Position numbers and translations under genes: made by a program
Part shown: positions 1 to 64,000 of the stretch, piece by piece
Position numbering within the stretch: position 1 is the stretch's first letter
How the letters are laid out: every line of letters begins with the position of its first letter
Source of the DNA: Rikenellaceae bacterium
Lineage (GTDB): Bacteria; Bacteroidota; Bacteroidia; Bacteroidales; Rikenellaceae
Direction of reading: 5' to 3'
Assembly: GCA_015059945.1 (NCBI GenBank)
Contig: SUZJ01000002.1
Location: forward strand, 1-64,000
Length of the DNA: 64,000 bases
The notes under the pieces: generated by a model
What the model was told of the DNA's origin: nothing
The model's database searches: none
Seen by the model: the letters and a program-made list of their open reading frames with translations, nothing else

Positions 1-207
1 ATCGGCAAATTTTGCAAATCGCAAGAAAAGAAAATTTGCCAGAATACGCTAAAACACAATGTTTTGCATATCATTAGCAAATCTTAGAAAATGGGTGAAA
101 ATACCCTATAATTTACTTTGCGTAAACTGCGGGGCAATTTTTTTCGCAAGCCTTGCATTCATCTCTTTATTTGCGTTTATTTGCGTTTTTTTGCGTCTAA
201 CGTCTGA
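1..207. other. Intergenic stretch without a recognisable gene
   Basis: No convincing coding region is visible here; a 62-codon open frame at 59-247 has no signal or domain and runs into a repeat. A 10-bp perfect stem (GGCAAATTTT at 4-13 with AAAATTTGCC at 31-40) could be a transcript end or processing site of a gene left of the window. Positions 165-200 carry a short TTTGCGTTTA-like tandem repeat, followed by a fragment of the GTCTAACG spacer repeat. Confidence 0.4.
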
Positions 208-311
208 CAGACCCCTCCGCCCCGTCGGGGCACCTCCCCTAACTTAGTGGAGAAGTAATTTGTAATCTCCCCTACGAAAGGGGAGTGGCCCGTAGGGCCG
301 AAGGGTGGTCG
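208..311. repeat. Composite double-hairpin element, copy 1 (degenerate)
   Basis: Two inverted halves lie back to back: 208-252 begins with CAGACCCCTCC and 266-311 reads the other way. Each half holds an inner hairpin around CCCCTAACTTAG and an outer hairpin (GCCCC/GGGGC, GGCCC/GGGCC). The inner spacer and right end are more decayed than in the copies at 46,043 and 59,314. Confidence 0.7.
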
Positions 312-339
312 AAATTGCGTGCGCGTCCTCGCGCACATT

Positions 340-384
340 CCCCCTCTAAGTTAGAGGGGGTGCCCGAAGGGCGGGGGCGTGTGT
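340..384 (+). repeat. Half-element (type A double hairpin)
   Basis: A single 45-bp unit: hairpin CCCCCTCTAA/TTAGAGGGGG, then hairpin GCCC-GAA-GGGC, then GGGGGCGTGTGT. The same unit occurs at 10,261-10,305 (inverted) and 17,235-17,280. A separate 7-bp stem (GTGCGCG/CGCGCAC, 319-336) lies just upstream. Confidence 0.7.
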
Positions 385-385
385 T

Positions 386-419
386 AATTTTCAATTTTCC
401 ATTTTCAATTCTCAATTCT
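386..419. repeat. GARAATT heptamer array
   Basis: Imperfect tandem copies of AATTYTC (complement GARAATT) end just before the glyS promoter core. Confidence 0.75.
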
Positions 420-425
420 ATTCCG

Positions 426-433
426 TATTTTTG
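426..433 (+). promoter_or_regulatory. Promoter -7 element for glyS
   Basis: TATTTTTG fits the Bacteroidetes -7 consensus TAnnTTTG and lies 51 bases before the glyS start codon. No convincing -33 TTTG is seen, because the expected position lies in the heptamer array. Confidence 0.5.
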
Positions 434-484
434 TAAATTGAATAATTGCGAACAAAAACGAATAACAAATAAACATACACAACA

Positions 485-2026
485 ATGACACAAGAAGAAC
501 TTTTCAAGAAACTGATTGCACACTGCAAAGAGTACGGCTTTATCTTCCCTTCGAGCGAGATTTACGATGGTCTGAGCGCCGTTTACGACTACGGTCAGCT
601 GGGCGTTGAGCTCAAAAACAACATCAAGACCTACTGGTGGGACTCGATGACCAAGCTGCACGACAACATTGTGGGTATCGATGCCGCTATCTTTATGCAC
701 CCCAAAGTTTGGGAGGCAAGTGGCCACGTGGGCGCTTTCAACGACCCCCTGATTGACAACAAGGACTCGAAGAAGCGCTATCGTGCCGACGTTCTGATCG
801 AGGAGTGGATTGCCAAGCAGGACGAGAAGATTGAGAAGGAGTGCGCAAAGGCTGCCAAACGCTTTGGCGAGAGCTTCAACAAAGAGATGTTCGTGCAGAC
901 CAATGGCCGAGTGTTGGAGATTGCCGCACGTCGCGACGAGGTTAATCGCCGTATGGCCGAGGCTCTGAATGCCAACGACTTGGTAGAGTTGCGCCAGATT
1001 ATCCTCGACTGCGAGATTGTATGCCCCATTTCGGGCTCGCGCAACTGGACCGAGGTGCGTCAGTTCAACCTGATGTTCTCAACCCAGATGGGCTCGGTGG
1101 CCGAGGGTGCCAACACCGTATATCTGCGCCCCGAGACCGCTCAGGGTATCTTTGTCAACTTCCTCAATGTGCAAAAGACTGGTCGTATGAAGATTCCCTT
1201 TGGTATTGCCCAGATTGGTAAGGCCTTCCGTAACGAGATTGTAGCTCGCCAGTTTATCTTCCGTATGAGGGAGTTTGAGCAGATGGAGATGCAGTTCTTC
1301 GTGCGCCCTGGCGAGGAGATGGAGTGGTGGAAGAGGTGGAAAGAGACCCGTATGAGCTGGCACCGCGCTCTGGGCTTTGGCGACGACAAATACCGCTTCC
1401 ACGACCACGAGAAACTGGCCCACTACGCCAATGCTGCAACCGATGTTGAGTTCAACTTCCCCTTCGGCTTCAAGGAGGTTGAGGGTATCCACAGTCGCAC
1501 CGACTTTGACCTTGGCCGCCACCAGCAGTTCTCGGGCAAGAAGATTCAGTACTTCGACCCCGAAACCGGCGAGAGCTATGTTCCCTATGTTGTTGAGACC
1601 TCGATTGGTGTAGACCGTATGGTATTGCAGGTGCTGTCGGCTGCCTATAAGGAGGAGCAGTTGGAGAATGGCGAGACCCGTACTGTGCTCTCTATTCCCG
1701 CACCTCTGGCCCCTGTTAAGGTGGCTGTGCTGCCCCTGGTTAAGAAAGACGGCTTGCAGGAGATTGCTATGGACTTGGTGCACAAGCTCAAGTTTGACCA
1801 CAACGTGCAGTACGACGAGAAGGATAGCATCGGCAAACGCTACCGCCGTCAGGATGCCATCGGTACCCCCTTCTGCGTTACCGTTGACCACCAGACCAAA
1901 GAGGATGGCACTGTGACCATTCGCGAGAGGGATACTATGAAACAGTGGCGCGTGAGCATCGACGAGTTGGAGTCGATTGTGGCCGACAAGGTTGGTATGC
2001 GTCAGCTGTTCGAGAAACTCGTATAA
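485..2026 (+). CDS. glyS: Glycyl-tRNA synthetase (dimeric eukaryote/archaea-like type)
   Basis: This cytosolic enzyme charges tRNA-Gly with glycine using ATP. The 513 residues match the single-chain homodimeric class II family rather than the two-subunit GlyQ/GlyS type. Class II landmarks are visible: RPETAQG near residues 215-221, the motif 2 segment with FRNE at 248-251 followed by QFIFRMREFEQMEMQFF, a SRTDFDL segment near 337-343, and the motif 3 region ETSIGVDR at 371-378. The last ~100 residues form the anticodon-binding domain (APLAPVKVAVLPL onward). The ATG at 485 fits the family N-terminus and follows a TAnnTTTG promoter core. coaD follows after a repeat-filled gap. Confidence 0.96.
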   Translation: MTQEELFKKLIAHCKEYGFIFPSSEIYDGLSAVYDYGQLGVELKNNIKTYWWDSMTKLHDNIVGIDAAIFMHPKVWEASGHVGAFNDPLIDNKDSKKRYRADVLIEEWIAKQDEKIEKECAKAAKRFGESFNKEMFVQTNGRVLEIAARRDEVNRRMAEALNANDLVELRQIILDCEIVCPISGSRNWTEVRQFNLMFSTQMGSVAEGANTVYLRPETAQGIFVNFLNVQKTGRMKIPFGIAQIGKAFRNEIVARQFIFRMREFEQMEMQFFVRPGEEMEWWKRWKETRMSWHRALGFGDDKYRFHDHEKLAHYANAATDVEFNFPFGFKEVEGIHSRTDFDLGRHQQFSGKKIQYFDPETGESYVPYVVETSIGVDRMVLQVLSAAYKEEQLENGETRTVLSIPAPLAPVKVAVLPLVKKDGLQEIAMDLVHKLKFDHNVQYDEKDSIGKRYRRQDAIGTPFCVTVDHQTKEDGTVTIRERDTMKQWRVSIDELESIVADKVGMRQLFEKLV

Positions 2027-2062
2027 AAGAAATTGCAGAACTTGTCCTAAATAAGACCTATT

Positions 2063-2135
2063 CATTAAGGCCATTAAGCTCCTTAAAGCCCTTAATGACT
2101 TAGGTCGGTTAGACGTTGGACTTTTGACGTTAGAC
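2063..2135. repeat. TTAAGG/GTTAGACG composite spacer repeat
   Basis: Degenerate repeats of TTAAGGCC and CTTAAAG are followed by GACTTAGGTCGGTTAGACG and a second GTTAGAC. The same two-module order is found inverted at 59,240-59,302 and 62,008-62,066. Confidence 0.65.
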
Positions 2136-2147
2136 AAAAAAGGAGGT

Positions 2148-2618
2148 ATGAGAACAGCATTTTTCCCCGGGTCGTTTGACCCCTTTACCATTGGCCACCA
2201 GGCGCTGGTAGAGGAGGGGTTGAGGATTTTTGATAAGATAATTGTGGCCGTAGGCGAGAATAGCGACAAGCACGGCCTGCTGCCTATGGAGCAACGCAAA
2301 AGGCTCATTGAGGATGTCTACCGCAACGAGCCTCGCGTCGAGGTGGTCAGCTATAAGGGGCTGACGGGCGACTACTGCCGCGAGCACAAACTCAACCTCA
2401 TTCTGCGTGGTATGCGCAACACCGTAGACTTTGACTACGAGCGCAATATGATGCAGATTAACCAGCGTTTGTATCCCGAGATTACCACCGTACTGCTCTT
2501 TACCCCCTCGGAGTATGTGGCAGTGTCGAGCAGCGTAATCAGGGAGATTTTGAGCTTCGGCGGCAGTGTGGAGCAGTTTATGCCCAAGGGCATCGATATT
2601 AACAACTATTTGAAATAA
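2148..2618 (+). CDS. coaD: Phosphopantetheine adenylyltransferase
   Basis: CoaD transfers AMP from ATP to 4'-phosphopantetheine, the penultimate step of coenzyme A synthesis in the cytosol. The 156-residue product has the nucleotidyltransferase signature GSFDPFTIGH with the TIGH motif at residues 14-17, the substrate-binding RGMRN near 87-91, and SSSVIRE near 127-133. The open frame extends 8 codons upstream to 2124, but those codons come from the spacer repeat. I prefer the ATG at 2148, which begins the family core MRTAFFPGSFDPF and directly follows AGGAGGT. It sits 18 bases before lpxD, so the two are probably co-transcribed. Confidence 0.95.
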   Translation: MRTAFFPGSFDPFTIGHQALVEEGLRIFDKIIVAVGENSDKHGLLPMEQRKRLIEDVYRNEPRVEVVSYKGLTGDYCREHKLNLILRGMRNTVDFDYERNMMQINQRLYPEITTVLLFTPSEYVAVSSSVIREILSFGGSVEQFMPKGIDINNYLK

Positions 2619-2636
2619 GAAACAATAGATAACACT

Positions 2637-3674
2637 ATGCAGTTTAGTGCAGAGATGATTGCCGCAGGATTGGGCGGCGATATTGTTGGCAACAAGGATG
2701 TGGCAGTGAGCACCTTTGCCAAGATTGAGGAGGGACACCCCGGGGCCATTTCGTTTATGGCCAACCCCAAGTACGAACACTATGTCTACACGACCGAGTC
2801 GACCATAGTTATAGTAAACCGCTCGTGGGAGCCCAAAGAGCCCGTTAAGGCTACGCTCATCAAGGTCGATGACGCATACAGCTGCTTTGCCAAGCTGTTG
2901 GAACTCTATGCAGCCTATAAGCCCAAGAAACAGGGCGTTCACCCTACGGCTGTGGTGGCCGAGAGCGCCAAGGTGGGCGAGGGGTGCTATATTGGTGCCT
3001 ATGCGGTGATTGACGAGGGTGCCACCATTGGCGATGGCGCAAGCATATATCCCCACGTCTATGTGGGCGACGGCGCAAGCGTGGGCGCAGGCTCGACTCT
3101 CTACTCGGGCGTTAAGGTCTACGAGGGTTGCAAGATTGGCCAGAGGTGTATCATCCACTCGGGCGCTGTGATTGGCTCCGATGGCTTTGGCTTTGCCCCA
3201 AATGCCGAGGGGTCGTATGACAAGATTCCCCAGATTGGTATTGTTACCATCGAGGACGACGTAGAGATTGGTGCCAACACCACCATCGACCGCGCCACTA
3301 TGGGCTCGACCGTTATCGAAAAGGGTGCAAAACTCGACAATCTGGTGCAGATTGGCCACAATGTTGTGGTGGGCGAGAGTACCGTTATGGCGGGCCAGTC
3401 GGCCATTGCAGGCTCGGCCAAGGTGGGCAAGCACTGTATGATTGGCGGTCAGGCGGGCGTTGTGGGCCATATCACCGTTGGTGATGGCTCGGTTGTAGCT
3501 TCGGTTACGGGTGTTAGCAACTCGTTGCCTGCGGGCTCGCAGGTTATGGGCAACCACGGCATCGATGTCCGCAGGTTCCGCAGGGTTAATGCCGTTTACC
3601 GCAACCTGCCCGAACTGCAACGCACCGTAAACCAACTCGAAAAAGAGGTTAAGGCGTTGAAGAACAAGGAATAA
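2637..3674 (+). CDS. lpxD: UDP-3-O-(3-hydroxyacyl)glucosamine N-acyltransferase
   Basis: LpxD adds the second 3-hydroxyacyl chain, from acyl-ACP, to UDP-3-O-acylglucosamine in lipid A synthesis. The 345-residue protein has an N-terminal uridine-binding domain (about 1-100), a left-handed beta-helix of hexapeptide repeats ([20 protein letters not shown] and similar, about 103-300), and a C-terminal helix. The conserved IGHN places the probable catalytic histidine at residue 241, and GSDGFGF lies at 180-186. This shows an outer membrane with lipid A. The gene follows coaD closely, and a heptamer array begins right after the stop codon. Confidence 0.95.
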
Positions 3675-3676
3675 TA

Positions 3677-3708
3677 ATTTTCAATTTTCAATTTTCAATT
3701 TTCAATTG
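3677..3708. repeat. GARAATT heptamer array
   Basis: Four tandem AATTTTC units begin two bases after the lpxD stop codon and lead directly into the 88-bp hairpin element. Confidence 0.8.
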
Positions 3709-3795
3709 ACCAAGCTGACGCTTGCTCTAAAATGCTCACGCTCGGCATAGCTTGCAAGCAATCTCTGCCCTCGCTTACTCGCATTTGCCTCAATT
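3708..3795 (+). repeat. 88-bp hairpin element, copy A
   Basis: The copy starts GACCAAGCTGACGCTTGCTC and ends ACTCGCATTTGCCTCAATT. It contains a CAAGC/GCTTG hairpin, an ATGC/GCAT stem around a variable loop, and the palindrome CTTGCAAG. Other copies are at 40,605-40,692 and 40,711-40,793 (both inverted) and at 62,079-62,166. Reading through it creates a spurious N-terminal extension on ruvC. Confidence 0.85.
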
Positions 3796-3803
3796 CCTCC
3801 CCT

Positions 3804-4412
3804 ATGTCTGACCAGCAACCGCGCATAATTATGGGCATCGACCCGGGTACAAACCGTATGGGATACGGGGTGCTGGAGGTGCTGGGCAAAAACAAGCTGA
3901 GGGCGGTGGTCATTGGCGATATCGAGATGACCAAGATGAAGGACCCCTACGAGAAGTTGCGCTACATTTTCAACCGCGTGCTCTCTCTGGTGGATGAGTA
4001 CAAGCCCGACGAGGTGGCGCTCGAGTCGCCCTTCTTTGGCGAGAATGTGCAGAGTATGCTCAAACTGGGCCGAGCACAGGGGGTGGCTATGGCGGCAGCT
4101 CTGTGTCGTGGCCACAAGGTCTTTGAGTATGCCCCAAGGCGTGTCAAGCAGGCCATAACGGGCAATGGCGGTGCCGCCAAGGAGCAAGTGGCAGCAATGT
4201 TGAAGAGTATGCTGGGGGTGGAGTATAACCCCAAGCGACTCGATGCAACCGACGGCCTTGCGGTGGCCCTGTGCCACTACTTTGAAACCTCGGCCACCAT
4301 TCCTCACCAGCCCGTAAGCCGCACCCGACGCTCTACAACCAAGTCGTCGTGGGACTCGTTTGTGGCCTCAAACCCCGACCGAGTGGTCAAAAGGGGAGTG
4401 ACCAAAAAGTAA
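3804..4412 (+). CDS. ruvC: Crossover junction endodeoxyribonuclease RuvC
   Basis: RuvC cuts Holliday junctions symmetrically together with RuvAB. The 202-residue product shows the RNase H-like acidic catalytic set: D13 in GIDPGTNRMGYG, E74 in ALESPFFGEN, and D147/D150 in LDATDGLAVA. The open frame extends upstream to 3732, but those 24 codons lie inside the 88-bp repeat, so the start is set at ATG 3804 (MSDQQPRIIMGID). The C-terminus carries a basic tail of about 40 residues beyond the usual family end. The TlpA-like gene follows after 28 bases. Confidence 0.94.
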   Translation: MSDQQPRIIMGIDPGTNRMGYGVLEVLGKNKLRAVVIGDIEMTKMKDPYEKLRYIFNRVLSLVDEYKPDEVALESPFFGENVQSMLKLGRAQGVAMAAALCRGHKVFEYAPRRVKQAITGNGGAAKEQVAAMLKSMLGVEYNPKRLDATDGLAVALCHYFETSATIPHQPVSRTRRSTTKSSWDSFVASNPDRVVKRGVTKK

Positions 4413-4440
4413 AAACTGAACAATCCTATAACAACACCGT

Positions 4441-5508
4441 ATGATGAAAACGAAGATTTATGCCGTAGTGGCCGCAGTGGCTGCTCTGATGATGGTTGGC
4501 TGCGCAGGTGGCCCCAAAACCTATACCGTCAAAGGTACCATAGCCGGCTACGAGGGTAGTGTGGCTCTGGCCAACGAGGCCTCGGGCGATATCTATGTTA
4601 CCGCACCCGTGGCCGAGGATGGCTCGTTTGAGATTAGGCTCGAGTCCGAAACACCTATGCTCACAGTGCTTGTGGTTGGTGGTCAGAGCGTTATGCCCAT
4701 ATTCTTGGAGTCTACCGAGCCCGTAGTCGTAGAGGGACAGGCCGACCAGTTGGGCTTTCTCACCGCCAAGGGTGGCGAGTCGAACAACGCCTTTGATGAC
4801 TATATCAGCGCCTACAACGCTCTGGTCAAAGAGCTCGAAGGGGCCAAGTCGCAACACGACTACTACGAGTTCCAAGAGAATGCTATGAAGCTACTCAACG
4901 ACTCCTACGAGCAGAACAAAACCAACCTCTGGGGTGCCTACCTGCTCGTTATGGGGCGCCATACCACAATGAGCAATACCGAGGTGCTTGAAGCCATAGA
5001 GGCCTTCCCCAAGAAGTTCCAGAGCCTGCCCGAGCTGGTAGACCTCACCGCTACGGTCAAGGCTATGATGCGCACCGACATCGGCCAGCCCTACACCGAG
5101 ATTACTATGGTCGACTACAATGGCCGTATGATAAAATTGAGTGATGTGGTAAAAAAGAGCCGCTACGTGCTTATCGACTTCTGGGCCTCGTGGTGCAACC
5201 CCTGTATGAAAGAGATGCCCTACCTGCACGAAGCCTACGCCAAATATCACCCTATGGGCTTCGAGATCTATGCCGTAAATCTCGACGACGGCCGCCAACC
5301 CTGGGTTGAGGCTATCCAGAAGGCGGGCGGTATGCCCTGGAAACACGTCGGCACCCAGGGCGGCTGGGAGAGCGATGCCACTACCAACTATAACGTCAAG
5401 TCAATCCCCACCAACTACCTGATCGACTGCAAAACAGGCCTTATCATCGACCACAACCTGCGTGGCACCGAGGTCGAAGAGGCTCTGGCCAAACTCTACG
5501 CCGAGTAG
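4441..5508 (+). CDS. TlpA-like thioredoxin-fold lipoprotein
   Basis: This 355-residue protein has a lipoprotein signal peptide with lipobox VGC (Cys21), an N-terminal region resembling DUF4369 (about 25-120), a helical middle, and a C-terminal thioredoxin fold. The redox motif FWASWCNPCMKEMPYL places the CxxC cysteines at residues 252 and 255. Such proteins act outside the cytoplasm as thiol-disulfide reductases or in extracytoplasmic redox upkeep; the substrate is unknown. The first two codons are both ATG, so the start may be 4441 or 4444. It probably shares a transcript with ruvC and ends at the terminator at 5562. Confidence 0.85.
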   Translation: MMKTKIYAVVAAVAALMMVGCAGGPKTYTVKGTIAGYEGSVALANEASGDIYVTAPVAEDGSFEIRLESETPMLTVLVVGGQSVMPIFLESTEPVVVEGQADQLGFLTAKGGESNNAFDDYISAYNALVKELEGAKSQHDYYEFQENAMKLLNDSYEQNKTNLWGAYLLVMGRHTTMSNTEVLEAIEAFPKKFQSLPELVDLTATVKAMMRTDIGQPYTEITMVDYNGRMIKLSDVVKKSRYVLIDFWASWCNPCMKEMPYLHEAYAKYHPMGFEIYAVNLDDGRQPWVEAIQKAGGMPWKHVGTQGGWESDATTNYNVKSIPTNYLIDCKTGLIIDHNLRGTEVEEALAKLYAE

Positions 5509-5561
5509 CTGTTTGGCTCCCGCCACTCGGACTGCCCCTAAGTTTGGGGAGTTGCCGCACA

Positions 5562-5597
5562 AAAAAACCTCTCGAGGAACGCCTCGGGAGGTTTTTT
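5562..5597. terminator. Bidirectional intrinsic terminator
   Basis: A 16-bp stem with one wobble (AAAAAACCTC...GAGGTTTTTT) closes an AACG loop between the convergent TlpA-like gene and threonine dehydrogenase. T-runs are present in both directions. Confidence 0.9.
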
Positions 5598-5617
5598 GTG
5601 CAAAATATGCGTCTGCT

Positions 5618-6565
5618 CTATTTGCCGAGCTTGGCCCTTACGGCGCGGAGCATATCCTCGGTCATCTTTGCCAAGTCCCAGTCGGGGCTCCAACCCCACT
5701 CCTCGCGAGCGCAAGTGTCGTCGAGCTTGTTGGGCCAACTGCGCGAAATCTCCTCCTTAACGGGGTCTACGGCATAGTCCATAGTGAACTCGGGGATGTG
5801 CTTGCGAATCTCGGCTGCGATAATCTCGGGGGTGAAGCTCATCGAGGCAATGTTGAAGCTGTTGCGGTGTTTGAGCTTCGAGGGGTCGGCCTCCATCAGA
5901 TCAACGATAGCTTTCAGAGCATCGGGCATATACATCATATCCATATATACATCTGCGGGGATGGGGCAGGTGTAGTGGCCAGTCTTTACGGCCTCGTAGT
6001 AGATCTCTACGGCATAGTCGGTGGTGCCGCCGCCGGGCATAGTCACGTTAGAGATGATGCCGGGGAAGCGCACGCTACGGGTATCAACACCAAAGCGGCT
6101 GTGGTAGTAGTTGCTCAGCAGCTCGCCAGTAACCTTGCACACGCCATAGATGGTGTTGGGCTGCATAGCCACGTCTTGTGGGGTGTTGTCCCTCTCGAAG
6201 TCGCCACCAAATGCGCCAATCGAGCTGGGGGTGAAGAGTGCGCAACCATACTCGCGAGCAATCTCGAGCGAGTTCATCAGTGCGCCCATATTGACGTTCC
6301 ACGCGCCCTGTGGATTCTTTTCGCCAGTAGCCGACAGCACAGCCACCAGGTTGAAGATGGTGTCGATGTTGTAGCTGCGTACCAGGTTGGCGTAGGCCTC
6401 GCGGTCGAGAATGTTCAAAATCTCGAAGGGGCCGTCGTAGGCCAACTGGGGGCACTCGCGGAGGTCGGCTGCGATTACGTTTTCGGGGCCATAGATTTTC
6501 CTGAGGTAGACAGTGAGCTCCGAACCGATCTGTCCGCCTGCGCCTGCGATAAGAATTCTTTTCAT
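5618..6565 (-). CDS. L-threonine 3-dehydrogenase, short-chain-dehydrogenase/epimerase type
   Basis: This NAD-dependent Rossmann-fold protein of 315 residues most resembles the SDR-type threonine dehydrogenases of Bacteroidetes, which oxidise L-threonine to 2-amino-3-ketobutyrate. The nucleotide-binding GAGGQIG lies at residues 8-14, Ser115 is in FTPSSIGAFG, and the catalytic Tyr140/Lys144 pair is in TIYGVCKVTG. Later segments (RFPGIIS, PGGGTTDYAV, MDMMYMPDA) also fit this subfamily rather than UDP-sugar epimerases. No 2-amino-3-ketobutyrate CoA ligase gene is adjacent. A small membrane protein gene ends 40 bases upstream on the same strand. Confidence 0.82.
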   Translation of the reverse strand: MKRILIAGAGGQIGSELTVYLRKIYGPENVIAADLRECPQLAYDGPFEILNILDREAYANLVRSYNIDTIFNLVAVLSATGEKNPQGAWNVNMGALMNSLEIAREYGCALFTPSSIGAFGGDFERDNTPQDVAMQPNTIYGVCKVTGELLSNYYHSRFGVDTRSVRFPGIISNVTMPGGGTTDYAVEIYYEAVKTGHYTCPIPADVYMDMMYMPDALKAIVDLMEADPSKLKHRNSFNIASMSFTPEIIAAEIRKHIPEFTMDYAVDPVKEEISRSWPNKLDDTCAREEWGWSPDWDLAKMTEDMLRAVRAKLGK

Positions 6566-6605
6566 CTTTTTTGTAAGGGTTTTTAGAGTTGTGTTTGTAT
6601 GTTTT

Positions 6606-6878
6606 TTATTTTGTCTGCTCGTTTGTGGGGGTAGGCTGCTCTTTGTTGTTGCGAGCGGCCTTTTTGTAACCCTCTATAAGGTTTTCCATATCCTTCATTT
6701 CGCGCAGTAGTCGCAGTGGAATGAGTATGAAATAGGCTGCAATGGCTACCATAAAGAGTGCCGATATGAGCGCAAAACCACCCAGTGGGCGACTGGTTAG
6801 CAACAAGATAGCCAACACCACCACGAAAGCCACGCCCAGCGTGTAGATAACCTTTTTGAGTGCTTTGTAGTCGTACAT
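6606..6878 (-). CDS. Small two-segment membrane protein, function unknown
   Basis: The 90-residue product has two hydrophobic segments (about residues 10-28 and 33-53) followed by a charged helix and a polar, Pro/Thr-rich tail. I recognise no family. A TAATTTTG promoter core lies 28 bases upstream of the start, and the threonine dehydrogenase gene follows after 40 bases, so the two may be co-transcribed. The start is the first ATG of the frame. Confidence 0.65.
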   Translation of the reverse strand: MYDYKALKKVIYTLGVAFVVVLAILLLTSRPLGGFALISALFMVAIAAYFILIPLRLLREMKDMENLIEGYKKAARNNKEQPTPTNEQTK

Positions 6879-6905
6879 ATATACAATTATGCAATTTCAA
6901 TCCCC

Positions 6906-6913
6906 CAAAATTA
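6906..6913 (-). promoter_or_regulatory. Promoter -7 element for the small membrane protein gene
   Basis: On the minus strand this reads TAATTTTG, a match to TAnnTTTG, 28 bases upstream of the start codon. Confidence 0.45.
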
Positions 6914-7106
6914 CAAAAAAGAATTGAGAGTTGTTACCGCTTGGGACCATTTTATTGCTCTACCGCCCCCAAAAAGATTGTGCCCGAGGGTGGGGTGGGG
7001 TGCAGTTCGTCGGCAAAAGTGTGCCATTCATCGCCCAAAAACGCCATACAATGTGGTATAGGGCACTTTTTTGGGGTTTTGTGGTGGTTGTTTGGGCCAA
7101 AATTAT
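6914..7106. other. Divergent intergenic region, no gene seen
   Basis: This stretch lies between the minus-strand membrane-protein promoter and the plus-strand peptide promoter. It is G/T-rich in part. Imperfect arms AAAAGTGTGCC (7014-7024) and GGGCACTTTTTT (near 7060-7071) could pair, but the fit is too loose to call a terminator or attenuator. Confidence 0.35.
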
Positions 7107-7114
7107 TATCTTTG
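7107..7114 (+). promoter_or_regulatory. Promoter -7 element for the first peptide/lipoprotein cassette
   Basis: TATCTTTG is a full match to TAnnTTTG, 77 bases before the peptide start. T/G-rich sequence with several TTTG words lies 15-30 bases upstream, but none has the ideal spacing. Confidence 0.6.
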
Positions 7115-7191
7115 TAGATATTGGCGTTTGGCCCAATGGCGAAACTAACAAAAACAAATAATTACTAAACAAACAAAAAACTTTTAACGGA

Positions 7192-7329
7192 ATGAAAAAA
7201 ACTTACACAACTCCCTCAGTAGACCTTTACGAGGTAGAGGTCGAGGCAGGTATTGCTGCGAGCACACAGCAGGCAATGGTTGATGAGATTTGGCTCGAAG
7301 AGGCCAACGACGGCAATCCCATTTGGTAA
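7192..7329 (+). CDS. 45-residue MKKTY-type peptide, cassette 1
   Basis: This short gene (ATG 7192, TAA 7327-7329) begins MKKTYTTPSVDLYEVEVEAG, continues with IAAST and ends in NPIW. It has no hydrophobic signal segment and is strongly acidic. A second peptide at 22,962-23,090 (minus) shares MKKTY, a proline at position 8, an E-x-G-I-A-x-S-T block in the middle, an acidic tail and a terminal tryptophan. Both lie 39-44 bases upstream of related lipoprotein genes, and both have their own TATCTTTG promoter. The function is unknown. Conservation of two diverged copies in the same arrangement argues that the gene is real. Confidence 0.75.
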   Translation: MKKTYTTPSVDLYEVEVEAGIAASTQQAMVDEIWLEEANDGNPIW

Positions 7330-7368
7330 TCCAAAAGTTTAACAAAAGCAATCAAAGAGAAAACAATT

Positions 7369-8706
7369 ATGAAGAAGATTTTTTATTATTTGATGAGTGC
7401 TGTTGTTGCTTTTGGCGCAATGGCTTGTCAGAACGATGTTGAAGAGAATGTAACCCCTGGTGAGGGTGGCAATGGCGAGAAGGTGTCGTTTGTTGCCGAG
7501 GTTGGCGATGTGACCCGCGTGTCTATTGGCGATAAAGAAGGTAGCAAATATCGTATTACCCTTGATGAAAATGATGTACTGATCGCAAGAACTTATGACC
7601 AAGGAGAGTGGGGCGATCCCTATACTTTCACCACTACCGACGGTAAGAATTTCTCGTGCGAGACTCCTGGCGTTAGTGAGTTGATTGGCAAAGAGGTGAC
7701 GATAAACAATCGTGCTGTTACTTCATTTTGTAGCCTTTGTGGCGTAGATGGCTTTCAACTCCGTGCAAATGTTGCTTCTTTTGGTGATAACTCTAATATC
7801 ACCCTTGAGGTAGCAAATGCTGTTCTGATGTTTGAGTCGGAGTATGATGTTACTTTCAACTCTACTGGGGAATTATTTAGCTATGATTCGGAGTGTGGGT
7901 TGTTGAATAATCCAGCAAATAACGTGAATTCGCTCAAAATTCCTGCATCGGAGGGTGTACACTACGTTGCTGTAAATGGTGGTATTCCAACCACCTTCTC
8001 GTACTCGATTGATGACGTTATGTGCAAAGAGATTACCACCACCTTCGAGGCTGGCAAACTCTACAACCTCGGCACCCTCGGCAAACTCAACACCGAGTGG
8101 GAACTTATGGGTGGCTGGGAAGGCTCAGAATGGACCACCAAGTTCTTGTATAACGAGGGTTACAACAATATCTTCGTTGCTCGAAATGTGAATGTGACAG
8201 CAGATTCGGAGTTCTTGATTCGTTTGTATCAGTCGTGGGATGACAAAGTGGCTTTGTATGAGGGTTCATCTGCAGCTGTCGATTATTGGTATGATGCTAA
8301 AAAGAACTCAGAGGATGGCAAGTTTAATACTAACATCGGCATTGCTAAGGGTGTGTATGACATCTGGTTTGACCAGCAGACTTATAGCTTTGTGATTGCA
8401 ACAAAAGGCAAAACTCCCGCATTTTATAGCGTGATAGGTACCATAAATAATGGCAACTGGGATAAAGATAATGATATGGTATTGGAGGATGGTTGGTTTG
8501 TTGCAACTGTTGATGCTAAGGCCAATAACGAGTTTAAGATTCGTAAATGCCACACATGGGATATGACTCACGGTTATGGAGATTGGTTCGAGGCTGGTAA
8601 AGAATTGGTAAGCGATAATGGTGGAAACTTTAAGATTGCTGCTGAAGGTAAATATAAAATCAGCATGAAGAAAGATACATCTAAAATCAAAATAGAGAAA
8701 CTCTAA
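7369..8706 (+). CDS. Fimbrillin/SusE-like surface lipoprotein, cassette 1
   Basis: The 445-residue product starts with a lipoprotein signal peptide and lipobox AMAC (Cys20). The acidic stretch QNDVEEN directly after the cysteine resembles surface-export signals of Bacteroidetes lipoproteins. The N-terminal third contains DVTRVSIGD-type segments seen in fimbrillin-like proteins. The C-terminal ~200 residues resemble SusE/SusF carbohydrate-binding modules, ending in a domain (VIGTINNGNWDKD...EFKIRKCHTW...YKISMKK) that also ends the paralogue at 21,628-22,917. It likely sits on the cell surface and binds glycan, but no SusC/SusD pair is adjacent. A strong terminator follows. Confidence 0.78.
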   Translation: MKKIFYYLMSAVVAFGAMACQNDVEENVTPGEGGNGEKVSFVAEVGDVTRVSIGDKEGSKYRITLDENDVLIARTYDQGEWGDPYTFTTTDGKNFSCETPGVSELIGKEVTINNRAVTSFCSLCGVDGFQLRANVASFGDNSNITLEVANAVLMFESEYDVTFNSTGELFSYDSECGLLNNPANNVNSLKIPASEGVHYVAVNGGIPTTFSYSIDDVMCKEITTTFEAGKLYNLGTLGKLNTEWELMGGWEGSEWTTKFLYNEGYNNIFVARNVNVTADSEFLIRLYQSWDDKVALYEGSSAAVDYWYDAKKNSEDGKFNTNIGIAKGVYDIWFDQQTYSFVIATKGKTPAFYSVIGTINNGNWDKDNDMVLEDGWFVATVDAKANNEFKIRKCHTWDMTHGYGDWFEAGKELVSDNGGNFKIAAEGKYKISMKKDTSKIKIEKL

Positions 8707-8735
8707 ACAACAGATTGTTGCGAGTTGTAACAAAG

Positions 8736-8771
8736 AAGAGTGGCACCCGAAACTGGTCGGGTGCCACTCTT
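8736..8771. terminator. Intrinsic terminator after the cassette 1 lipoprotein
   Basis: A perfect 15-bp stem (AAGAGTGGCACCCGA with its complement) closes an AACTGG loop and is followed on the plus strand by TGTTTTTAG. Confidence 0.92.
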
Positions 8772-8807
8772 GTTTTTAGGGGGGATTGTTGCCGATTTAA
8801 GTGCATC

Positions 8808-8825
8808 ACCCCTAAGTTAGAGGGG
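8808..8825 (+). repeat. Fragment of the double-hairpin element
   Basis: Only the inner hairpin CCCCTAAGTTAGAGGGG remains; a heptamer array follows at once. Confidence 0.55.
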
Positions 8826-8826
8826 A

Positions 8827-8859
8827 AATTTTCAATTTTCCATTTTCAATTTTCAATTC
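8827..8859. repeat. GARAATT heptamer array overlapping the rarA stop
   Basis: AATTTTC/ATTTTC units run into the rarA reading frame and supply its last asparagine codon and TGA stop. Confidence 0.75.
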
Positions 8860-10127
8860 ATCTTGGCGTTGCGCAGGGCCTCGCGCCAAGCTGTGGCATC
8901 GACCTCGCGCTTGGTCTGGGGCTCATAGAAGCGGCGACCCTCCAGCCCCGCAGGCATAAACTCCTGCTCAACCCAGTGGCCCTCGTAGTCGTGGGCGTAC
9001 TTATACCCCTGGCCGTAGCCCAGTTTATCCATCAGTTTGGTGGGGGCATTGCGCAGATGCAGGGGCACAGGGCGGTTGGTGGTATCGCGCTCAACAGCGC
9101 TCAGAGCCTCGTTTATGGCCATATAGGCCGAGTTGCTCTTGGGGCTATTGGCCAAGTATATCGTGGCCTCGGCAAGCGGAATACGCGCCTCGGGCATACC
9201 AATCTTATGCACCGCATCAAAGCAGGCGTTGGCCAGCAGCAGCGCATTGGGGTTGGCAAGGCCAATATCCTCCGAGGCCAATATCACCAGTCTGCGGGCA
9301 ATAAACTTGGGGTCCTCGCCACCAGCCAGCATACGGGCCAGATAGTAGATGGCTGCATCGGGGGCACTTCCGCGCACGCTCTTTATGAAGGCGCTGATGA
9401 CGTCGTAGTGCTGCTCGCCATTCTTGTCATAGAGGGCTATGTTCTGTTGCAGGCAGTCTACCACGCGCTGGTCGTTGATGACCAGTTCGCCCTCGGTGGC
9501 ACCCGCCATAATGTCCAATATATTCAGCAACTTGCGAGCATCGCCACCCGAAAACTCAAACAGAGCACCCGTCTGCTCAACCCTCACACCGCGCTCTACG
9601 AGCACTCGGTCGGTAGTTATGGCCCTGTCGAGCAGCGTTTGCAACTCGCTGTTTTCCATAGCTTTGAGCACATATACCTGACACCTCGACAGCAGGGGCG
9701 AGATGACCTCAAACGAGGGGTTCTCGGTCGTGGCGCCAATCAGCACCACCACGCCCTGCTCTACGGCACCCAGCAGCGAGTCCTGCTGTGCCTTGTTGAA
9801 GCGGTGAATCTCGTCTATGAAGAGTATCGGTGCGCCCCCCGAGCCGAAGAAACGGCTCTTCTTGGCTGCCTCAATCACCTCGCGCACCTCTTTCACGCCA
9901 CTTGCTATGGCCGATAGGGTAAACATCTGCCTGCCCAGGGCGAGGGCCACGAGCCTTGCGAGGGTGGTTTTGCCCACTCCTGGAGGGCCCCAGAGTATGA
10001 ACGAGGGTATGTTGCCGCTCTCGATGAAGCGGCGAATCACGCCCCCCTGACCGACCAGATGGCTCTGACCGATGTACTCTTCGAGGCTCTGTGGCCTAAG
10101 GCGTTCAGCGAGTGGTGCGTTGCTCAT
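8853..10127 (-). CDS. rarA: Replication-associated recombination AAA+ ATPase RarA (MgsA)
   Basis: RarA is a clamp-loader-like ATPase that acts at stalled replication forks. The 424 residues include Walker A GPPGVGKT at 47-54, Walker B ILFIDE at 101-106, the sensor region GATTENPSFEV, and the arginine-finger-containing SPLLSRCQV. The C-terminal tetramerisation domain (about 240-424) is complete. A TATTTTTG promoter core lies 28 bases upstream. The final codons fall inside a heptamer repeat array. Confidence 0.95.
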   Translation of the reverse strand: MSNAPLAERLRPQSLEEYIGQSHLVGQGGVIRRFIESGNIPSFILWGPPGVGKTTLARLVALALGRQMFTLSAIASGVKEVREVIEAAKKSRFFGSGGAPILFIDEIHRFNKAQQDSLLGAVEQGVVVLIGATTENPSFEVISPLLSRCQVYVLKAMENSELQTLLDRAITTDRVLVERGVRVEQTGALFEFSGGDARKLLNILDIMAGATEGELVINDQRVVDCLQQNIALYDKNGEQHYDVISAFIKSVRGSAPDAAIYYLARMLAGGEDPKFIARRLVILASEDIGLANPNALLLANACFDAVHKIGMPEARIPLAEATIYLANSPKSNSAYMAINEALSAVERDTTNRPVPLHLRNAPTKLMDKLGYGQGYKYAHDYEGHWVEQEFMPAGLEGRRFYEPQTKREVDATAWREALRNAKMN

Positions 10128-10154
10128 AGTTGTAGTGCGACTTTATTCAACTTA

Positions 10155-10162
10155 CAAAAATA
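10155..10162 (-). promoter_or_regulatory. Promoter -7 element for rarA
   Basis: The minus strand reads TATTTTTG, 28 bases upstream of the rarA start. Confidence 0.5.
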
Positions 10163-10170
10163 CCGAATAA

Positions 10171-10203
10171 AATTGAAAATTGAGAATTGAGAATTGAGAA
10201 TTT
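10171..10203. repeat. GARAATT heptamer array
   Basis: About four GARAATT units sit directly upstream of the rarA promoter core; a further partial array is at 10,231-10,258. Confidence 0.75.
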
Positions 10204-10260
10204 TCCCTTTTCTTAGATTTTTTCCGTTTTGAATTGAGAATGGAGGCAAATTGAGAATTT

Positions 10261-10305
10261 ACACACGCCCCCGCCCTTCGGGCACCCCCTCTAACTTAGA
10301 GGGGG
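10261..10305 (-). repeat. Half-element (type A double hairpin)
   Basis: This is an inverted copy of the unit at 340-384: ACACGCCCCC, a GCCC/GGGC hairpin, then the CCCCCTCTAA/TTAGAGGGGG hairpin. Confidence 0.75.
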
Positions 10306-10318
10306 AATTATCTTGCTA

Positions 10319-10356
10319 CTCCTATACCTCCTATCTCTCCTATAGCCCCTATTATA
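10319..10356. repeat. CTCCTAT short tandem repeat
   Basis: Degenerate copies of CTCCTAT(A/C) occur here; a similar array lies at 15,545-15,587 in the rplM upstream region. Confidence 0.5.
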
Positions 10357-10406
10357 TTTATCGCCGCCCCCAAAAACTATTATCGCTCACAACCCCTTCC
10401 ACCCCA

Positions 10407-10465
10407 AACTAAAAAATTTAGTTGAAAAACTATGAAAAATAGTTGCAAGTGAAAATTTTTTAGTT
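10407..10465 (+). promoter_or_regulatory. Predicted BlaI operator array, 21-bp period
   Basis: Two 17-bp dyads of the form AACTA-N7-TAGTT lie at 10,407-10,423 and 10,428-10,444. A third TAGTT at 10,461-10,465 keeps the exact 21-bp spacing but lacks the left half. The array covers the promoter of the BlaI-family gene downstream, as expected for an autorepressed blaI-M56 operon. Confidence 0.7.
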
Positions 10466-10472
10466 ACCTTTG
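10442..10472 (+). promoter_or_regulatory. Promoter of the blaI-M56 operon
   Basis: GTTG (10,442-10,445) and TACCTTTG (10,465-10,472) form a -33/-7 pair with a 19-base spacer. Both elements overlap the predicted operators, so repressor binding would exclude sigma factor. Confidence 0.65.
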
Positions 10473-10502
10473 TGGTAACGAATTCCAAAAACACCAAAGA
10501 TT

Positions 10503-10859
10503 ATGCAAAAACTGACCAATAAAGAGGAAGAGATAATGGTCTACCTATGGGAGCGAGGGGCTATGTTTGTCAAAGATATTGTGGCGCTCTATGCCGAACC
10601 CAAGCCCCATTTTAACACCATCTCGACAATGGTGCGTATGCTCGAAGCAAAAGGTTTTGTGGACCACGAGGCTTTTGGCAACACCTATCGCTACCACCCC
10701 GTAATATCTCAAGAGGAGTACTCCAAGGGGGTGCTGGGCAATGTGGTGACTCGCTATTTCGAGAACTCTTACAAGTCGGTCGTGTCGGCCCTGATAGAGG
10801 AGGAGAAGATTTCGATCGACGAGTTGGAAGAGCTAATACGTAAAGTGCAAAATCAGTAA
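10503..10859 (+). CDS. BlaI/MecI-family transcriptional repressor
   Basis: This 118-residue winged-helix protein binds dyad operators as a dimer and is inactivated by cleavage through its partner membrane protease. The N-terminal KLTNKEEEIMVYLWERG and the recognition region HFNTISTMVRMLEAKGFV match the family; the C-terminal helices serve dimerisation. It begins 31 bases downstream of a -7 element covered by an AACTA-N7-TAGTT operator array, and the M56 gene starts 7 bases after its stop. The name blaI is avoided because no beta-lactamase gene is nearby. Confidence 0.9.
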   Translation: MQKLTNKEEEIMVYLWERGAMFVKDIVALYAEPKPHFNTISTMVRMLEAKGFVDHEAFGNTYRYHPVISQEEYSKGVLGNVVTRYFENSYKSVVSALIEEEKISIDELEELIRKVQNQ

Positions 10860-10866
10860 CACCGCT

Positions 10867-12288
10867 ATGTTCGACTTTGTTATATATCTCGGCAAAAGCG
10901 CTCTTTGCCTTGTCGCCCTATATTTAATATATAAGGTGGCGATGAGCCACGAGACGCTGCATAGGCTCAACCGCTTGCTGCTGCTCGGCTCTCTACCGCT
11001 GTCGGCCCTGCTGCCATTGTGCCACATAAAGGTCATAAAGGAGTACGACCCGCAGTCCACAGCCACGACCATAGAGTTCAACGATGTAGTGTTGGCCGAG
11101 GCGGGCATAGACCACCTGGCACTGCTTAGGGTTATGGTCGTAGGGCTGTTTGTGGTGGGAGTGGTTGTTATGGTTGTGCGTCTGGTGTTGAGCCTCTGCT
11201 CGGTGTGGCGCTTGACTCGTAGCGGTAGTAGGAGCACTCTCTCCAAGGGCGTTACGTTGACCGTGGTGGAGCGCATACCCTCGCCATTTAGTTGGTTTGG
11301 CCACATTGTAGCCTCGGAGGAGGATTTGCAGCAGTGCCGCCAGATGATTCTCGCTCACGAGATGGCCCACATACGCTTGGGGCACTCGTGGGATGTGCTG
11401 ATGGTAGATGTGGCGTTGTGCCTTTGGTGGTTCAACCCTGCGCTGTGGCTGCTGCGCCGAGAGTTGCAGTCGCTGCACGAATATCAGGCAGATGATGCTG
11501 TGCTCAAAGAGGGCATTGATGCCAAGACATACCAGATGTTGCTAATAAAAAGAGCAGTTGGCTCAAGACTCCACTCCGTTGCCAACTGCCTGAATCACAG
11601 TAATCTTAAAAAACGAATCACTATGATGTGTAAGAAAACCTCTTCGAGGTGGTCGGCAGCCAAGGCGCTGCTCGTACTGCCAATGGTGGCCTTGTCGCTC
11701 ACAGCGTTTGCCACCACCGTCTATGTACCTCGCGAAGTACAAGACAAAGTTATTAAAATTTCATTAAAAGAGCTGCCCAACAATGACAAAAATGAGCAGG
11801 CGCTGGAAAATCTAAATGGGCAGATGTCGGCCGTTGTGGTGGTCGATGGCGAGCGCAAGCCCTACGAGGTATTGAATCAGCTCGACCCCAACAGCATCAA
11901 ATCAGTGTCGGTAATCAAGAACATCAAGCACTTGCCCCCCGAACTAAACATTACCGTGGCCGAGGCGGCCAATGGGGTTATTCTGATTGAGCTCAAAGGC
12001 GACGATGCCGAGGTTGCCACCAAAAGCAAAGTCATCGAAATATTGGTTGACGAGTTGGGCGACAATCAGCAACGAGTGAGCTTTGTGGTCGATGGTAAGA
12101 GCCTCAGGGTAGAGGAGTTGCAGCCATTGTTCGAGAGTTGGCGCGGCAAGTACGACACCCTGTTGATAAACGCAGTTGGCGAAGTGCGTATGAGCTGGAT
12201 TGCCAAGGTCAAAGAGGCCGCTCGCGCAGCAGGCATTTACAAGATTGACTACAACCTGATAACCGACACCGTTGTGGTTGAAATGTAA
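10867..12288 (+). CDS. M56-family membrane metalloprotease (BlaR1-like) with plug-like tail
   Basis: The 473-residue protein starts with membrane segments (about 5-23, 36-52 and 86-112) and has the zinc motif HEMAH at residues 164-168, with a further HEYQAD near 204-209. Another membrane segment lies near 265-285. The C-terminal extracytoplasmic part (about 290-473) is not a penicillin-binding sensor. It contains segments such as DGERKPYEVLNQLDP and ANGVILIEL that resemble TonB-receptor plug domains, as in many Bacteroidetes M56 proteins. With the BlaI-type repressor it should form a signal-cleavage switch whose signal and target genes are not evident here. Confidence 0.85.
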   Translation: MFDFVIYLGKSALCLVALYLIYKVAMSHETLHRLNRLLLLGSLPLSALLPLCHIKVIKEYDPQSTATTIEFNDVVLAEAGIDHLALLRVMVVGLFVVGVVVMVVRLVLSLCSVWRLTRSGSRSTLSKGVTLTVVERIPSPFSWFGHIVASEEDLQQCRQMILAHEMAHIRLGHSWDVLMVDVALCLWWFNPALWLLRRELQSLHEYQADDAVLKEGIDAKTYQMLLIKRAVGSRLHSVANCLNHSNLKKRITMMCKKTSSRWSAAKALLVLPMVALSLTAFATTVYVPREVQDKVIKISLKELPNNDKNEQALENLNGQMSAVVVVDGERKPYEVLNQLDPNSIKSVSVIKNIKHLPPELNITVAEAANGVILIELKGDDAEVATKSKVIEILVDELGDNQQRVSFVVDGKSLRVEELQPLFESWRGKYDTLLINAVGEVRMSWIAKVKEAARAAGIYKIDYNLITDTVVVEM

Positions 12289-12316
12289 AAATTAGGTCGG
12301 TCGTCTACCGACAACG

Positions 12317-12352
12317 AAAAAGGTGAGCTCCGCAATGGAACTCACCTTTTTT
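12317..12352. terminator. Bidirectional terminator between M56 gene and tsf
   Basis: AAAAAGGTGAG pairs with CTCACCTTTTTT around a short GC-containing loop region. T-runs on both sides suit the convergent genes. Confidence 0.9.
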
Positions 12353-12375
12353 CTAATTATCTCGTTACGACCAGA

Positions 12376-13368
12376 TTAGTCGCAAAGCGATACGCGGTAG
12401 AAGCTAACAATCTTAGCCTCGGCATCGGCAGCTTTGAGCACATCCTTAACCGAAGTTTTGCCGTCGCCCATCTGGTATGCCTGCTCCTCCAAAGTCTGCT
12501 CTTTGAAGAATTTCTGCAAGCGACCCTTAGCGATGTTCTCAACCATCTGTGCGGGCAGGTTAGCAGCCTTCTCGGCCGAAACGGTCTTGATAATCTCGCG
12601 AGCCTGCTCTGCCTGTTCTGCGGTAATCCAACCTTTCGACTGGTTCGACTCGATGTGGTCCTCGCTGTCTACGTGAGCGGGGTTGATACCGGCTTTCGAC
12701 AGTGCAGCATCAACAGCCTTCTGTACCAACTCGTCTTTGGTCTTCTGGATAGCGATGTTGGTCTCCTCGTCGATAACCGACTGGGGAACCATAGCAGCCG
12801 ATACAGCAACGGGGTTCATCGAAACAACCTGCATTGCGATACCTTTTGCCAACTCCTCGCTGATCTCTTTGTTGAAGCCTACGATAGCACCAAGTTTCTT
12901 GTTGAAGTGAACGTAAGTAGCGCAGTAGGGAGCGTCGATGCAAGCGTAGAAGGGAACCTCTACTTTCTCGCCGGTCTGGCCGGTCTTCTCGGTTACCAGG
13001 TCAGCAACGGTGCGGCCATCGGCAGTGGGGCAAGCCAACAGAGCCTCCAAGTTGGCGGCGTTGTTCTGGGCAGCGATCTCTGCGATAGTCTCGGCGGTTG
13101 CGCCAAACGACTCAACCTGAGCAACGAAGTCGGTCTCGCAAGCCAAGCATACCAAGTATGCCTTGCCACCAGCCACTTTTGCTACAACAACACCCTCGGT
13201 AGCGGTGCGGTCGGCACGTTTGCTGGCAACGAGTTTACCTTTCTCGCGAATGATTTCGATAGCACGCTGCATATCGCCATTAGCCTCTTCGAGTGCTTTT
13301 TTGCAATCCATCATACCGGCCTGGGTCATATCGCGGAGTTTTTTGATTTCGGCAAGTGTAACAGCCAT
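12376..13368 (-). CDS. tsf: Translation elongation factor Ts
   Basis: EF-Ts recharges EF-Tu by exchanging GDP for GTP. The 330-residue protein begins with the UBA-like domain ([20 protein letters not shown], about 1-45) that carries the conserved family signature, followed by the core domains; the length is within the range for Bacteroidetes. It is the last gene of the rplM-rpsI-rpsB-tsf run and ends just before a shared terminator. Confidence 0.96.
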
Positions 13369-13414
13369 AATTTTCTCTTTATTAAAAGGTTTTACTTCGT
13401 TTTGTTTTTATTGA

Positions 13415-14242
13415 CTACTCCTCTGCTGCGGGAGCCTCCTCCTCGGCTACGGGAGCCTCGGCCTCAGCTACTTTTACAGATTTGCGGGTGCGAGGCCTTT
13501 TCTCGGCAACAGCCTCTTTGGCTGCGCTCTCCTCTGCCTCTTTCTCTTTCTCGATGCGACGCTCCTCAAGACCCTCGTTGATTGCGCCACAAACGGCGTC
13601 GAGGATTACAGCGATACTCTTTGCCGAGTCGTCATTTGCAGGGATTACGTAATCGATGTCTGTGGGATCACAGCAAGTATCAACCATTGCAAATACGGGG
13701 ATGTTAAGGCGTTTAGCCTCACGTACGGCATTGAACTCTTTCTGTACGTCTACTACGAACAGAGCTGCGGGCAGACGGGTAAGGTCTGCAATCGAACCGA
13801 GGTTCTTCTCCAATTTAGCCCTCTGGCGAGCAATCTGGAGTTTCTCACGTTTCGAGAAGTTATCATAAGTACCGTCATTGCTCATCTTGTCGATGGTAGC
13901 CATTTTCTTAACGGCCTTACGTATGGTGGGGAAGTTGGTAAGCATACCACCGGGCCAGCGCTCGGTTACGTATGGCATACCTACTGCTTGCACCTTCTCG
14001 GCAACAATCTCTTTAGCCTGTTTTTTGGTTGCAACGAAGAGGATCCTGCGACCACTCTTGGCAATCTGTTTGATGGCTGCTGCCGCCTCATCAACCTTTA
14101 CAGCGGTTTTGTGCAGGTCGATGATATGGATTCCGCCTTTCTCCATAAAGATATATGGAGCCATTTTAGGATTCCATTTCCTTTTGAGGTGGCCAAAGTG
14201 TACGCCAGCCTCCAATAATTGATTAAAATCTGTACGTGCCAT
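13415..14242 (-). CDS. rpsB: 30S ribosomal protein S2
   Basis: S2 is a late-assembling protein of the small subunit. The 275 residues begin TDFNQLLEAGVHFGHLKRKW, with RWPGGMLTNF and VVDVQKEFNAVREA further on. The last ~40 residues form a charged, Ala/Glu-rich extension beyond the E. coli protein, including RPRTRKSVKV. tsf follows after 46 bases. The unusually long 262-base gap from rpsI upstream may hold a regulatory leader. Confidence 0.97.
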   Translation of the reverse strand: MARTDFNQLLEAGVHFGHLKRKWNPKMAPYIFMEKGGIHIIDLHKTAVKVDEAAAAIKQIAKSGRRILFVATKKQAKEIVAEKVQAVGMPYVTERWPGGMLTNFPTIRKAVKKMATIDKMSNDGTYDNFSKREKLQIARQRAKLEKNLGSIADLTRLPAALFVVDVQKEFNAVREAKRLNIPVFAMVDTCCDPTDIDYVIPANDDSAKSIAVILDAVCGAINEGLEERRIEKEKEAEESAAKEAVAEKRPRTRKSVKVAEAEAPVAEEEAPAAEE

Positions 14243-14504
14243 TTCTAATCGTAAATGTTTTCTTTTCTTTTTTGTCTTAAAAAAACTCTCTTTGTGTCAA
14301 CCAAGTCGGTAGCACCTCTGTTGTTTGGGCGGTCCGTTTGGTTTTCCGCGAAAGGGCAATCTTCCAGTAGCACTCCCTATGCTGCCATAGGCTTTCGGCT
14401 TCCCCATTTGTTCAGGCTGCCATAGCTATTGTTAAGCAGCAATCGGGGTGGTCTGGCGGATTTGTAAACCTCTTTCGTGCAGTCTTGTTGGTGCGAACGG
14501 AGAA
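14243..14504 (-). promoter_or_regulatory. Candidate structured leader between rpsI and rpsB
   Basis: This 262-base gap has no open frame of note, yet it sits inside a ribosomal protein operon where the other gaps are 11-46 bases. On the minus strand it holds a strong hairpin (CCTATG/CATAGG, 14,376-14,391) and several further GC-rich segments that could pair (CCCC...GGGG around 14,405-14,450). It may be an autoregulatory mRNA leader for S2/EF-Ts or contain an internal promoter. I cannot assign a known RNA family. Confidence 0.4.
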
Positions 14505-14891
14505 TTAACGTTTGCTGAACTGGAATTTACGGCGAGCACCGGGCTGACCGGGTTTCTTACGCTCAACCTCGCGTGCGTCACGAGTCAGGAAACCGTTCTT
14601 TTTCAGTACCGAGCGGTTCTCTGCGTCGATCTCGCAAAGTGCGCGAGCGATGCCAAGGCGTGCAGCCTCTGCCTGACCGTGGATGCCACCACCATCGAGA
14701 TTGATGTTGATGTCATAGCTTTCCATCTGGTTCAGAACAATCAGGGGCTGTTTTACTACGAACTGGAAGATATCCAGAGGGAAGTAAACCTCCAAAGGCC
14801 TTTTGTTGATGGTAATAGTACCGTTACCGGGCTTAACGTAAACGCGAGCAACAGCTGCTTTTCTGCGTCCTACAGTGTTTACAACTTCCAT
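14505..14891 (-). CDS. rpsI: 30S ribosomal protein S9
   Basis: S9 places its C-terminal tail near the P-site tRNA. The 128-residue product has the family start VGRRKAAVARVYVKPGNG, the core ending LTRDAREVERKKPGQPGARR, and the conserved terminal KFQFSKR whose last lysine-arginine contacts tRNA. It starts 11 bases after the rplM stop, the usual L13-S9 arrangement. Confidence 0.97.
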   Translation of the reverse strand: MEVVNTVGRRKAAVARVYVKPGNGTITINKRPLEVYFPLDIFQFVVKQPLIVLNQMESYDININLDGGGIHGQAEAARLGIARALCEIDAENRSVLKKNGFLTRDAREVERKKPGQPGARRKFQFSKR

Positions 14892-14902
14892 AGTTTTCGT
14901 GT

Positions 14903-15358
14903 CTACTTAATCTCGTTGAGTTTGATTTCTTTTGGGCACTGTGCGGCGTGATTGTGCTCTGCGCCGGCATATACCTTCAAATTTTTAAGAATAGCAACGC
15001 CGAGGCGAGTTTTAGGCAACATACCTTTAACGGCGTTCATAACAAGGAATTCGGGCTTGTTCTGCAACCTCTCTGCGGGGGTAGCAAAACGCTGTCCGCC
15101 GGGGTAACCGGTGTGGTGTACATAGACCTTATCGGTCATCTTCTTACCCGTGAGCCTTACTTTGTCAGCATTGATTACGATAACGTAGTCACCGCAGTCA
15201 ACGTGAGGAGTGAAGTCGGGTTTGTTTTTGCCCCTTAAGATTTTCGCAACCTGCGAGGCAAGTCGTCCGAGCACCTGGCCTTCTGCGTCGATAACGTACC
15301 ACTGTTTGTTAACAGTCGCAGCGTTGGCCGAGATGGTTTTGTAACTCAAAGAATCCAC
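14903..15358 (-). CDS. rplM: 50S ribosomal protein L13
   Basis: L13 is an early-assembling protein of the large subunit. The 151 residues include KQWYVIDAEGQVLGRLASQV near the N-terminus, and VHHTGYPGGQRF and AVKGMLPKTRLG further on, all diagnostic. It is the first gene of the rplM-rpsI-rpsB-tsf operon and has a TATCTTTG promoter core 71 bases upstream. Confidence 0.97.
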   Translation of the reverse strand: MDSLSYKTISANAATVNKQWYVIDAEGQVLGRLASQVAKILRGKNKPDFTPHVDCGDYVIVINADKVRLTGKKMTDKVYVHHTGYPGGQRFATPAERLQNKPEFLVMNAVKGMLPKTRLGVAILKNLKVYAGAEHNHAAQCPKEIKLNEIK

Positions 15359-15429
15359 TTCTTCTTGTGTTTTAATTAGTTAATACTTGTGTTAATTTAT
15401 GTAATCCCAACCCATAAAATATGGGCCTG

Positions 15430-15459
15430 CAAAGATACGGAAAAAATTGAAAATTCAAA
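15430..15459 (-). promoter_or_regulatory. Promoter of the rplM operon
   Basis: On the minus strand TATCTTTG (15,430-15,437) is preceded by TTTG (15,456-15,459) with an 18-base spacer, a good -33/-7 pair. The -33 word lies inside a heptamer array. Confidence 0.65.
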
Positions 15460-15474
15460 ATTGATAATTGAAAT
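15445..15474. repeat. GARAATT heptamer array
   Basis: Degenerate GAAAATT units overlap the -33 region of the rplM promoter. Confidence 0.6.
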
Positions 15475-15484
15475 TTTTGCTCAA

Positions 15485-15540
15485 ACCGACCTGAGTCCTT
15501 AGGGTCATTAAGGACTTTAAGGTCATTAAGGGCCTTAAAG
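15485..15540. repeat. TTAAGG spacer repeat
   Basis: ACCGACCTGAGTCCTTAGG is followed by GTCATTAAGGACTTTAAGG-type units; this is the same module as at 62,008-62,066 without the GTCTAACG part. Confidence 0.6.
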
Positions 15541-15544
15541 AAAA

Positions 15545-15587
15545 TCCTATAACTCTTATATTTCCTATTACTCTTATTGCTCCTATA
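15545..15587. repeat. CTCCTAT short tandem repeat
   Basis: Degenerate TCCTATAACTCTTAT-type units, similar to 10,319-10,356. Confidence 0.45.
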
Positions 15588-15619
15588 ATTTTCAATTTTC
15601 AACTTTCAATTCTCAATTC
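15588..15619. repeat. GARAATT heptamer array overlapping the S41 protease stop
   Basis: AATTTTC/AATTCTC units end inside the last codons of the S41 protease gene, which reads GIEN and stop. Confidence 0.75.
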
Positions 15620-17216
15620 CCAGTAAGGCGTTATACCTTGCCTTGTCGGCTATGATGCTCATAGCTTGGCCGTAGGTGGGCTCAAAGTGGTTGTTGGCGG
15701 TGCGTATGTAGCCCTCCACGCCCCACAGGGCCGAGGCCAGAGCCCCCTTGATGTAGTGGCCCAGCAGCTCGCGACTGTCGGCCATACTCTCCTCCACCTG
15801 CTCAATCCCCGCCTCGGTACCCATAGCTATGGCCTTGTCTATCAGCTCGGTGCTTACATTGTAGCCCTCGATGAAGCTCTCCACAGTAGGGTAGGCCGAG
15901 CGCAACTCTTCGAGCCCCTCGACAAATAGTTCGTGTGCCAAGCGGGTGGTTATCATCTGCTGATTGAGCATATTGGCGTAGGTGTAGTTCTTGGTGGTGT
16001 CGTGGTCGATGTAGACATCGGGCGTAATACCACCACCGCCCAACACTGTTCGACCATTCCGCAAGGTCTTGTACTTGGGTGCCACCACCGCCAGCGAGTC
16101 GCGATACCTCTTGTCGGTCATCCTTTTGGCGTGGTCGAAGTAGTATTCGGCCGAGTGCCCCTTCTCGAAGGGCCTCTGTATGCACCTACCACTGGGGGTA
16201 TAGTAGTGGCTGGTGGTTATGCGCAGTGCCGAGCCGTCGTCCATCATCACCTGCTTCTGCACCAACCCCTTGCCAAACGACTGACGCCCCACTATCACAG
16301 CCCTGTCGTAGTCTTGCAACGCTCCTGCCACCAGCTCGCTGGCCGAGGCCGAGTAGTCGTCAATCAGCACCACCAAGGGCCCCGTGGTGTACTTGCCTTT
16401 GGTCTTGGAGTAGTGGTTGTAGGTCTGCTCGGTGCGGCCGCTTGTCGATGTTATGAGCGTGTTGCGGGGCAGGAAGAAGCCCGCAAGGTCTATGCCCGCT
16501 TTGAGCAGTCCACCGCCATTGCCCCTCAGGTCGAGTATAAACCCCTCGATGGGCCCCAAGCTGTCAAAAGCCTTGCGGAACTCGGCCATAGTGTTTTCGG
16601 CAAAGCGGTTTACCTTTATGTAGCCTATATTATATAAGGTATAGGCGGCATCTATTGTCGAGATGGGTATCTCGGCTCTGCTGAGCTCTATGCTGTGCTC
16701 TTTCGAGTAGTCCTCGCTGCGTTTGCTCACTGTAAGGGTTATGGGCGCACCCACCTTGCCCCTCACCAGCGTAGTGAGCGAGTCGGGCTCCAAGCTTCCT
16801 ACGGCCTTATTGCCATCTATGGCTACAATCTTGTCGCCCTCGGCCAGACCTGCCTCGGCTGCGGGCGAACCATCGATGGTAGAGATTACATACAGCTCGC
16901 CCCCAACAGTGCCAAAGCTCACGCCAATACCGCCAAACGAACCCTCAAAGACCTCCAAGTCTTTCTTCAACTCGTCGGCCGTCAAGTAGGCCGAGTGGGG
17001 GTCGAGCGTAGCCAGAGTGCTGCGTATGGCCTCTTCGACCAGTGTGCTGTTGTCCAACTGGTCTACATAGAGCGAGTTGAGGTAGTAGTAGAACGAGCCA
17101 AACTTCTCCAAATCCTTCTGGAAACTCTGGCCGCTCACCACGCCCACAGACAAAAGGGTGGTTGCAACTGCTGCAACCACCGCCATTAGTCTGCTATGTA
17201 AGCTCTTGTTAGTCAA
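15606..17216 (-). CDS. S41-family carboxy-terminal processing peptidase with PDZ domain
   Basis: This exported 536-residue protease has a signal peptide (about 1-30, ending SGQ), a short helical region, a PDZ domain (about 95-165, GGIGVSFG...EAGLAEGDKI) and the S41 catalytic domain. The predicted serine/lysine dyad is S291 in DDYSASASEL and K316 in RQSFGKGLVQ; the 25-residue spacing equals that of E. coli Prc. It probably trims or degrades envelope proteins in the periplasm. The C-terminal ~150 residues are helical. Its stop codon is supplied by a heptamer repeat. Confidence 0.92.
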   Translation of the reverse strand: MTNKSLHSRLMAVVAAVATTLLSVGVVSGQSFQKDLEKFGSFYYYLNSLYVDQLDNSTLVEEAIRSTLATLDPHSAYLTADELKKDLEVFEGSFGGIGVSFGTVGGELYVISTIDGSPAAEAGLAEGDKIVAIDGNKAVGSLEPDSLTTLVRGKVGAPITLTVSKRSEDYSKEHSIELSRAEIPISTIDAAYTLYNIGYIKVNRFAENTMAEFRKAFDSLGPIEGFILDLRGNGGGLLKAGIDLAGFFLPRNTLITSTSGRTEQTYNHYSKTKGKYTTGPLVVLIDDYSASASELVAGALQDYDRAVIVGRQSFGKGLVQKQVMMDDGSALRITTSHYYTPSGRCIQRPFEKGHSAEYYFDHAKRMTDKRYRDSLAVVAPKYKTLRNGRTVLGGGGITPDVYIDHDTTKNYTYANMLNQQMITTRLAHELFVEGLEELRSAYPTVESFIEGYNVSTELIDKAIAMGTEAGIEQVEESMADSRELLGHYIKGALASALWGVEGYIRTANNHFEPTYGQAMSIIADKARYNALLGIEN

Positions 17217-17234
17217 TCTTCTTTTCCTATAATT

Positions 17235-17280
17235 CCCCCTCTAAGTTAGAGGGGGTGCCCGTTAGGGTGGGGGCGTGTGT
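17235..17280 (+). repeat. Half-element (type A double hairpin)
   Basis: A unit like 340-384, between hisS and the S41 protease gene; the second hairpin is GCCC-GTTA-GGGT with a wobble pair. Confidence 0.72.
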
Positions 17281-17330
17281 AAAAAAAACATACCGCCTCG
17301 CCAAGCCCCAGGGTGTGTGTTTGAACTGCC

Positions 17331-18689
17331 CTATGCCAATACCTTGGCCAAGTCGGCAAAGGCTACCTTCTGCTGTTCGCCTGCGGCCATATTCTTCACA
17401 GTAGCCACGCCCTCCAAGCGCTCGCTCTCGCCAACTATTACAACGTAGGGTATGGCCCTTTTATTGGCATACTCCATCTGTTTTTTCATCTTGGCCGCCT
17501 CGGGATATATGTCGCTCTGTATACCTGCCTGGCGCAACTGTTTGAGCAACTGCATCGAAGCCTTCTGCTCCTCGCCACCAAAGTTGATGAGCAATACCTT
17601 GGTAGTCATCTGAGCCTCCTCGGGGAACAGCCCCAGGCCCAACATCACGTCATAGATGCGGTCGGCACCAAACGAAATGCCCACACCACTGGTATTGGGC
17701 AGACCGAAGATGCCCGTCAGGTCGTCGTAGCGACCGCCACCGCAGATGCTGCCAATCTGGAAGTCTTTGGCCTTCACCTCAAAGATAGCGCCCGTGTAGT
17801 AGTTCAAGCCGCGTGCCAACGAGAGGTCCAACTCAATGTCGAGCGTCGAGCCGTAGGTGGCAATGTGGCCAAAGAGCTCCTCTACCTCATCAACACCTTT
17901 CAAACCCGTTTCGCTGCCGGCCAGTATCTGGCGCAACTGGGCCAACTTCTCGGCTGTGGTGCCTTCGAGAGTCAAGATGGGGCGCAACTTAGCAACAGCC
18001 TCGGGCTCGATGCCGCGCTCGGCCAGCTCTGCCTCTACGTTCTCCATACCAATCTTGTCCAACTTGTCGATTGCTACGGTAATATCTATCATCTTGTCGG
18101 CGTGGCCAATAGCCTCGGCAATACCGAAGAGAATTTTGCGGTTGTTGATTTTCAGCACCACAGCAATGCCCAACCTGCGGAATACCTCCTCTACAATCTC
18201 TACCAACTCGGCCTCGTAGAGCAACGAGCGGCTGCCAATGGCATCGACGTCGCACTGGTAGAACTCTCTGTAACGACCTTTCTGGGGCCTGTCGGCACGC
18301 CATACGGGCTGTACCTGGTAGCGCTTAAAGGGGAAGGCAATCTCGTTTTGATGCTGCACCACAAAGCGGGCGAAGGGTACGGTCAGGTCGTAACGCAAAC
18401 CCTTCTCGCACAGTTTGGTGGCCAGAGCGTTGGGGTTGCCCTCAATCTGCTCGGGGGTAACTTTCTCCATAAAGTTGCCCGAGTTGAGTATCTTGAATAG
18501 CAGTTTGTCGCCCTCTTCGCCATACTTGCCCATCAGAGTCGATAGGTTCTCCATTGCGGGGGTTTCGAGTGGAGCGTAGCCGTAGGTGCGGAAAACGCTC
18601 TTGATGGTGTCGAACATATAGTTTCGCCTTGTCATCTCTACGGGCGAAAAGTCCCTTGTTCCCTTTGGTATGCTTGGTTTTTGTGCCAT
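17331..18689 (-). CDS. hisS: Histidyl-tRNA synthetase
   Basis: This class II synthetase charges tRNA-His. The 452-residue product starts [20 protein letters not shown]. It has [11 protein letters not shown] near residues 99-109, the motif 2 block [19 protein letters not shown] near 131-149, and the histidine-specific [14 protein letters not shown] and GGGRYDDL segments. The C-terminal ~100 residues form the anticodon-binding domain ([14 protein letters not shown] onward). Heptamer repeats and a half-element separate it from its neighbours on both sides. Confidence 0.96.
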
Positions 18690-18697
18690 ATCTTATT

Positions 18698-18739
18698 AAA
18701 TTGAGAATTGAGAATTGAGAATTGAGAATTGAGAATTTT
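18698..18739. repeat. GARAATT heptamer array
   Basis: Five near-perfect GAGAATT units, the cleanest long array in the window, sit just upstream of hisS. Two small hairpins (TATGCCTTCGGCATA at about 18,741 and ACGCCAAAGGCGT at about 18,769) follow. Confidence 0.85.
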
Positions 18740-18784
18740 GGTATGCCTTCGGCATATTCTTATATGCTACGCCAAAGGCGTACC

Positions 18785-18818
18785 TCAATTTTCCATTTTT
18801 AATTTTCTATCAATTTTC
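18785..18818. repeat. GARAATT-like array overlapping the ettA stop
   Basis: AATTTTC-like units run into the ettA 3' end, which reads KLIEN and stop. Confidence 0.6.
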
Positions 18819-20475
18819 TGTACTTGACGCGGTGGGGGGTAGTGTCGATACCCTGGGCCTTCTTGTGCTCTTCGTACTCGCTGTACGAGCCCTCGAAGTA
18901 GACCACTCGGCCATCGTCCTCAAACGAGAGGATGTGGGTTGCAACCCTGTCGAGGAACCACCTGTCGTGCGAGATTACCACCGCACAACCTGCAAAGTTC
19001 TCCAAACCCTCTTCCAGAGCACGCAGGGTGTTTACGTCGATATCATTCGTAGGCTCGTCGAGCAGCAATACGTTGCCCTCCTCTTTCAAGGCTAGCGCCA
19101 AGTGCAAGCGGTTGCGCTCGCCACCCGACAGCACACCGCACTTCTTCTCTTGGTCGGCACCGCTGAAATTGAACCTACCCACATAGGCGCGAGCGTTAAT
19201 CTGGCGGTTGCCGAGGGTGATGAGCTCGCTGTTCTGCGAGATTACCTCAAATACGGTCTTCTCGGGGTCGATGCTCTTGTGCTGCTGGTCTACATAGGCG
19301 AGCTTTACTGTCTCGCCAATCTTGAACGAGCCGCTGGTGGGCTGCTCGAGCCCCATAATCATACGGAACAGAGTGGTCTTACCCGTACCGTTGGCACCAA
19401 TCACACCCACAATACCTGCGGGGGGCAGCACAAAGTTCAAGCCCTCGTAGAGCACTCTGTCGCCAAAGGCTTTCGACACATCCTGAGCCTCTATAACCAC
19501 ATTGCCCAGACGTGGACCGTTGGGGATGTAGATTTCGAGCTTCTCCTCTTTCTGCTTGGTATCTTCGTTGAGCATCTTGTCGTAGGCCCCCAGACGGGCT
19601 TTGCTCTTGGCGTGACGGGCTTTGGGGCTCATACGCACCCACTCCAACTCGCGCTCCAATGCCTTGCGACGCTTGCTCTCCTGCTTCTCTTCCATTGCCA
19701 GTCGGTTGCTCTTCTGCTCCAACCAGCTCGAATAGTTGCCCTTCCAGGGGATACCCTCGCCTCGGTCGAGCTCCAAAATCCAGCCAGCCACGTTGTCGAG
19801 GAAGTAACGGTCGTGGGTTACGGCAATTACGGTACCCTTGTACTGGTTGAGGTGCTGCTCGAGCCAGTCGATACTCTCGGCATCGAGGTGGTTGGTAGGC
19901 TCGTCAAGCAATAGCACGTCGGGCTCTTGGAGCAACAGACGGCATAGGGCCACACGCCTGCGCTCGCCACCCGAGAGGGTTGCCACATTGCGGTCGGGCT
20001 CGGGACAACGCAGGGCATCCATTGCGCGCTCCAAGGTGGCATCAATCTCCCAACCGTTTACGTTGTCTATGGCCTCGGTCAACTCGCCCTGACGCTCGAT
20101 GAGCTTGGCCATCTGGTCGTCATCCATAGGCTCCATAAACTTGGCGTTAATCTCTTCGTACTCTTTCAGCAGGGCTACGGTCTGTGCGCACCCTTCCTCT
20201 ACGATTTCGCGTACGGTCTTGGTGTCGTCGAGCTGTGGCTCTTGTTCGAGATAGCCCACCGAGTAGCCGGGCGAGAATACCACTTCGCCTTGGAAACTCT
20301 TGTCCAGTCCTGCGATAATCTTCATCAGGGTAGATTTACCCGAGCCGTTCAAGCCCACGATACCGATTTTGGCGCCGTAGAAGAACGACAGATAGATGTT
20401 GTTGAGTATTTTGCGATTGTTGTTGAGCACCTTGCTTACGCCCACCATCGAGAATATAATTTTTTCGTCTGCCAT
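18799..20475 (-). CDS. ettA: Energy-dependent translational throttle protein EttA (ABC-F)
   Basis: EttA is a cytosolic ABC-F ATPase that binds the ribosomal E site and gates the first elongation step according to energy state. The 558 residues carry two ABC domains: Walker A GLNGSGKST with LSGGERRR and LLLDEPTNHLD in the first, and GANGTGKT with LSGGERNR and LLLDEPTNDID in the second. Between them lies the arm/linker helix region (residues ~240-300, with KARHAKSKARLGAYDKML). The length and the lack of transmembrane segments exclude a transporter. A TATCTTTG core lies 32 bases upstream. Confidence 0.95.
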   Translation of the reverse strand: MADEKIIFSMVGVSKVLNNNRKILNNIYLSFFYGAKIGIVGLNGSGKSTLMKIIAGLDKSFQGEVVFSPGYSVGYLEQEPQLDDTKTVREIVEEGCAQTVALLKEYEEINAKFMEPMDDDQMAKLIERQGELTEAIDNVNGWEIDATLERAMDALRCPEPDRNVATLSGGERRRVALCRLLLQEPDVLLLDEPTNHLDAESIDWLEQHLNQYKGTVIAVTHDRYFLDNVAGWILELDRGEGIPWKGNYSSWLEQKSNRLAMEEKQESKRRKALERELEWVRMSPKARHAKSKARLGAYDKMLNEDTKQKEEKLEIYIPNGPRLGNVVIEAQDVSKAFGDRVLYEGLNFVLPPAGIVGVIGANGTGKTTLFRMIMGLEQPTSGSFKIGETVKLAYVDQQHKSIDPEKTVFEVISQNSELITLGNRQINARAYVGRFNFSGADQEKKCGVLSGGERNRLHLALALKEEGNVLLLDEPTNDIDVNTLRALEEGLENFAGCAVVISHDRWFLDRVATHILSFEDDGRVVYFEGSYSEYEEHKKAQGIDTTPHRVKYRKLIEN

Positions 20476-20506
20476 AGCTTATGGTTTAGTTTGTTCACAT
20501 TTGGCA

Positions 20507-20514
20507 CAAAGATA
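20507..20514 (-). promoter_or_regulatory. Promoter -7 element for ettA
   Basis: The minus strand reads TATCTTTG, 31 bases upstream of the ettA start. Confidence 0.6.
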
Positions 20515-20521
20515 AGAAAAG

Positions 20522-20548
20522 GAATGGAGAATTGAAAATGGAAAATTG
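20522..20548. repeat. GARAATT heptamer array
   Basis: Three GARAATT-like units lie between the ettA promoter and the composite element. Confidence 0.6.
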
Positions 20549-20549
20549 G

Positions 20550-20694
20550 CAGACCTCCTCGGTTGCTGTGCAACCACTCCCCCTAACTCAGGGGGAGAGA
20601 AGTTGTGGAGCAGAGGAAAACCACAACAAATATCCACCCACTACCACTCCTCCCCTAAGTTAGGGGAGGTGTCGCGAAGCGACGGAGGGGTCTG
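20550..20694. repeat. Composite double-hairpin element, copy 2 (145 bp)
   Basis: The left half (20,550-20,597) starts CAGACCTCC and the right half (20,649-20,694) ends GGAGGGGTCTG, making an inverted pair. Outer hairpin stems are GGTTGC/GCAACC and GTCGC/GCGAC, different from other copies yet complementary. The longer centre holds its own 7-bp stem GTTGTGG/CCACAAC (20,602-20,627). Confidence 0.85.
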
Positions 20695-20727
20695 TAAATA
20701 TCCATTTCGGTTGGTTAGTGGGGGCAT

Positions 20728-20752
20728 AAAAAAGTGCACCCCGAAGGGTGCA
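20728..20752 (-). terminator. Intrinsic terminator of the rubrerythrin gene
   Basis: On the minus strand GTGCACCC-TTCG-GGGTGCAC is followed by TTTTTTATG, 24 bases past the stop codon. Confidence 0.92.
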
Positions 20753-20755
20753 CCA

Positions 20756-20778
20756 TAATTTTCAATTTTCAATTTTTA
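20756..20778. repeat. GARAATT heptamer array at the rubrerythrin stop
   Basis: Three AATTTTC units lie between the rubrerythrin stop codon and its terminator. Confidence 0.7.
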
Positions 20779-21351
20779 GAAGTTGTCTTTCAGAGGCTCG
20801 AAGTACGCCTGGGGGTGCAGACAGGCGGGGCAGGCTTTGGGGGCCTCTTTGCCTACATAGATGTAGCCGCAGTTGCGACACTGCCAAGTTATCTCGTCTT
20901 TGCGCAGGAACACCTCGCCGTCGGCCACGCGAGCGTAGAGTGCGCGGTAACGCTTCTCGTGATAGGCCTCTACCTTTGCGATGTTGCGGAATGCTGTTGC
21001 TACGGCAGGGAAACCCTCCTCGTCGGCAATGGCTGCGAACTGTGGATAGAGTACCTCCCACTCTTCGTTTTCACCTGCGGCTGCGGCTTCGAGGTTAGCT
21101 GCGGTGTCGCCGATGATGCCAGCAGGGTATGCTGCGGTAATCTCCACCATACCGCCTTCGAGGAATTTGAAGAACCTCTTTGCGTGCTCTTTTTCCTGCT
21201 CGGCAGTTTCCATAAAGATTGCAGCTATCTGCTCGAATCCCTCTTTTTTGGCTTGTGATGCGAAGAAGGTGTAACGGCTGCGTGCTTGGCTTTCGCCTGC
21301 GAATGCTTTCAGTAGGTTTTGCTCGGTGAGTGTACCTTTGATTGTTGCCAT
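20776..21351 (-). CDS. Rubrerythrin
   Basis: This 191-residue cytosolic protein reduces hydrogen peroxide through a diiron centre and a rubredoxin-type iron site. The N-terminal ferritin-like domain has AFAGESQARSRYTFFASQA and TAEQEKEHAKRFFKFL, with iron-ligand ExxH motifs (KEHAK and EAYHEKRY). The C-terminal rubredoxin part shows CRNCGYIYVG and CPACLHPQAYF, supplying four cysteines. The frame extends upstream to 21,558, but a TAGCTTTG promoter at 21,405-21,412 and homology place the start at ATG 21,351. It fits an anaerobe's peroxide defence, alongside oxyR later in the window. Confidence 0.95.
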   Translation of the reverse strand: MATIKGTLTEQNLLKAFAGESQARSRYTFFASQAKKEGFEQIAAIFMETAEQEKEHAKRFFKFLEGGMVEITAAYPAGIIGDTAANLEAAAAGENEEWEVLYPQFAAIADEEGFPAVATAFRNIAKVEAYHEKRYRALYARVADGEVFLRKDEITWQCRNCGYIYVGKEAPKACPACLHPQAYFEPLKDNF

Positions 21352-21404
21352 AGTTGTAGTGTGTTTTTGTGTGTTGTTTTTTTTGAGTTGGTTTATGGTT
21401 AGTA

Positions 21405-21412
21405 CAAAGCTA
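21405..21412 (-). promoter_or_regulatory. Promoter -7 element for rubrerythrin
   Basis: The minus strand reads TAGCTTTG, 53 bases upstream of the start. It lies inside the extended open frame, which helps fix the start codon. Confidence 0.55.
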
Positions 21413-21519
21413 CAATTTTTTTGCCAAAGGTGTATACACTTGTGCTGCTTTTTTTCTGCGCCGTTGGCGCAGCCCACCCGCCCCGCTCGTAGCACCTTGC
21501 GCTCCGAGCTCCCTGAAAT

Positions 21520-21562
21520 GGTAGATGCCAACCGCCTACCTTGCGGTAGTCGTGGCAAGACG
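21520..21562 (+). repeat. 43-bp hairpin element, left copy flanking cassette 2
   Basis: GGTAGATGCCAACCG and AGTCGTGGCAAGACG flank a CTACC-TTGC-GGTAG hairpin. The inverted partner at 23,138-23,181 matches outside the loop, except that the third stem pair is A-T here and G-C there. An outer stem GCC(A)AC/GTGGC can also form. It lies just beyond the cassette 2 terminator. Confidence 0.8.
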
Positions 21563-21566
21563 GTGT

Positions 21567-21601
21567 AAAAAAACAGCCCGACCGATTAAGGCCGAGCTGT
21601 T
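21567..21601 (-). terminator. Intrinsic terminator of cassette 2
   Basis: On the minus strand AACAGCTCG pairs with CGGGCTGTT (one wobble) around a loop, followed by a T-run. Confidence 0.8.
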
Positions 21602-21627
21602 GAAAGATTGTGGTAGTATTGTTACTA

Positions 21628-22917
21628 CTAGATTTTCTCAATCTTAGTCGATGAGAAGGTCTTGTTGATAGAGATTTTGTAGGTACCTGCTGCCTTGATT
21701 TGGAAGTTGCCATCGCTACCTTCCTGAATGAGGTTGCCACCTGCAGAAATCCAACCAACGCTAGTGCCATATCCGTGGGCATTGCCCCAATCGGCATATT
21801 TACGAATCTTGTACTGGTCATTAGCCGCTACGGTTACGATTGCCTCAAACCAATCACCATTCAAGTACATAGGAACATCGGTTCTCCAAGCTGAGCCCTC
21901 AAAGCTACCAATAAGACCTACGAATGTCAAGTTGTCTTGTTTGGTCTTTGAGATAAAGCACCTGTTGTCAGCGGTATAGTAGCAGTAATAAGTGCCAACT
22001 TCTGCTATTATCATATTGCTTCCACTTGTGCTAAGCGAAGACCATGAATCAAGAGTGTAAGTGCCTCCATACCAGTTGCCTCCATTGTTGAACTTAATTT
22101 CTGTATTCTTTGTGGTTGTCTTAATCTTAGCATAAGAAATCAAGTTGCCTGCATCGTACATAGTTACGCCATCACCCCAGCTATCAAAACTGCCCTTAAC
22201 TATCGGGCCAGTTGCAGCACCCAGATAACCCAAGTTGAAAATCTTGAAACCCCAATTACCATTTACCTTGGCATCGAGAGTAGCTTCTTTAACAGTTTCA
22301 TCGTTAATCTTATACGAAACATTGATTTCGCTTGCATAAGCGTTTTCAAGATTTATCCAATACTCGCCATTTGCGGGCAGTACGAGCGACTCGGGAGCAA
22401 TATCATCCCCCCCATCGTAGTAATCGCAGTAGAGAGTTACAGCGTCGGCACCGGTAGTGCAGTGGATAACGTAGTTGCTGAGCGAAAGGGTAACATCACC
22501 ATCGATCTTATTCTGGAACTTGAAATATGCAGCCTCGCCAAATGTATCGTACCTCCAGCTAGCTACTTGCAAGTCATCTCCTGTTTTGTTGGTGATGGTA
22601 ACAGAATAGTTGTTGACAATCTCCGAAAGACCCTCGCCCTCGCCGGTGAAGGTGTAGGGATTCTCAGGGGTGTTGGTGAACTCGAATATATTCATATTAT
22701 AATCCAAGTAGAGAGTCTCGTTGCCCTCGAATACAAAGCTGGCCTCGCCATTCTCTACGCCACCCAATGCGATACGGGTGTTGTCGTCAAACGATACGGT
22801 GAACGAAACTACATCGTTCTGAGTGCCGGGGGTGATGTTCTCATCAACCTCGTTCTGGCAAGCTACTGCGCCCAAAGCTACAATAGCACTTGCGATAAAA
22901 TAAAAAATCTTTTTCAT
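21628..22917 (-). CDS. Fimbrillin/SusE-like surface lipoprotein, cassette 2
   Basis: The 429-residue lipoprotein is a paralogue of 7,369-8,706. Their signal peptides match closely (MKKIFYFIASAIVALGAVAC, Cys20) and continue QNEVDENITPG against QNDVEENVTPG; the acidic residues suggest surface export. The N-terminal half contains DDNTRIALGG, a fimbrillin-like segment. The C-terminal domain (LIGSFEGSAW...YKIRKYADWGNAHGYG...TYKISINK) is the same SusE/SusF-like module that closes cassette 1. The middle regions differ. It starts 44 bases after the peptide gene, has its own terminator, and the cassette lies between inverted hairpin elements. Confidence 0.78.
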   Translation of the reverse strand: MKKIFYFIASAIVALGAVACQNEVDENITPGTQNDVVSFTVSFDDNTRIALGGVENGEASFVFEGNETLYLDYNMNIFEFTNTPENPYTFTGEGEGLSEIVNNYSVTITNKTGDDLQVASWRYDTFGEAAYFKFQNKIDGDVTLSLSNYVIHCTTGADAVTLYCDYYDGGDDIAPESLVLPANGEYWINLENAYASEINVSYKINDETVKEATLDAKVNGNWGFKIFNLGYLGAATGPIVKGSFDSWGDGVTMYDAGNLISYAKIKTTTKNTEIKFNNGGNWYGGTYTLDSWSSLSTSGSNMIIAEVGTYYCYYTADNRCFISKTKQDNLTFVGLIGSFEGSAWRTDVPMYLNGDWFEAIVTVAANDQYKIRKYADWGNAHGYGTSVGWISAGGNLIQEGSDGNFQIKAAGTYKISINKTFSSTKIEKI

Positions 22918-22961
22918 TTCTTCTTTTCTTCTTTTTGCTGTTGTTAAACTTTGGGTTTGTA

Positions 22962-23090
22962 CTACCAGTCTACGTCCTCGTAAGCGGCGTTACGGAGTCC
23001 GAAGGTTGCACTCTCGGTGCTCATTGCGATGCCCTGCTCGATAGCTACCTCTACGAGCTCGATTGTGGGCTGATTGTAAGTTTTTTTCAT
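22962..23090 (-). CDS. 42-residue MKKTY-type peptide, cassette 2
   Basis: The gene (ATG at 23,088-23,090, TAG at 22,962) encodes MKKTYNQPTIELVEVAIEQG, then IAMSTES, and ends EDVDW. Compared with the 45-residue peptide at 7,192 it keeps MKKTY, Pro8, the (V/I)E-x-GIA-x-ST block, an acidic tail and the terminal Trp. There is no signal sequence. Its 5' leader contains the right-hand copy of the hairpin element, and a well-spaced promoter lies at 23,217-23,248. The function is unknown. Possibilities include a leader or regulatory peptide or a precursor of a modified peptide, but no maturation enzyme is adjacent. Confidence 0.72.
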   Translation of the reverse strand: MKKTYNQPTIELVEVAIEQGIAMSTESATFGLRNAAYEDVDW

Positions 23091-23137
23091 TTTTGTTGTT
23101 TAGTTTGTTTGGTTTATGTTTGTGTTTTGTTTTGTGT

Positions 23138-23181
23138 CGTCTTGCCACGACTGCCGAGTAGGCAGGCGGTTGGCATCTACC
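23138..23181 (-). repeat. 44-bp hairpin element, right copy flanking cassette 2
   Basis: This is the inverted copy of 21,520-21,562. On the minus strand the inner hairpin is CTGCC-TACTC-GGCAG, with identical 15- and 18-base flanks. It falls in the 5' leader of the cassette 2 transcript, about 35 bases downstream of the promoter core. Confidence 0.8.
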
Positions 23182-23216
23182 GCTCTTCTCGTTGAGCTCT
23201 TGCGCTTTCTCGGGCG

Positions 23217-23248
23217 CAAAGATATACCAATTTTATTATACAGACAAA
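23217..23248 (-). promoter_or_regulatory. Promoter of cassette 2
   Basis: On the minus strand TTTG (23,245-23,248) and TATCTTTG (23,217-23,224) are separated by 20 bases, a textbook Bacteroidetes -33/-7 pair. Confidence 0.72.
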
Positions 23249-23284
23249 AAAATGGGGACGAATTGTGAGTAAATTCATCCCCAA
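23246..23284 (-). terminator. Intrinsic terminator of fabG
   Basis: On the minus strand TGGGGATGAATT pairs imperfectly with AATTCGTCCCCA and is followed by a 7-base T-run, 25 bases past the fabG stop. The T-run overlaps the -33 word of the cassette 2 promoter. Confidence 0.75.
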
Positions 23285-23309
23285 TGGTATGAAATTCTGG
23301 CCGAGTGGT

Positions 23310-24056
23310 TTAGCCCCTCATACCGCCACAGCACGAAATCACTTGGCCCGTGACGTAGCTACTCAGTCCACTGGCCAAGAACAAGGCAACGCCCGCAACA
23401 TCATCGGGAGTGCCCGCTCTGCGCAGCGAAATGCCCTCTACGAAGCTCGCCTTAATCTCATCGCTCAGCACGGCCGTCATATCGGTCTGGATAAAGCCCG
23501 GGGCAATACAGTTGGCCCTCACGCCCCTCGCGCCCAGCTCCTTAGCAATGCTCTTGGCCAGTGCAATGAGGCCCGCCTTGGATGCCGCATAGTTGGCTTG
23601 GCCCACGTTGCCGCCAATGCCCACAACCGAGCTCATAAAGATTATGCTGCCGCCCCTCTGGCGTGCCATAACGCTACTGATGGCGTGGCTGATATTAAAC
23701 GCCGAGGTGAGGTTGGTCTGGATAACGGCGTTCCACTGGTCGGCCGTCATTCGCATAAGCAGTGTGTCGCGAGTGATGCCCGCATTGTGCACCAGCACGT
23801 CTATGCGACCAAACTCTTTCTGCACAGCTGCCACCAGTTCGTGCGCCTCGTCATACGAAGCCGCATCTGACCTATAACCCACAGCCTTGCGGCCCATCTG
23901 CTCGATCTCTTTCACAAGGCTCTCGGCAGCCTCGGCCGATGAAAGGTAGGTAAATGCCACGTCTGCACCCTCGGCAGCGTAGCGCAATGCAATGGCGCGG
24001 CCAATACCGCGTGTGGCTCCCGTAACCAGAGCCACCTTATCGTTCAGTAATCCCAT
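23310..24056 (-). CDS. fabG: 3-oxoacyl-[acyl-carrier-protein] reductase
   Basis: FabG reduces 3-ketoacyl-ACP with NADPH in fatty-acid elongation. The 248-residue short-chain dehydrogenase has TGATRGIG at residues 12-19, the NAGI motif near 91-94, Ser143, and the YAASK catalytic pair Tyr156/Lys160. The open frame runs upstream to 24,125, but a TATCTTTG core at 24,104-24,111 lies inside that extension, so ATG 24,056 (MGLLNDKVALVTG) is chosen. It is divergent from glyA. Another SDR reductase cannot be fully excluded, as no fab genes adjoin. Confidence 0.9.
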   Translation of the reverse strand: MGLLNDKVALVTGATRGIGRAIALRYAAEGADVAFTYLSSAEAAESLVKEIEQMGRKAVGYRSDAASYDEAHELVAAVQKEFGRIDVLVHNAGITRDTLLMRMTADQWNAVIQTNLTSAFNISHAISSVMARQRGGSIIFMSSVVGIGGNVGQANYAASKAGLIALAKSIAKELGARGVRANCIAPGFIQTDMTAVLSDEIKASFVEGISLRRAGTPDDVAGVALFLASGLSSYVTGQVISCCGGMRG

Positions 24057-24103
24057 AGTATTATCTCTCTTTTTTAGGGGTTGATATTTGTTGTTCAACA
24101 CTC

Positions 24104-24111
24104 CAAAGATA
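24104..24111 (-). promoter_or_regulatory. Promoter -7 element for fabG
   Basis: The minus strand reads TATCTTTG, 47 bases upstream of the chosen start. Confidence 0.6.
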
Positions 24112-24153
24112 CAAATTTTGGCCAAAAACGATGCTAACTTAAATCTTTTTTGC

Positions 24154-24161
24154 TAAATTTG
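24154..24161 (+). promoter_or_regulatory. Promoter -7 element for glyA
   Basis: TAAATTTG lies 79 bases upstream of glyA. The leader begins with a small hairpin, GCCGA-CTT-TCGGC (24,172-24,184). Confidence 0.5.
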
Positions 24162-24240
24162 TGGTTCGGAAGCCGACTTTCGGCACCACGCAACAGTACG
24201 AAACAAACCTTATAACTTTTTATACACATAACCAACACAA

Positions 24241-25521
24241 ATGAAACACGACAACCAAATCTTTGACCTCATAGCCAAGGAGCGTGAGCGTCAGACCAAC
24301 GGTATCGAACTTATCGCATCCGAAAACTACGTTAGCGACCAAGTAATGGCCGCTATGGGCTCGGTGCTCACCAACAAATATGCCGAGGGTTATCCCGCAG
24401 CTCGCTACTACGGCGGTTGCGAGGTGGTAGACCAAGTAGAGGTATTGGCTCAGGAGCGTCTGAAAGAGCTCTACGGTGCCGAGTATGCCAATGTGCAGCC
24501 CCACAGTGGCGCTCAGGCCAATATGGCAGTGTTCTTCGCTTGCTTGAAGCCCGGCGATACCTTTATGGGTCTTGACTTGGCTCACGGTGGCCACCTCTCG
24601 CACGGCTCGCCCGTAAATATGTCGGGTGTTAACTACAAGGCTGTCGGCTACCAGCTCAGCCCCGAGACCGGCCAGATCGACTACGACCAGATGGAGGCTC
24701 TGGCCCTCGAGCACAAACCCAAGCTCATCATCGGTGGCGCTTCGGCCTACTCGCGCGAGTGGGACTACAAGCGTATGCGCGAGATTGCCGACAAGGTAGG
24801 CGCACTGCTGCTGGTTGATATGGCTCACACCGCCGGCCTCATTGCCGCAGGTCTGCTGAGCAACCCCGTTGAGTATGCACACATTGTTACCTCTACCACC
24901 CACAAGACCCTGCGCGGTCCTCGTGGCGGTATCATCCTTATGGGCAAAGACTTCGACAACCCTTGGGGCCTCACTACTCCCAAAGGCGTGGTGAAGAAGA
25001 TGAGCGCTGTGCTCAACTCGGCCGTATTCCCAGGCATCCAGGGCGGCCCTCTGGAGCACGTTATCGCTGCCAAGGCTGTCGCCTTCGGCGAGGCACTCGA
25101 CCCATCGTACAAAGAGTATCAGGCACAGGTTAAGAAAAATGCCGCAGCTATGGCCGAGGCCTTCGACAAGAGGGGCTACAAAGTGGTTTCGGGCGGTACC
25201 GACAACCACCTGATGCTCATCGACCTGCGCACCAAGTTCCCCGAGCTCACCGGTAAGGTGGCCGAGAAGGTGCTCGTTGCAGCCGACATCACTACCAACA
25301 AGAATATGGTGCCCTTCGATAGCCGCTCGCCCTTCCAGACCAGCGGTCTGCGCTTCGGTACTCCCGCCATCACCACCCGTGGTCTGAAAGAGGACAAGAT
25401 GGACTACATCGTCGAGCTTATCGACCGCGTACTCTCTGACCACGAGAACGAGGAGAATATCGCCGCAGTTCGCAAAGATGTGAACGAGCTGATGTCGGGC
25501 TATCCTCTCTTTGCTTGGTAA
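24241..25521 (+). CDS. glyA: Serine hydroxymethyltransferase
   Basis: GlyA interconverts serine and glycine and charges tetrahydrofolate with one-carbon units, using PLP. The 426-residue protein shows [10 protein letters not shown] near the N-terminus, [13 protein letters not shown] near 114-126, and the PLP lysine K222 in [14 protein letters not shown]. It is complete at both ends. The gene is transcribed alone, with its own promoter and terminator, divergently from fabG. Confidence 0.97.
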
Positions 25522-25583
25522 TAGTTTTTCGGGTTGTGCGGGCGCACTTTTGCCCGTATGATTTAAGACCTTTTTTCAACTCC

Positions 25584-25622
25584 AAGGGGGCTGCCAACAT
25601 TCGGTTTTGACAGCCCCTTTTT
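25584..25622 (+). terminator. Intrinsic terminator of glyA
   Basis: AAGGGGGCTG pairs with CAGCCCCTTTTT around an AT-rich loop, ending in T5. Confidence 0.85.
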
Positions 25623-25642
25623 AGATGACTTTTTTTTAGGGC

Positions 25643-26728
25643 GTGAAGCGTTTTTTGGGATACCTCTTTTTGACACTTTATACGATGGCCGTTGCAGTGG
25701 CTGTCGTGGTGGAGTTTGTACCTGTGGCAGATGAAATTATGCCATTCACTCTGCCTGCCGATTGGTTGCCGCAAAGTGTTGAAAACGAGGAGAGTGGTGG
25801 TTGCAAAGTACAAGATGAAGTGGCCGATGTGGAGCTGCTTTTTGTGGGCGATGTGATGGCCCATTTGCCCCAAGTCGAGGCTGCTCAGGTTGGCTCCGAG
25901 CGCTACGATTTTGGGCCCCATTTTGCACCCGTTGAGCCGCTTTTTGGTAGGGCCGATTTTGTGGTCGCCAACCTCGAAACCACACTCTCGCCAAGGCCCC
26001 CTTACGGAGGCTTCCCCGCCTTTGCTACGCCCGACCGACTGGCCCACGACTTGGCCGCTGCGGGGGTGGATTTTGTAACCCTCGCCAATAACCATATCGT
26101 AGACCGCGGAGCCGAGGGTGTGCTCAACACCATTGCCGCCCTCGACAATGCCCGCATAGGCCACGCAGGAGCCGCAGTTGAGGCCCTTAATCAGGGTAAT
26201 CTTGGCGGACAAGTAGTAGTTGTCGGAGGAGTAAAAATTGCACTGCTGGCCTATACCTATGGAGTCAATGGCTCCATTCCTGATGATGCCCAAGTGGCTC
26301 TCATAGAGCAGGGTAGAGTGGAGGCCGACCTGGCCAGACTGCCTGAGGATGTAGACCTTGTGGTGGCACTGCTCCACTGGGGCAACGAGTATCACCGCAC
26401 CCCCTCGGACTACCAACGCCAGGTGGCCGAGTGGATGCGAGCTGCGGGCGTAGACCTCATTGTTGGCTCACACCCCCACGTTGTGCAGCCCTTTGAGGAG
26501 TGGCGCGGCAGTGACGACCAGTGCGTGGGCGGAGTCTACTACTCGCTCGGCAACTTCATATCCAACCAGAACGACCGCCACACCGACTACGGCTTGGCCG
26601 CCCGCGTGAGGGTGCAAAAAACGGCCAATGCCGAGCCTACGCTCACCCTCTCGGCCGATACCCTCTACCGCCACCGCTACTGGCTCGACGGCCGCCAATA
26701 CTTCCGCGTAAGCCCCACGAGGTATTAG
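25643..26728 (+). CDS. CapA-family metallophosphatase-like protein
   Basis: This 361-residue protein belongs to the PGA_cap/CapA family, whose founding member takes part in poly-gamma-glutamate capsule export. Family motifs are complete: LLFVGDVMAH, FVVANLETTLS, FVTLANNHIVDRG, HWGNEYHRTPS, VDLIVGSHPHVVQPFE and VYYSLGNFISNQ. These form a metallophosphoesterase-like fold with likely metal ligands. A single N-terminal hydrophobic segment (about 5-28) anchors or exports it. The start is GTG at 25,643; the next in-frame ATG at 25,685 would delete half of this segment. No other capsule genes adjoin, so the substrate is unknown. Confidence 0.82.
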   Translation: MKRFLGYLFLTLYTMAVAVAVVVEFVPVADEIMPFTLPADWLPQSVENEESGGCKVQDEVADVELLFVGDVMAHLPQVEAAQVGSERYDFGPHFAPVEPLFGRADFVVANLETTLSPRPPYGGFPAFATPDRLAHDLAAAGVDFVTLANNHIVDRGAEGVLNTIAALDNARIGHAGAAVEALNQGNLGGQVVVVGGVKIALLAYTYGVNGSIPDDAQVALIEQGRVEADLARLPEDVDLVVALLHWGNEYHRTPSDYQRQVAEWMRAAGVDLIVGSHPHVVQPFEEWRGSDDQCVGGVYYSLGNFISNQNDRHTDYGLAARVRVQKTANAEPTLTLSADTLYRHRYWLDGRQYFRVSPTRY

Positions 26729-26743
26729 TAGAAACAAGATTTT

Positions 26744-26774
26744 CTTTAAGGGCCTTAAAGCCCTTAATGATTTA
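26744..26774. repeat. TTAAGG spacer repeat
   Basis: TTTAAGGGCCTTAAAGCCC and TTAATGATTTA, a short version of the TTAAGG module, lie between the CapA-type gene and the terminator. Confidence 0.5.
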
Positions 26775-26780
26775 CGGATA

Positions 26781-26820
26781 AACAAAGGGTTGGCAACGCG
26801 CATTGCCAACCCTTTTTGTT
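26781..26820. terminator. Bidirectional terminator between capA-like gene and fba
   Basis: AAAGGGTTGGCAA pairs with TTGCCAACCCTTTTT around CGCGCA; both strands have suitable T-runs. Confidence 0.9.
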
Positions 26821-26839
26821 GATTGCTACGAGAGTCAAA

Positions 26840-27835
26840 CTACTCGGCGTGACCTGCACTACCCAGTACGTTGATGTTCTTGTGCATATAGAGCTCTTTC
26901 AGACCATCGCGAGCGGGACCCAGATATTTGCGGGGGTCAAACTCTGCGGGGTTCTTAGCAAACACCTCGCGGATAGCAGCAGTCATAGCCAGACGGCCGT
27001 CCGAGTCGATGTTGATTTTGCAAACTGCACTCTTGGCAGCCTCACGCAACTGCTCCTCGGGAATACCCACTGCATCTTTCAGAGCACCACCATAGGTGTT
27101 GATGATAGCAACTTTGTCCTGGGGTACCGAGCTCGAGCCGTGGAGTACGATGGGGAAGCCGGGGATACGCTCCTCGATCTCTTTCAGAATGTCGAAGCGC
27201 AATGGTGGGGGAACCAAGATGCCGTTATCGTTGCGGGTGCACTGCTCGGGTTTGAACTTGTTGGCACCGTGCGAAGTACCAATCGAGATGGCCAGCGAAT
27301 CAACACCGGTTTTCTGTACGAAGTCGATAACATCGTTGGGGTCGGTGTAGGTGTGGTGCTCGGCAACAACCTCATCCTCGATACCGGCCAATACGCCCAG
27401 CTCGCCCTCGACGGTTACGTCAAACTGGTGAGCGTAGTCTACAACCTGTTTGGTCAGGGCTACGTTCTCCTCGTAGGGCAGGTGGCTACCGTCGATCATA
27501 ACGCTCGAGAAGCCCATATCGATACACGATTTGCAGAGCTCGAAGCTGTTACCGTGGTCGAGGTGCAGAGCGATAGGAATGTTTTTGCCAAGCTCTTTTG
27601 CATACTCAACAGCACCCTGTGCCATATAGCGGAGCAGAGTCTGGTTGGCATACTTGCGGGCACCCGACGATACCTGCAAGATTACGGGCGACGAGGTCTC
27701 AACGCAAGCTGCGATGATAGCCTGGAGCTGCTCCATGTTGTTGAAGTTGTAGGCGGGAATTGCGTAACCGCCTTTGATTGCGCCTGCAAACATCTCTTTG
27801 GTGTTCACGAGGCCTAACTCTTTGTAAGATACCAT
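26840..27835 (-). CDS. fba: Fructose-bisphosphate aldolase, class II
   Basis: This zinc-dependent enzyme cleaves fructose 1,6-bisphosphate to two triose phosphates in glycolysis. The 331 residues include AIPAYNFNNMEQLQAII, the zinc-site HLDHGNSFELCKSCIDMG with SSVMIDGSH after it, a second metal-site block with EGELG, and VLHGSSSVP near the C-terminal end of the barrel. It is complete, divergent from fumarase, and has a TATATTTG core 51 bases upstream. Confidence 0.95.
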   Translation of the reverse strand: MVSYKELGLVNTKEMFAGAIKGGYAIPAYNFNNMEQLQAIIAACVETSSPVILQVSSGARKYANQTLLRYMAQGAVEYAKELGKNIPIALHLDHGNSFELCKSCIDMGFSSVMIDGSHLPYEENVALTKQVVDYAHQFDVTVEGELGVLAGIEDEVVAEHHTYTDPNDVIDFVQKTGVDSLAISIGTSHGANKFKPEQCTRNDNGILVPPPLRFDILKEIEERIPGFPIVLHGSSSVPQDKVAIINTYGGALKDAVGIPEEQLREAAKSAVCKINIDSDGRLAMTAAIREVFAKNPAEFDPRKYLGPARDGLKELYMHKNINVLGSAGHAE

Positions 27836-27886
27836 ATTGTAAAATTATTTATGAGTGATTGAATTGTCAGTTATTAAAAATTTTTA

Positions 27887-27894
27887 CAAATATA
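27887..27894 (-). promoter_or_regulatory. Promoter -7 element for fba
   Basis: The minus strand reads TATATTTG, 51 bases upstream of the start codon. Confidence 0.6.
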
Positions 27895-27949
27895 AGGATT
27901 TTTTCGGGAATAATGGCCAACGGGGGCTTATTTTTTCGCAAAAAAGAGT

Positions 27950-27957
27950 TACCTTTG
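27950..27957 (+). promoter_or_regulatory. Promoter -7 element for fumarase
   Basis: TACCTTTG lies 88 bases upstream of the fumarase ATG, divergent from the fba promoter. Confidence 0.6.
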
Positions 27958-28045
27958 TGTTGCTCTAACCAAAGGTTAGATTTTGTGTGACAAGAGAATT
28001 TGACAAACAAACAATAAACATAACAAATTTACACTAACAACAACT

Positions 28046-29656
28046 ATGAGCGAATTTAAGTATCAGCCTATGTTCGAGCACGGTGCCGACACCACCGAGT
28101 ATGAGCTCGTGAGCAGCGATTATGTCAAGACTATCGAGTGCGACGGTCGCAAGATTCTGAAAGTAGACCCCGAGGGCCTTGCCGTACTGGCCAAGAGGGC
28201 TTTTGAGGATGTCTCGTTCTACCTGCGCAGCTCGCACTTGCAGAAGCTGGCCAACATTTTGGAGGACCCCGAGGCTACCGACAACGACAAGTTTGTGGCT
28301 CACACTATGCTGATGAACCAGGTTGTAGCGGCCGAGGGCCAGCTGCCCACTTGCCAAGATACGGGTACCGCCATTGCTATCGGTAAGAAGGGCGAGAATG
28401 TTTGGACCGGTGCCGACGATGCCGAGTATATCTCTAAGGGTGTCTACCAGACCTATGCCGAGCGTAACCTCCGCTACTCGCAGGTGGTGCCTATCACTAT
28501 GACCGACGAGCACAATAGCGGCAACAACCTGCCTGCACAGATTGACCTCTATGCCGAGAGTGGCAACGAGTATAAATTCCTCTTTATCACCAAGGGTGGT
28601 GGCTCGGCCAACAAGACCTTCCTCTACCAGCAGACCAAGGCGCTGCTGAACGAGAAGTCGCTCACCGAGTTTATCACCGAGCACATCAAAGACCTGGGTA
28701 CTTCGGCTTGTCCTCCCTACCACTTGGCATTTGTAGTGGGTGGTACTTCGGCCGAGGCCAACCTGACCGCAGTTAAGAAAGCTTCGGCAGGCTATTTCGA
28801 CAATCTGCCCACCAGCGGTAACGACGGTGGTCGTGCCTTCCGCGACTTGGAGTGGGAGGAGAAGGTGTTGAAGATTTGCCGCGAGAGTGGCATTGGTGCC
28901 CAGTTTGGTGGCAAGTACTTTGTTCACGACGTGAGGGTTATCCGTATGCCTCGCCACGCAGCTTCGTGCCCCGTAGGTATTGGCGTTAGCTGCTCGGCCG
29001 ACCGCAATATCAAGGCCAAGATTAACGAGCAGGGCTTGTGGATTGAGAAGTTGGAGAAGAATCCTGCACGATTCTTGCCCACCACTGCTCCTGCAATGGC
29101 TCCCGCAGTAGAGATCGACCTCGACGAGGGTATGGACAAGGTGCGTGAGACTCTGTCGAAATACCCCATCAAGACCCGTTTGAACCTGAAAGGTACCCTG
29201 ATTGTGGCTCGCGATATCGCCCACGCCCGCATCAAACAGATGCTCGACGAGGGTAAACCTATGCCCGAGTACTTCAAGAACCACCCCGTTTACTACGCAG
29301 GTCCCGCCAAGACTCCCACAGGTATGGCTTCGGGTAGCTTTGGTCCCACCACCGCAGGTCGTATGGACCCCTATGTAGACCTGTTCCAGAGCGTAGGCGG
29401 CTCGATGGTTATGGTGGCTAAGGGCAACCGCTCGCAGGCTGTTACCGACGCTTGCCAGAAACACGGTGGCTTCTACCTGGGCTCGATTGGTGGCCCCGCA
29501 GCTATCTTGGCCAAACAGAGCATCAAGAGTGTTGAGGTTGTGGACTTCCCCGAGCTGGGTATGGAGGCTGTGAGGAAGATTTATGTCGAGAACTTCCCTG
29601 CATTTATCATCGTTGATGATAAGGGCAATGACTTTTTTGCCGAGTTTAAGCACTAA
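28046..29656 (+). CDS. Fumarate hydratase, class I (iron-sulfur)
   Basis: This oxygen-sensitive [4Fe-4S] enzyme interconverts fumarate and malate. The 536-residue single-chain form joins the alpha-like part ([44 protein letters not shown]) to the beta-like part ([40 protein letters not shown]). Cluster-ligand cysteines are visible in TCQDTG, TSACPP and HAASCPVG. It is complete and transcribed alone or with batD downstream. In Bacteroidales it would serve the reductive branch leading to succinate. Confidence 0.94.
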
Positions 29657-29678
29657 ACTCTGCGTTACATACGTTTAG

Positions 29679-29728
29679 ACTAACGTGGTTGCCCCCGAAA
29701 AGTAGTTGTGGGAGGCAGCCACGTTAGT
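29679..29728 (+). terminator. Hairpin after fumarase, possible terminator
   Basis: ACTAACGTGG and GGCAGCCACGTTAGT form a 15-bp stem with one wobble. There is no T-run afterwards, so attenuation or mRNA protection is as likely as termination. Confidence 0.5.
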
Positions 29729-29774
29729 TGTGATTTTGCAACGAAGCAGACAAAAACTTTTCTAAAACAAAGGA

Positions 29775-31652
29775 ATGAGAAGATTCGTTTTACTCCTCTC
29801 TACGCTTTTGTGCGTGGTGTGTGGTGCACTGGCCGACGAGGTATCGTTAGAGGTCAATGTGCCCAGGGTGGTGGCCGTGGGCGAGCCTTTCAGGGTTGAG
29901 TTTATGGTCAATGCCAAGCCCAAAGGCGGTCTTGAAGCCCCCTCGTTCGAGGGGTTCAACCTTATTGCCGGCCCTTCGACGGGGTCGAGCAGCAGTATGA
30001 GCTTTGTCAATGGCCAGATGACACAGTCGGTTACCTACTCGTACACCTACGTTGTTGTGTGCCCCACCGAGGGCGAGTACACGCTGGGTAGTGCGGCGGT
30101 GAAAGTCGATGGCAAAGAGTACCGCACCAGGGCTGTGAGTATCAAGGCTATAGTAGAGCAAGGCGGTGGCGGCCAGTCGAGTGGCCAGGGTCAAAGGCCA
30201 GGCAGTGGCGGTCAGCAACAAGGTGGCGGTCAGCAACAGCAACAGAGCGTGGCCAAGGTGGCCGACGATGACCTGCTCATTCGCGCCTCGGTAGACCGCA
30301 CATCGCTCTATAAGGGCGAGCCTGTGAGGGTGGTCTATAAACTCTACACTCGCGTGGGGCTGGCAGGTGTCGAGGGACAGAAGATGCCCTCGTTTGCGGG
30401 CTTCTGGACCCAGAGGCTCAATATCGATGCCAACCGCTGGGTGAGGGAGGAACTGAACGGCAAAATCTACGATGCCTGCCCTCTGGCCGAGTATCTGTTG
30501 TTCCCACAGCAGAGCGGCAAGCTGACTATCGACCCACTGGAGATTTCGGCCGTTGTACACCTGCAAGTGCGCGGTGGTGGCGGCTTCTCAAACAACCCCT
30601 TTGCCGAGTTCTTCGGAGGGCCCCAGATTGAGGAGGTGCGCAAGGCGGTTAAGTCTAAACCCATCACGCTGAATGTCAAACCTCTGCCCGAGGGGGCGCC
30701 AGCAAGTTTCAGTGGTGCGGTGGGCGAGTATGAGATGGTCGTAACTCCACCTGCCGACCAGATTGTGGCCAATAGTGCAGTGACCTATACCGTCAAGATT
30801 TCGGGCCGTGGCAACCTGTCGATGATTCAGGCTCCGCAGGTCGAGCTGCCCACCTCGTTCGAGCAGTATAGTGTCAAGAGTAGCGAGAGTATCCAGGCTA
30901 CGGCAAGTGGCTCGAGCGGCTACCGCCAGTTTGAGTACCCTATGATTGCCAGGGCCGATGGCGACTTTCTGATTCCTGCGCTCGAGTTCAGCTACTTCAA
31001 CCCCAAGTTGGGCAAGTACGTTACCCTCTCGTCGGCCGAGTATATGATTCACGTCAGCCCCGACGACAAGGCTGCCGCAGCAGGACCCAATGCCGGTCTG
31101 GTGAGCGGTATCTCTAAGGAGGACATCAAGTTCTTGGGGCGCGACATCAGGTTTATCAAACTGGGCGATGCCAATCTGGTGCCCAAGGGCAAGCTGTTTA
31201 TGTTCAGCGGCTTGTGGTGGCTCATTGCGGTAGTGATGATTGGCCTGGCGGTGGTGGTGGCCTCGTGGCTGCGTAGCCACCTGCGCGAGATGCGCAACCA
31301 GGCAACCCTCAAAGGCAAGAGGGCCAACAAGGTGGCACTGCAACGCCTGCGTGCGGCCGAAAGGTATATGAACGAGCAGAACATCAAGGGCTTCTATGAG
31401 GAGATGCTGCGAGCTCTGTGGGGCTATATGGGCGACAAACTCAACATACCCGTTGCCGACCTGACCAAAGAGAGCGTTAGGGAGCGCCTGGCCCGTAAGG
31501 GTGTCGAGCAGAGCGACATAGAGCAGTATGTGGCTGTCATCAGCGACTGCGAGTATGCCCAATATGCACCCTCGGGCGGTGGCCATATGAGGGATGCCTA
31601 CTTGGTGGGCGTAGAGATTATCTCCAAACTGGAGTCGGTCATTAACAAGTAA
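29775..31652 (+). CDS. batD: Aerotolerance protein BatD
   Basis: BatD is a periplasm-facing, membrane-anchored protein of the Bacteroides aerotolerance system, linked to surviving oxidative stress. The 625-residue product has a signal peptide (about 1-20, ending GALA), beta-sandwich repeats over the ectodomain, a Gly/Gln-rich linker near 130-160, a transmembrane segment near 477-496, and a cytoplasmic helical tail. The linker is low-complexity and unusual for the family. batE follows after 24 bases. The usual moxR-batA-batB-batC genes are not upstream; fumarase is. Confidence 0.86.
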   Translation: MRRFVLLLSTLLCVVCGALADEVSLEVNVPRVVAVGEPFRVEFMVNAKPKGGLEAPSFEGFNLIAGPSTGSSSSMSFVNGQMTQSVTYSYTYVVVCPTEGEYTLGSAAVKVDGKEYRTRAVSIKAIVEQGGGGQSSGQGQRPGSGGQQQGGGQQQQQSVAKVADDDLLIRASVDRTSLYKGEPVRVVYKLYTRVGLAGVEGQKMPSFAGFWTQRLNIDANRWVREELNGKIYDACPLAEYLLFPQQSGKLTIDPLEISAVVHLQVRGGGGFSNNPFAEFFGGPQIEEVRKAVKSKPITLNVKPLPEGAPASFSGAVGEYEMVVTPPADQIVANSAVTYTVKISGRGNLSMIQAPQVELPTSFEQYSVKSSESIQATASGSSGYRQFEYPMIARADGDFLIPALEFSYFNPKLGKYVTLSSAEYMIHVSPDDKAAAAGPNAGLVSGISKEDIKFLGRDIRFIKLGDANLVPKGKLFMFSGLWWLIAVVMIGLAVVVASWLRSHLREMRNQATLKGKRANKVALQRLRAAERYMNEQNIKGFYEEMLRALWGYMGDKLNIPVADLTKESVRERLARKGVEQSDIEQYVAVISDCEYAQYAPSGGGHMRDAYLVGVEIISKLESVINK

Positions 31653-31676
31653 ATTGTAAGGATAAGAGAAGCAACT

Positions 31677-32465
31677 ATGCAGATATACGATATTACAAAA
31701 CGATTGGTGGCACTGGTGGTGGCCGTTGTGACACTCGCAGGAGTAGCCCACGCAGCCGATAACACTCAGGCCAACGAGCAGTGGGCGAGGGCCAATACGC
31801 TCTATACCGCAGGCGACTATAATGGCGCTGTGGCCACCTATGACTCGATTGTAAACGAGGGACTTGTAAGTGCTCGACTCTACTATAATCTGGCCAATGC
31901 ATACTTCAAGTCGGGCAAGATTGGCGAGGCCATACTCTACTACCACAAGGCGGCCAAACTGGACCCCAACGACGACGATGTGGCCTACAACTTGGCCTAC
32001 GCTCAGAGCTTTACGAAGGATAAGATTGAGAGCGTACCCGGCTCGGCCATTGGGCGCATTGCCGATAGCGTGGGCAACCTGATGAGCAGCAATGCTTGGG
32101 CAGTTGTGTCGCTCGTGCTGCTGGGCCTTTCGTTGGTTTTGGTTATACTCTACATCGTACTGACTGGGCGCTCGGCCCGCAAGGTGTCGTTTGTGGGTGC
32201 AGTGGTATGCTTGGTGCTGATGGTGGCGGCTGTGGCCTTTGGCGGTGCCGAAAGGCGCGATGTGCTGTCGGCCGATGAGGCCATTGTACTCTCGTCGGCA
32301 GCGGCCGTTAAGGCCTCGCCCGAGCGCACAAGCAAAGACCTATTTATCCTGCACGAGGGTACCAAAGTAGAGGTGCTCGACTCGTTTGGCACTTGGCGCG
32401 AGATTCGCATTGCCGATGGCAACAAGGGCTGGATTCAGCAGTCGGCCATAGCACTTATAGATTGA
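31677..32465 (+). CDS. batE: BatE-like TPR and SH3 membrane protein
   Basis: The 262-residue protein has a signal peptide (about 1-29, ending AHA) and TPR repeats (YTAGDYNGAVATYDSIVNEG and YYNLANAYFKSGKIGEAILY, about 35-105). Two transmembrane segments (about 140-162 and 170-188) follow, and a bacterial SH3-like domain at the end (about 200-262, EGTKVEVLDSFGTWREIRI and GWIQ). This order is typical of BatE. It follows batD in what looks like one transcript with recR 33 bases downstream. Confidence 0.82.
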   Translation: MQIYDITKRLVALVVAVVTLAGVAHAADNTQANEQWARANTLYTAGDYNGAVATYDSIVNEGLVSARLYYNLANAYFKSGKIGEAILYYHKAAKLDPNDDDVAYNLAYAQSFTKDKIESVPGSAIGRIADSVGNLMSSNAWAVVSLVLLGLSLVLVILYIVLTGRSARKVSFVGAVVCLVLMVAAVAFGGAERRDVLSADEAIVLSSAAAVKASPERTSKDLFILHEGTKVEVLDSFGTWREIRIADGNKGWIQQSAIALID

Positions 32466-32498
32466 TTTTTAGTGTATTAGAAACTATATTTTTCCCCA

Positions 32499-33101
32499 AT
32501 GTCAAAACTTCTCAACGATGCCGTAGGCGAATTGGCCAAACTGCCCTCGGTGGGTAAGCGTACAGCCCTGCGACTGGCCCTGCACCTGCTGGGCGAGGAG
32601 CCCGAAGAGGTGGCTGCGCTGGCCGAGGCTCTGGTGCGCTTTCGCAAGGAGGTGCGCTACTGCTCGCGCTGCAACAATATCTCCGACGACGAGGTGTGCC
32701 CCATCTGCCAGGACCCCCGACGCGACCGCTCGACGGTGTGCGTGGTCGAGCAGGTGGGCGACGTGCTCTCGATAGAGAAAACGCAGCAATACAACGGCCT
32801 CTACCACGTCTTGGGTGGCATTATTTCGCCAATGCAGGGCATAGGTCCGAGCGACTTGAAGATTGACTTGCTGGTTGATAATATTGCTCGGGGCGAGATT
32901 AAGGAGGTCATATTGGCCATTGGTGCGACCGTCGAGGGTGAGACTACGCTCTTCTATATTATGCGCCGCCTGGCCCAATTTCCCGACCTGCGCATCACCA
33001 AGATTGCCCGAGGCATTGGCGTAGGCGATGAGATTGAGTATGCCAACGAGCTGACCATTGCCCACGCCCTCCATAACCGCATCGACGTCAGCAGAGATTA
33101 A
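32499..33101 (+). CDS. recR: Recombination mediator protein RecR
   Basis: RecR works with RecO and RecF to load RecA onto gapped DNA. The 200-residue protein has an N-terminal helix-hairpin-helix (LAKLPSVGKRTALRLALHLL), a four-cysteine zinc site at C55, C58, C67 and C70, and a Toprim domain (CVVEQVGDVLSIEKT onward, with YHVLGGIISPMQGIGP). It ends before a strong bidirectional terminator and appears to be the last gene of the batD-batE-recR transcript. Confidence 0.96.
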   Translation: MSKLLNDAVGELAKLPSVGKRTALRLALHLLGEEPEEVAALAEALVRFRKEVRYCSRCNNISDDEVCPICQDPRRDRSTVCVVEQVGDVLSIEKTQQYNGLYHVLGGIISPMQGIGPSDLKIDLLVDNIARGEIKEVILAIGATVEGETTLFYIMRRLAQFPDLRITKIARGIGVGDEIEYANELTIAHALHNRIDVSRD

Positions 33102-33111
33102 GAGAGAATTG

Positions 33112-33150
33112 TTAAGGGCCTTAAAGCCCTTATAGTCCTTAAAATCCTTA
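33112..33150. repeat. TTAAGG spacer repeat
   Basis: TTAAGGGCCTTAAAGCCC-type units follow the recR stop codon and precede the terminator. Confidence 0.5.
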
Positions 33151-33157
33151 TTTTAAT

Positions 33158-33195
33158 ACGACAAAGGCTCCGCGATTGCTCGGAGCCTTTGTCGT
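33158..33195. terminator. Bidirectional terminator after recR
   Basis: A perfect 15-bp stem (ACGACAAAGGCTCCG and complement) closes an 8-base loop between convergent recR and the outer-membrane protein gene. T-runs are short. Confidence 0.85.
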
Positions 33196-33215
33196 TGTAT
33201 GGTATTGTGTTGCAA

Positions 33216-33869
33216 TTAGAAGCGGTATCCCACCGTTAAGCCGTAGGAGATGAAGCGAGTCTCGTCGGCAATGCGGTTGTACTCGCGAGAGCGGAACTGA
33301 TTTTGGTACCTCAGGTCAATCGACCAGTTCTTGATGTCGGCACCAATGTCGCCTGTCCAGCCCCAGGGATCACGCCTTATGAGGTCGGCAACCTCGTTCT
33401 GGTAGGCGTTGTTGGTATCCTTGAAGGTGGTGTTGGCCCTCTCTACGCAGTTGATGGTGTAGCTTGGGCCCCAGCTGCCTCGCAGAGTGATATTCTTGCT
33501 GAGCTTATAGCCGCCACCAATCAGCAGGGGCATATTTACCACGCCCGAGAAGGCGCTCTGGCCGGCCCCCATATAGAAGTCCATACCCCACAGCACGTCG
33601 AGCTGCATATAGAGCACCACAGGGGTGCGCTTGATGGGCAACAGGCCACGCAGGTAACCACCCACCTGCACGCCCAGATTGGGGGCGCCCAGCAGTGTTT
33701 TTAGGTCGCTTGTGTTGGTAACTATGTTCTGATAGGGCATCGATAGGCCTGCTTTGGGGCCGAATACGAAGTACTGCTTGCGCTCCTCGCGGGCCTTCTC
33801 GTAGTTCTGTGCACTGGCCGACATTGCCACTGTCAGCAGGGCCAATATGGTGAAAAGAATCTTCTTCAT
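33216..33869 (-). CDS. Outer-membrane beta-barrel protein (PorT-like)
   Basis: The 217-residue product has a cleavable signal peptide (about 1-20, ending ASA-Q). Alternating strands (FVFGPKAGLSMPY, LGVQVGGYLRG, VVLYMQLDVLWGM, ITLRGSWGPSY, WSIDLRYQNQF) and a terminal aromatic residue (YGLTVGYRF) are typical of 8-10-stranded outer-membrane barrels such as the PorT/OmpA-like group. The substrate is unknown. It lies 55 bases downstream of a lipoprotein gene with no clear promoter between, so the two are probably co-transcribed. Confidence 0.75.
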   Translation of the reverse strand: MKKILFTILALLTVAMSASAQNYEKAREERKQYFVFGPKAGLSMPYQNIVTNTSDLKTLLGAPNLGVQVGGYLRGLLPIKRTPVVLYMQLDVLWGMDFYMGAGQSAFSGVVNMPLLIGGGYKLSKNITLRGSWGPSYTINCVERANTTFKDTNNAYQNEVADLIRRDPWGWTGDIGADIKNWSIDLRYQNQFRSREYNRIADETRFISYGLTVGYRF

Positions 33870-33924
33870 CGCTCTTCTCTCTGTGTATATATATTATATA
33901 TAAATAAGTGTCAGTCTTGTCTAA

Positions 33925-35010
33925 TTACTCCTCCAAGCGCCAGTTGGTGAATGGGATGGGGCCGGTGGTGGCTGCGCGTGTGCCTACCTGGTCAAACTCG
34001 CTCTCGTCGTAGTTGTGCTCGAAGTAGGTCATCTTGCTGCTGGTGTTCATACCGTCGTAGTAGCCAACGAAGTCGGTGGCGTGGGTGCCGTCGAAGTCGA
34101 AGATTGCCCAACCGCAGTTGGTTACTACCTCTACCAGAGTGCCGCTTGCGTTCTCGTCAATCTTCTCGGTCTTGACAACCAGAGGACCCTCGCCATCGGT
34201 GCCTGCAAAGAGGCGCAAAATCTGGGTGCGCTCGGTGTTGTAGTACCACAGGGTGTCGTTGCGGAAGGCGTTTACCCTATCCTCGGACTCCATATCTTGG
34301 TGGTCGTAGTCCGAGCCGCTGAACGAGAGAGTTTGGGTTTCGGGGTCAAAACGGCCCAGCAGACGGGGCCTGGGCAGACCAAACCAGCCCGAAGCCACAT
34401 ACTGATACTTGCTCACCTTGTCCAATCGCAGGTAGAACTTGCCCGCATTGGGGTTGGTCGAGCCGGTCAGAGGGGTGTACTCGGTCAGGTAGTAGGGTGT
34501 TTTGATGCGGGGTGCATACTCGTCGTCTACGATTGTCAGCACACTCTCGGTGTAGTCGCCAATGTTGGCACTCTTGGCGGCTGTGAGCTCAAACTTAATC
34601 TCGGCGGTCTCGCTCTGCAAGAAGTCGTTGTCGAGGATGCTGAAATAGAGCTTCTTGTTGTACTGGCTATACGTTACCTCTATGCCGCTGATGATGGCGG
34701 TGTTGTCGTCGGGGTAGGTCACAGTGTAGCTCTCCTCGTCGCCTCGGTCGAAGGCGATGAGCTGCTTGAGCGTAAGTGCATTACCCTCGTGGTCTTTGCC
34801 TGCCTTGAAGGTAGCCTTCACGTCTACCACTACGGGGAACGACTCGGGGGTGTTGAGCTCCATCAGTCCTACGTAGCCATAGACTTGGTCTTCGTTGTAG
34901 CCGTAGGTCTTTGATGCGAACTCAATCGACGACTCTTTGGGCTCGGGGTTGCAACCCACTGCTGCTGCCACCATTGCGGCCAGAGCTATGAATTTGAAAA
35001 AATGTTTCAT
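33925..35010 (-). CDS. Surface lipoprotein with Calx-beta-like repeat
   Basis: The 361-residue product has a lipoprotein signal with lipobox AVGC (Cys20) followed by NPEPKESS. Residues about 30-170 contain a segment with SYTVTYPDDNTAIISG, YFSILDNDFLQSE and VLTIVDDE, the pattern of a Calx-beta domain. The rest is beta-rich and Trp/Tyr-rich, and I recognise no named family there. A TACCTTTG promoter and a leader hairpin lie upstream. It is probably co-transcribed with the barrel protein gene downstream, perhaps as an outer-membrane pair. Confidence 0.68.
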   Translation of the reverse strand: MKHFFKFIALAAMVAAAVGCNPEPKESSIEFASKTYGYNEDQVYGYVGLMELNTPESFPVVVDVKATFKAGKDHEGNALTLKQLIAFDRGDEESYTVTYPDDNTAIISGIEVTYSQYNKKLYFSILDNDFLQSETAEIKFELTAAKSANIGDYTESVLTIVDDEYAPRIKTPYYLTEYTPLTGSTNPNAGKFYLRLDKVSKYQYVASGWFGLPRPRLLGRFDPETQTLSFSGSDYDHQDMESEDRVNAFRNDTLWYYNTERTQILRLFAGTDGEGPLVVKTEKIDENASGTLVEVVTNCGWAIFDFDGTHATDFVGYYDGMNTSSKMTYFEHNYDESEFDQVGTRAATTGPIPFTNWRLEE

Positions 35011-35073
35011 TATAACTCGTTTAGTGTGTTCTTCTCTTTCTCTCGTTGTTGCTACTTGTCTTTTTTGTACGGT

Positions 35074-35099
35074 CGAGGGTGTCCATAGGACACACCTCG
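35074..35099 (-). promoter_or_regulatory. Leader hairpin of the Calx-beta-like lipoprotein gene
   Basis: CGAGG-TGTGTCC-TAT-GGACAC-CCTCG folds into a near-perfect 11-bp stem that starts a few bases after the expected transcription start. Confidence 0.5.
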
Positions 35100-35111
35100 C
35101 CCTTTGGCCTA

Positions 35112-35119
35112 CAAAGGTA
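35112..35119 (-). promoter_or_regulatory. Promoter -7 element for the Calx-beta-like lipoprotein gene
   Basis: The minus strand reads TACCTTTG, about 100 bases upstream of the start codon. Confidence 0.6.
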
Positions 35120-35158
35120 ACGTAATTTATCGGAAAATAGTCTTTTCGGTCATATTTT

Positions 35159-36532
35159 TTAAGCAGGCAGCGAGTTGCAATAGGTTTTGTACTGCTCCAC
35201 CACTCTGTTGGTGTAGGCCAGTGTTATGGCCCAGTCCCTGAAACGGCCAAAGCGGCAGTCGCTCGCCTCTATCCACTCGCTATCGCCCATATTGCGCATC
35301 ATCTGGCTCACAGCCTCCCACGAGCCACTGTCGCCACCCTCGGCCGCAACAAGCCTCTGGGCCTCCATAGTGCGTGTAATGCCGCAGTGGTAGCTGGCCA
35401 CAACAATAGCTGCTTGGTCGAAATTGGTGGGCTGATTGCCAAAGCCCAGTGCTCGGCTATTCTTGCGCAACAGCTTGGCTGCCAAGAGTATATTCGTATG
35501 AGTGTCGGCCAAGTCGCACCCCTCCATTCCAAACTCGGCCGCCACGATGGGCGTAACCTGCATAAGCCCCACAGCCCCTGCCTCGCTCACCAGGTCGGTG
35601 CGGAAGTTAGACTCATACAGAGCCATTGCCGACATCAGTCGCCAGTCCACTCCCACGCGCTCGCTTATGGGCCGTATCTGGTCGTCCCACACCGATATGC
35701 CACCCACAACTCGAGTGGGCTTATAGCGCAACTGGTCAAACCTCTGCGCCACCGAAGTGGGGCCAAAGTAGAGCTCCGCCATCGAGGCGTAGTCGTCGGT
35801 GGTCGAAAAGTCCAGCAGCACTGCCCCAAACGACCTTTTGAGCCTCATATCCCTGAAAATGAGCCTCACCTCTACACTCTCGTCAAAGGCGGCCACAGGG
35901 CGCAACCCTCGGTAGAGCACCTCTACCAACTCGGCCTCGCTCTTCTCGCACACAATGGCATCGCACCCACCTCTGAGCAACTTGCGAGCCATACTGTCGC
36001 CATCGTGCAGGGTGGTGTCGATTTTGGTCTGCCCGTCGGTGCTCAGCTCGGCAAAGGCAGCGGTATGGCGGAAGCCCAAGTCGGTAGCAATGCGTGCCCC
36101 CCTGCACAGCTCGGCAGCCGAGAGGGTGTCGGCCACACTCTTCCACGAGGGTATCATCACCACATATTGGGTTGTGTAGAGCCTCTCCGATGGGTAGCGG
36201 TGGAGCTTTACCCTGTCGGTCGTGAGAATGGTTGCAAGGTCGATGCGGCCCGAGTCGAGTCCGGCCTTAATCTCCTCTATCGTGTGGCCCGTAGTGTGAA
36301 CAAGCTGCTTGCCATAGCGTTGGGCCATAGTATCGACCAAGTCGGCCGCAAAGCCATAGCGCTCGCCACCGACCACAAAGTTACCTGCCACTTGGCGCGA
36401 CTGGGCCAGACGTAGCGTACCACCTCGCTCGACGTAGTTTTCGGCACATCCGTCGGCCAAGACGAGTGTGCACACTGCCGCGAGGCAGAAAAAGATGTTA
36501 CTGCGGAAAAAAGTTCTTCTTCTAATCATCAA
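35159..36532 (-). CDS. MltF-like lytic transglycosylase with solute-binding domain
   Basis: The 457-residue protein has an N-terminal signal with a lipoprotein-like cysteine in LADGC (about residue 29). A periplasmic solute-binding-protein type domain follows (about 38-280, GERYGFAADLVDTMAQRYG onward), then a C-terminal SLT lytic transglycosylase domain. Its ESNF (near LMSAMALYESNF) carries the catalytic glutamate, followed by GAVGLMQVTP and later NILLAAKLLRK. MltF enzymes cut peptidoglycan to 1,6-anhydro products. The start overlaps the porin gene's end by 11 bases, so translational coupling is likely. Two consecutive ATG codons make the exact start uncertain. Confidence 0.85.
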   Translation of the reverse strand: MMIRRRTFFRSNIFFCLAAVCTLVLADGCAENYVERGGTLRLAQSRQVAGNFVVGGERYGFAADLVDTMAQRYGKQLVHTTGHTIEEIKAGLDSGRIDLATILTTDRVKLHRYPSERLYTTQYVVMIPSWKSVADTLSAAELCRGARIATDLGFRHTAAFAELSTDGQTKIDTTLHDGDSMARKLLRGGCDAIVCEKSEAELVEVLYRGLRPVAAFDESVEVRLIFRDMRLKRSFGAVLLDFSTTDDYASMAELYFGPTSVAQRFDQLRYKPTRVVGGISVWDDQIRPISERVGVDWRLMSAMALYESNFRTDLVSEAGAVGLMQVTPIVAAEFGMEGCDLADTHTNILLAAKLLRKNSRALGFGNQPTNFDQAAIVVASYHCGITRTMEAQRLVAAEGGDSGSWEAVSQMMRNMGDSEWIEASDCRFGRFRDWAITLAYTNRVVEQYKTYCNSLPA

Positions 36533-38666
36533 AATACCACGAGAAACCGTATTTCAGCAAAGCGCGGTTGTAGGGGTAGTAGGGTAGTGAGTAGGATGCT
36601 TTGAAGTTTTCGAATAGATTTTCGCTTGCGTGTTGATACTGTACAAATATGCGCATACGCTTCCACTTGGCAACCAAGTACGCATTGACGTAGGGATAGT
36701 TGCCAACCTGAGCTTCGCGCTGGTTATAAAACATCATAGTCGCAGGGTTGTAGCCCTGGGCGTAGTAGGGGGTGTTGTACCAGGCGTCTACGCCCACCTT
36801 CACAGTGAGCACCTCTTTGACGGGCTGGAACTGGTAGAAGTACGACAGGTTGGCCGCAACCATGGGGACCGATACTACACTCTCGTCGGTGCTGTACTGC
36901 AAGAGCACTCGGTGGTTGAGGTGTAGCCCTCCGAAGGTGAAATCTTGGCGCAGGTAGAGCCCCGTAACGCTAACCGTAGCAGCCATTTGCGATGGTGTTG
37001 CATCGGCTCCGTAGTAGACGTGGTTGCCCAGCAGTGTCTGCATAAATCCAATGTGGGTGCCCCAAGCAGGTATACGCAGAGTTACCTCCAAATCGGTGCG
37101 GTTCTGTTTCTTAAAATTGTTTTCCCAAACGTAGTGGTTCGAGAAGTAGTTTTGGGCCCAATGTGACGGCTCTTGTAGGCGGAACCCAAAGCGGCCCGAG
37201 AGGATTATGGGCTGCTCTTTGATGTAGAGATACATATTGCCATCGGCATCGATGTCTACATCGCCTGCGCGGTAGCCTGCCAGGTTGTAGCGCATAAAGC
37301 CGTGATAGTCGAGATACTTGCTCACCTTGCCCCTTATGTCGGCATAGGCGTAGTAGCTGTTGTGCTTGGTGGTCTGGTAGCCCGTTATGTAGTCCTTCAG
37401 CCTGAACTGCATATACTGGTACATATCCCACCCTATACCGCCATCAATGGTGCCAATAACGCCCTCGCGGTCATAGGGTTGCAGCTGCACAAATAGGCGG
37501 TTCGTAAGGAGTGACTCGGCCAGTGAGTCGTTGCTCTCGGTGGGGCTCACATACCAGTTTTCGTAGAAGTTGCGCGTGTCGACCACCTTGCCTTGTCGGT
37601 CGGTAATTCTGTATGTGGTGCCCTTGTAGGTGTCGGAGTAGTTGCGGGCCCACTTGTTGTAGCTAATCGAGTGGCCTATGTAGAAGGCTGTGCGGTCGGC
37701 CATAGTAAATACGCTGTCGGTCAGTGGCACCAGTGGCACACCAAAGGCCTGTACGGCATAGAAGCCCGTATTGTTGGCCTTGTTCAGCGCATCGGTCATC
37801 TTCATAGGCATACCTGCGGCCGACTCGTAGAGAGTATCGGTCAGGTGCCAGGGCTCTACCAAGCCGCCATTCTCCCTCTGCGAAATGGTGTTATTCACCA
37901 CTCCTGCGTGTACCGAGTAGCGCTTGCCGGTGTGGTAAATGCCGGCCGAAAAGTCCGTAACCTTGCCCCTCTGCCAGTTGTAGATGCCTCGCGAGTGGTA
38001 AGTGTTGTAGGTCAGGTTGAAGCCCGTCGAGGGGGTGATGTTCTGTGCGTGCATCACCTTCAAGCTCTCCTCGGCATACCTCTTCTGGCCTGCTGTCTGG
38101 TAGGCAAAGATGGTGTAGGGGCGCTTGTTGTTGTAGTGGCGCGCATTCTCGGGGGTTATCAGGTACGAGTAGTAACCGTCGGTAAAGGTAAAGTTGTTGC
38201 CGTCGGGCCTGCGGAAGTAGTTCAGCGGGGTAGATACACCGCCCAGTATGCCCACATTGGCATCGCCAACATCCTCTACCATAAACGGATAATCGACATT
38301 GAACTCACTCAGCAGCGTATCGACTTCGCCCATCTTGACGTGGTTGGTGTAGGTGTCGGCCACCCACACAAAGTGTTTGCGGCGGCGCACCGAGTCGTCA
38401 AAGAAGTACGACTCCAGAGGCATAATCTCTTTTATCTTCACCGAGTCGGCTTGCTCTTCCTTGATGATGGGGTTGCCGTTTTCGTCGAGCTCTACCTCGC
38501 CCTCGTAGGGGTTGTCAATCATACTCTGCATAGCCTGTGCCTGAGCTATGGGGTCGCGCACGTCAATAGCATCGAAGCTCTGGGCCGAGGCGTAGGCAGA
38601 TACCCCAACCAGTGCCCACACCACGGCGGCCACCCTGACGAAGATATGTTTGGTCTTGAAACTCAT
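36522..38666 (-). CDS. Putative porin (Porin_10 family)
   Basis: The 714-residue product has a signal peptide (about 1-28, ending ASAQ), an acidic N-terminal stretch and long alternating beta strands rich in Tyr and Trp. The last strand ends FSWYFDD. Segments such as VGILGGVSTPLNYF, YFRRPDGNNF and NLTYNTYHSRGIYNW match the large putative porins of Bacteroidetes. It should form an outer-membrane channel of unknown substrate. The MltF-like gene overlaps its 3' end, and pssA lies 12 bases upstream on the same strand, so all three may form one unit. Confidence 0.8.
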   Translation of the reverse strand: MSFKTKHIFVRVAAVVWALVGVSAYASAQSFDAIDVRDPIAQAQAMQSMIDNPYEGEVELDENGNPIIKEEQADSVKIKEIMPLESYFFDDSVRRRKHFVWVADTYTNHVKMGEVDTLLSEFNVDYPFMVEDVGDANVGILGGVSTPLNYFRRPDGNNFTFTDGYYSYLITPENARHYNNKRPYTIFAYQTAGQKRYAEESLKVMHAQNITPSTGFNLTYNTYHSRGIYNWQRGKVTDFSAGIYHTGKRYSVHAGVVNNTISQRENGGLVEPWHLTDTLYESAAGMPMKMTDALNKANNTGFYAVQAFGVPLVPLTDSVFTMADRTAFYIGHSISYNKWARNYSDTYKGTTYRITDRQGKVVDTRNFYENWYVSPTESNDSLAESLLTNRLFVQLQPYDREGVIGTIDGGIGWDMYQYMQFRLKDYITGYQTTKHNSYYAYADIRGKVSKYLDYHGFMRYNLAGYRAGDVDIDADGNMYLYIKEQPIILSGRFGFRLQEPSHWAQNYFSNHYVWENNFKKQNRTDLEVTLRIPAWGTHIGFMQTLLGNHVYYGADATPSQMAATVSVTGLYLRQDFTFGGLHLNHRVLLQYSTDESVVSVPMVAANLSYFYQFQPVKEVLTVKVGVDAWYNTPYYAQGYNPATMMFYNQREAQVGNYPYVNAYLVAKWKRMRIFVQYQHASENLFENFKASYSLPYYPYNRALLKYGFSWYFDD

Positions 38667-38678
38667 TTTGTCGGTTTG

Positions 38679-39404
38679 TTACTGCTCTTTGGTTTGGCTT
38701 TTGCAGGCGAAAGTGCTAATTATAGACGCCAAAATGTAGAGAATTATTATGCCCCACAGCACTCCCAAGCCGCCAATTATCAGTGCGGCTGCGGCCACAA
38801 GCAGAAATGCGTAGCGCAAGCGGTTGGTCTTGTCGCGCAGACTCAGCCCCTTGAATTTGAGCGAGAACATCTTTATAGGCGATATGAGCAACCACGCAGC
38901 CACAATGCTCACCACCAGTATCACGCTGGGCGAGAGTGCGAACATACCCTCCTCTACTGCCCAAGCGAGCGAACCTATGGCCAGAGCGCAAGCGGGGGTG
39001 GGCAGACCGATGAAGCTCTCGTGCTGCTCGTCGTCGATGTTGAACCTCGCGAGCCTCAGGGCCGAGCAAGCCACCACTGCCAGCGTTACAAGCCACCAAG
39101 CACCCACTCCGTTGCCACCCAAGTAGAGGGCCGTGAGTATGAGCGAGGGGGTGAGTCCAAAACTGACCATATCGGCCAGCGAGTCGAGTTGCACACCCAG
39201 AGGCGAGTACTGACCCGTCAGTCGGGCAGCCATACCGTCGAGAAAGTCAAACAGTGCCGAGGCCAAGATAAAGAGCAGGGGCACTTTCAGACTCATCACT
39301 TCGGGGGCCCAAATGTGGCTCACAGCACACAGCGAGGCTATCGAGCCGCATAACAGGTTGGCCAAGGTGAGTATATTTGGCAGTGTGAAATACTTTACTT
39401 TCAT
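38679..39404 (-). CDS. pssA: CDP-diacylglycerol-serine O-phosphatidyltransferase
   Basis: PssA makes phosphatidylserine from CDP-diacylglycerol and serine at the inner membrane. The 241-residue protein has the CDP-alcohol phosphotransferase motif D-G-x2-A-R-x8-G-x3-D-x3-D, with D56, A60-R61, G70, D74 and D78, and several membrane segments. The open frame extends to 39,470, but promoter elements lie inside that part, so ATG 39,404 (MKVKYFTLPNILTLANLL) is chosen. Its product is the substrate of Psd (50,873), and CdsA (50,061) supplies its precursor. It is divergent from manC. Confidence 0.93.
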   Translation of the reverse strand: MKVKYFTLPNILTLANLLCGSIASLCAVSHIWAPEVMSLKVPLLFILASALFDFLDGMAARLTGQYSPLGVQLDSLADMVSFGLTPSLILTALYLGGNGVGAWWLVTLAVVACSALRLARFNIDDEQHESFIGLPTPACALAIGSLAWAVEEGMFALSPSVILVVSIVAAWLLISPIKMFSLKFKGLSLRDKTNRLRYAFLLVAAAALIIGGLGVLWGIIILYILASIISTFACKSQTKEQ

Positions 39405-39433
39405 CTTTTGCGTTAAAATAAAACAACTAAATA

Positions 39434-39465
39434 ATTGGCAAAGGTAGTAAAATTTCGTACTTTTG
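39434..39465 (+). promoter_or_regulatory. Promoter of manC
   Basis: ATTG (39,434-39,437) and TACTTTTG (39,458-39,465) are 20 bases apart. The -7 element forms the left half of the perfect palindrome TACTTTTGCGCAAAAGTA at 39,458-39,475. Confidence 0.62.
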
Positions 39466-39471
39466 CGCAAA
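39439..39471 (-). promoter_or_regulatory. Promoter of pssA
   Basis: On the minus strand TTTG (39,468-39,471) and TACCTTTG (39,439-39,446) are 21 bases apart. The -33 word lies inside the 18-bp palindrome shared with the manC promoter. Confidence 0.65.
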
Positions 39472-39498
39472 AGTAACTCCTAAAACATTACGTTTCTA

Positions 39499-40581
39499 AT
39501 GAATAATAACCACTATTGCGTAATTATGGCGGGTGGTGTGGGCAGTCGTTTCTGGCCCATCAGCCGTCACGACCGCCCAAAACAGTTTCTCGATGTGCTC
39601 GGTACGGGCAAGAGTTTTCTGCGTACCACTTTCGAGCGTTTTGCCAACATTATCCCTGTCGAGAATGTATTTGTGGCCACCAATACCGCCTACCGCGATA
39701 TGGTGCTGGCCGAGATTCCCGAACTCAAACCCGAGAATGTGCTGTGTGAGCCTCTGGGCCGCAACACTGCCCCCTGCATAGCCTATGCCGCAATGCGTAT
39801 CCGCAGTATCAACCCCGATGCTGTGATGGTGGCAACCCCCTCGGACCACCTCATTCTGAACGAGATACACTTCTGCGAGGTTATTCAGCAGTGCCTCGAC
39901 TTTGTCAGCGACAAGCAGGAGTCGCTGCTCACCATTGGCCTGCAACCCACCCGCCCCGCTACGGGCTACGGCTACATTCAGGTAAACAAACACGTTGCCG
40001 AGGGTAAGTTCAACAAGGCCAAGACCTTTACCGAAAAGCCCAACCGCGAGTTGGCCAACATATTCGTATCCAGTGGCGAGTACTTCTGGAACTCGGGCAT
40101 CTTCGTTTGGCGCGTCGATACCATCCTGCGCGCTTTCGAGGAGCACCAGCCCGAAACCTACCAGTTGCTCGACTCTATCAGCGAGCACTACGGTACCCCC
40201 ACCGAGCAGGAGGCCATCGACCGCATCTATCCCGAGTGTAGGGGTATCTCGGTCGACTACGGCATTATGGAGCGCTCGTCTAACGTGTGGGTACGTTGCA
40301 GCGACTTGGGGTGGAGCGATATCGGTACTTGGGGCTCGCTCTACCAGTACGCCTCGAAGGATGATAACGGCAACACTTATAGTGCCGACACCTTCACCTT
40401 CGACACCGAGAACTGCGTAATCAAAACCCCCGAGGGCAAGGTGGCCGTTATCGAGGGACTCAAAGACTACATCGTTGTCGATACGCCCGATGTGCTGATG
40501 GTTTGCCCCAAGAGCGCCGAGCAGAATATCAAGCGCTACATCGAAACAGTCAAATTCGCCAAAGGCGACAAACACGTTTAG
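39499..40581 (+). CDS. manC: Mannose-1-phosphate guanylyltransferase
   Basis: This enzyme makes GDP-mannose from mannose 1-phosphate and GTP for glycan and fucose synthesis. The 360-residue protein has the nucleotidyltransferase signature AGGVGSRFWPISRHDRPKQF at residues 11-30, TFTEKPNRELA near 183, NSGIFVWR near 198, and a C-terminal WSDIGTWGSLY segment. It lacks the C-terminal phosphomannose isomerase domain of bifunctional ManC/AlgA proteins, as is usual in Bacteroidetes. It starts 34 bases after the promoter core, divergent from pssA. A heptamer array begins at its stop codon. Confidence 0.93.
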   Translation: MNNNHYCVIMAGGVGSRFWPISRHDRPKQFLDVLGTGKSFLRTTFERFANIIPVENVFVATNTAYRDMVLAEIPELKPENVLCEPLGRNTAPCIAYAAMRIRSINPDAVMVATPSDHLILNEIHFCEVIQQCLDFVSDKQESLLTIGLQPTRPATGYGYIQVNKHVAEGKFNKAKTFTEKPNRELANIFVSSGEYFWNSGIFVWRVDTILRAFEEHQPETYQLLDSISEHYGTPTEQEAIDRIYPECRGISVDYGIMERSSNVWVRCSDLGWSDIGTWGSLYQYASKDDNGNTYSADTFTFDTENCVIKTPEGKVAVIEGLKDYIVVDTPDVLMVCPKSAEQNIKRYIETVKFAKGDKHV

Positions 40582-40610
40582 AGAATTGAGAATTGAAAAT
40601 TGAGAATTGA
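40581..40610. repeat. GARAATT heptamer array after manC
   Basis: Four GARAATT units begin at the last base of the manC stop codon and run into the 88-bp element. Confidence 0.8.
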
Positions 40611-40692
40611 GGCAAATGCGAGTAAGCGAGAGCAGAGATTGCTTGCAAGCTATGCCGAGCGTGAGCATTTTAGAGCAAGCGTTAGCTTGGTC
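40605..40692 (-). repeat. 88-bp hairpin element, copy B
   Basis: This is an inverted copy of 3,708-3,795, differing at only a few positions, with heptamer units at both ends. It is followed after 18 bases by copy C in the same orientation. Confidence 0.85.
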
Positions 40693-40710
40693 AATTGAGA
40701 ATTGAGAATT

Positions 40711-40793
40711 GGCAAATGCGAGTAAGCGAGAGCAGAGATTGCTTGCAAGCTATGCCGAGCAGGAGCATTTTAGAGCAGGCATAGCCTGAACAG
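40711..40793 (-). repeat. 88-bp hairpin element, copy C (variant end)
   Basis: Same orientation as copy B. The terminal hairpin has changed from CAAGC/GCTTG to CAGGC/GCCTG, keeping base pairing. The loop reads CTG instead of ACG, as in copy D. Confidence 0.82.
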
Positions 40794-40811
40794 AATTGAG
40801 AATTGAGAATT

Positions 40812-42065
40812 TTGGAGGTAGGTAGTGTAATAACAGAGAGGCTTTACGGCCTCTTTGTGCAATCGGAGGGTGTGCAGACCGACAGTCGCAAGGTGCGCCC
40901 AGGTGAACTGTTCTTTGCCCTCAGGGGCGATAATTTCGACGGTAACCGCTATGCCGCCTCGGCCCTCGAAAGTGGGGCTCTGGCAGCCGTTGTGAGCGAC
41001 CCACAGGTGGCCACCGACGACCGCTATGTTGTTGTGCCCGATACACTTGTGGCTCTGCAACAGCTGGCCCACCACCACCGCAAACAATTCGATATACCCC
41101 TGCTGGCCATAACCGGTACCAACGGCAAGACCACTACCAAAGAGCTCACCACCGCCGTAATCTCGCGCGGCTTCGACCTGCTCTACACTCAGGGCAACCT
41201 GAACAACCACATTGGCGTACCGCTCACCCTGCTGTGCCTGCGCCCCAATCACAACTTTGCCATAATCGAAATGGGCGCCTCGGCTTGTGGCGAGATAGCC
41301 CTGCTAACCCAGATTGCCGCCCCCACTTGCGGCCTTATTACCAACATTGGCCGAGCCCACCTCGAGGGGTTCGGAGGGGTTGAGGGCATACGTCGCGGCA
41401 AGGGCGAATTGTACGATTATTTGGCCCAAAATAGTGGACTCGCATTTGTGCGCGGCGACGATGCGGTGCTGGCCGAAATGGCCGCCGAAAGGCCCTCTTT
41501 GAAGTGCTATTTTTATGGTACGTCGGCAGCCGACGGAGTGGAGTCAAAACTGGTCGGCGAGTACAACCGTTTCAACATTGCCGCAGCCGTTACAATAGGC
41601 CGCTACTTCGGCATCTCGGAGCGCGATAGAGCCGGCGCCATTGCCGACTATGAGCCCTCGAATAACCGCTCGCAACAGACTATTACCCAATATAATAGAC
41701 TTACAGTAGACTGCTATAATGCCAACCCTTCGAGTATGGCCGCAGCAATAGCCAACTTTGCCACCCTGCACGATGCCGAGTGTGGCCAGAAAGTGATGAT
41801 TTTGGGCGATATGCTCGAACTCGGAGAGTGGTCTGCTGCGGAGCACAAAAATGTGGTCGACCAAGCCATAGCCACCGATGCCCAAAAAATATACCTTGTG
41901 GGTGCCAACTTTGGCCAAACGCCACAGCGCGACTCACGCATCACCCATAGCCCCGACACGGCCCACCTGAGCACCCTCTTGGAGGCCCACCCCCTGCGCC
42001 ACGCACTGGTGCTGGTCAAGGGCTCGCGCGGCATAGGCCTCGAACGCCTACTGCCCCTGCTCTGA
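40812..42065 (+). CDS. murF: UDP-MurNAc-tripeptide D-alanyl-D-alanine ligase
   Basis: MurF adds D-Ala-D-Ala to the UDP-MurNAc tripeptide, the last cytosolic step of peptidoglycan precursor synthesis. With the start used here it is 418 residues: an N-terminal domain (LYGLFVQSEGVQTDSRKVRPGE), the ATP-binding GTNGKTTTKE near 102-111, and IGRAHLEGFGG in the central domain. There is no ATG near the expected N-terminus; TTG codons at 40,803 and 40,812 are the candidates, and the heptamer repeat reaches right up to them. TTG 40,812 is my choice but is uncertain. murF stands apart from the dcw cluster at the right of the window. Confidence 0.9.
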   Translation: MEVGSVITERLYGLFVQSEGVQTDSRKVRPGELFFALRGDNFDGNRYAASALESGALAAVVSDPQVATDDRYVVVPDTLVALQQLAHHHRKQFDIPLLAITGTNGKTTTKELTTAVISRGFDLLYTQGNLNNHIGVPLTLLCLRPNHNFAIIEMGASACGEIALLTQIAAPTCGLITNIGRAHLEGFGGVEGIRRGKGELYDYLAQNSGLAFVRGDDAVLAEMAAERPSLKCYFYGTSAADGVESKLVGEYNRFNIAAAVTIGRYFGISERDRAGAIADYEPSNNRSQQTITQYNRLTVDCYNANPSSMAAAIANFATLHDAECGQKVMILGDMLELGEWSAAEHKNVVDQAIATDAQKIYLVGANFGQTPQRDSRITHSPDTAHLSTLLEAHPLRHALVLVKGSRGIGLERLLPLL

Positions 42066-42070
42066 TTTTC

Positions 42071-42119
42071 GTTAAGGTCATTAAGGCCGCTAAGGCCACA
42101 AAGGTCATTAAGGCCCTTA
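42071..42119. repeat. TTAAGG spacer repeat
   Basis: GTTAAGGTCATTAAGGCCGC and similar units follow the murF stop codon. Confidence 0.55.
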
Positions 42120-42207
42120 GAAAAATCCCTTTTCCATTTTAATTCTTTTTTTTGCTCTTTTTGTAGCCAAAATGGGGCTTGGTGTGTGGAAATTTCAGCG
42201 GAATAGC

Positions 42208-42215
42208 TATCTTTG
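42208..42215 (+). promoter_or_regulatory. Promoter -7 element for the WG-repeat protein gene
   Basis: TATCTTTG lies 97 bases before ATG 42,313. It falls inside the 5' extension of the open frame from 42,172, which excludes that earlier start. A GTGCG/CGCAC hairpin follows in the leader. Confidence 0.6.
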
Positions 42216-42312
42216 TCTGATTTTGTGCGCACACGCACGTCGTGTAGGCGTAGGCGAGCGCGCGAGAAGAGATAACCAACAACAATGCAATAACCCACTA
42301 AGTAAGCTGAAA

Positions 42313-45300
42313 ATGAAGCAACTGCACACTCTAAAAACTCTCATTGGTGCCCTCCGCCGAGGGGTGCTGATGCTGTGCCTGCTGCTCGCCTCGCAGGTGG
42401 CAATGGCTCAGGGGTGGGAGTTGCGACAGCTCAAAGGCAAGTACCTCGAGGGCGAACTGGTGCCCACCGAAAAGCGCGAAAAGTGGGGCTTTGCCGACGA
42501 GCGCGGCCGTATGGTTATCAAAAATATCTTCCAAAGCGTTACCCCCTTTACCGACTCGTTGGCTCGCGTTGAGTTTGCCGACAAGTGGGGTGTGCTGCGT
42601 AGGGATGCCACCTACCTGTTCGAGCCCCAGTTTGATAGTATTACCCCCTTTGTTAAGGGCAGTGCTTGGGTTGAGAACTTGGGCAAGTGGGGTGTGGTGA
42701 ATAGTGACGGAATGGTGGCCTTTGAGCCTCAGTTTGATGCACCAGCCGAGTGGCAAGCCGAGGGGTTGGCCTGGGTGGCCCGCGCGGGGCGTTGGGGATT
42801 GATTGACCGCCAGGGGGTGGTGCTGTTTGACTTTGTGGTAGAGCAGAGGCCCGAGTTTGACGATGGCGGCAGGGGCTGGGCGCGTTGGGACGGCAAGTGG
42901 GGCTTGCTGCGCAACGATGGCGCGGTGGTCTTTGATGCACAGATGGACAGTAAGCCCGAATTCTTCAACGGCATTGCTTGGCAGAGGTGGCAGAATGGCT
43001 GGGGAGCAATCTCGGCCGACGGAAAGGTTCTGTTTGAGCCTCTGATTGAGGATAAGCCCTTCTTTGAGGAGGGGGTGTCGTGGTCGAGGTGGAACGATAT
43101 GTGGGGTGCTGTGCGCCACGATGGACAGGTGGTATTTCAGCCTGTGCTGGCGGCTATGCCCTCGTTTGAGCAAGATACGGCGTGGGCCCAGTGGAATGGT
43201 CGCTGGGGTGCACTGCGCAGGGATGGCTCGGTGGTCTTTGAGGCAGCCCTCGATGAGCAACCTCTCTTTGACGAGGATGGGGTTGCTTGGGGGCGCAATA
43301 GTGGCTTCTGGGGTGCGGTGCGCAGGGATGGTTCGGTGGTCTTTGACTTTGTGATTGAGCAGAGGCCAGTGTTTGAGTATGACGACTTGGCTTGGACCCG
43401 TTGGAACGGCCGTTGGGGAGCTGTGCGAAAGGATGGTACGGTGGTCTTTGATGCACTTATCGAGTCGAGGCCCATTTTTGACCAGAGCGGCATTGCGTGG
43501 GTATATTGGAACTCGCGCTGGGGCGCTGTGCGCAACAATGGCGAGGTGGTGATGAACCCCACGATTGATGAACGACCTATCTTTGACGGTAACAGCGTTG
43601 CGTGGGCAAGCTGGAATGGCCGTTGGGGTGCGGTGAGTGCCGACGGCCGAGTGGTGCTCGATGCGCTGGTAGACTATAAGCCCATCTTTGGCGATAAGGA
43701 TTACGCCTGGGCCAGTTGGAACTCGGCTTGGGGTGTGGTTAGTGCCGACGGCCGTGTGCTGTTCGATGCAGTCATTACCAACAAACCCTCGTTTGCCGAC
43801 TCGCCCGTTGCGTGGGCCAAGTGGAACGACAAGTGGGGTGTGATAACCGAAGATGGCCGCGTGGTGCTCGAAGCTATGGTAGACCAGAGGCCAATATTCC
43901 CCGAGGGGGCCACTACTGCCTGGGCGCAGTGGGGTGGCAAGTGGGGCCTGGTGAGCGACGATGGCCGAGTGCTGTTGGAGGCGATGCTGGATACCCGCCC
44001 TGTCTTTGGGCGCGAGGATACGGCTTGGGCCAAGTGGAATGGCAAGTGGGGCATTGTGCGCCACGACGGAAGGGTGGCTTTGGAGCCGCTGACCAATACC
44101 AAGCCCGAATTTGACAAGTATGGCTACGCTTGGGCCGAGTGGAACGGCAAGTGGGGCGTGGTAAGGTTCAGTGGCGAGGTGGCCTTGGAGCCCCTGCTGA
44201 CATATAGACCAATGTTCGACACCAGCCGTACGGCTTGGTGTAAGTGGAACGACAGGTGGGGTGCAATATGCCAAGATGGTGAGATACTGTTTGATGCTCA
44301 GCTGGATGCCGAGCCCAAGTTTGACGCTTCGGGCGAGGGGTGGTTTGAGTGGAATGGCGGCTGGGGCGTGGTCAATAAGGTGGGCCAAGTGCTGGTGGAG
44401 CCTCGCTATGATAGTAAACCCAACTTCGAGGGTGGCGACTACGCTTGGGTATGTGCCGCAGGTCGCTGGGGCGTTATGGCCAGAGAGGGCTACCGCCTGG
44501 CTCTCGACACTGTGGCCTCGCAGAGGGGCAATGTGGTGCTCGTGGCCGACAATAAGGTGATAGATGTGGCCACCAACAAGGTTACCTATTACGACTCGGT
44601 TGAGCCGATTGTTGTAGAGGGACTGCTGTCGCACTACGTGGTTACACTGGCAGGTCGCAAGGGTATTATGGACCACGAGGGTACGATTATCATTGCGCCC
44701 GAGTGGGACGAGTTGAGGTACGATGCCGGCCGAGTTATGCACCCTGCAAAGAGAGCAGGCGTGTGGGGCTATGTCGATGATACGGGCCGATTGGTGGTCG
44801 AGTGCCGCTATGAGCAGGCCGAGCCCTTTGTGGGCGAGGTTGCCAAGGTGCGCAGCGCAGGTAAGTGGGGCGTGATTGGTAGTGGTGGTAGCGAGGTGGT
44901 GGCCTGCAAGTACGACCACATTGGGGCCTACTCCGAGGGGCTGGCTGTGGTGGTCAATAATGGCCGCTATGGTTATGTAGATGAGGTTGGTGGCGAGATT
45001 GTGGTCTGCAAGTATGAGGAGGCCAAACCCTTTGCGGGCGGACTGGGCGCAGTCAAACAGCGTGGCAAGTGGGGCTTTGTGCGCCGCGATGGCCACCAGA
45101 TTATGGCACCCACCTATCCCGATGTGAGCCAGTTCAGCGAGGGGCTTGCTGCGGTAAAGACCGATGGCGGCAAGTGGGGCTATGTAGATATGAGCGGCAA
45201 GATGGTCATCTCGCCACGATTTGATACCGCTTCGGCCTTCAATGCAGGGCTTGCTGCGGCCAAGCTCAACGGTGTGGCCTACTATATCGACCACAAGGGC

Positions 45301-46035
45301 AACTGCCTCTACGACTACTGCGATACGGCACACAGCGAGGCCTATGGCTGTACGATTGTGGGCTATAAGGGGCGCTACGGAGTGGTTAATTCTACTACGG
45401 GTGCCGAGTTGGCAGCCTGCCGTTACGAACAGATAGGTGCCTTTGTGGGTGGCCTTGCACCGGTGCGCAAGAGTGGCCAGTGGGGCTATATCGATACCAA
45501 GGGCAACGAGGTCATAGCCTGCAAGTTCGAGAGTGCCGAGCCCTTTGAGGGCGGAGTGGCCGAGGTGGGCTTGCGCAGTGGCAAGGCCTTTATAGATACT
45601 ACGGGTAAGACCGTATTTGTAAGCCGCTACGACTCGGTCGAGCCCTTTGCGGGTGGCGTGGCTGTGGCAGTGCGCGAAGGCCGTAAGGGATTGATTGATG
45701 CTCAGGGCAAAGAGCTGATACCCTGCTTGTACGACGCCATTGGCACCTACCAGAGCGGTATGACCCCCGTGATGGTAGATGGCAAATGGGGCTTTGTGGG
45801 TGCCGACGGCCGAGAGAGCATAGAGTGTAGCTACGATGCTGTGGGCAGCTATGGGGCGGGCTTGGCTACGGTGTGCCGCCAGGGTAAGTGGGGCTTTGTG
45901 AGTGGTTCGGGCGAGGAGGTTACCGAGTGCTTGTTCGACTCGATTGGCACATTCATCGATGGCTATGCCCCCGTCACTATGGGTGGCAAGTGCGGCTACG
46001 CCAATAGCTATGGCGACTATGTTATATTGAATTGA
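42313..46035 (+). CDS. Giant exported WG-repeat protein
   Basis: The 1,240-residue protein begins with a signal peptide (about 1-33, ending AMAQ) and is almost wholly repetitive. Residues ~58-725 hold about 20 units of 35 residues with the pattern (R/K)WGAVR-x-DG-x-VVFDA...RP-x-F...AW-x2-WNG, three tryptophans each. After a linker (~730-810), residues ~816-1,240 hold about 14 canonical or degenerate WG repeats with the pattern KWGYVD-x-x-G...CKYD...GLA-x-V. WG repeats (WG_beta_rep family) occur in extracytoplasmic proteins of unknown function. The start is set at ATG 42,313 by the signal peptide and the promoter at 42,208. It has its own promoter, and a composite repeat follows. Confidence 0.85.
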   Translation: MKQLHTLKTLIGALRRGVLMLCLLLASQVAMAQGWELRQLKGKYLEGELVPTEKREKWGFADERGRMVIKNIFQSVTPFTDSLARVEFADKWGVLRRDATYLFEPQFDSITPFVKGSAWVENLGKWGVVNSDGMVAFEPQFDAPAEWQAEGLAWVARAGRWGLIDRQGVVLFDFVVEQRPEFDDGGRGWARWDGKWGLLRNDGAVVFDAQMDSKPEFFNGIAWQRWQNGWGAISADGKVLFEPLIEDKPFFEEGVSWSRWNDMWGAVRHDGQVVFQPVLAAMPSFEQDTAWAQWNGRWGALRRDGSVVFEAALDEQPLFDEDGVAWGRNSGFWGAVRRDGSVVFDFVIEQRPVFEYDDLAWTRWNGRWGAVRKDGTVVFDALIESRPIFDQSGIAWVYWNSRWGAVRNNGEVVMNPTIDERPIFDGNSVAWASWNGRWGAVSADGRVVLDALVDYKPIFGDKDYAWASWNSAWGVVSADGRVLFDAVITNKPSFADSPVAWAKWNDKWGVITEDGRVVLEAMVDQRPIFPEGATTAWAQWGGKWGLVSDDGRVLLEAMLDTRPVFGREDTAWAKWNGKWGIVRHDGRVALEPLTNTKPEFDKYGYAWAEWNGKWGVVRFSGEVALEPLLTYRPMFDTSRTAWCKWNDRWGAICQDGEILFDAQLDAEPKFDASGEGWFEWNGGWGVVNKVGQVLVEPRYDSKPNFEGGDYAWVCAAGRWGVMAREGYRLALDTVASQRGNVVLVADNKVIDVATNKVTYYDSVEPIVVEGLLSHYVVTLAGRKGIMDHEGTIIIAPEWDELRYDAGRVMHPAKRAGVWGYVDDTGRLVVECRYEQAEPFVGEVAKVRSAGKWGVIGSGGSEVVACKYDHIGAYSEGLAVVVNNGRYGYVDEVGGEIVVCKYEEAKPFAGGLGAVKQRGKWGFVRRDGHQIMAPTYPDVSQFSEGLAAVKTDGGKWGYVDMSGKMVISPRFDTASAFNAGLAAAKLNGVAYYIDHKGNCLYDYCDTAHSEAYGCTIVGYKGRYGVVNSTTGAELAACRYEQIGAFVGGLAPVRKSGQWGYIDTKGNEVIACKFESAEPFEGGVAEVGLRSGKAFIDTTGKTVFVSRYDSVEPFAGGVAVAVREGRKGLIDAQGKELIPCLYDAIGTYQSGMTPVMVDGKWGFVGADGRESIECSYDAVGSYGAGLATVCRQGKWGFVSGSGEEVTECLFDSIGTFIDGYAPVTMGGKCGYANSYGDYVILN

Positions 46036-46042
46036 AAATTGG

Positions 46043-46153
46043 CAGACCCCCTCGGCCTACGGCCACTCCCCCTAACTTAGGGGGAGAGTCATCTACCCTC
46101 ACAACAACTCCTCCCCTAAGTTAGGGGAGGTGCCCAAAGGGCGGAGAGGTCTG
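46043..46153. repeat. Composite double-hairpin element, copy 3 (111 bp)
   Basis: An inverted pair with outer CAGACCCCC and GAGAGGTCTG. Outer hairpins are GGCC-TAC-GGCC and GCCC-AAA-GGGC, with inner hairpins around CCCCTAACTTAGGGG. Read in reverse it aligns along its whole length with 59,314-59,425, including the 22-base centre. Confidence 0.88.
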
Positions 46154-46186
46154 TAAGTTGATAAGTTGAAAGTTTAAGATATACCT

Positions 46187-46558
46187 ATGAAACAGATTGT
46201 AAAAGCGTTGGCCACTGTGGCCGCAATGTTAGTGATGGCAGCCTGTGGTGGCTCGGCCAGCAGCCCCGAAAAGGTGGTCGAGAACTGTTGGAAACAGCTC
46301 TCGAAGGGCAATATATCCAAAGCCCTCGAAATGATTGATATGGCCGAGGGCGAGGAGCAGACCTATGCCCAGATGTATGCCGACGTGTGTCGCTCGTTGG
46401 AGGTGGCAGGCGGCGTGGACAAGTTTGAGGTCGTCAGCTCGTTGGTAGGCGAGGCCGAGGCTACCGTCGGGGCTACCGTAACCCTCCACAGCGGTCAGCA
46501 GATTACCCAAACCTACACCCTCGTTAAGGTGGGCAAGGAGTGGAAACTAAACCAATAA
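46187..46558 (+). CDS. Small lipoprotein, DUF4878-like
   Basis: The 123-residue product has a lipoprotein signal with lipobox MAAC (Cys20) and one NTF2-like domain of the DUF4878/lumazine-binding type. It starts SSPEKVVENCWKQLSKGN and ends in the ITQTYTLVKVGKEWKLNQ strand pair. Such domains bind small molecules or act as envelope stress lipoproteins; no ligand can be inferred. oxyR starts 43 bases downstream with no obvious promoter between, so the two may share a transcript. Confidence 0.75.
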   Translation: MKQIVKALATVAAMLVMAACGGSASSPEKVVENCWKQLSKGNISKALEMIDMAEGEEQTYAQMYADVCRSLEVAGGVDKFEVVSSLVGEAEATVGATVTLHSGQQITQTYTLVKVGKEWKLNQ

Positions 46559-46601
46559 GAGAGAGCGAATAATTAACCCAATACTAAAAGCACCCCCGAA
46601 G

Positions 46602-47519
46602 ATGACCATAATCCAACTCGAATATCTGTTGGCCATTGCCAACTGCGGCAGCTTCTCCAAGGCGAGCGAGCTGTGTTTTGTTACTCAGCCCTCGCTGAGT
46701 ATGCAGATCAAAAACCTCGAAGACGAGCTGGGAGTGGTGTTGCTCGACAGGTCCAAAAAGCCCGTTGTGCCTACTCAGGCGGGTGAAATTGTGGTCGAAA
46801 AGGCAAGGGAGGCTCTGTTGGCCTACAACAATATCAAAGAGTGTGTGGCCGAGTTGAAGGGTAGTGTGGCAGGCCGACTGAGGCTGGGCGTGATACCCAC
46901 CATTGCCCCCTATCTGCTGCCCCGATTTATACACCAGTTCAGCGACAAGTACCCCAAGGTCGAGTTGGAGATAAGGGAGATGGTTACGGCCGACATAATC
47001 CGCGCAATGGACAATGACGAGATTGATGCGGCAATTATGGCGGGTGGCACCTGCCCCGAGAGAATTACCGAGTTGGAGCTCTTTGACGACAGGTTCTATG
47101 TATATGTGTCGCCCGAAAATCACCTCTCGGCACGTACCAACCTACGCATCGAGGATATCTCGCCCAAAGAGCTGATCCTGTTGTCCGAGGGGCACTGCCT
47201 GAGGGACCAAGTAGTAGAGTTGTGCGGTGCCGATGTGGCATCATACCACTCGTACTCGTTCCACAGCGGCTCGCTCGAAACCATTATGAGGCTTGTCGAT
47301 ACAACCTCTATGCTCACCATCATCCCCGAGATGACACTGCCCTACATACCTGCCGAGCACAAATCGAGGGTAAAGACTCTAGCACGTGGTGCCGCCTCGC
47401 GCAAGATTGTGATTGCCGTTAGGCGCACCTACGCCAAAGAGACCATCATCAACGCCCTCAGGGATAGTATTATGGAGGCAATGACTACTCGCAAGGCTGT
47501 CGTGGGCCGAGGGTGGTAA
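46602..47519 (+). CDS. oxyR: Hydrogen peroxide-sensing LysR regulator OxyR
   Basis: OxyR activates peroxide-defence genes when peroxide oxidises its redox cysteine. The 305-residue LysR-type protein has a winged-helix DNA-binding domain (QLEYLLAIANCGSFSKASE and TQPSLSMQIKNLE, about 4-60) and a periplasmic-binding-like sensor domain. In SEGHCLRDQVVELCGAD the cysteines fall at residues 199 and 208, the same numbering and spacing as the E. coli OxyR pair. Thr100 in GVIPTIAP also fits. Rubrerythrin at 20,776 is a plausible target. It follows the small lipoprotein gene closely. Confidence 0.93.
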   Translation: MTIIQLEYLLAIANCGSFSKASELCFVTQPSLSMQIKNLEDELGVVLLDRSKKPVVPTQAGEIVVEKAREALLAYNNIKECVAELKGSVAGRLRLGVIPTIAPYLLPRFIHQFSDKYPKVELEIREMVTADIIRAMDNDEIDAAIMAGGTCPERITELELFDDRFYVYVSPENHLSARTNLRIEDISPKELILLSEGHCLRDQVVELCGADVASYHSYSFHSGSLETIMRLVDTTSMLTIIPEMTLPYIPAEHKSRVKTLARGAASRKIVIAVRRTYAKETIINALRDSIMEAMTTRKAVVGRGW

Positions 47520-47636
47520 CAGAGAGCGTGTGGCAGTAGAGGGCTGACAAAAAGTCAGTCGCCACGTGACTGGCAAAGAGATTGCTAAACGAGAGAGAAA
47601 GAGAGTAGAAAAATTAGTAAAACTTAAAAGATATCT

Positions 47637-47987
47637 ATGCAGAAATTGATTGACGCTATCGTTGGGGCCATACAGGACAAGAAGGGCCACAACATTGTTT
47701 CGCTCGATTTGAGCGAGCTCGAAGGTACTATTTGCGACGCTTTTGTCGTTTGTAATGCCGACTCGACCACCCAAGTCGATGCTATTGCCGATGGCATTGT
47801 TGAGGAGTTGGAGGAGAAACTGGGCGAGAAACCCCGCCGCGTAGAGGGCAAAACCAATGCCGCTTGGATTGCCGTAGACTACGTAGACGTTATGGTACAC
47901 ATCTTCCTCACCCCCCTGAGGGAGTACTACCAGCTCGAGCAGCTCTGGGCCGATGCCCCCGCTACCCGCTACGAGTCGGAAGAGTAG
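47637..47987 (+). CDS. rsfS: Ribosomal silencing factor RsfS
   Basis: RsfS binds L14 and blocks subunit joining under nutrient limitation. The 116-residue product spans the whole DUF143 fold: LDLSELEGTICDAFVVCNAD, a central helix with VDAIADGIVEELEEK, and AWIAVDYVDVMVHIFLTPLR with EYYQLEQLWADA at the end. ftsH follows after 68 bases, a gene order common in Bacteroidetes. GAGAATT units begin near its stop codon. Confidence 0.94.
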   Translation: MQKLIDAIVGAIQDKKGHNIVSLDLSELEGTICDAFVVCNADSTTQVDAIADGIVEELEEKLGEKPRRVEGKTNAAWIAVDYVDVMVHIFLTPLREYYQLEQLWADAPATRYESEE

Positions 47988-48055
47988 TGTGAGAATTGAG
48001 AATTAGATAAATTACCCAACATACTGATTGTAAAACAACAACAGACCGAAAAATA

Positions 48056-50035
48056 ATGAGTACAGAACAAAATCCTAATGGTATGGGTAACCAAAACCCC
48101 AACCAAAACCCCAATCAGGGCTCAAATCCGCGAGGACCTATGCGCCCTGCACCATTCAAGTGGTCGCGCTGGCTCTTCTCGCTGTGGGGAGTGCTGCTGG
48201 TGGGACTGCTTGCAATGCAGTTTATGAACTTGGGCGAGTCGCCCGTCAAGACCGAGTGGGCTGCCGTAGAGGAGATGCTCGCTGCGGGCGATGTAGAGAA
48301 AATTGTGGTCATAAACGACAAAACCGCGCGCATAACCCTGCGCAACGGAGTGGTCGAGGAGTACCGCACCAAGCCAGGGATGAAGAATATCCCCGCTGTG
48401 GGTTATCAGTTTACGCTCAACGTGGGCAACCCCGACATCTTGCGCAACGACTTGGAGAGGGTAGCCGACAAGTATGGCGTAGAGGTACCCACGCCCGGCT
48501 ATGAGTACGAAACCAATGTGTGGGTAGAGATACTCTCGTTCCTGCCCTACCTGCTGCTCATACTCTTTATGTTTATGATGTTCCGCTCGGCAGCCAGGGG
48601 CCCTGGTGGCCAGAGTGGCGTGATGAACGTGGGCAAGGCCAAGGCTCAGATGTTCGACAAGAACAGCACCAACCGCATAACATTCAAGGATGTAGCAGGT
48701 CTGGAGGAGGCCAAGGTCGAGATTATGGAGATTGTGGACTTTCTGCGTAAGCCCGAAAAGTATCGCGAACTGGGTGGCAAGATTCCCAAAGGCGCACTGC
48801 TTGTAGGCCCTCCCGGAACGGGTAAAACTCTGCTGGCCAAAGCTGTGGCTGGCGAGGCCAATGTGCCCTTCTTCTCGATTAGCGGTAGCGACTTTGTAGA
48901 GATGTTTGTGGGTGTGGGTGCCTCGCGTGTGAGGGACCTGTTCCAGCAGGCTAAGGAGAAGGCCCCCTGCATCGTCTTTATTGATGAGATTGATGCCATT
49001 GGCCGCGCAAGGGGCAAGAATGCAGGCTTCTCGGGCAATGACGAGAGGGAAAATACTCTCAACCAACTGCTTACCGAGATGGACGGCTTTGCCACCAATG
49101 CAGGCGTAATTGTGCTGGCTGCAACAAATAGGGTAGATATCTTGGACAAGGCTCTGATGAGGGCCGGTAGGTTTGATAGGCAGATTGACGTAGGCCTGCC
49201 CGAGTTGAAGGAGCGCGAGGCTATCTTTGGCGTTCATATGCGCAAGCTCAAACTGGCCGACGATGTAGATCGCGAGTTCTTGGCCAAGCAGACTCCTGGC
49301 TTCTCGGGTGCCGATATTGCCAATGTCTGCAACGAGGCTGCGCTGATTGCCGCTCGCCACGATAAAAAGGCTATCGACAAAGAGGACTTCTTGGCTGCCG
49401 TAGACCGCATTATTGGTGGCTTGGAGAAGAAGAGCAAGGTCATCACCCCCGACGAGAAACGCACCATAGCCTACCACGAGGCGGGCCACGCAACGGTCAG
49501 CTGGCTGTTACACCACGCCAATCCTCTGGTTAAGGTTACGATTATACCCCGAGGCAGGGCACTGGGTGCAGCGTGGTATCTGCCCGAGGAACGCCAGATT
49601 ACCACTACCGAGCAGTTGATGCACGAGGTTGCAGCACTGCTGGGCGGTAGGGCTTCGGAGCAACTCACCTTCGACAAGGTTTCGACTGGTGCGCTGAACG
49701 ACTTGGAGAGGGCAACGAAGATGACCTATGCAATGGTGTCGTACTACGGTATGAGCGACAAGGTGGGCAACCGCAGCTACTACGACTCGACGGGTGCGAG
49801 CGACTACTCGTTCTCGAAACCTTATAGCGAGCAGACAGCCCAACTGATTGATACCGAGGCTAAGGAGCTGCTCGATAAGGCCTACGCTATGGCTACCGAG
49901 GTGCTCACAACCCACCGCGAGGGGTTGGTTGAGCTGGCCGAACTGCTGTTGGAGCGAGAGGTAGTCTTTGCCGAGGATGTAGAGCGTATCTTTGGCCCCC
50001 GCCCAAACAAGGGAGAGGTGAAAGTTGAGGATTAG
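48056..50035 (+). CDS. ftsH: ATP-dependent zinc metalloprotease FtsH
   Basis: FtsH is a membrane-bound AAA+ protease that degrades misfolded and regulatory membrane proteins. The 659 residues include an Asn/Gln/Pro-rich N-terminus, two transmembrane segments (about 38-57 and 158-176) flanking a periplasmic domain, Walker A GPPGTGKT at 251-258, Walker B CIVFIDEIDAIG, the second region of homology with ATNRVDILDKALMRAGRFDR, and the zinc motif HEAGH at 474-478. It is complete. cdsA follows after 25 bases that include a GTTAGACG repeat, so the rsfS-ftsH-cdsA-psd genes probably form one transcript. Confidence 0.97.
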   Translation: MSTEQNPNGMGNQNPNQNPNQGSNPRGPMRPAPFKWSRWLFSLWGVLLVGLLAMQFMNLGESPVKTEWAAVEEMLAAGDVEKIVVINDKTARITLRNGVVEEYRTKPGMKNIPAVGYQFTLNVGNPDILRNDLERVADKYGVEVPTPGYEYETNVWVEILSFLPYLLLILFMFMMFRSAARGPGGQSGVMNVGKAKAQMFDKNSTNRITFKDVAGLEEAKVEIMEIVDFLRKPEKYRELGGKIPKGALLVGPPGTGKTLLAKAVAGEANVPFFSISGSDFVEMFVGVGASRVRDLFQQAKEKAPCIVFIDEIDAIGRARGKNAGFSGNDERENTLNQLLTEMDGFATNAGVIVLAATNRVDILDKALMRAGRFDRQIDVGLPELKEREAIFGVHMRKLKLADDVDREFLAKQTPGFSGADIANVCNEAALIAARHDKKAIDKEDFLAAVDRIIGGLEKKSKVITPDEKRTIAYHEAGHATVSWLLHHANPLVKVTIIPRGRALGAAWYLPEERQITTTEQLMHEVAALLGGRASEQLTFDKVSTGALNDLERATKMTYAMVSYYGMSDKVGNRSYYDSTGASDYSFSKPYSEQTAQLIDTEAKELLDKAYAMATEVLTTHREGLVELAELLLEREVVFAEDVERIFGPRPNKGEVKVED

Positions 50036-50060
50036 TCGTTAGACGTTAGACAAGAAGAAT

Positions 50061-50876
50061 ATGAGCTTGAAAGGTAAAAACTTGGGCCTGCGCACTCTGA
50101 GTGGTGCGGTCATGGGCATTGTGGTAGTGGGTGCTGTGCTGCTGGGCAAGTGGGCTACGGCAGTGATTTTGGTGCTGATAGCTGTGGGGGCAATAACCGA
50201 ACTGACCGATTTGGCCTCCAAACGCTTTGCGGGTGTGGGCGACAACTATCTGCTGACCCTTGGCCTTGCAGGCGGTTGGGTGGCAGGTGTAGCCCTCAAT
50301 CCCGAGCCACTTATGTTGCTTGTGGCGCTGATGTTTGTGCCTCTGATTTTTATTGCCGAGGTATTTCGCAAGAGCAACAACACCATCGAGAATAGCGCTC
50401 TGGCGTCGATGTCGCTGCTCTATGTAGCTCTGCCACTGGCACTGCTGATGCTTATTGGCACCGAGGCAGGTGTGTGGAAGCCCGCGCGAGTGTTGATGGT
50501 TATATTTACCGTATGGGTAAACGACATCTTTGCCTACTTGGTGGGCTGCTCGATTGGCAAACACAAGATGTGCCCCTCGATTTCGCCCAAGAAGTCGTGG
50601 GAGGGCTTTGTGGGCGGAGTGCTCTTTGCTGTGGCCTTTGCAATGGCCGCAGGCTATATGATGGAGGGCGACATCTACCTGTGGGGTGGATTGGGTGCTG
50701 TGGTGGCTCTGGCGGGCGTTGTGGGCGACCTGTTGGAGTCGAAGATTAAACGTGAGTGTGGCGTGAAGGACTCGGGCAACCTGATTCCCGGCCACGGAGG
50801 TATGCTCGATAGGTTTGATGCGCTGCTGTTGGCGGCCCCCGTGGCATACCTATATATGACTATTTTGGGACTATGA
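50061..50876 (+). CDS. cdsA: Phosphatidate cytidylyltransferase
   Basis: CdsA makes CDP-diacylglycerol from phosphatidate and CTP in the inner membrane. The 271-residue product has about seven membrane segments and the family signature near the C-terminus: SKIKRECGVKDSGNLIPGHG followed by GMLDRFDALLLAAPVAY. Its stop codon overlaps the psd start (ATGA), coupling the two phospholipid genes. With PssA (38,679) and Psd this makes the route to phosphatidylethanolamine complete within the window. Confidence 0.94.
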   Translation: MSLKGKNLGLRTLSGAVMGIVVVGAVLLGKWATAVILVLIAVGAITELTDLASKRFAGVGDNYLLTLGLAGGWVAGVALNPEPLMLLVALMFVPLIFIAEVFRKSNNTIENSALASMSLLYVALPLALLMLIGTEAGVWKPARVLMVIFTVWVNDIFAYLVGCSIGKHKMCPSISPKKSWEGFVGGVLFAVAFAMAAGYMMEGDIYLWGGLGAVVALAGVVGDLLESKIKRECGVKDSGNLIPGHGGMLDRFDALLLAAPVAYLYMTILGL

Positions 50877-51553
50877 GAATACACAAAGAGGGTAAAGAGG
50901 GTGTAAGACTCAATACCGCAATTTTTCTGCTCATCATAGCCGTAGTTACGGCCACTGCACTGGTCTACGACTGGGCTTGGTGGGTGCTGGCGCTGGTGGA
51001 TGGATTTCTGCTCTGGCGCATTGCCTTTGTTATCAGGTTCTTCCGCGACCCCGAGAGACCCTTGAAGGAGGATGCCGACGGGGTGTTTGCCCCTGCCGAC
51101 GGCAAGGTGGTGGTGATTGAGGAGGTCGATGAGCCCGAGGTTATGGGCGGCAAGTGTGTGCAACTGTCGGTCTATATGAACTTCTACAATGTGCACGTCA
51201 ATTGGGCACCTGTGGGTGGTGAGGTTACCTACAAAGACCACTACAACGGCGAGTTTGTGTTGGCGTGGAGGCCCAAGTCGTCGCATCTGAACGAGCATAC
51301 AACCATTGGCGTTAGGACTGCTAAGGGCCATACCGTTATGTTCCGCCAGATTGCAGGGTGGATTGCCCGACGCATAGTGTCGTACCCCCAGGTGGGCGAC
51401 CGAGTGGGCCAGAATAGCAAGTTCGGCTTCATAAAGTTTGGCTCGAGGGTAGATGTTTTTGTGCCCCTCGGCAGCGAGATTTTGGTGGGGCTGGGCGATA
51501 AGGTTGTGGGGTCGCAAACCCTGCTTGCCCGACTGCCAAAGAGCAACAAGTAA
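50873..51553 (+). CDS. psd: Phosphatidylserine decarboxylase (short form)
   Basis: Psd decarboxylates phosphatidylserine to phosphatidylethanolamine using a pyruvoyl group formed by self-cleavage. The 226-residue protein is the short form found in Bacteroidetes and other phyla: two membrane segments near the N-terminus (about 14-32 and 35-50), APADGKVVVI, NFYNVHVNWAP, and the cleavage site in KFGSRVD, where Ser191 would become the pyruvoyl group. It overlaps cdsA by 4 bases. Confidence 0.93.
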   Translation: MRIHKEGKEGVRLNTAIFLLIIAVVTATALVYDWAWWVLALVDGFLLWRIAFVIRFFRDPERPLKEDADGVFAPADGKVVVIEEVDEPEVMGGKCVQLSVYMNFYNVHVNWAPVGGEVTYKDHYNGEFVLAWRPKSSHLNEHTTIGVRTAKGHTVMFRQIAGWIARRIVSYPQVGDRVGQNSKFGFIKFGSRVDVFVPLGSEILVGLGDKVVGSQTLLARLPKSNK

Positions 51554-51581
51554 TATAACCCCTATATAAATACGACTGACT

Positions 51582-52712
51582 ATGAGCAACAACAATACTA
51601 CTACAACTTCGTCCTCACTCTGGAACCGCTACCTGCTCGGAGCGCTGGCTCTGGCAGCTACGGTGGCTGTCTTTTGGTTTTTTGGCGACATTGTGTGCTA
51701 CATACTCGTAGCGGGTGTACTGGCCATTATGTGCCAGCCACTGGTGAGTAAGGTTGCGAGCCTGAGGGTGGGCAAGGTTAAGGTGCCCCGCTGGGCGGCT
51801 GCACTGGTGGGCGTGGTGGCAATGTGGCTGGTTATTGTGGCCTTCTTTGTGCTCTTCATCCCACTGATTTCGGGCAAGGTGAGCGACTTGGTCAACCTCG
51901 ACTACCAGAGTATGCTGGCCTCGCTCAAGGAGCCTATGACCGAGGTGGGTGCTTTTCTGAGCAAGTACTTCAATATCGACGTGTCGGAGGCTTCGCTGAC
52001 GGCTATGCTTACCGACTGGGTGCGTAAGATATTTAATATAGGTGCGCTGAATAACATTGTGTCGTCGGTATTTTCGGTTGCGGGCTCGGTGGCTGTGGCT
52101 GCTGTGTCGATTAGCTTCATCGCCTTCTACTTTATGAAGGAGGAGGGGCTTTTCTTGAAGATTTTGCTCGCTGTGGCCCCTGCCAAGTATGCCGACAACG
52201 TAACTCGTGCGGTGGATAAGATTACCCAGATGCTCTCGCGCTACTTCCTCGGCGTGCTGTGCCAGTCGATGGTGATGATGCTCATCATTGCCTCGGTGCT
52301 TATGTGCTTTGGCTTCCGCCCTCAGGATGCATTCTTTGTGGGCGTTATCGAGGGCGTGTTTAATATCATCCCCTACGTAGGCCCCTGGGTAGGCTTTGTG
52401 CTCAGTGGCTTAGCCGGAATGACCTTTGTGGCCCCGGGCTCGATGAGTGTGGGGGTGGTGCTGCTTGTGATTGCGGGCACGGTGCTGCTGGCCCAGTTTG
52501 TCGATAACTACTTTGTGTCGCCCAAGATTTTCTCGCGCCAGATGAATGCCCACCCGTTGGAGATATTTATCGTTACGCTTGTGGCGGGTAGCTGCTCGGG
52601 TGTTTTGGGTATGTTGATTGCCATACCGGCCTATACGGTGGTGCGCATCTTGGCGAAGGAGTTTTTGTATAACCTTCGCCTGGTACGACAGCTTACGGCA
52701 AAGATGGACTAA
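51582..52712 (+). CDS. AI-2E family transporter/permease
   Basis: The 376-residue membrane protein has about eight transmembrane segments and the family's long loop between the first and second clusters (KVSDLVNLDYQSML...AMLTDWVRKI). The C-terminal half contains the conserved VIEGVFNIIPYVGPWVGFVL and FVDNYFVSPKIFSRQMNAHP segments. Members of this family include putative autoinducer-2 exporters and Na+/H+ antiporters, so the substrate is uncertain. It follows psd by 28 bases and ends at a strong terminator. Confidence 0.88.
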   Translation: MSNNNTTTTSSSLWNRYLLGALALAATVAVFWFFGDIVCYILVAGVLAIMCQPLVSKVASLRVGKVKVPRWAAALVGVVAMWLVIVAFFVLFIPLISGKVSDLVNLDYQSMLASLKEPMTEVGAFLSKYFNIDVSEASLTAMLTDWVRKIFNIGALNNIVSSVFSVAGSVAVAAVSISFIAFYFMKEEGLFLKILLAVAPAKYADNVTRAVDKITQMLSRYFLGVLCQSMVMMLIIASVLMCFGFRPQDAFFVGVIEGVFNIIPYVGPWVGFVLSGLAGMTFVAPGSMSVGVVLLVIAGTVLLAQFVDNYFVSPKIFSRQMNAHPLEIFIVTLVAGSCSGVLGMLIAIPAYTVVRILAKEFLYNLRLVRQLTAKMD

Positions 52713-52752
52713 ACAAAAAGAGCAACCTTCACAAGGTTGCTCTTTTTGTTTA
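52710..52752. terminator. Intrinsic terminator after the AI-2E family gene
   Basis: A perfect 19-bp stem (AAACAAAAAGAGCAACCTT and complement) closes a CAC loop. It starts within the stop codon and contains T5 in the descending arm. Confidence 0.93.
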
Positions 52753-52775
52753 GTCTAACGTCTAACGTCTAACAT

Positions 52776-52816
52776 ACCCCTCAGGCGCTTTGCGCCAGCT
52801 CCCCTAACTTAGGGGA
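52776..52816 (-). repeat. Half-element of the composite repeat
   Basis: CCCCTCAGGCGC-TTT-GCGCC, then the CTCCCCTAA/TTAGGGGAG hairpin. The outer CAGAC end is missing, and a run of GTCTAACG units (52,753-52,773) precedes it. Confidence 0.65.
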
Positions 52817-52849
52817 GCGGTTTTTAGGGAGTTTAGGGAATTTAGGGAT

Positions 52850-52881
52850 TTCAATTCTCAATTCTCAATTCTCAATTCTCC
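52850..52881. repeat. GARAATT heptamer array before the ung stop
   Basis: Four AATTCTC units begin immediately after the ung stop codon (minus strand). A TTTAGGGA decamer repeat lies beside it at 52,820-52,849. Confidence 0.8.
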
Positions 52882-52882
52882 C

Positions 52883-53545
52883 TTACCACTCTATGGGCTC
52901 TTTGCCCTGGGCGATGAGGTAGTCGTTGGCCTTTGAGAAGTGGCGGCAGCCGAAGAAGCCGTTGTAGGCCGATAGGGGCGAGGGGTGAGCGCATTTGAGC
53001 ACCAAGTTGCGCCCCGCATCTATGGCCGCACCCTTGCGCTGGGCGTAGCCCCCCCACAACATATAGACCACACCACTCTTGAGCTCCGACAGGGTGGCCA
53101 CCACCGCATCGGTAAACTGCTCCCAGCCCTTGCCTGCGTGTGAGGCGGCCGAGTGAGCCCTCACCGTCAGTGTCGAGTTCAGCAGCAATACACCCTGCTC
53201 GGCCCACCTGTCGAGGTTGCCCGAGGTGGGGGTAGGTATGCCCAAGTCGCTCTCCAACTCCTTGAAGATGTTGCGCAACGAGGGCGGGAAGGCTACTCCG
53301 TCGTTTACCGAGAAGCACAATCCGTTGGCTTGGCCCTCGCCGTGATAGGGGTCTTGGCCTATGATTACGACCTTCACATCGTCGGGGGCGCACTTGTCGA
53401 GGGCGCGGAAGATGTTGCCCCCCGCAGGAAATACCCTTTGGGTGGCATACTCGCTCTTGACAAAGGCGGCCAGCTCGGCAAAGTAGGGCTTGTCGAACTC
53501 GTGGCCAATTAGCTCGGCCCATTCGGGAGAGATGCGTACATTCAT
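52883..53545 (-). CDS. ung: Uracil-DNA glycosylase, family 1
   Basis: Ung removes uracil from DNA. The 220-residue product has GQDPYH at residues 63-68 (catalytic Asp65), LLLNSTLTV in the core, and the DNA-intercalation loop HPSPLS at 187-192 with His187. It is complete. It lies 42 bases downstream of the phosphopantetheinyl transferase gene on the same strand, in a gldE-PPTase-ung group. Confidence 0.96.
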   Translation of the reverse strand: MNVRISPEWAELIGHEFDKPYFAELAAFVKSEYATQRVFPAGGNIFRALDKCAPDDVKVVIIGQDPYHGEGQANGLCFSVNDGVAFPPSLRNIFKELESDLGIPTPTSGNLDRWAEQGVLLLNSTLTVRAHSAASHAGKGWEQFTDAVVATLSELKSGVVYMLWGGYAQRKGAAIDAGRNLVLKCAHPSPLSAYNGFFGCRHFSKANDYLIAQGKEPIEW

Positions 53546-53587
53546 AGGGGAGGAAGGGTTACGTATTATAAAAATAGGTATTTAGCT

Positions 53588-54217
53588 CTATTTGTTTGCA
53601 GCATTGAGGGCTACAATGTAGGCCAACACTTGGTCATCCACAAAGGCGTAGTGGAGTGTGGGCTGAGGGACTCCGTAGAGCTCAATGGCTATGGTCTGCT
53701 CGGTGGGCTCAATGGCGGTGGCAATCATCTCTTCGGTAAACTCCACCCCCGTAGCTTGGCCGTACTTGTAGACCGCCTCCTTTGCGCTCCACATAATGGC
53801 CTCGAAGTGAGGGCCCGCAGCTTCTGCCAAAGCCTCGCGCTCGGTGGGCGAGATGTAGCGGGCTGCTATGCGACCAAAGTTGCGCTCCACCGACTCGATA
53901 TCTACGCCACAACGCCCCTCGGCAAACATTACCGCCACATAGGTGGTCGAGTGCGAAACGCTCAGGTGGCTCACTCGGCCCACAGGCCTCTCTAAGTAGG
54001 GTGCCCCTGCCGAGTTGTAACACAGCAGGGCATCGGGCCCCAACTCGCGCCTTACAATGGTGCGCCAAGTAGCCCACTGGGCACGTCGCGCGGGCGAGTT
54101 GAGCGTGGCCAAGTATTGCAGGTCGCTGTCGGTCAGCAGAGGGGATTGGTCGGCTTGTGGGCAGACCTGCTCTACAACTATGTAGCCGTAGTTATTATGT
54201 GGCAGCTCTATTCTCAA
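53588..54217 (-). CDS. 4'-phosphopantetheinyl transferase superfamily protein
   Basis: The 209-residue Sfp-like protein should transfer phosphopantetheine from coenzyme A to carrier proteins. Metal and CoA-binding motifs are present: GVDIE (Asp106, Glu108) and WSAKEAVYK at 143-151. The N-terminal half carries the matching pseudo-symmetric fold (VSHLSVSHSTTYVAVMF). It could activate the fatty-acid ACP or secondary-metabolite carriers; no such cluster is near. Its ATG overlaps the gldE stop (ATGA). Confidence 0.88.
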   Translation of the reverse strand: MRIELPHNNYGYIVVEQVCPQADQSPLLTDSDLQYLATLNSPARRAQWATWRTIVRRELGPDALLCYNSAGAPYLERPVGRVSHLSVSHSTTYVAVMFAEGRCGVDIESVERNFGRIAARYISPTEREALAEAAGPHFEAIMWSAKEAVYKYGQATGVEFTEEMIATAIEPTEQTIAIELYGVPQPTLHYAFVDDQVLAYIVALNAANK

Positions 54218-55515
54218 ATCTTCTCGACCTTTATCTCCTCGGCGTGGTGTCCGCTTACGCTCACTACCGTAAACCTCACTCCGTGGGCTTTAACCTTGTC
54301 GCCCTTGGCGGGGAAGTCGCGCTTTATTTCGAGCATCATTCCTGCCAGTGTCTCGGCCTCGCCACGCATGTCATCAAAGGTGCCCTCCGCAAGCTCCAAT
54401 ACCTCCTCGACCTCGCCAATGTGGGCCTTGCCGTCGAACAGATAGCTGCCGTCGGGCAGTCGCTCATAGCTTGCCTCCTCGGGCACGTCGCTCTCGTCGC
54501 TAATCTCGCCCACAATCTCCTCCAAGATATCCTCCAACGACACCAGACCGAGTGTCGAGCCATACTCGTCTACCACAATGGCAATGTGTACCTTTTGGGT
54601 TTGGAACTCCTCCAATAGCTCGTTAATCTTCTTGTGTTCGGTGGTGTAGTAGGCGGGCCTCAGGTGTCGCTGCCACTCAAAGTCGGCCCCCTTGAAGGCG
54701 TGGGCCACCATATCCTTTACGTAGAGCATACCCACAATGTGGTCGATACTCTCGTTGTAGACGGGTATGCGCGAAAAACCGCTCTCCATAATCACCCTTC
54801 TTACCTCGTCGAAGTTCTCCTCGCGGTCCAGAGCAACTATGTCCATCCTCGGGTGCATAATCTCCTCCACCTCGGTCGAGGCAAACTGCACAATGCCGCT
54901 GAGCATATCCTTCTCGGTCTCGCTTGGGTTTTCGGTGATTTCGAGTGCATCCTCAATCTCCTCCATCGATATATTCTCGGGGTGGATGAGGCCTCGGTTA
55001 TGTATGCTGTCGGAGTACTTGACCAGCACATACGACAAGGGCTTGAAGATTTTGTTCAGAAAGCTGATGGGCAGGGCCACTATCGACGAGAAGCCCACAG
55101 GGTTGTAGCTTGCATAGACCTTGGGCATAATCTCGCCAAAGAGCAGCAGCACAAACGTAACCGCTATGGTCTTGATGGCAAACTCCCAGCCTGTGTGGTT
55201 AAAAACCACCAGGTCGTCAATCAGGTTGTTGCACAACGAGATGATAAGAATGTTCACCAGATTGTTGAATATCAACACAGTGGCCAACAGCTGGTCTTGG
55301 TCTGAGAGCAACCTCAGTATGGCCGTATTTACGGGGGTTTTGTGCCTGCGGATGCGGTCCAACTGGGCAGGAGAGAGCGAGAATAGCGCAGTCTCGCTGC
55401 CCGAAGCCAAGGCCGAGCAGAGCAACAAGAGTACTATTACAACGATATTGACCACCAAGCCCACATCAAAGGGGTTGAAGGTCATAATCGCCGATAGTGT
55501 AGTCAGAAGTGTCAT
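54214..55515 (-). CDS. gldE: GldE-like CNNM/CBS domain membrane protein
   Basis: The 433-residue protein has a DUF21/CNNM membrane domain (about 15-190, with the conserved ALASGSETALFSL). A pair of CBS domains follows (about 210-330, EEIMHPRMDIVALDREENFDEV and AIVVDEYGSTLGLVSLEDILE), then a C-terminal CorC_HlyC domain (about 350-430). Homologues with this exact layout are called GldE in gliding Bacteroidetes, but most Bacteroidales carrying it do not glide. A role in divalent-cation transport or membrane upkeep is plausible. It follows ftsZ and overlaps the PPTase gene by 4 bases. Confidence 0.82.
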   Translation of the reverse strand: MTLLTTLSAIMTFNPFDVGLVVNIVVIVLLLLCSALASGSETALFSLSPAQLDRIRRHKTPVNTAILRLLSDQDQLLATVLIFNNLVNILIISLCNNLIDDLVVFNHTGWEFAIKTIAVTFVLLLFGEIMPKVYASYNPVGFSSIVALPISFLNKIFKPLSYVLVKYSDSIHNRGLIHPENISMEEIEDALEITENPSETEKDMLSGIVQFASTEVEEIMHPRMDIVALDREENFDEVRRVIMESGFSRIPVYNESIDHIVGMLYVKDMVAHAFKGADFEWQRHLRPAYYTTEHKKINELLEEFQTQKVHIAIVVDEYGSTLGLVSLEDILEEIVGEISDESDVPEEASYERLPDGSYLFDGKAHIGEVEEVLELAEGTFDDMRGEAETLAGMMLEIKRDFPAKGDKVKAHGVRFTVVSVSGHHAEEIKVEKI

Positions 55516-55560
55516 AGTCGTTTAGTGTCCGAAACTGAAATGTTACCACCGCTTGTGGGG

Positions 55561-56877
55561 TTAGAATAGGCTCTGCTCCGAGGCTTTGGGTGCCTGAGGC
55601 TCGCTCTTGCTCTCGCCACTGTCGGCCGAATCCACCTGCACCTTGGCGCTACCTTTTGTTACCGAGCCACCCAACTGGATGCCCATACGGAAGAAGGCTG
55701 GCTGCATCAGCAGGGTGTCGATGTCGTTGTAACGCTCTTTGATATTCCACTTGGTTGCCACAACGGGTGCTGTGGGGATGGTTCTCTCCTCGCTTGCCAC
55801 CTCGCCACCACCTGCGTTTTCGCTCGAGTCGGTAAGGCCTCCTGTGGTAATTGGGCCTACGGGCTCGATGCGGTTGTCGTGTGAGTCGAAACCGGTGGCT
55901 ATGATGGTCATCTCGATCTCGCCTTCCTCCAAGTCGGCAGGACCCGAACCCCAGATGATGTTGGCCTCGTTGCCACCGTGATTGCGGCTGGCCTTCGACT
56001 GAATCATCTTCACAGCCATATCCACCTCGTCGAGTGTCAGGGGGCAGTCGTCGCTGTACGAAAGGTTGAACAGAATGTTCTTGGCACCCTTGATGTCCTG
56101 ACGGTTGAGCAGGGGCGAAGCCAGAGCGCTCTCCACAGCCTCGTGAATTTTCCTGTCGCCCTTGGCCTTAGCCGAGCCCATCAGTGCCACACCGCTGTTG
56201 TTCATAACGGTACTCACATCGGCAAAGTCTACGTTGATAAAGTCTCTGCGGGTAATCATCTCGGCAATGCCCTTGGCTGCGGTGGCCAATACGTCATCGG
56301 CCTTGTGGAGCGCCTCCAAGAATGGCAGCGAGCCGTAAATCTTGGTTATGTTGTCGTTGTGGATAACCACTATTGCGTCGGTATTGGCCTTCAACTCTTC
56401 GAGTCCTTTCAGCGCCTGTTCCATCCTCACGCGGCCCTCGGCATAGAAGGGCAGGGTAGTGATGCCTACGGTCAGAAAACCTTTCGACTTGGCGGCCTTG
56501 GCAATCACAGGTGCAGCACCCGTACCGGTACCGCCACCCATACCTGCGGTGATGAAAATCATCTTGGCTCCGCTGTTTTCGAGCTGAATCATTATGTCGT
56601 CGATGGTCTCGATAGCTGCCTGACGGCCACGAGCGGGGTTGTTGCCTGCACCCAGACCTTCGCCCAACTGAATTTTGTTCTCGATGGGGCTGTTTTGGAG
56701 TGCCTGATGGTCGGTGTTGCAAATCATATAGCTCACACCCTTTATGCCCATATCGTACATATGGTTGACTGCATTACCGCCCGCACCGCCCACGCCGAGC
56801 ACCATAATTAGCGACTCGGTCTTGACGGGAGCCAAAATGGTAGACAGAAAATCGTTGTTATCTATTGTTGTATTCAT
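55561..56877 (-). CDS. ftsZ: Cell division protein FtsZ
   Basis: FtsZ is the tubulin-like GTPase that forms the division ring. The 438-residue protein has [14 protein letters not shown] near 27-40, the tubulin signature GGGTGTG at 114-120, and the T7 region with NVDFADV. The conserved partner-binding peptide appears as [16 protein letters not shown] near 386-401, but it is followed by about 37 further residues ending SLF, so it is internal rather than terminal. It follows ftsA after 71 bases and closes the dcw-type cluster. Confidence 0.97.
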
Positions 56878-56948
56878 CTTGTGTGTGTAAAATCTGCTTG
56901 TGTGTGGTCTGTGTGTCTGTTGTGGTTGTGGTAGTTTGGCTTGTGGGC

Positions 56949-58328
56949 CTATATGTCCTCGTCATCCACGATGTCTTTGCCAAATACGGCTTCGTCAACC
57001 TTGCCGATAGCCTTTTTGATGCGGTCGAAGAAGCTCACGCGGGGACCATTGTCCTTCTTCTCGCCTCTTTTCTTCTCGCGCTTGGGCTTTTTGTCGTTGC
57101 TGTCATCCCACTCCTCATCATCCTCAATATCTTCCTCGTTGCTGGTCTGCTGCTGAGGTGTGGGCTTGATGTCGCTCTGTGCAATGGCCATCATCAGCAG
57201 GCCAACCACCGTAGCATTTGCGGGCTCGGCAGCCTCGGCTACCGACTCCTCGCCAAACGATGCGGCCACATCCTTGCGGGTAGTTATGCCGGTGCGTTCT
57301 TGGAACAATACCTCTATGCCTTTGAGCTGCGAGCCGCCACCGGTCAGCACCAGAGTCTCGATGCGGTCGTGGTAGCCCGAGTCGCGCAATACCTCGTTCA
57401 CAAAGTTGATGATATCAACCAGTCGGCACTCGATAATGGCCGTAAGGTCGCGGTACGAGATGTCTTTGTTCTTCTCTTGTCCCTTGCGGCCGGGGATGCG
57501 GATTACGCTATTGAGGAGCTCGAAGGGGATTGCGCTGGCAGTGGCGTAGCCGTGACGGGTTTTGAGCTTCTCGACCGAGTTTTTGGGCACAGCCGTAGCG
57601 CGTATGTCGTTGTTGATAGCGTCGGAGCCCAGTGGGATAGAGGCTACGTAGCGCACCTTGTTGTCGTAGTAGACTGCCACATCGGTAGTGTTGGCACCAA
57701 TGTCGATAGTGGCAACACCGCTCTCGCGCTCCTCGTCGTAGCTTGCAACCAGTGCGCTGGCCATAGCCGAGGGCAGATAGGTGCGGTCTTTGATGCCCAC
57801 GCGGTCGAAGGCTTTGTCTATGCGTTCGAGCACCGCTTTGCTGGCCATAACATAGCCGTATGTGGCCTCCAAGTGGCGACCAAAACCTCCTACGGGGCTA
57901 CCCTTAATCTCGTGGGTGTCGATTTTGTAGTACTGGGGCAGACGCGACAGTATCACCTTGCCTTCGGGTGCCTGTACGTTGTTCATATTGTCGCAGAGCT
58001 TCTCGACATCGCTGTTGCGGATTTCGCCATCCGAGCCCACATATACAAAGCCCGAGTTGGTCGCAAAGACAATCTGGCGGCCCGAGGTGCCCACTACGGC
58101 CTCGTCTACCTTGATGCCTGCACGTTGTTCGAGTTCCTCTACGGCACTGTTGAGTGCTGTGCTAACCAGTTCGATGTTGGTAATCTCGCCCCTCACGAAA
58201 CCACCCTCCAAAGGTTTGCTCACAATCTCCTTGACGATGGTTTGTCCATCGGCCGAGATTGTACCCAGAGCTGCAACCACCTTGTTGAAGCCCAGGTCTA
58301 TTGCTACGACATAATTCTTGTTTCCCAC
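56949..58328 (-). CDS. ftsA: Cell division protein FtsA
   Basis: FtsA is an actin-like ATPase that anchors FtsZ to the membrane. The 459-residue protein has phosphate-binding segments (VVAIDLGFNKVVA; TIDIGANTTDVAVYY), the FtsA-specific 1C domain, and the adenosine motif VLTGGGSQLKGIE. The C-terminal ~80 residues are highly charged (Lys/Asp/Glu) and end in an amphipathic helix, SFFDRIKKAIGKVDEAVFG, followed by a short acidic tail. The presumed membrane-targeting helix is thus not at the very end. Confidence 0.94.
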   Translation of the reverse strand: MGNKNYVVAIDLGFNKVVAALGTISADGQTIVKEIVSKPLEGGFVRGEITNIELVSTALNSAVEELEQRAGIKVDEAVVGTSGRQIVFATNSGFVYVGSDGEIRNSDVEKLCDNMNNVQAPEGKVILSRLPQYYKIDTHEIKGSPVGGFGRHLEATYGYVMASKAVLERIDKAFDRVGIKDRTYLPSAMASALVASYDEERESGVATIDIGANTTDVAVYYDNKVRYVASIPLGSDAINNDIRATAVPKNSVEKLKTRHGYATASAIPFELLNSVIRIPGRKGQEKNKDISYRDLTAIIECRLVDIINFVNEVLRDSGYHDRIETLVLTGGGSQLKGIEVLFQERTGITTRKDVAASFGEESVAEAAEPANATVVGLLMMAIAQSDIKPTPQQQTSNEEDIEDDEEWDDSNDKKPKREKKRGEKKDNGPRVSFFDRIKKAIGKVDEAVFGKDIVDDEDI

Positions 58329-58373
58329 TGCGCTAACGGTTTTTATATGTTTATTACTATTTCCTGCGTTATC

Positions 58374-59231
58374 TTACTTTTTGCCCTTCTTGGTCTTGGG
58401 CTCAGGTGCGGGGCGCCACACGGCCTGACCATCGTATTCGAGCAGTAGTGTGCCCCCATCGAGGCTTGCCACTTGGGCCGCCACAAAGCGCTGCCACCTG
58501 TCGAGCTTGTCCTTCACATTGTCCAACTCGCCCAAGCTCACAACATAGTTGCCTTGGCGAGGTATGAGCTCTACGGTGGTGGTTCGGTGGGCACCCTTAC
58601 CACGCTGCGAGAGCACTATTTGCACAATCTTGCCCTTGATTTCGGGCGACTGCTCTGTATATCTTACAAAGTTAGTGAGTTTGCGAATAAATATATAATT
58701 TTTGTCGCTATTTTTTTCTGTTGCTCTTATTAGCGCCCTCAGGTTGCCCTCGAAACCTCGCTCAAAGGGTGGGGCGAAGTCGCCCGTAACGATGGGCAGG
58801 TCGATGGCCCCCTGGTTGCGAACGGGCAGGATGTGCAGGTCGGCGGTGGCGTAGAAGTCATAGCCCCCCTCGAGCACAAAGCGCACAACGGGCTCGCGCT
58901 GCTCCACTTCGAGCGTTACCACATTGTCGTAGTTTACGAAGGTGCGCGCCTCGGCCACGAGCGACTGCTCCTCGGCCAAGTTGTTTATGGCCAGCAGCCC
59001 TATGCTGTCGATAGGTCGGCCTACGGGGTTGAGCCCCTCATCGGCAACTATCTCGGCCAGTTCGGCTGCGGTAATCATACTCAGCTTGGTGCTGTCGGTC
59101 ACTACCACCCTGAACTGCTCGACCTTGCGGCCTTGCTCGTTTTTGTGATGCAGCAACCCTGCGGCAACCAATATAGCCACCAGCACCACCCATACGGCCA
59201 CTCGGCCTACTATGTTCCAAACTCTCTTCAT
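58374..59231 (-). CDS. ftsQ: Cell division protein FtsQ
   Basis: FtsQ is a bitopic inner-membrane protein linking early and late division proteins. The 285-residue product has a short cytoplasmic N-terminus, one transmembrane segment (about 8-27, VGRVAVWVVLVAILVAAGLL), a POTRA-like region (about 38-110) and a beta domain. The open frame extends to 59,258, but those codons come from the GTCTAACG repeat, so ATG 59,231 (MKRVWNIVGR) is chosen. It sits between murC and ftsA as usual, but a 220-base repeat-filled gap separates it from murC. Confidence 0.88.
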   Translation of the reverse strand: MKRVWNIVGRVAVWVVLVAILVAAGLLHHKNEQGRKVEQFRVVVTDSTKLSMITAAELAEIVADEGLNPVGRPIDSIGLLAINNLAEEQSLVAEARTFVNYDNVVTLEVEQREPVVRFVLEGGYDFYATADLHILPVRNQGAIDLPIVTGDFAPPFERGFEGNLRALIRATEKNSDKNYIFIRKLTNFVRYTEQSPEIKGKIVQIVLSQRGKGAHRTTTVELIPRQGNYVVSLGELDNVKDKLDRWQRFVAAQVASLDGGTLLLEYDGQAVWRPAPEPKTKKGKK

Positions 59232-59239
59232 ATTTTTTT

Positions 59240-59302
59240 GTCTACCGTCTAACGTCAAACGTCTAACCGACCTAAGGCTTTAAGGACTTTAAGGTCATTA
59301 AT
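59240..59302. repeat. GTCTAACG/TTAAGG composite spacer repeat
   Basis: GTCTACCGTCTAACGTC, a second GTCTAACCGACCTAAGG, then TTTAAGGACTTTAAGGTC. The layout is that of 62,008-62,066. Confidence 0.65.
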
Positions 59303-59313
59303 AAAATCAACTT

Positions 59314-59425
59314 ACACACGCCCCCGCCCTTCGGGCACCCCCTCTAACTTAGAGGGGGAGTTGTAGTGAGGGCAGATGACTCTCCCCCTAAGGTAGGGGG
59401 AGTGGCCGCAGGCCGAGGGGGTCTG
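59314..59425. repeat. Composite double-hairpin element, copy 4 (112 bp)
   Basis: The left half is type A (ACACACGCCCCC with GCCC/GGGC); the right half ends GAGGGGGTCTG with GGCC-GCA-GGCC. The centre GTTGTAGTGAGGGCAGATGA matches the centre of copy 3 except at two positions. It lies between murC and ftsQ. Confidence 0.88.
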
Positions 59426-59427
59426 CT

Positions 59428-59474
59428 AATTCTCAATTCTCAATTCTCAACTCTCAATTTTCAATTCTCAATTT
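59428..59474. repeat. GARAATT heptamer array overlapping the murC stop
   Basis: About six AATTCTC/AATTTTC units; the last ones encode the murC C-terminus (KLRIEN) and its TGA stop. Confidence 0.82.
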
Positions 59475-60818
59475 CTCCTCCACCTTGCTGCACTCGCGGT
59501 CGATGTCGCCTGCGCCAAAGGTTACCACCACGTCGGGCTCCATAGCAGCCAGCGTGTCGGCCAGGCGGCTCTTCTCGACAAGCCTCCAAGGAGCGGTTAT
59601 GTCCCTGCCAATCAGCTCGCTGTTTACCCCCTCGATGGGTAGCTCCCTTGCGGGATATATAGGCAGCAGTACCACCTCATCAGCCAGCGATAGGGCAGCA
59701 GCAAACTCGCTGTGGAAATCCCTCGTGCGAGTGTAGAGGTGGGGTTGGAAGGCCACCGTCAATCTTCTTGCGGGGAACATCCCCTTTATCGACTCAATGG
59801 CTGCGCGCAACTCCTCGGGGTGGTGGGCATAGTCGTCGATGTATACCCTCTGGGGGGTGTTGATGTAGCACTCAAACCTGCGTTTAACGCCCCTGAAAGA
59901 GTCCATAGCCTTGCGCAAGCCCTGCTCGTCAATCTCACCTGCCGACCAGATAGCTGCCACTGCTGCTACGGCATTTTCGATGTTTACCCTGCCACCAACG
60001 CCCAAGTGCAGGTTGCAGATGGTACGGTCGGGGCAGTGAATGGCAAAGCGGAAGGTTCCGTCGCCCAAGGCTTCGAGCCCCTCGGCATAGAAGTCGGCCG
60101 CAGTATTGTCTACCGAGTAGGTGAGGGTGCGTATCTGGCTGTTGTTGTGTGCGATATTGAGCCCCAACTTGGCCACCAGTGTACCGCCCGCCTTGATGCG
60201 CTCGACAAACTGACCAAAGGCCCTCTTCATCTCTTCGTGGGTGCCGTAGATGTCGAGGTGGTCGGCATCGGTCGAGGTTACCACCGCCACATTGGGCTTT
60301 AAGGTCAGGAACGAGCGGTCAAACTCATCGGCCTCGACCGCAATCCTTTCGCCACCGCCCAGCACCAGGTTGCTACCGAAGTTTTTGGATATGCCACCCA
60401 GAAAGGCGTTGCCCTTGCCCGTTGCACCCTGCGTAAACCAAGCGGTCATAGTGGTTGTGGAGGTCTTGCCGTGGGTGCCGGCGATGGCCGTCACAAACTT
60501 GCCCTCGGTCAGATGGCCCAGCACCTGCGAGCGTTTGACCACCTCGAAGCCTCCGTTGCGGAAGTAGCACAACTCGCTGTGGTCGGCGGGGATGGCGGGG
60601 GTGTAGACCACCAGTGTTGTGGCGGGGTTGCGAAAATCCTCGCCAATAAGCTCTATATTATCGGCATAGTGTACGGCGGCTCCCTCGGCCTCGAGCTCAA
60701 TGGTCAGTGGCGAGGGGGTGCGGTCGTAGCCTGCCACCTTGCGCCCCTCGTGCATAAAGTAGCGAGCTATGGCACTCATACCTATGCCGCCTATGCCTAT
60801 AAAATATACGTTCTTCAT
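59454..60818 (-). CDS. murC: UDP-N-acetylmuramate-L-alanine ligase
   Basis: MurC adds the first amino acid to UDP-MurNAc. The 454-residue protein has a Rossmann start FIGIGGIGMSAIARY, the ATP loop GTHGKTSTTTM at 114-124, and the central FLGGISKNFGSN and ADEFDRSFL segments. The frame extends upstream to 60,872 through a heptamer array, so ATG 60,818 (MKNVYFIGIGG) is chosen. The last five or six codons and the stop codon are made of heptamer repeat units, so the C-terminus is probably altered from the ancestral one. Confidence 0.95.
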   Translation of the reverse strand: MKNVYFIGIGGIGMSAIARYFMHEGRKVAGYDRTPSPLTIELEAEGAAVHYADNIELIGEDFRNPATTLVVYTPAIPADHSELCYFRNGGFEVVKRSQVLGHLTEGKFVTAIAGTHGKTSTTTMTAWFTQGATGKGNAFLGGISKNFGSNLVLGGGERIAVEADEFDRSFLTLKPNVAVVTSTDADHLDIYGTHEEMKRAFGQFVERIKAGGTLVAKLGLNIAHNNSQIRTLTYSVDNTAADFYAEGLEALGDGTFRFAIHCPDRTICNLHLGVGGRVNIENAVAAVAAIWSAGEIDEQGLRKAMDSFRGVKRRFECYINTPQRVYIDDYAHHPEELRAAIESIKGMFPARRLTVAFQPHLYTRTRDFHSEFAAALSLADEVVLLPIYPARELPIEGVNSELIGRDITAPWRLVEKSRLADTLAAMEPDVVVTFGAGDIDRECSKVEEKLRIEN

Positions 60819-60819
60819 C

Positions 60820-60850
60820 GAATTGAGAATTGAGAATTGAGAATTGAAAG
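60820..60850. repeat. GARAATT heptamer array between murG and murC
   Basis: Four near-perfect units sit directly upstream of the murC start on the minus strand. Confidence 0.8.
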
Positions 60851-60878
60851 TTTGTTTTCCATTCTCAAACAATATTAC

Positions 60879-61997
60879 CTATTTAACCTTTTCCTTTACT
60901 ATGTCAAGTGCAATCTTGGCCACCCTGTCGGCCGAGTCGTCAATGGCCAGGGTGCGTATGTTGCGGCTCAACTCGGCAAGCCTCTCGGGGTTGGCCACCA
61001 GATGCTCGGCCACAGCGAATACTTGCCCTACGGCCTCGCGGTCGGCCACAATCTCGGCAGCCCCCTTGCGCACCAAAGCCATTGCGTTGTGGGTTTGGTG
61101 ATCCTCGGCCACATTGGGCGAGGGGACAAACAGCGTAGGCTTACCGACCAAGCACAGCTCGCTCACCGAGCAGGCACCACTGCGCGAGATGACCAGCGAT
61201 GCTGCCTCGTAGGCGTAGTCCATACGGTTTATGAAGGCCCCACGCCACACACCCGTCATATCTTTGCCCTCGCAGAAGGCCGCCATCTCGCTATCGTAGT
61301 ACTTGCCGTTCTGCCAGATGAGCTGCACCTTGCCCTCGGCCACTATGCGCTCCAAGTGGGCCTTAACCGCCTCGTTCAGTGTACGGCTGCCCAACGAGCC
61401 ACCCACAAGCAAAATTACGGGCTTGTCGGCCGAGAGGCCAAAGTGGGCTAACGCCTCGGCGTGGTCTACCTCTGCCCCAAAGCTACCCCTCAGAGGGTTG
61501 CCCGTGAGGGTTATACGCTCGGCAGGGAAGAAAGGCTCCATCCCCTCGTAGGCCACGCATATCTGCTTGGCTCGCTTGGCCAACAGCTTGTTCGTTACGC
61601 CCGCAAACGAGTTCTGCTCCTGCAACACCGTAGGGATGCCCATCTTCTGGGCCGCTTTGAGTATGGGGCCGCTTGCGTAGCCGCCAAAGCCAATGGCCAC
61701 ATCGGGCCTGAACTGCCTGACGGTGCGACGTGCCTTAATCATACTGCGCAGCAGCTTGAAGGGGAGTGCAAGGTTGCTGAGCGTAAGCTTGCGCTGCAAG
61801 CCCGCCACAGGCAGTCCCACAATCTTGTATCCCAGTGCGGGTACCTTCTCCATCTCCATTTTGCCCTCGGCACCCACAAAGAGCAGTTCAACCCCCTCGG
61901 GGCCGAGCTGGCGCACCAGAGCCTCGGCTGTGGCTACGGCGGGGTAGATGTGTCCACCCGTACCACCACCGCTTAGTATAACTCGTATCTTTTTCAT
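60879..61997 (-). CDS. murG: Undecaprenyl-PP-MurNAc-pentapeptide GlcNAc transferase
   Basis: MurG converts lipid I to lipid II on the inner face of the membrane. The 372-residue GT-B enzyme has the glycine-rich loop GGGTGGHIYPA at 10-20, FVGAEGKMEMEKVPALGY, GFGGYASGPIL, QEQNSFAGVTN, and the donor-site LLVGGSLGSRTLNE and VISRSGACSVSEL segments. It is complete and lies between ftsW and murC. Confidence 0.96.
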   Translation of the reverse strand: MKKIRVILSGGGTGGHIYPAVATAEALVRQLGPEGVELLFVGAEGKMEMEKVPALGYKIVGLPVAGLQRKLTLSNLALPFKLLRSMIKARRTVRQFRPDVAIGFGGYASGPILKAAQKMGIPTVLQEQNSFAGVTNKLLAKRAKQICVAYEGMEPFFPAERITLTGNPLRGSFGAEVDHAEALAHFGLSADKPVILLVGGSLGSRTLNEAVKAHLERIVAEGKVQLIWQNGKYYDSEMAAFCEGKDMTGVWRGAFINRMDYAYEAASLVISRSGACSVSELCLVGKPTLFVPSPNVAEDHQTHNAMALVRKGAAEIVADREAVGQVFAVAEHLVANPERLAELSRNIRTLAIDDSADRVAKIALDIVKEKVK

Positions 61998-62007
61998 TTG
62001 TTTTATT

Positions 62008-62066
62008 TGTCTAACGTCTAACCGACCTAAGTCATTAAGGACTTTAAGGTCATTAAGGCCCTTAAA
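62008..62066. repeat. GTCTAACG/TTAAGG composite spacer repeat
   Basis: GTCTAACGTCTAACCGACC, then TAAGTCATTAAGGACTTTAA and further TTAAGG units, ending next to 88-bp element copy D. Confidence 0.68.
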
Positions 62067-62078
62067 TAATTCTCAATT

Positions 62079-62166
62079 GACCAAGCTGACGCTTGCTCTA
62101 AAATGCTCCTGCTCGGCATAGCTTGCAAGCAATCTCTGCTCTCGCTTACTCGCACTTGCCTCAATT
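62079..62166 (+). repeat. 88-bp hairpin element, copy D
   Basis: Near-identical to copy A at 3,708-3,795 (loop CTG in place of ACG). Heptamer units flank it on both sides, running to 62,180 just past the ftsW stop. Confidence 0.87.
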
Positions 62167-62184
62167 CTCAATTCTCAACTCCCC

Positions 62185-63513
62185 TTAGTCCTTTTTCGTT
62201 AGGTCATAAATCTTCTTGTCCTCTTTGGGCATATCGAGTGTGCCCTCATCGGCCTGTGCGCTTATGCCCATAACCAATCCCAAGGCCGCAAGTATAAACA
62301 CCAGCGACGAGCCACCCTTGCTCACTATGGGCAACTGCTGGCCCGTAACGGGCAGCAGCGACACCGATACCAACATATGCAGAAACGCCTGCAACACAAT
62401 GGCTGTACCCACGCCCAGCACCGCCAGGCCCGGGAATGCCGTACCACATTTGCGGAAAATCTCCATCGTGCGGTAGAACATAATCAGGTAGGCCAGCAGT
62501 ATCACTATCGCACCGAAGAAGAGGCCAAACTCCTCAATCAGAAATGCATAGGCCATATCCTTGTCAGCCTCTTGCAGATAGCGGTTGGTGCTCTGGCCGG
62601 GGCCCTTGCCCTTTATGGCGCTCGATGCGATAGACATCTTGGCATACATTGTCTGGTCGGTCTCGTGTGCGGGCTTGACGTAGTACTCCTTGCCGTCACT
62701 CGCGACCACAGCACTCTTGGCAAATACATTGGGGCTGTAGCCCTTGAAGCGCCCCTCCAATGTACCCACTCGGGCACCAAATATCAGCAGCGCAGGTATG
62801 CCAATGGCAAGTCCCAGTATCACTATACGCTTGATGTCGTCCATCTTTACCCTGCCGATAAACAGCATCGCAAGGCACGAAATGGCAATAATAAAGGTCG
62901 TAGAGTTGCTCGTCAGCAGCGTCACGCAGCAGGCCAGCACAATGGGGCCAAGTACGGGTATGGTGTCGCGATGCAGTCGCTCCCACAGCTTCATCCTATC
63001 GCCAAACCACACATCCTTTCTGAATGGGGGTACAATGTCTATCTTGTCGATACTCTTTTGCCTTTTGGCCAACTGGTCGGCCAGCAGCAGTATGACCGAA
63101 ATTTTCAGCAGCTCGAAGGGCTGAAAGTCGAAGCCGAATATGTTGAGCGAACGAGCCGTATTGTCGCCCGTGTGGAATGCCAACATACATATTGTGAGCG
63201 CAATAGATGCCCAATAGATAACCTTTATCCACTTGCGGTACTTGCGCCAATGGAGCGACTGCATAAAGAAGAACGCAGCCATACCGATGCAGATGAAGAG
63301 CAGCTGCTTGGTGAGCTCTTGGTTGGCATTCAGTCGCAGGTCGTAGGCGGTGGTCGAGTAGACCACAAAGAGCGAGTAGATGAGTAGCGTGATTATCACT
63401 ACCCACATCACCTTGTCGCCCCTGAAAATACGCTCCCAAATGCTCTTGGGCGGAACGTAGTGGGCGCCCTGGCCTATCACCTTATTGTCGTTATGTTTGC
63501 TCTCTCTATCCAT
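62185..63513 (-). CDS. ftsW: Lipid II polymerase/flippase-family division protein FtsW
   Basis: FtsW is the SEDS-family peptidoglycan glycosyltransferase of the division machine. The 442-residue protein has about ten transmembrane segments starting near residue 35. SEDS-typical segments are AIKGKGPGQSTNRYLQEADK with MAYAFLIEEFGLFFGAI, and LLPVTGQQLPIVSKGGSSLVFILAALGLVM near the C-terminus. The N-terminal ~35 residues form a cytosolic tail with charged residues. It starts 3 bases after the murD stop. Confidence 0.95.
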   Translation of the reverse strand: MDRESKHNDNKVIGQGAHYVPPKSIWERIFRGDKVMWVVIITLLIYSLFVVYSTTAYDLRLNANQELTKQLLFICIGMAAFFFMQSLHWRKYRKWIKVIYWASIALTICMLAFHTGDNTARSLNIFGFDFQPFELLKISVILLLADQLAKRQKSIDKIDIVPPFRKDVWFGDRMKLWERLHRDTIPVLGPIVLACCVTLLTSNSTTFIIAISCLAMLFIGRVKMDDIKRIVILGLAIGIPALLIFGARVGTLEGRFKGYSPNVFAKSAVVASDGKEYYVKPAHETDQTMYAKMSIASSAIKGKGPGQSTNRYLQEADKDMAYAFLIEEFGLFFGAIVILLAYLIMFYRTMEIFRKCGTAFPGLAVLGVGTAIVLQAFLHMLVSVSLLPVTGQQLPIVSKGGSSLVFILAALGLVMGISAQADEGTLDMPKEDKKIYDLTKKD

Positions 63514-63516
63514 TGG

Positions 63517-64000
63517 TTATTTTTTTGCCAATTCCATTACTTTCTCTTTGAACAGAGTGCCCCTCTGCTCGTAGTTTTTGAATAAGTCGAAGCTCGCACA
63601 AGCGGGCGAGAGCAGCACTGCATCGCCCCTCTGGGCCACCTGACGGCACACCTGCACAGCCTCATCGAGCGACGAGGTGTTGTAGACGGGCACTATGCCT
63701 TGGAAGTTGTCTATCAGCTTGGCGTTGTTGAGGCCCATACACACCAGCGTCTTTACCTTCTTGCCCACAAACTCTTTCAGTGGCTCGTAGTCGTTGCCCT
63801 TGTCGGTGCCGCCTGCAATCCACACTGTGGGCCTTGTCATACTCTCCAAGGCGTACCACACCGAATCTACATTGGTAGCCTTCGAGTCGTTAATCCACTC
63901 CACACCGTCAATCTCGGCCACCTTTTCGAGCCTATGCTCAACCCCCTCGAAGCGGTAGAGCGAGGCCTCAATCTGCTCGGGCTCAACCCCTGCGGCCAGT
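63517..64000 (-). CDS. murD: UDP-MurNAc-L-alanine-D-glutamate ligase, C-terminal part (cut by window edge)
   Basis: MurD adds D-glutamate to UDP-MurNAc-L-Ala. Only the last ~160 codons are inside the window. The frame is open to base 64,000 and reads LYRFEGVEHRLEKVAEIDGV, then WINDSKATN, IAGGTDKGNDYEPL and SPACASFDLFKNYEQRG, all diagnostic of MurD. Translation does not begin at the internal GTG near 63,921. It is the first visible gene of the murD-ftsW-murG-murC-ftsQ-ftsA-ftsZ run. Confidence 0.94.
   Translation of the reverse strand, partial: LAAGVEPEQIEASLYRFEGVEHRLEKVAEIDGVEWINDSKATNVDSVWYALESMTRPTVWIAGGTDKGNDYEPLKEFVGKKVKTLVCMGLNNAKLIDNFQGIVPVYNTSSLDEAVQVCRQVAQRGDAVLLSPACASFDLFKNYEQRGTLFKEKVMELAKK

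Follow-up and report, generated by a model that had tools for sequence, protein, structure and literature searches.

Short peptide genes before surface lipoprotein genes in a Rikenellaceae bacterium as candidate precursors for a distant PqqD-containing gene cluster

The 64-kb stretch of Rikenellaceae DNA that was analysed here (the window) contains a gene of only 45 codons directly in front of the gene for a surface lipoprotein, which raises the question of what such a small product contributes. We found that the peptide belongs to a family that is selected at the protein level, is linked to lipoprotein genes and co-occurs with a gene cluster located elsewhere in the genome. The reading that we favour, and consider reasonably probable, is that of a RiPP-like precursor with an RRE-guided leader, which would be served in trans by this central cluster and probably phosphorylated and exported, with one peptide for each surface lipoprotein. 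That the peptide binds the RRE, is phosphorylated, cleaved and exported, or makes contact with the lipoprotein is in each case a prediction from sequence.

Two peptide-lipoprotein units and their family

Unit 1 starts with TATCTTTG, a promoter motif of the Bacteroidetes -7 type that was read from the sequence (7107..7114, plus strand, as are all parts of this unit). The peptide gene (peptide gene 1; 7192..7329), identified as an ORF and by the E-values of its family, is the proposed precursor gene. Its first 24 residues (7192..7263) contain the conserved block YxxPxV...ExGIAxS and would form the leader, which is predicted to end at a putative cut, and residues 25-45 (7264..7326) would form an acidic core without Lys or Arg and with a C-terminal Trp. 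The following ORF (7369..8706) encodes lipoprotein 1 of 445 aa, with the lipobox Cys at position 20 that is invariant in relatives, and a terminator-like hairpin of 15 pairs (8736..8771) closes the unit. The scan that detected this hairpin gave two hits in the unit 1 region, which are both strands of one hairpin, and shuffled sequences led to an expectation of 1.4.

Unit 2 is located on the minus strand at 21.6-23.2 kb, with a TATCTTTG promoter motif (23217..23224, read from the sequence), a proposed precursor gene of 42 codons (peptide gene 2; 22962..23090, ORF and family match) and an ORF for lipoprotein 2 of 429 aa, also with lipobox Cys20 (21628..22917). The two peptides are identical in 16 of 28 aligned residues, and the lipoproteins show 29% identity over their full length, with the greatest similarity in the signal peptide and towards the C-terminal end. 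The first-pass annotation had described this layout of promoter, 45-codon gene, lipoprotein gene and terminator, its repetition with a diverged peptide, and lipoproteins that are alike at both ends and differ in the middle, and each of these elements was located in the sequence. Its label of fimbrillin/SusE-like had to be dropped, as neither window lipoprotein matched the Pfam families of fimbrillin (Mfa_like_1, PF13149) or SusE/SusF (PF16411) at E <= 1. An AlphaFold2 model of the peptide (mean pLDDT 71, pTM 0.22) contained no strand and one short helix, at residues 31-38, and no conclusion was based on it.

The arrangement had also been taken for a small family of two-gene units. It is indeed real, repeated and selected, but it extends beyond the two units, as seven members of the peptide family were found in this genome alone (1.81 Mb in 13 contigs). 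A family search of 60 genomes, including this one, gave 147 places in 27 genomes at E <= 0.01, an occurrence far above chance. At this threshold 22 of the 23 genomes of the same genus were peptide-positive, the exception being G003, together with 3/13 from other genera of the family and 2/24 from other families of the order. The 147 places were reduced to 115 non-redundant loci, which were examined; counts based on 112 members leave out L095, L032 and L116, which failed the motif pattern. In an order-wide sample, 11/295 genomes were peptide-positive at E <= 1e-4; seven of them fall outside the genus and come from seven different families. This sample provided 20 out-of-genus places, and the 16 with loci were examined. 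No family match was found when 96 peptides were compared with Pfam (E <= 0.001) and NCBIfam (E <= 0.01), and peptide 1 by itself showed a very weak match to lasso_cyano (E 0.11). A phage origin was also considered; 34 stretches of viral contigs fitted a pattern and none was confirmed as a relative.

Conserved Pro and Gly residues lie 12 residues apart in 109 of the 112 members and 13 apart in the other three. The YxxP motif is present in 109/112 members, with Ile as the family consensus at +2 of the Pro. Residue 24 is a Ser (98) or a Thr (14) in all 112 members, encoded by six different Ser codons and four different Thr codons, and four Gly codons occur at another position. The dN/dS was about 0.2, with 0.26 in the leader part as against 0.16 in the tail or core, based on 14 close pairs that are not independent, as some share members. 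Because of the synonymous codon variety at conserved residues and the dN/dS of about 0.2, we conclude from these sequence comparisons that the peptide itself is selected as a protein. Codon degeneracy at the conserved positions and dN/dS also rule out a chance ORF or a DNA repeat, and an RNA element was rejected, with no match to Rfam within the window at gathering scores.

The conserved block is N-terminal and lies away from the stop codon, and the C-terminal part is variable. Tails differ between units, yet a comparison of close copies shows them to be subject to purifying selection. After GIA the tail has a median length of 21 residues and is net negative in 112/112 members; Lys and Arg are absent from it in 83/112, and 36 members end with Trp. 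A conserved leader with a more variable core is characteristic of the precursors of RRE-dependent RiPPs, and the family fits this description.

Linkage to genes for lipoproteins and other exported proteins

A lipoprotein-like start was detected within -30 to +130 nt downstream of the peptide gene in 108/112 members, compared to 15/164 after other ORFs of at least 200 aa and 83/4042 for randomly chosen positions in these loci. The enrichment of lipoprotein genes behind such peptides, which the first-pass annotation had suggested looking for, is hereby confirmed. The median intergenic distance is 22 nt. Since a TANNTTTG motif is enriched upstream of the peptide (within 160 nt in 43/109 members, where shuffles predict 6.4) and is rare inside the unit, that is in the peptide gene and the intergenic DNA (3/105), both genes probably belong to one transcript. 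Ten of the 115 loci had at first no downstream ORF, mostly because of the choice of start codon, and after re-examination four of 112 remained without a lipoprotein: L013 is solitary, L033 is located in G054, L036 lies at a contig end, and L051 is followed by a lipoprotein-like fragment with no clear start.

In the genome under study (G000), a surface lipoprotein gene follows six of the seven peptides. The seventh is the solitary member (L013/L196; G000:C3:100362-100475), after which no lipoprotein gene is found; the next ORF is on the other strand and encodes what we take to be a protein resembling a ribosome hibernation factor. Six of the seven strong lipoprotein matches in this genome carry a peptide, and the other one adjoins a peptide-lipoprotein unit. 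The six Mfa_like_1 matches of the genome had no peptide within the flanks examined. A lipoprotein gene of the same type without a peptide of its own was observed at L163:229-1971 (G000:C3), where it neighbours the unit at 5237-5368, and the ORF before it presumably encodes a protein that resembles a sialate O-acetylesterase.

Among the 69 complete downstream proteins 67 were aligned (L073 and L116 were left out). The lipobox Cys is invariant in these 67 proteins, which have an N-terminal pattern in common. Their Pfam domains are diverse, with Mfa_like_1 in seven, BACON in four, LRR_5 in three, DUF4465, Big_2, Big_3 and LPAM_1 in two each, SusF_SusE in one and others found once. The distances between cores and between lipoproteins were correlated (rho 0.12, permutation p 0.001, 106 units), but this correlation is weak, so that no support for coevolution of core and lipoprotein was drawn from it.

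Outside the genus, a lipoprotein gene follows 9/16 of the examined peptides. In their wider context, five of the other seven peptides instead come after a gene for an exported-looking protein (L212-L215), with gaps of about 20, 23, 159, 74 and 15 nt, and one further peptide runs off its contig. Of the five upstream genes, one encodes a C10 peptidase that carries a T9SS tail domain and one a PKD protein with a weak match to a T9SS tail; the others encode a GH97 protein, a repeat protein whose start is signal-like, and a lipoprotein-like protein that matched no Pfam family. In G054 (L212, L213) the peptides stand directly after the C10 peptidase, PKD and GH97 genes, which is the reverse of the order in the genus, and the third one, after the GH97 gene, also heads the PqqD cluster. 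The peptide of G184 also precedes a fimbrillin-like lipoprotein gene.

A central cluster that co-occurs with the peptides

The cluster in the genome under study encodes an ABC exporter without a C39 domain, a 151-aa S26-like protein, a PqqD protein (PF05402, RRE fold) and a 300-aa HprK-like protein. The PqqD gene, identified by its match to PF05402, is located outside the window (G000:C3:176147-176413). It is present as a single copy in 21/23 genomes of the genus; those without it are G003, which also lacks the peptide, and G009, which is 59% complete and has four peptides. The RRE gave a clear match to PF05402 (E 2e-13). The HprK-like protein matched the HprK-related kinase A family weakly (TIGR04352, E 4e-4) and the S26-like protein had an NCBIfam match at E 1e-7, and the RRE, kinase and peptidase proteins of the cluster were all below the NCBIfam cut-offs of the listed models. 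The His, P-loop Lys and Asp-Asp of the lasso kinases are present in 22/24 cluster kinase copies.

A profile search of 20 PqqD neighbourhoods from elsewhere in the order, some of which end at contig ends, detected HprK-like genes in 15 and S26-like genes in 12; ABC genes and a PF14907-type nucleotidyltransferase were each found in 11. G054 and eight neighbourhoods of the genus were considered separately, and no nucleotidyltransferase was found in these eight. A reduced cluster, in which adjacent PqqD and HprK-like genes lack a neighbouring S26-like or cluster ABC gene, is found in G016 (L253) and G007 (L254), which have one and three peptides, respectively. In G298 (L264, L289) the cluster PqqD gene has an in-frame TGA and is possibly a decayed copy. 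A YxxP ORF of 53 codons was observed in G062 (L302:9497-9658), 11 nt after a distant PqqD gene, and could encode the precursor for a different RRE system.

The cluster PqqD profile matched 33/295 genomes of the order at E <= 1e-5. PqqD was found in 10/11 peptide-positive and 23/284 peptide-negative genomes (Fisher p 8e-10), an association towards which the search is biased, because the query was built from peptide-positive genomes, namely five of the genus and G054. PqqD was present in 6/7 peptide-positive genomes when the genus was left out (p 4e-6) and in 5/6 when G054 was left out as well (p 3e-5). All nine genomes with the best PqqD scores (E <= 1.3e-24) were peptide-positive, five of which had supplied rows of the query. 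In G184, which is peptide-positive, no cluster PqqD was detected at E <= 1e-5, and the cluster PqqD is present in 23 genomes without a detected peptide.

Physical linkage was found in some genomes. One of the three peptides of G054 is located 38 nt before the HprK-like gene, which is followed by the S26-like, PqqD, nucleotidyltransferase and ABC genes. Together with the co-occurrence, this operon-like order corresponds to what is seen for precursors that co-occur or are encoded with an RRE protein. A peptide-lipoprotein unit lies next to the cluster's ABC gene in G001, and in G259 the distance between peptide and cluster is about 3.6 kb. No peptide is near the cluster in the genome under study, and of the eight clusters viewed in the genus, that of G001 alone is adjacent to a peptide. 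In G239 and G196, which belong to other families, YxxP peptides that contain ILGGS and LLTGS blocks, respectively, were detected by the profile with E 7e-5 and 7e-4 (L293:5792-5929 and L294:15384-15569). Their distances to PqqD/HprK/S26/nucleotidyltransferase/ABC clusters are about 2.3 and 5.7 kb. Similar short ORFs of the form MKK-x-Y-x-x-P with LL-A-x-S from Prevotella and Bacteroides are a lead in this context. YxxP peptides with an LL-x-S-like block may belong to the same system, which may then be widespread in the order.

Proposed maturation and comparison with known systems

In the proposed mechanism, residues 1 to about 21-24 would serve as the leader, in which the free-standing PqqD-type RRE would read Y5-x-x-P8-x-[I/V/L]10, and the remaining residues would form an acidic core that is poor in Lys and Arg and usually has an aromatic or aliphatic residue at its end. 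One cluster, with an ABC exporter, an S26-like peptidase, PqqD and an HprK-like kinase, would serve all seven dispersed precursors in trans. PqqD would hold the leader and present residue 24 to the kinase, which would probably phosphorylate the hydroxyl of this residue. The S26-like peptidase would trim the leader, perhaps cutting near Ala22-x-Ser24, and the exporter would move the acidic core out of the cell. Because the two genes are probably on one transcript, the adhesin-like protein and its peptide would appear together. The first-pass annotation had suggested that the peptide works with, regulates or is displayed by the lipoprotein; the two-gene unit stands, but because of the distant PqqD/HprK/S26/ABC cluster the peptide is most probably a leader-core precursor and not simply a regulator or partner by itself.

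Residue 24 could be the phosphosite or the residue before the cut, and both roles are possible. Lasso leaders carry YxxPxL at -17 to -12 as the motif recognised by the RRE, and the kinase BsfK phosphorylates Ser3, as stated in the available part of PMC10368454. The distance from Tyr to Ser/Thr24 is 19 residues in 109/112 members, the same as from Tyr(-17) to Ser3 in the lasso system. A cut after residue 24 would have Ala at -3 in 111/112 members and Ser or Thr at -1 in 112/112, all small residues. Signal-peptidase-like enzymes require small residues at -3 and -1. Since 13/106 cores lack both Ser and Thr, phosphorylation further into the core than residue 24 cannot be a general feature. In the ILGGS, LLTGS and L131 peptides the hydroxyl is found one residue further on, and the distance from Tyr to the hydroxyl is therefore an inexact ruler outside the genus. 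Of the lasso systems the available text of the sources further reports that PadeB1 binds the leader at nanomolar level, with the leader beside strand beta3 (PMC5067487), that single replacements of leader-motif residues had a limited effect on leader removal, and that the kinases have a His-Lys-Asp-Asp motif (PMC9266682).

The short ORF could instead be a cis-acting leader, the translation of which sets the expression of the lipoprotein by attenuation or translational coupling, with a product that has no further role. Its location between the promoter motif and the lipoprotein gene, with a median gap of 22 nt, and the few promoter motifs inside the unit (3/105) would suit such a leader. However, selection acts on the amino acids (six Ser, four Thr and four Gly codons; dN/dS of 0.26 and 0.16 for leader and core), the strongest conservation is N-terminal and not at the stop, L013 is solitary, the peptide can come after the exported-protein gene in order-level relatives, and no Rfam match was found in the window at gathering scores, which makes this explanation quite improbable. 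We also consider it unlikely that the peptide acts in the cytosol as a small chaperone or regulator of its lipoprotein and is unrelated to the PqqD cluster, the co-occurrence being the result of shared ancestry or lifestyle. The peptide-positive genomes outside the genus span seven families with PqqD in six of the seven, the cluster of G054 is headed by a peptide, and the RRE-type YxxPxL-like motif is conserved, whereas the tight linkage to the lipoprotein (108/112), the lack of a visible signal peptide in the peptide and the usual separation from the cluster would be expected of a chaperone or regulator.

The enzymes of the cluster also bring to mind phosphorylated lasso peptides of the paeninodin or Bsf type. 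An RRE, an HprK-like kinase, an ABC exporter and a YxxPxL-like leader recur in lasso clusters according to the accessible parts of PMC10368454, PMC9266682 and PMC7533575; the nucleotidyltransferase, which these sources also place in lasso clusters, is present in G054 and in 11/20 of the order neighbourhoods, and peptide 1 has its very weak lasso_cyano match (E 0.11). The leader motif itself fits, with YxxP in 109/112 members and Ile at +2 of the Pro. Nevertheless, the leader peptidase B2 (PF13471) was over the cut-off in none of the 23 genus genomes, with one weak match at E 0.003, and a scan of five cluster genes of G054 and four of G000 found no Asn-synthase-like cyclase. Because B2 is missing over the cut-off in all 23 genomes, the peptides are not lasso peptides by the test applied, and this reading is disfavoured as highly improbable. 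There is hardly any likelihood that the peptides are exported by a peptidase-containing ABC transporter of the C39, double-glycine type, since Peptidase_C39 was found in 1/23 genus genomes and a GG motif is missing from the conserved block, despite the division into a conserved N-terminal and a variable C-terminal part that such export would share.

The RRE-guided precursor with a central cluster thus remains the preferred reading, and it can tentatively be carried further. The peptides might represent a new Bacteroidales RiPP class without lasso cyclisation, of RRE-guided, kinase-modified and exported acidic peptides that are each loaded onto the adhesin-like lipoprotein of the same operon, a proposal that we regard as possible and still doubtful. 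If true, the peptide would be, for example, a ligand, a cap or a complementing strand of the lipoprotein, and one maturation cluster would supply companion phosphopeptides to the whole surface-protein repertoire. A class of tiny genes without a Pfam or NCBIfam match would thereby also gain a role. The open-access literature that was searched, a scope that excludes supplementary catalogues of small proteins, contains in its available parts no described system of this form. In the accessible version of the Bacteroidales RiPP survey PMC10352776, 'PqqD' appears in the reference list only, and 'signal peptidase', 'lipoprotein' and 'nucleotidyltransferase' are absent from the main text.

Compared with known families, the RRE of the cluster matches PqqD (PF05402) clearly and the kinase matches HprK-related kinase A (TIGR04352) weakly, with the NCBIfam cut-offs missed, and 7/67 downstream lipoproteins match the Type V fimbrillins (Mfa_like_1, PF13149), whereas the two window lipoproteins do not. 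Prochlorosin-type RiPP systems have one maturation machinery for many dispersed precursors, as is proposed here, but with different enzymes, and we know of no prochlorosin-type precursors that are paired with surface protein genes. The phosphorylated lasso clusters of paeninodin, pseudomycoidin and Bsf, as far as they are described in the available parts of the sources, share the free-standing PqqD-type RRE, the HprK-like kinase with His-Lys-Asp-Asp, the ABC exporter, the YxxPxL-like leader and, in some clusters, the nucleotidyltransferase. Unlike these, the system described here has no B2 over the cut-off in the genus and no cyclase among the cluster genes scanned, and has instead an S26-like peptidase, many precursors per genome and a pairing with surface lipoprotein genes. 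By analogy, it resembles the tailoring half of the phosphorylated lasso pathways. If the proposal is true, lasso-type tailoring enzymes (RRE, HprK-like kinase, nucleotidyltransferase) would be tied to the surface lipoprotein repertoire of gut Bacteroidales, a connection that is absent from the available text of the papers searched and would be new here.
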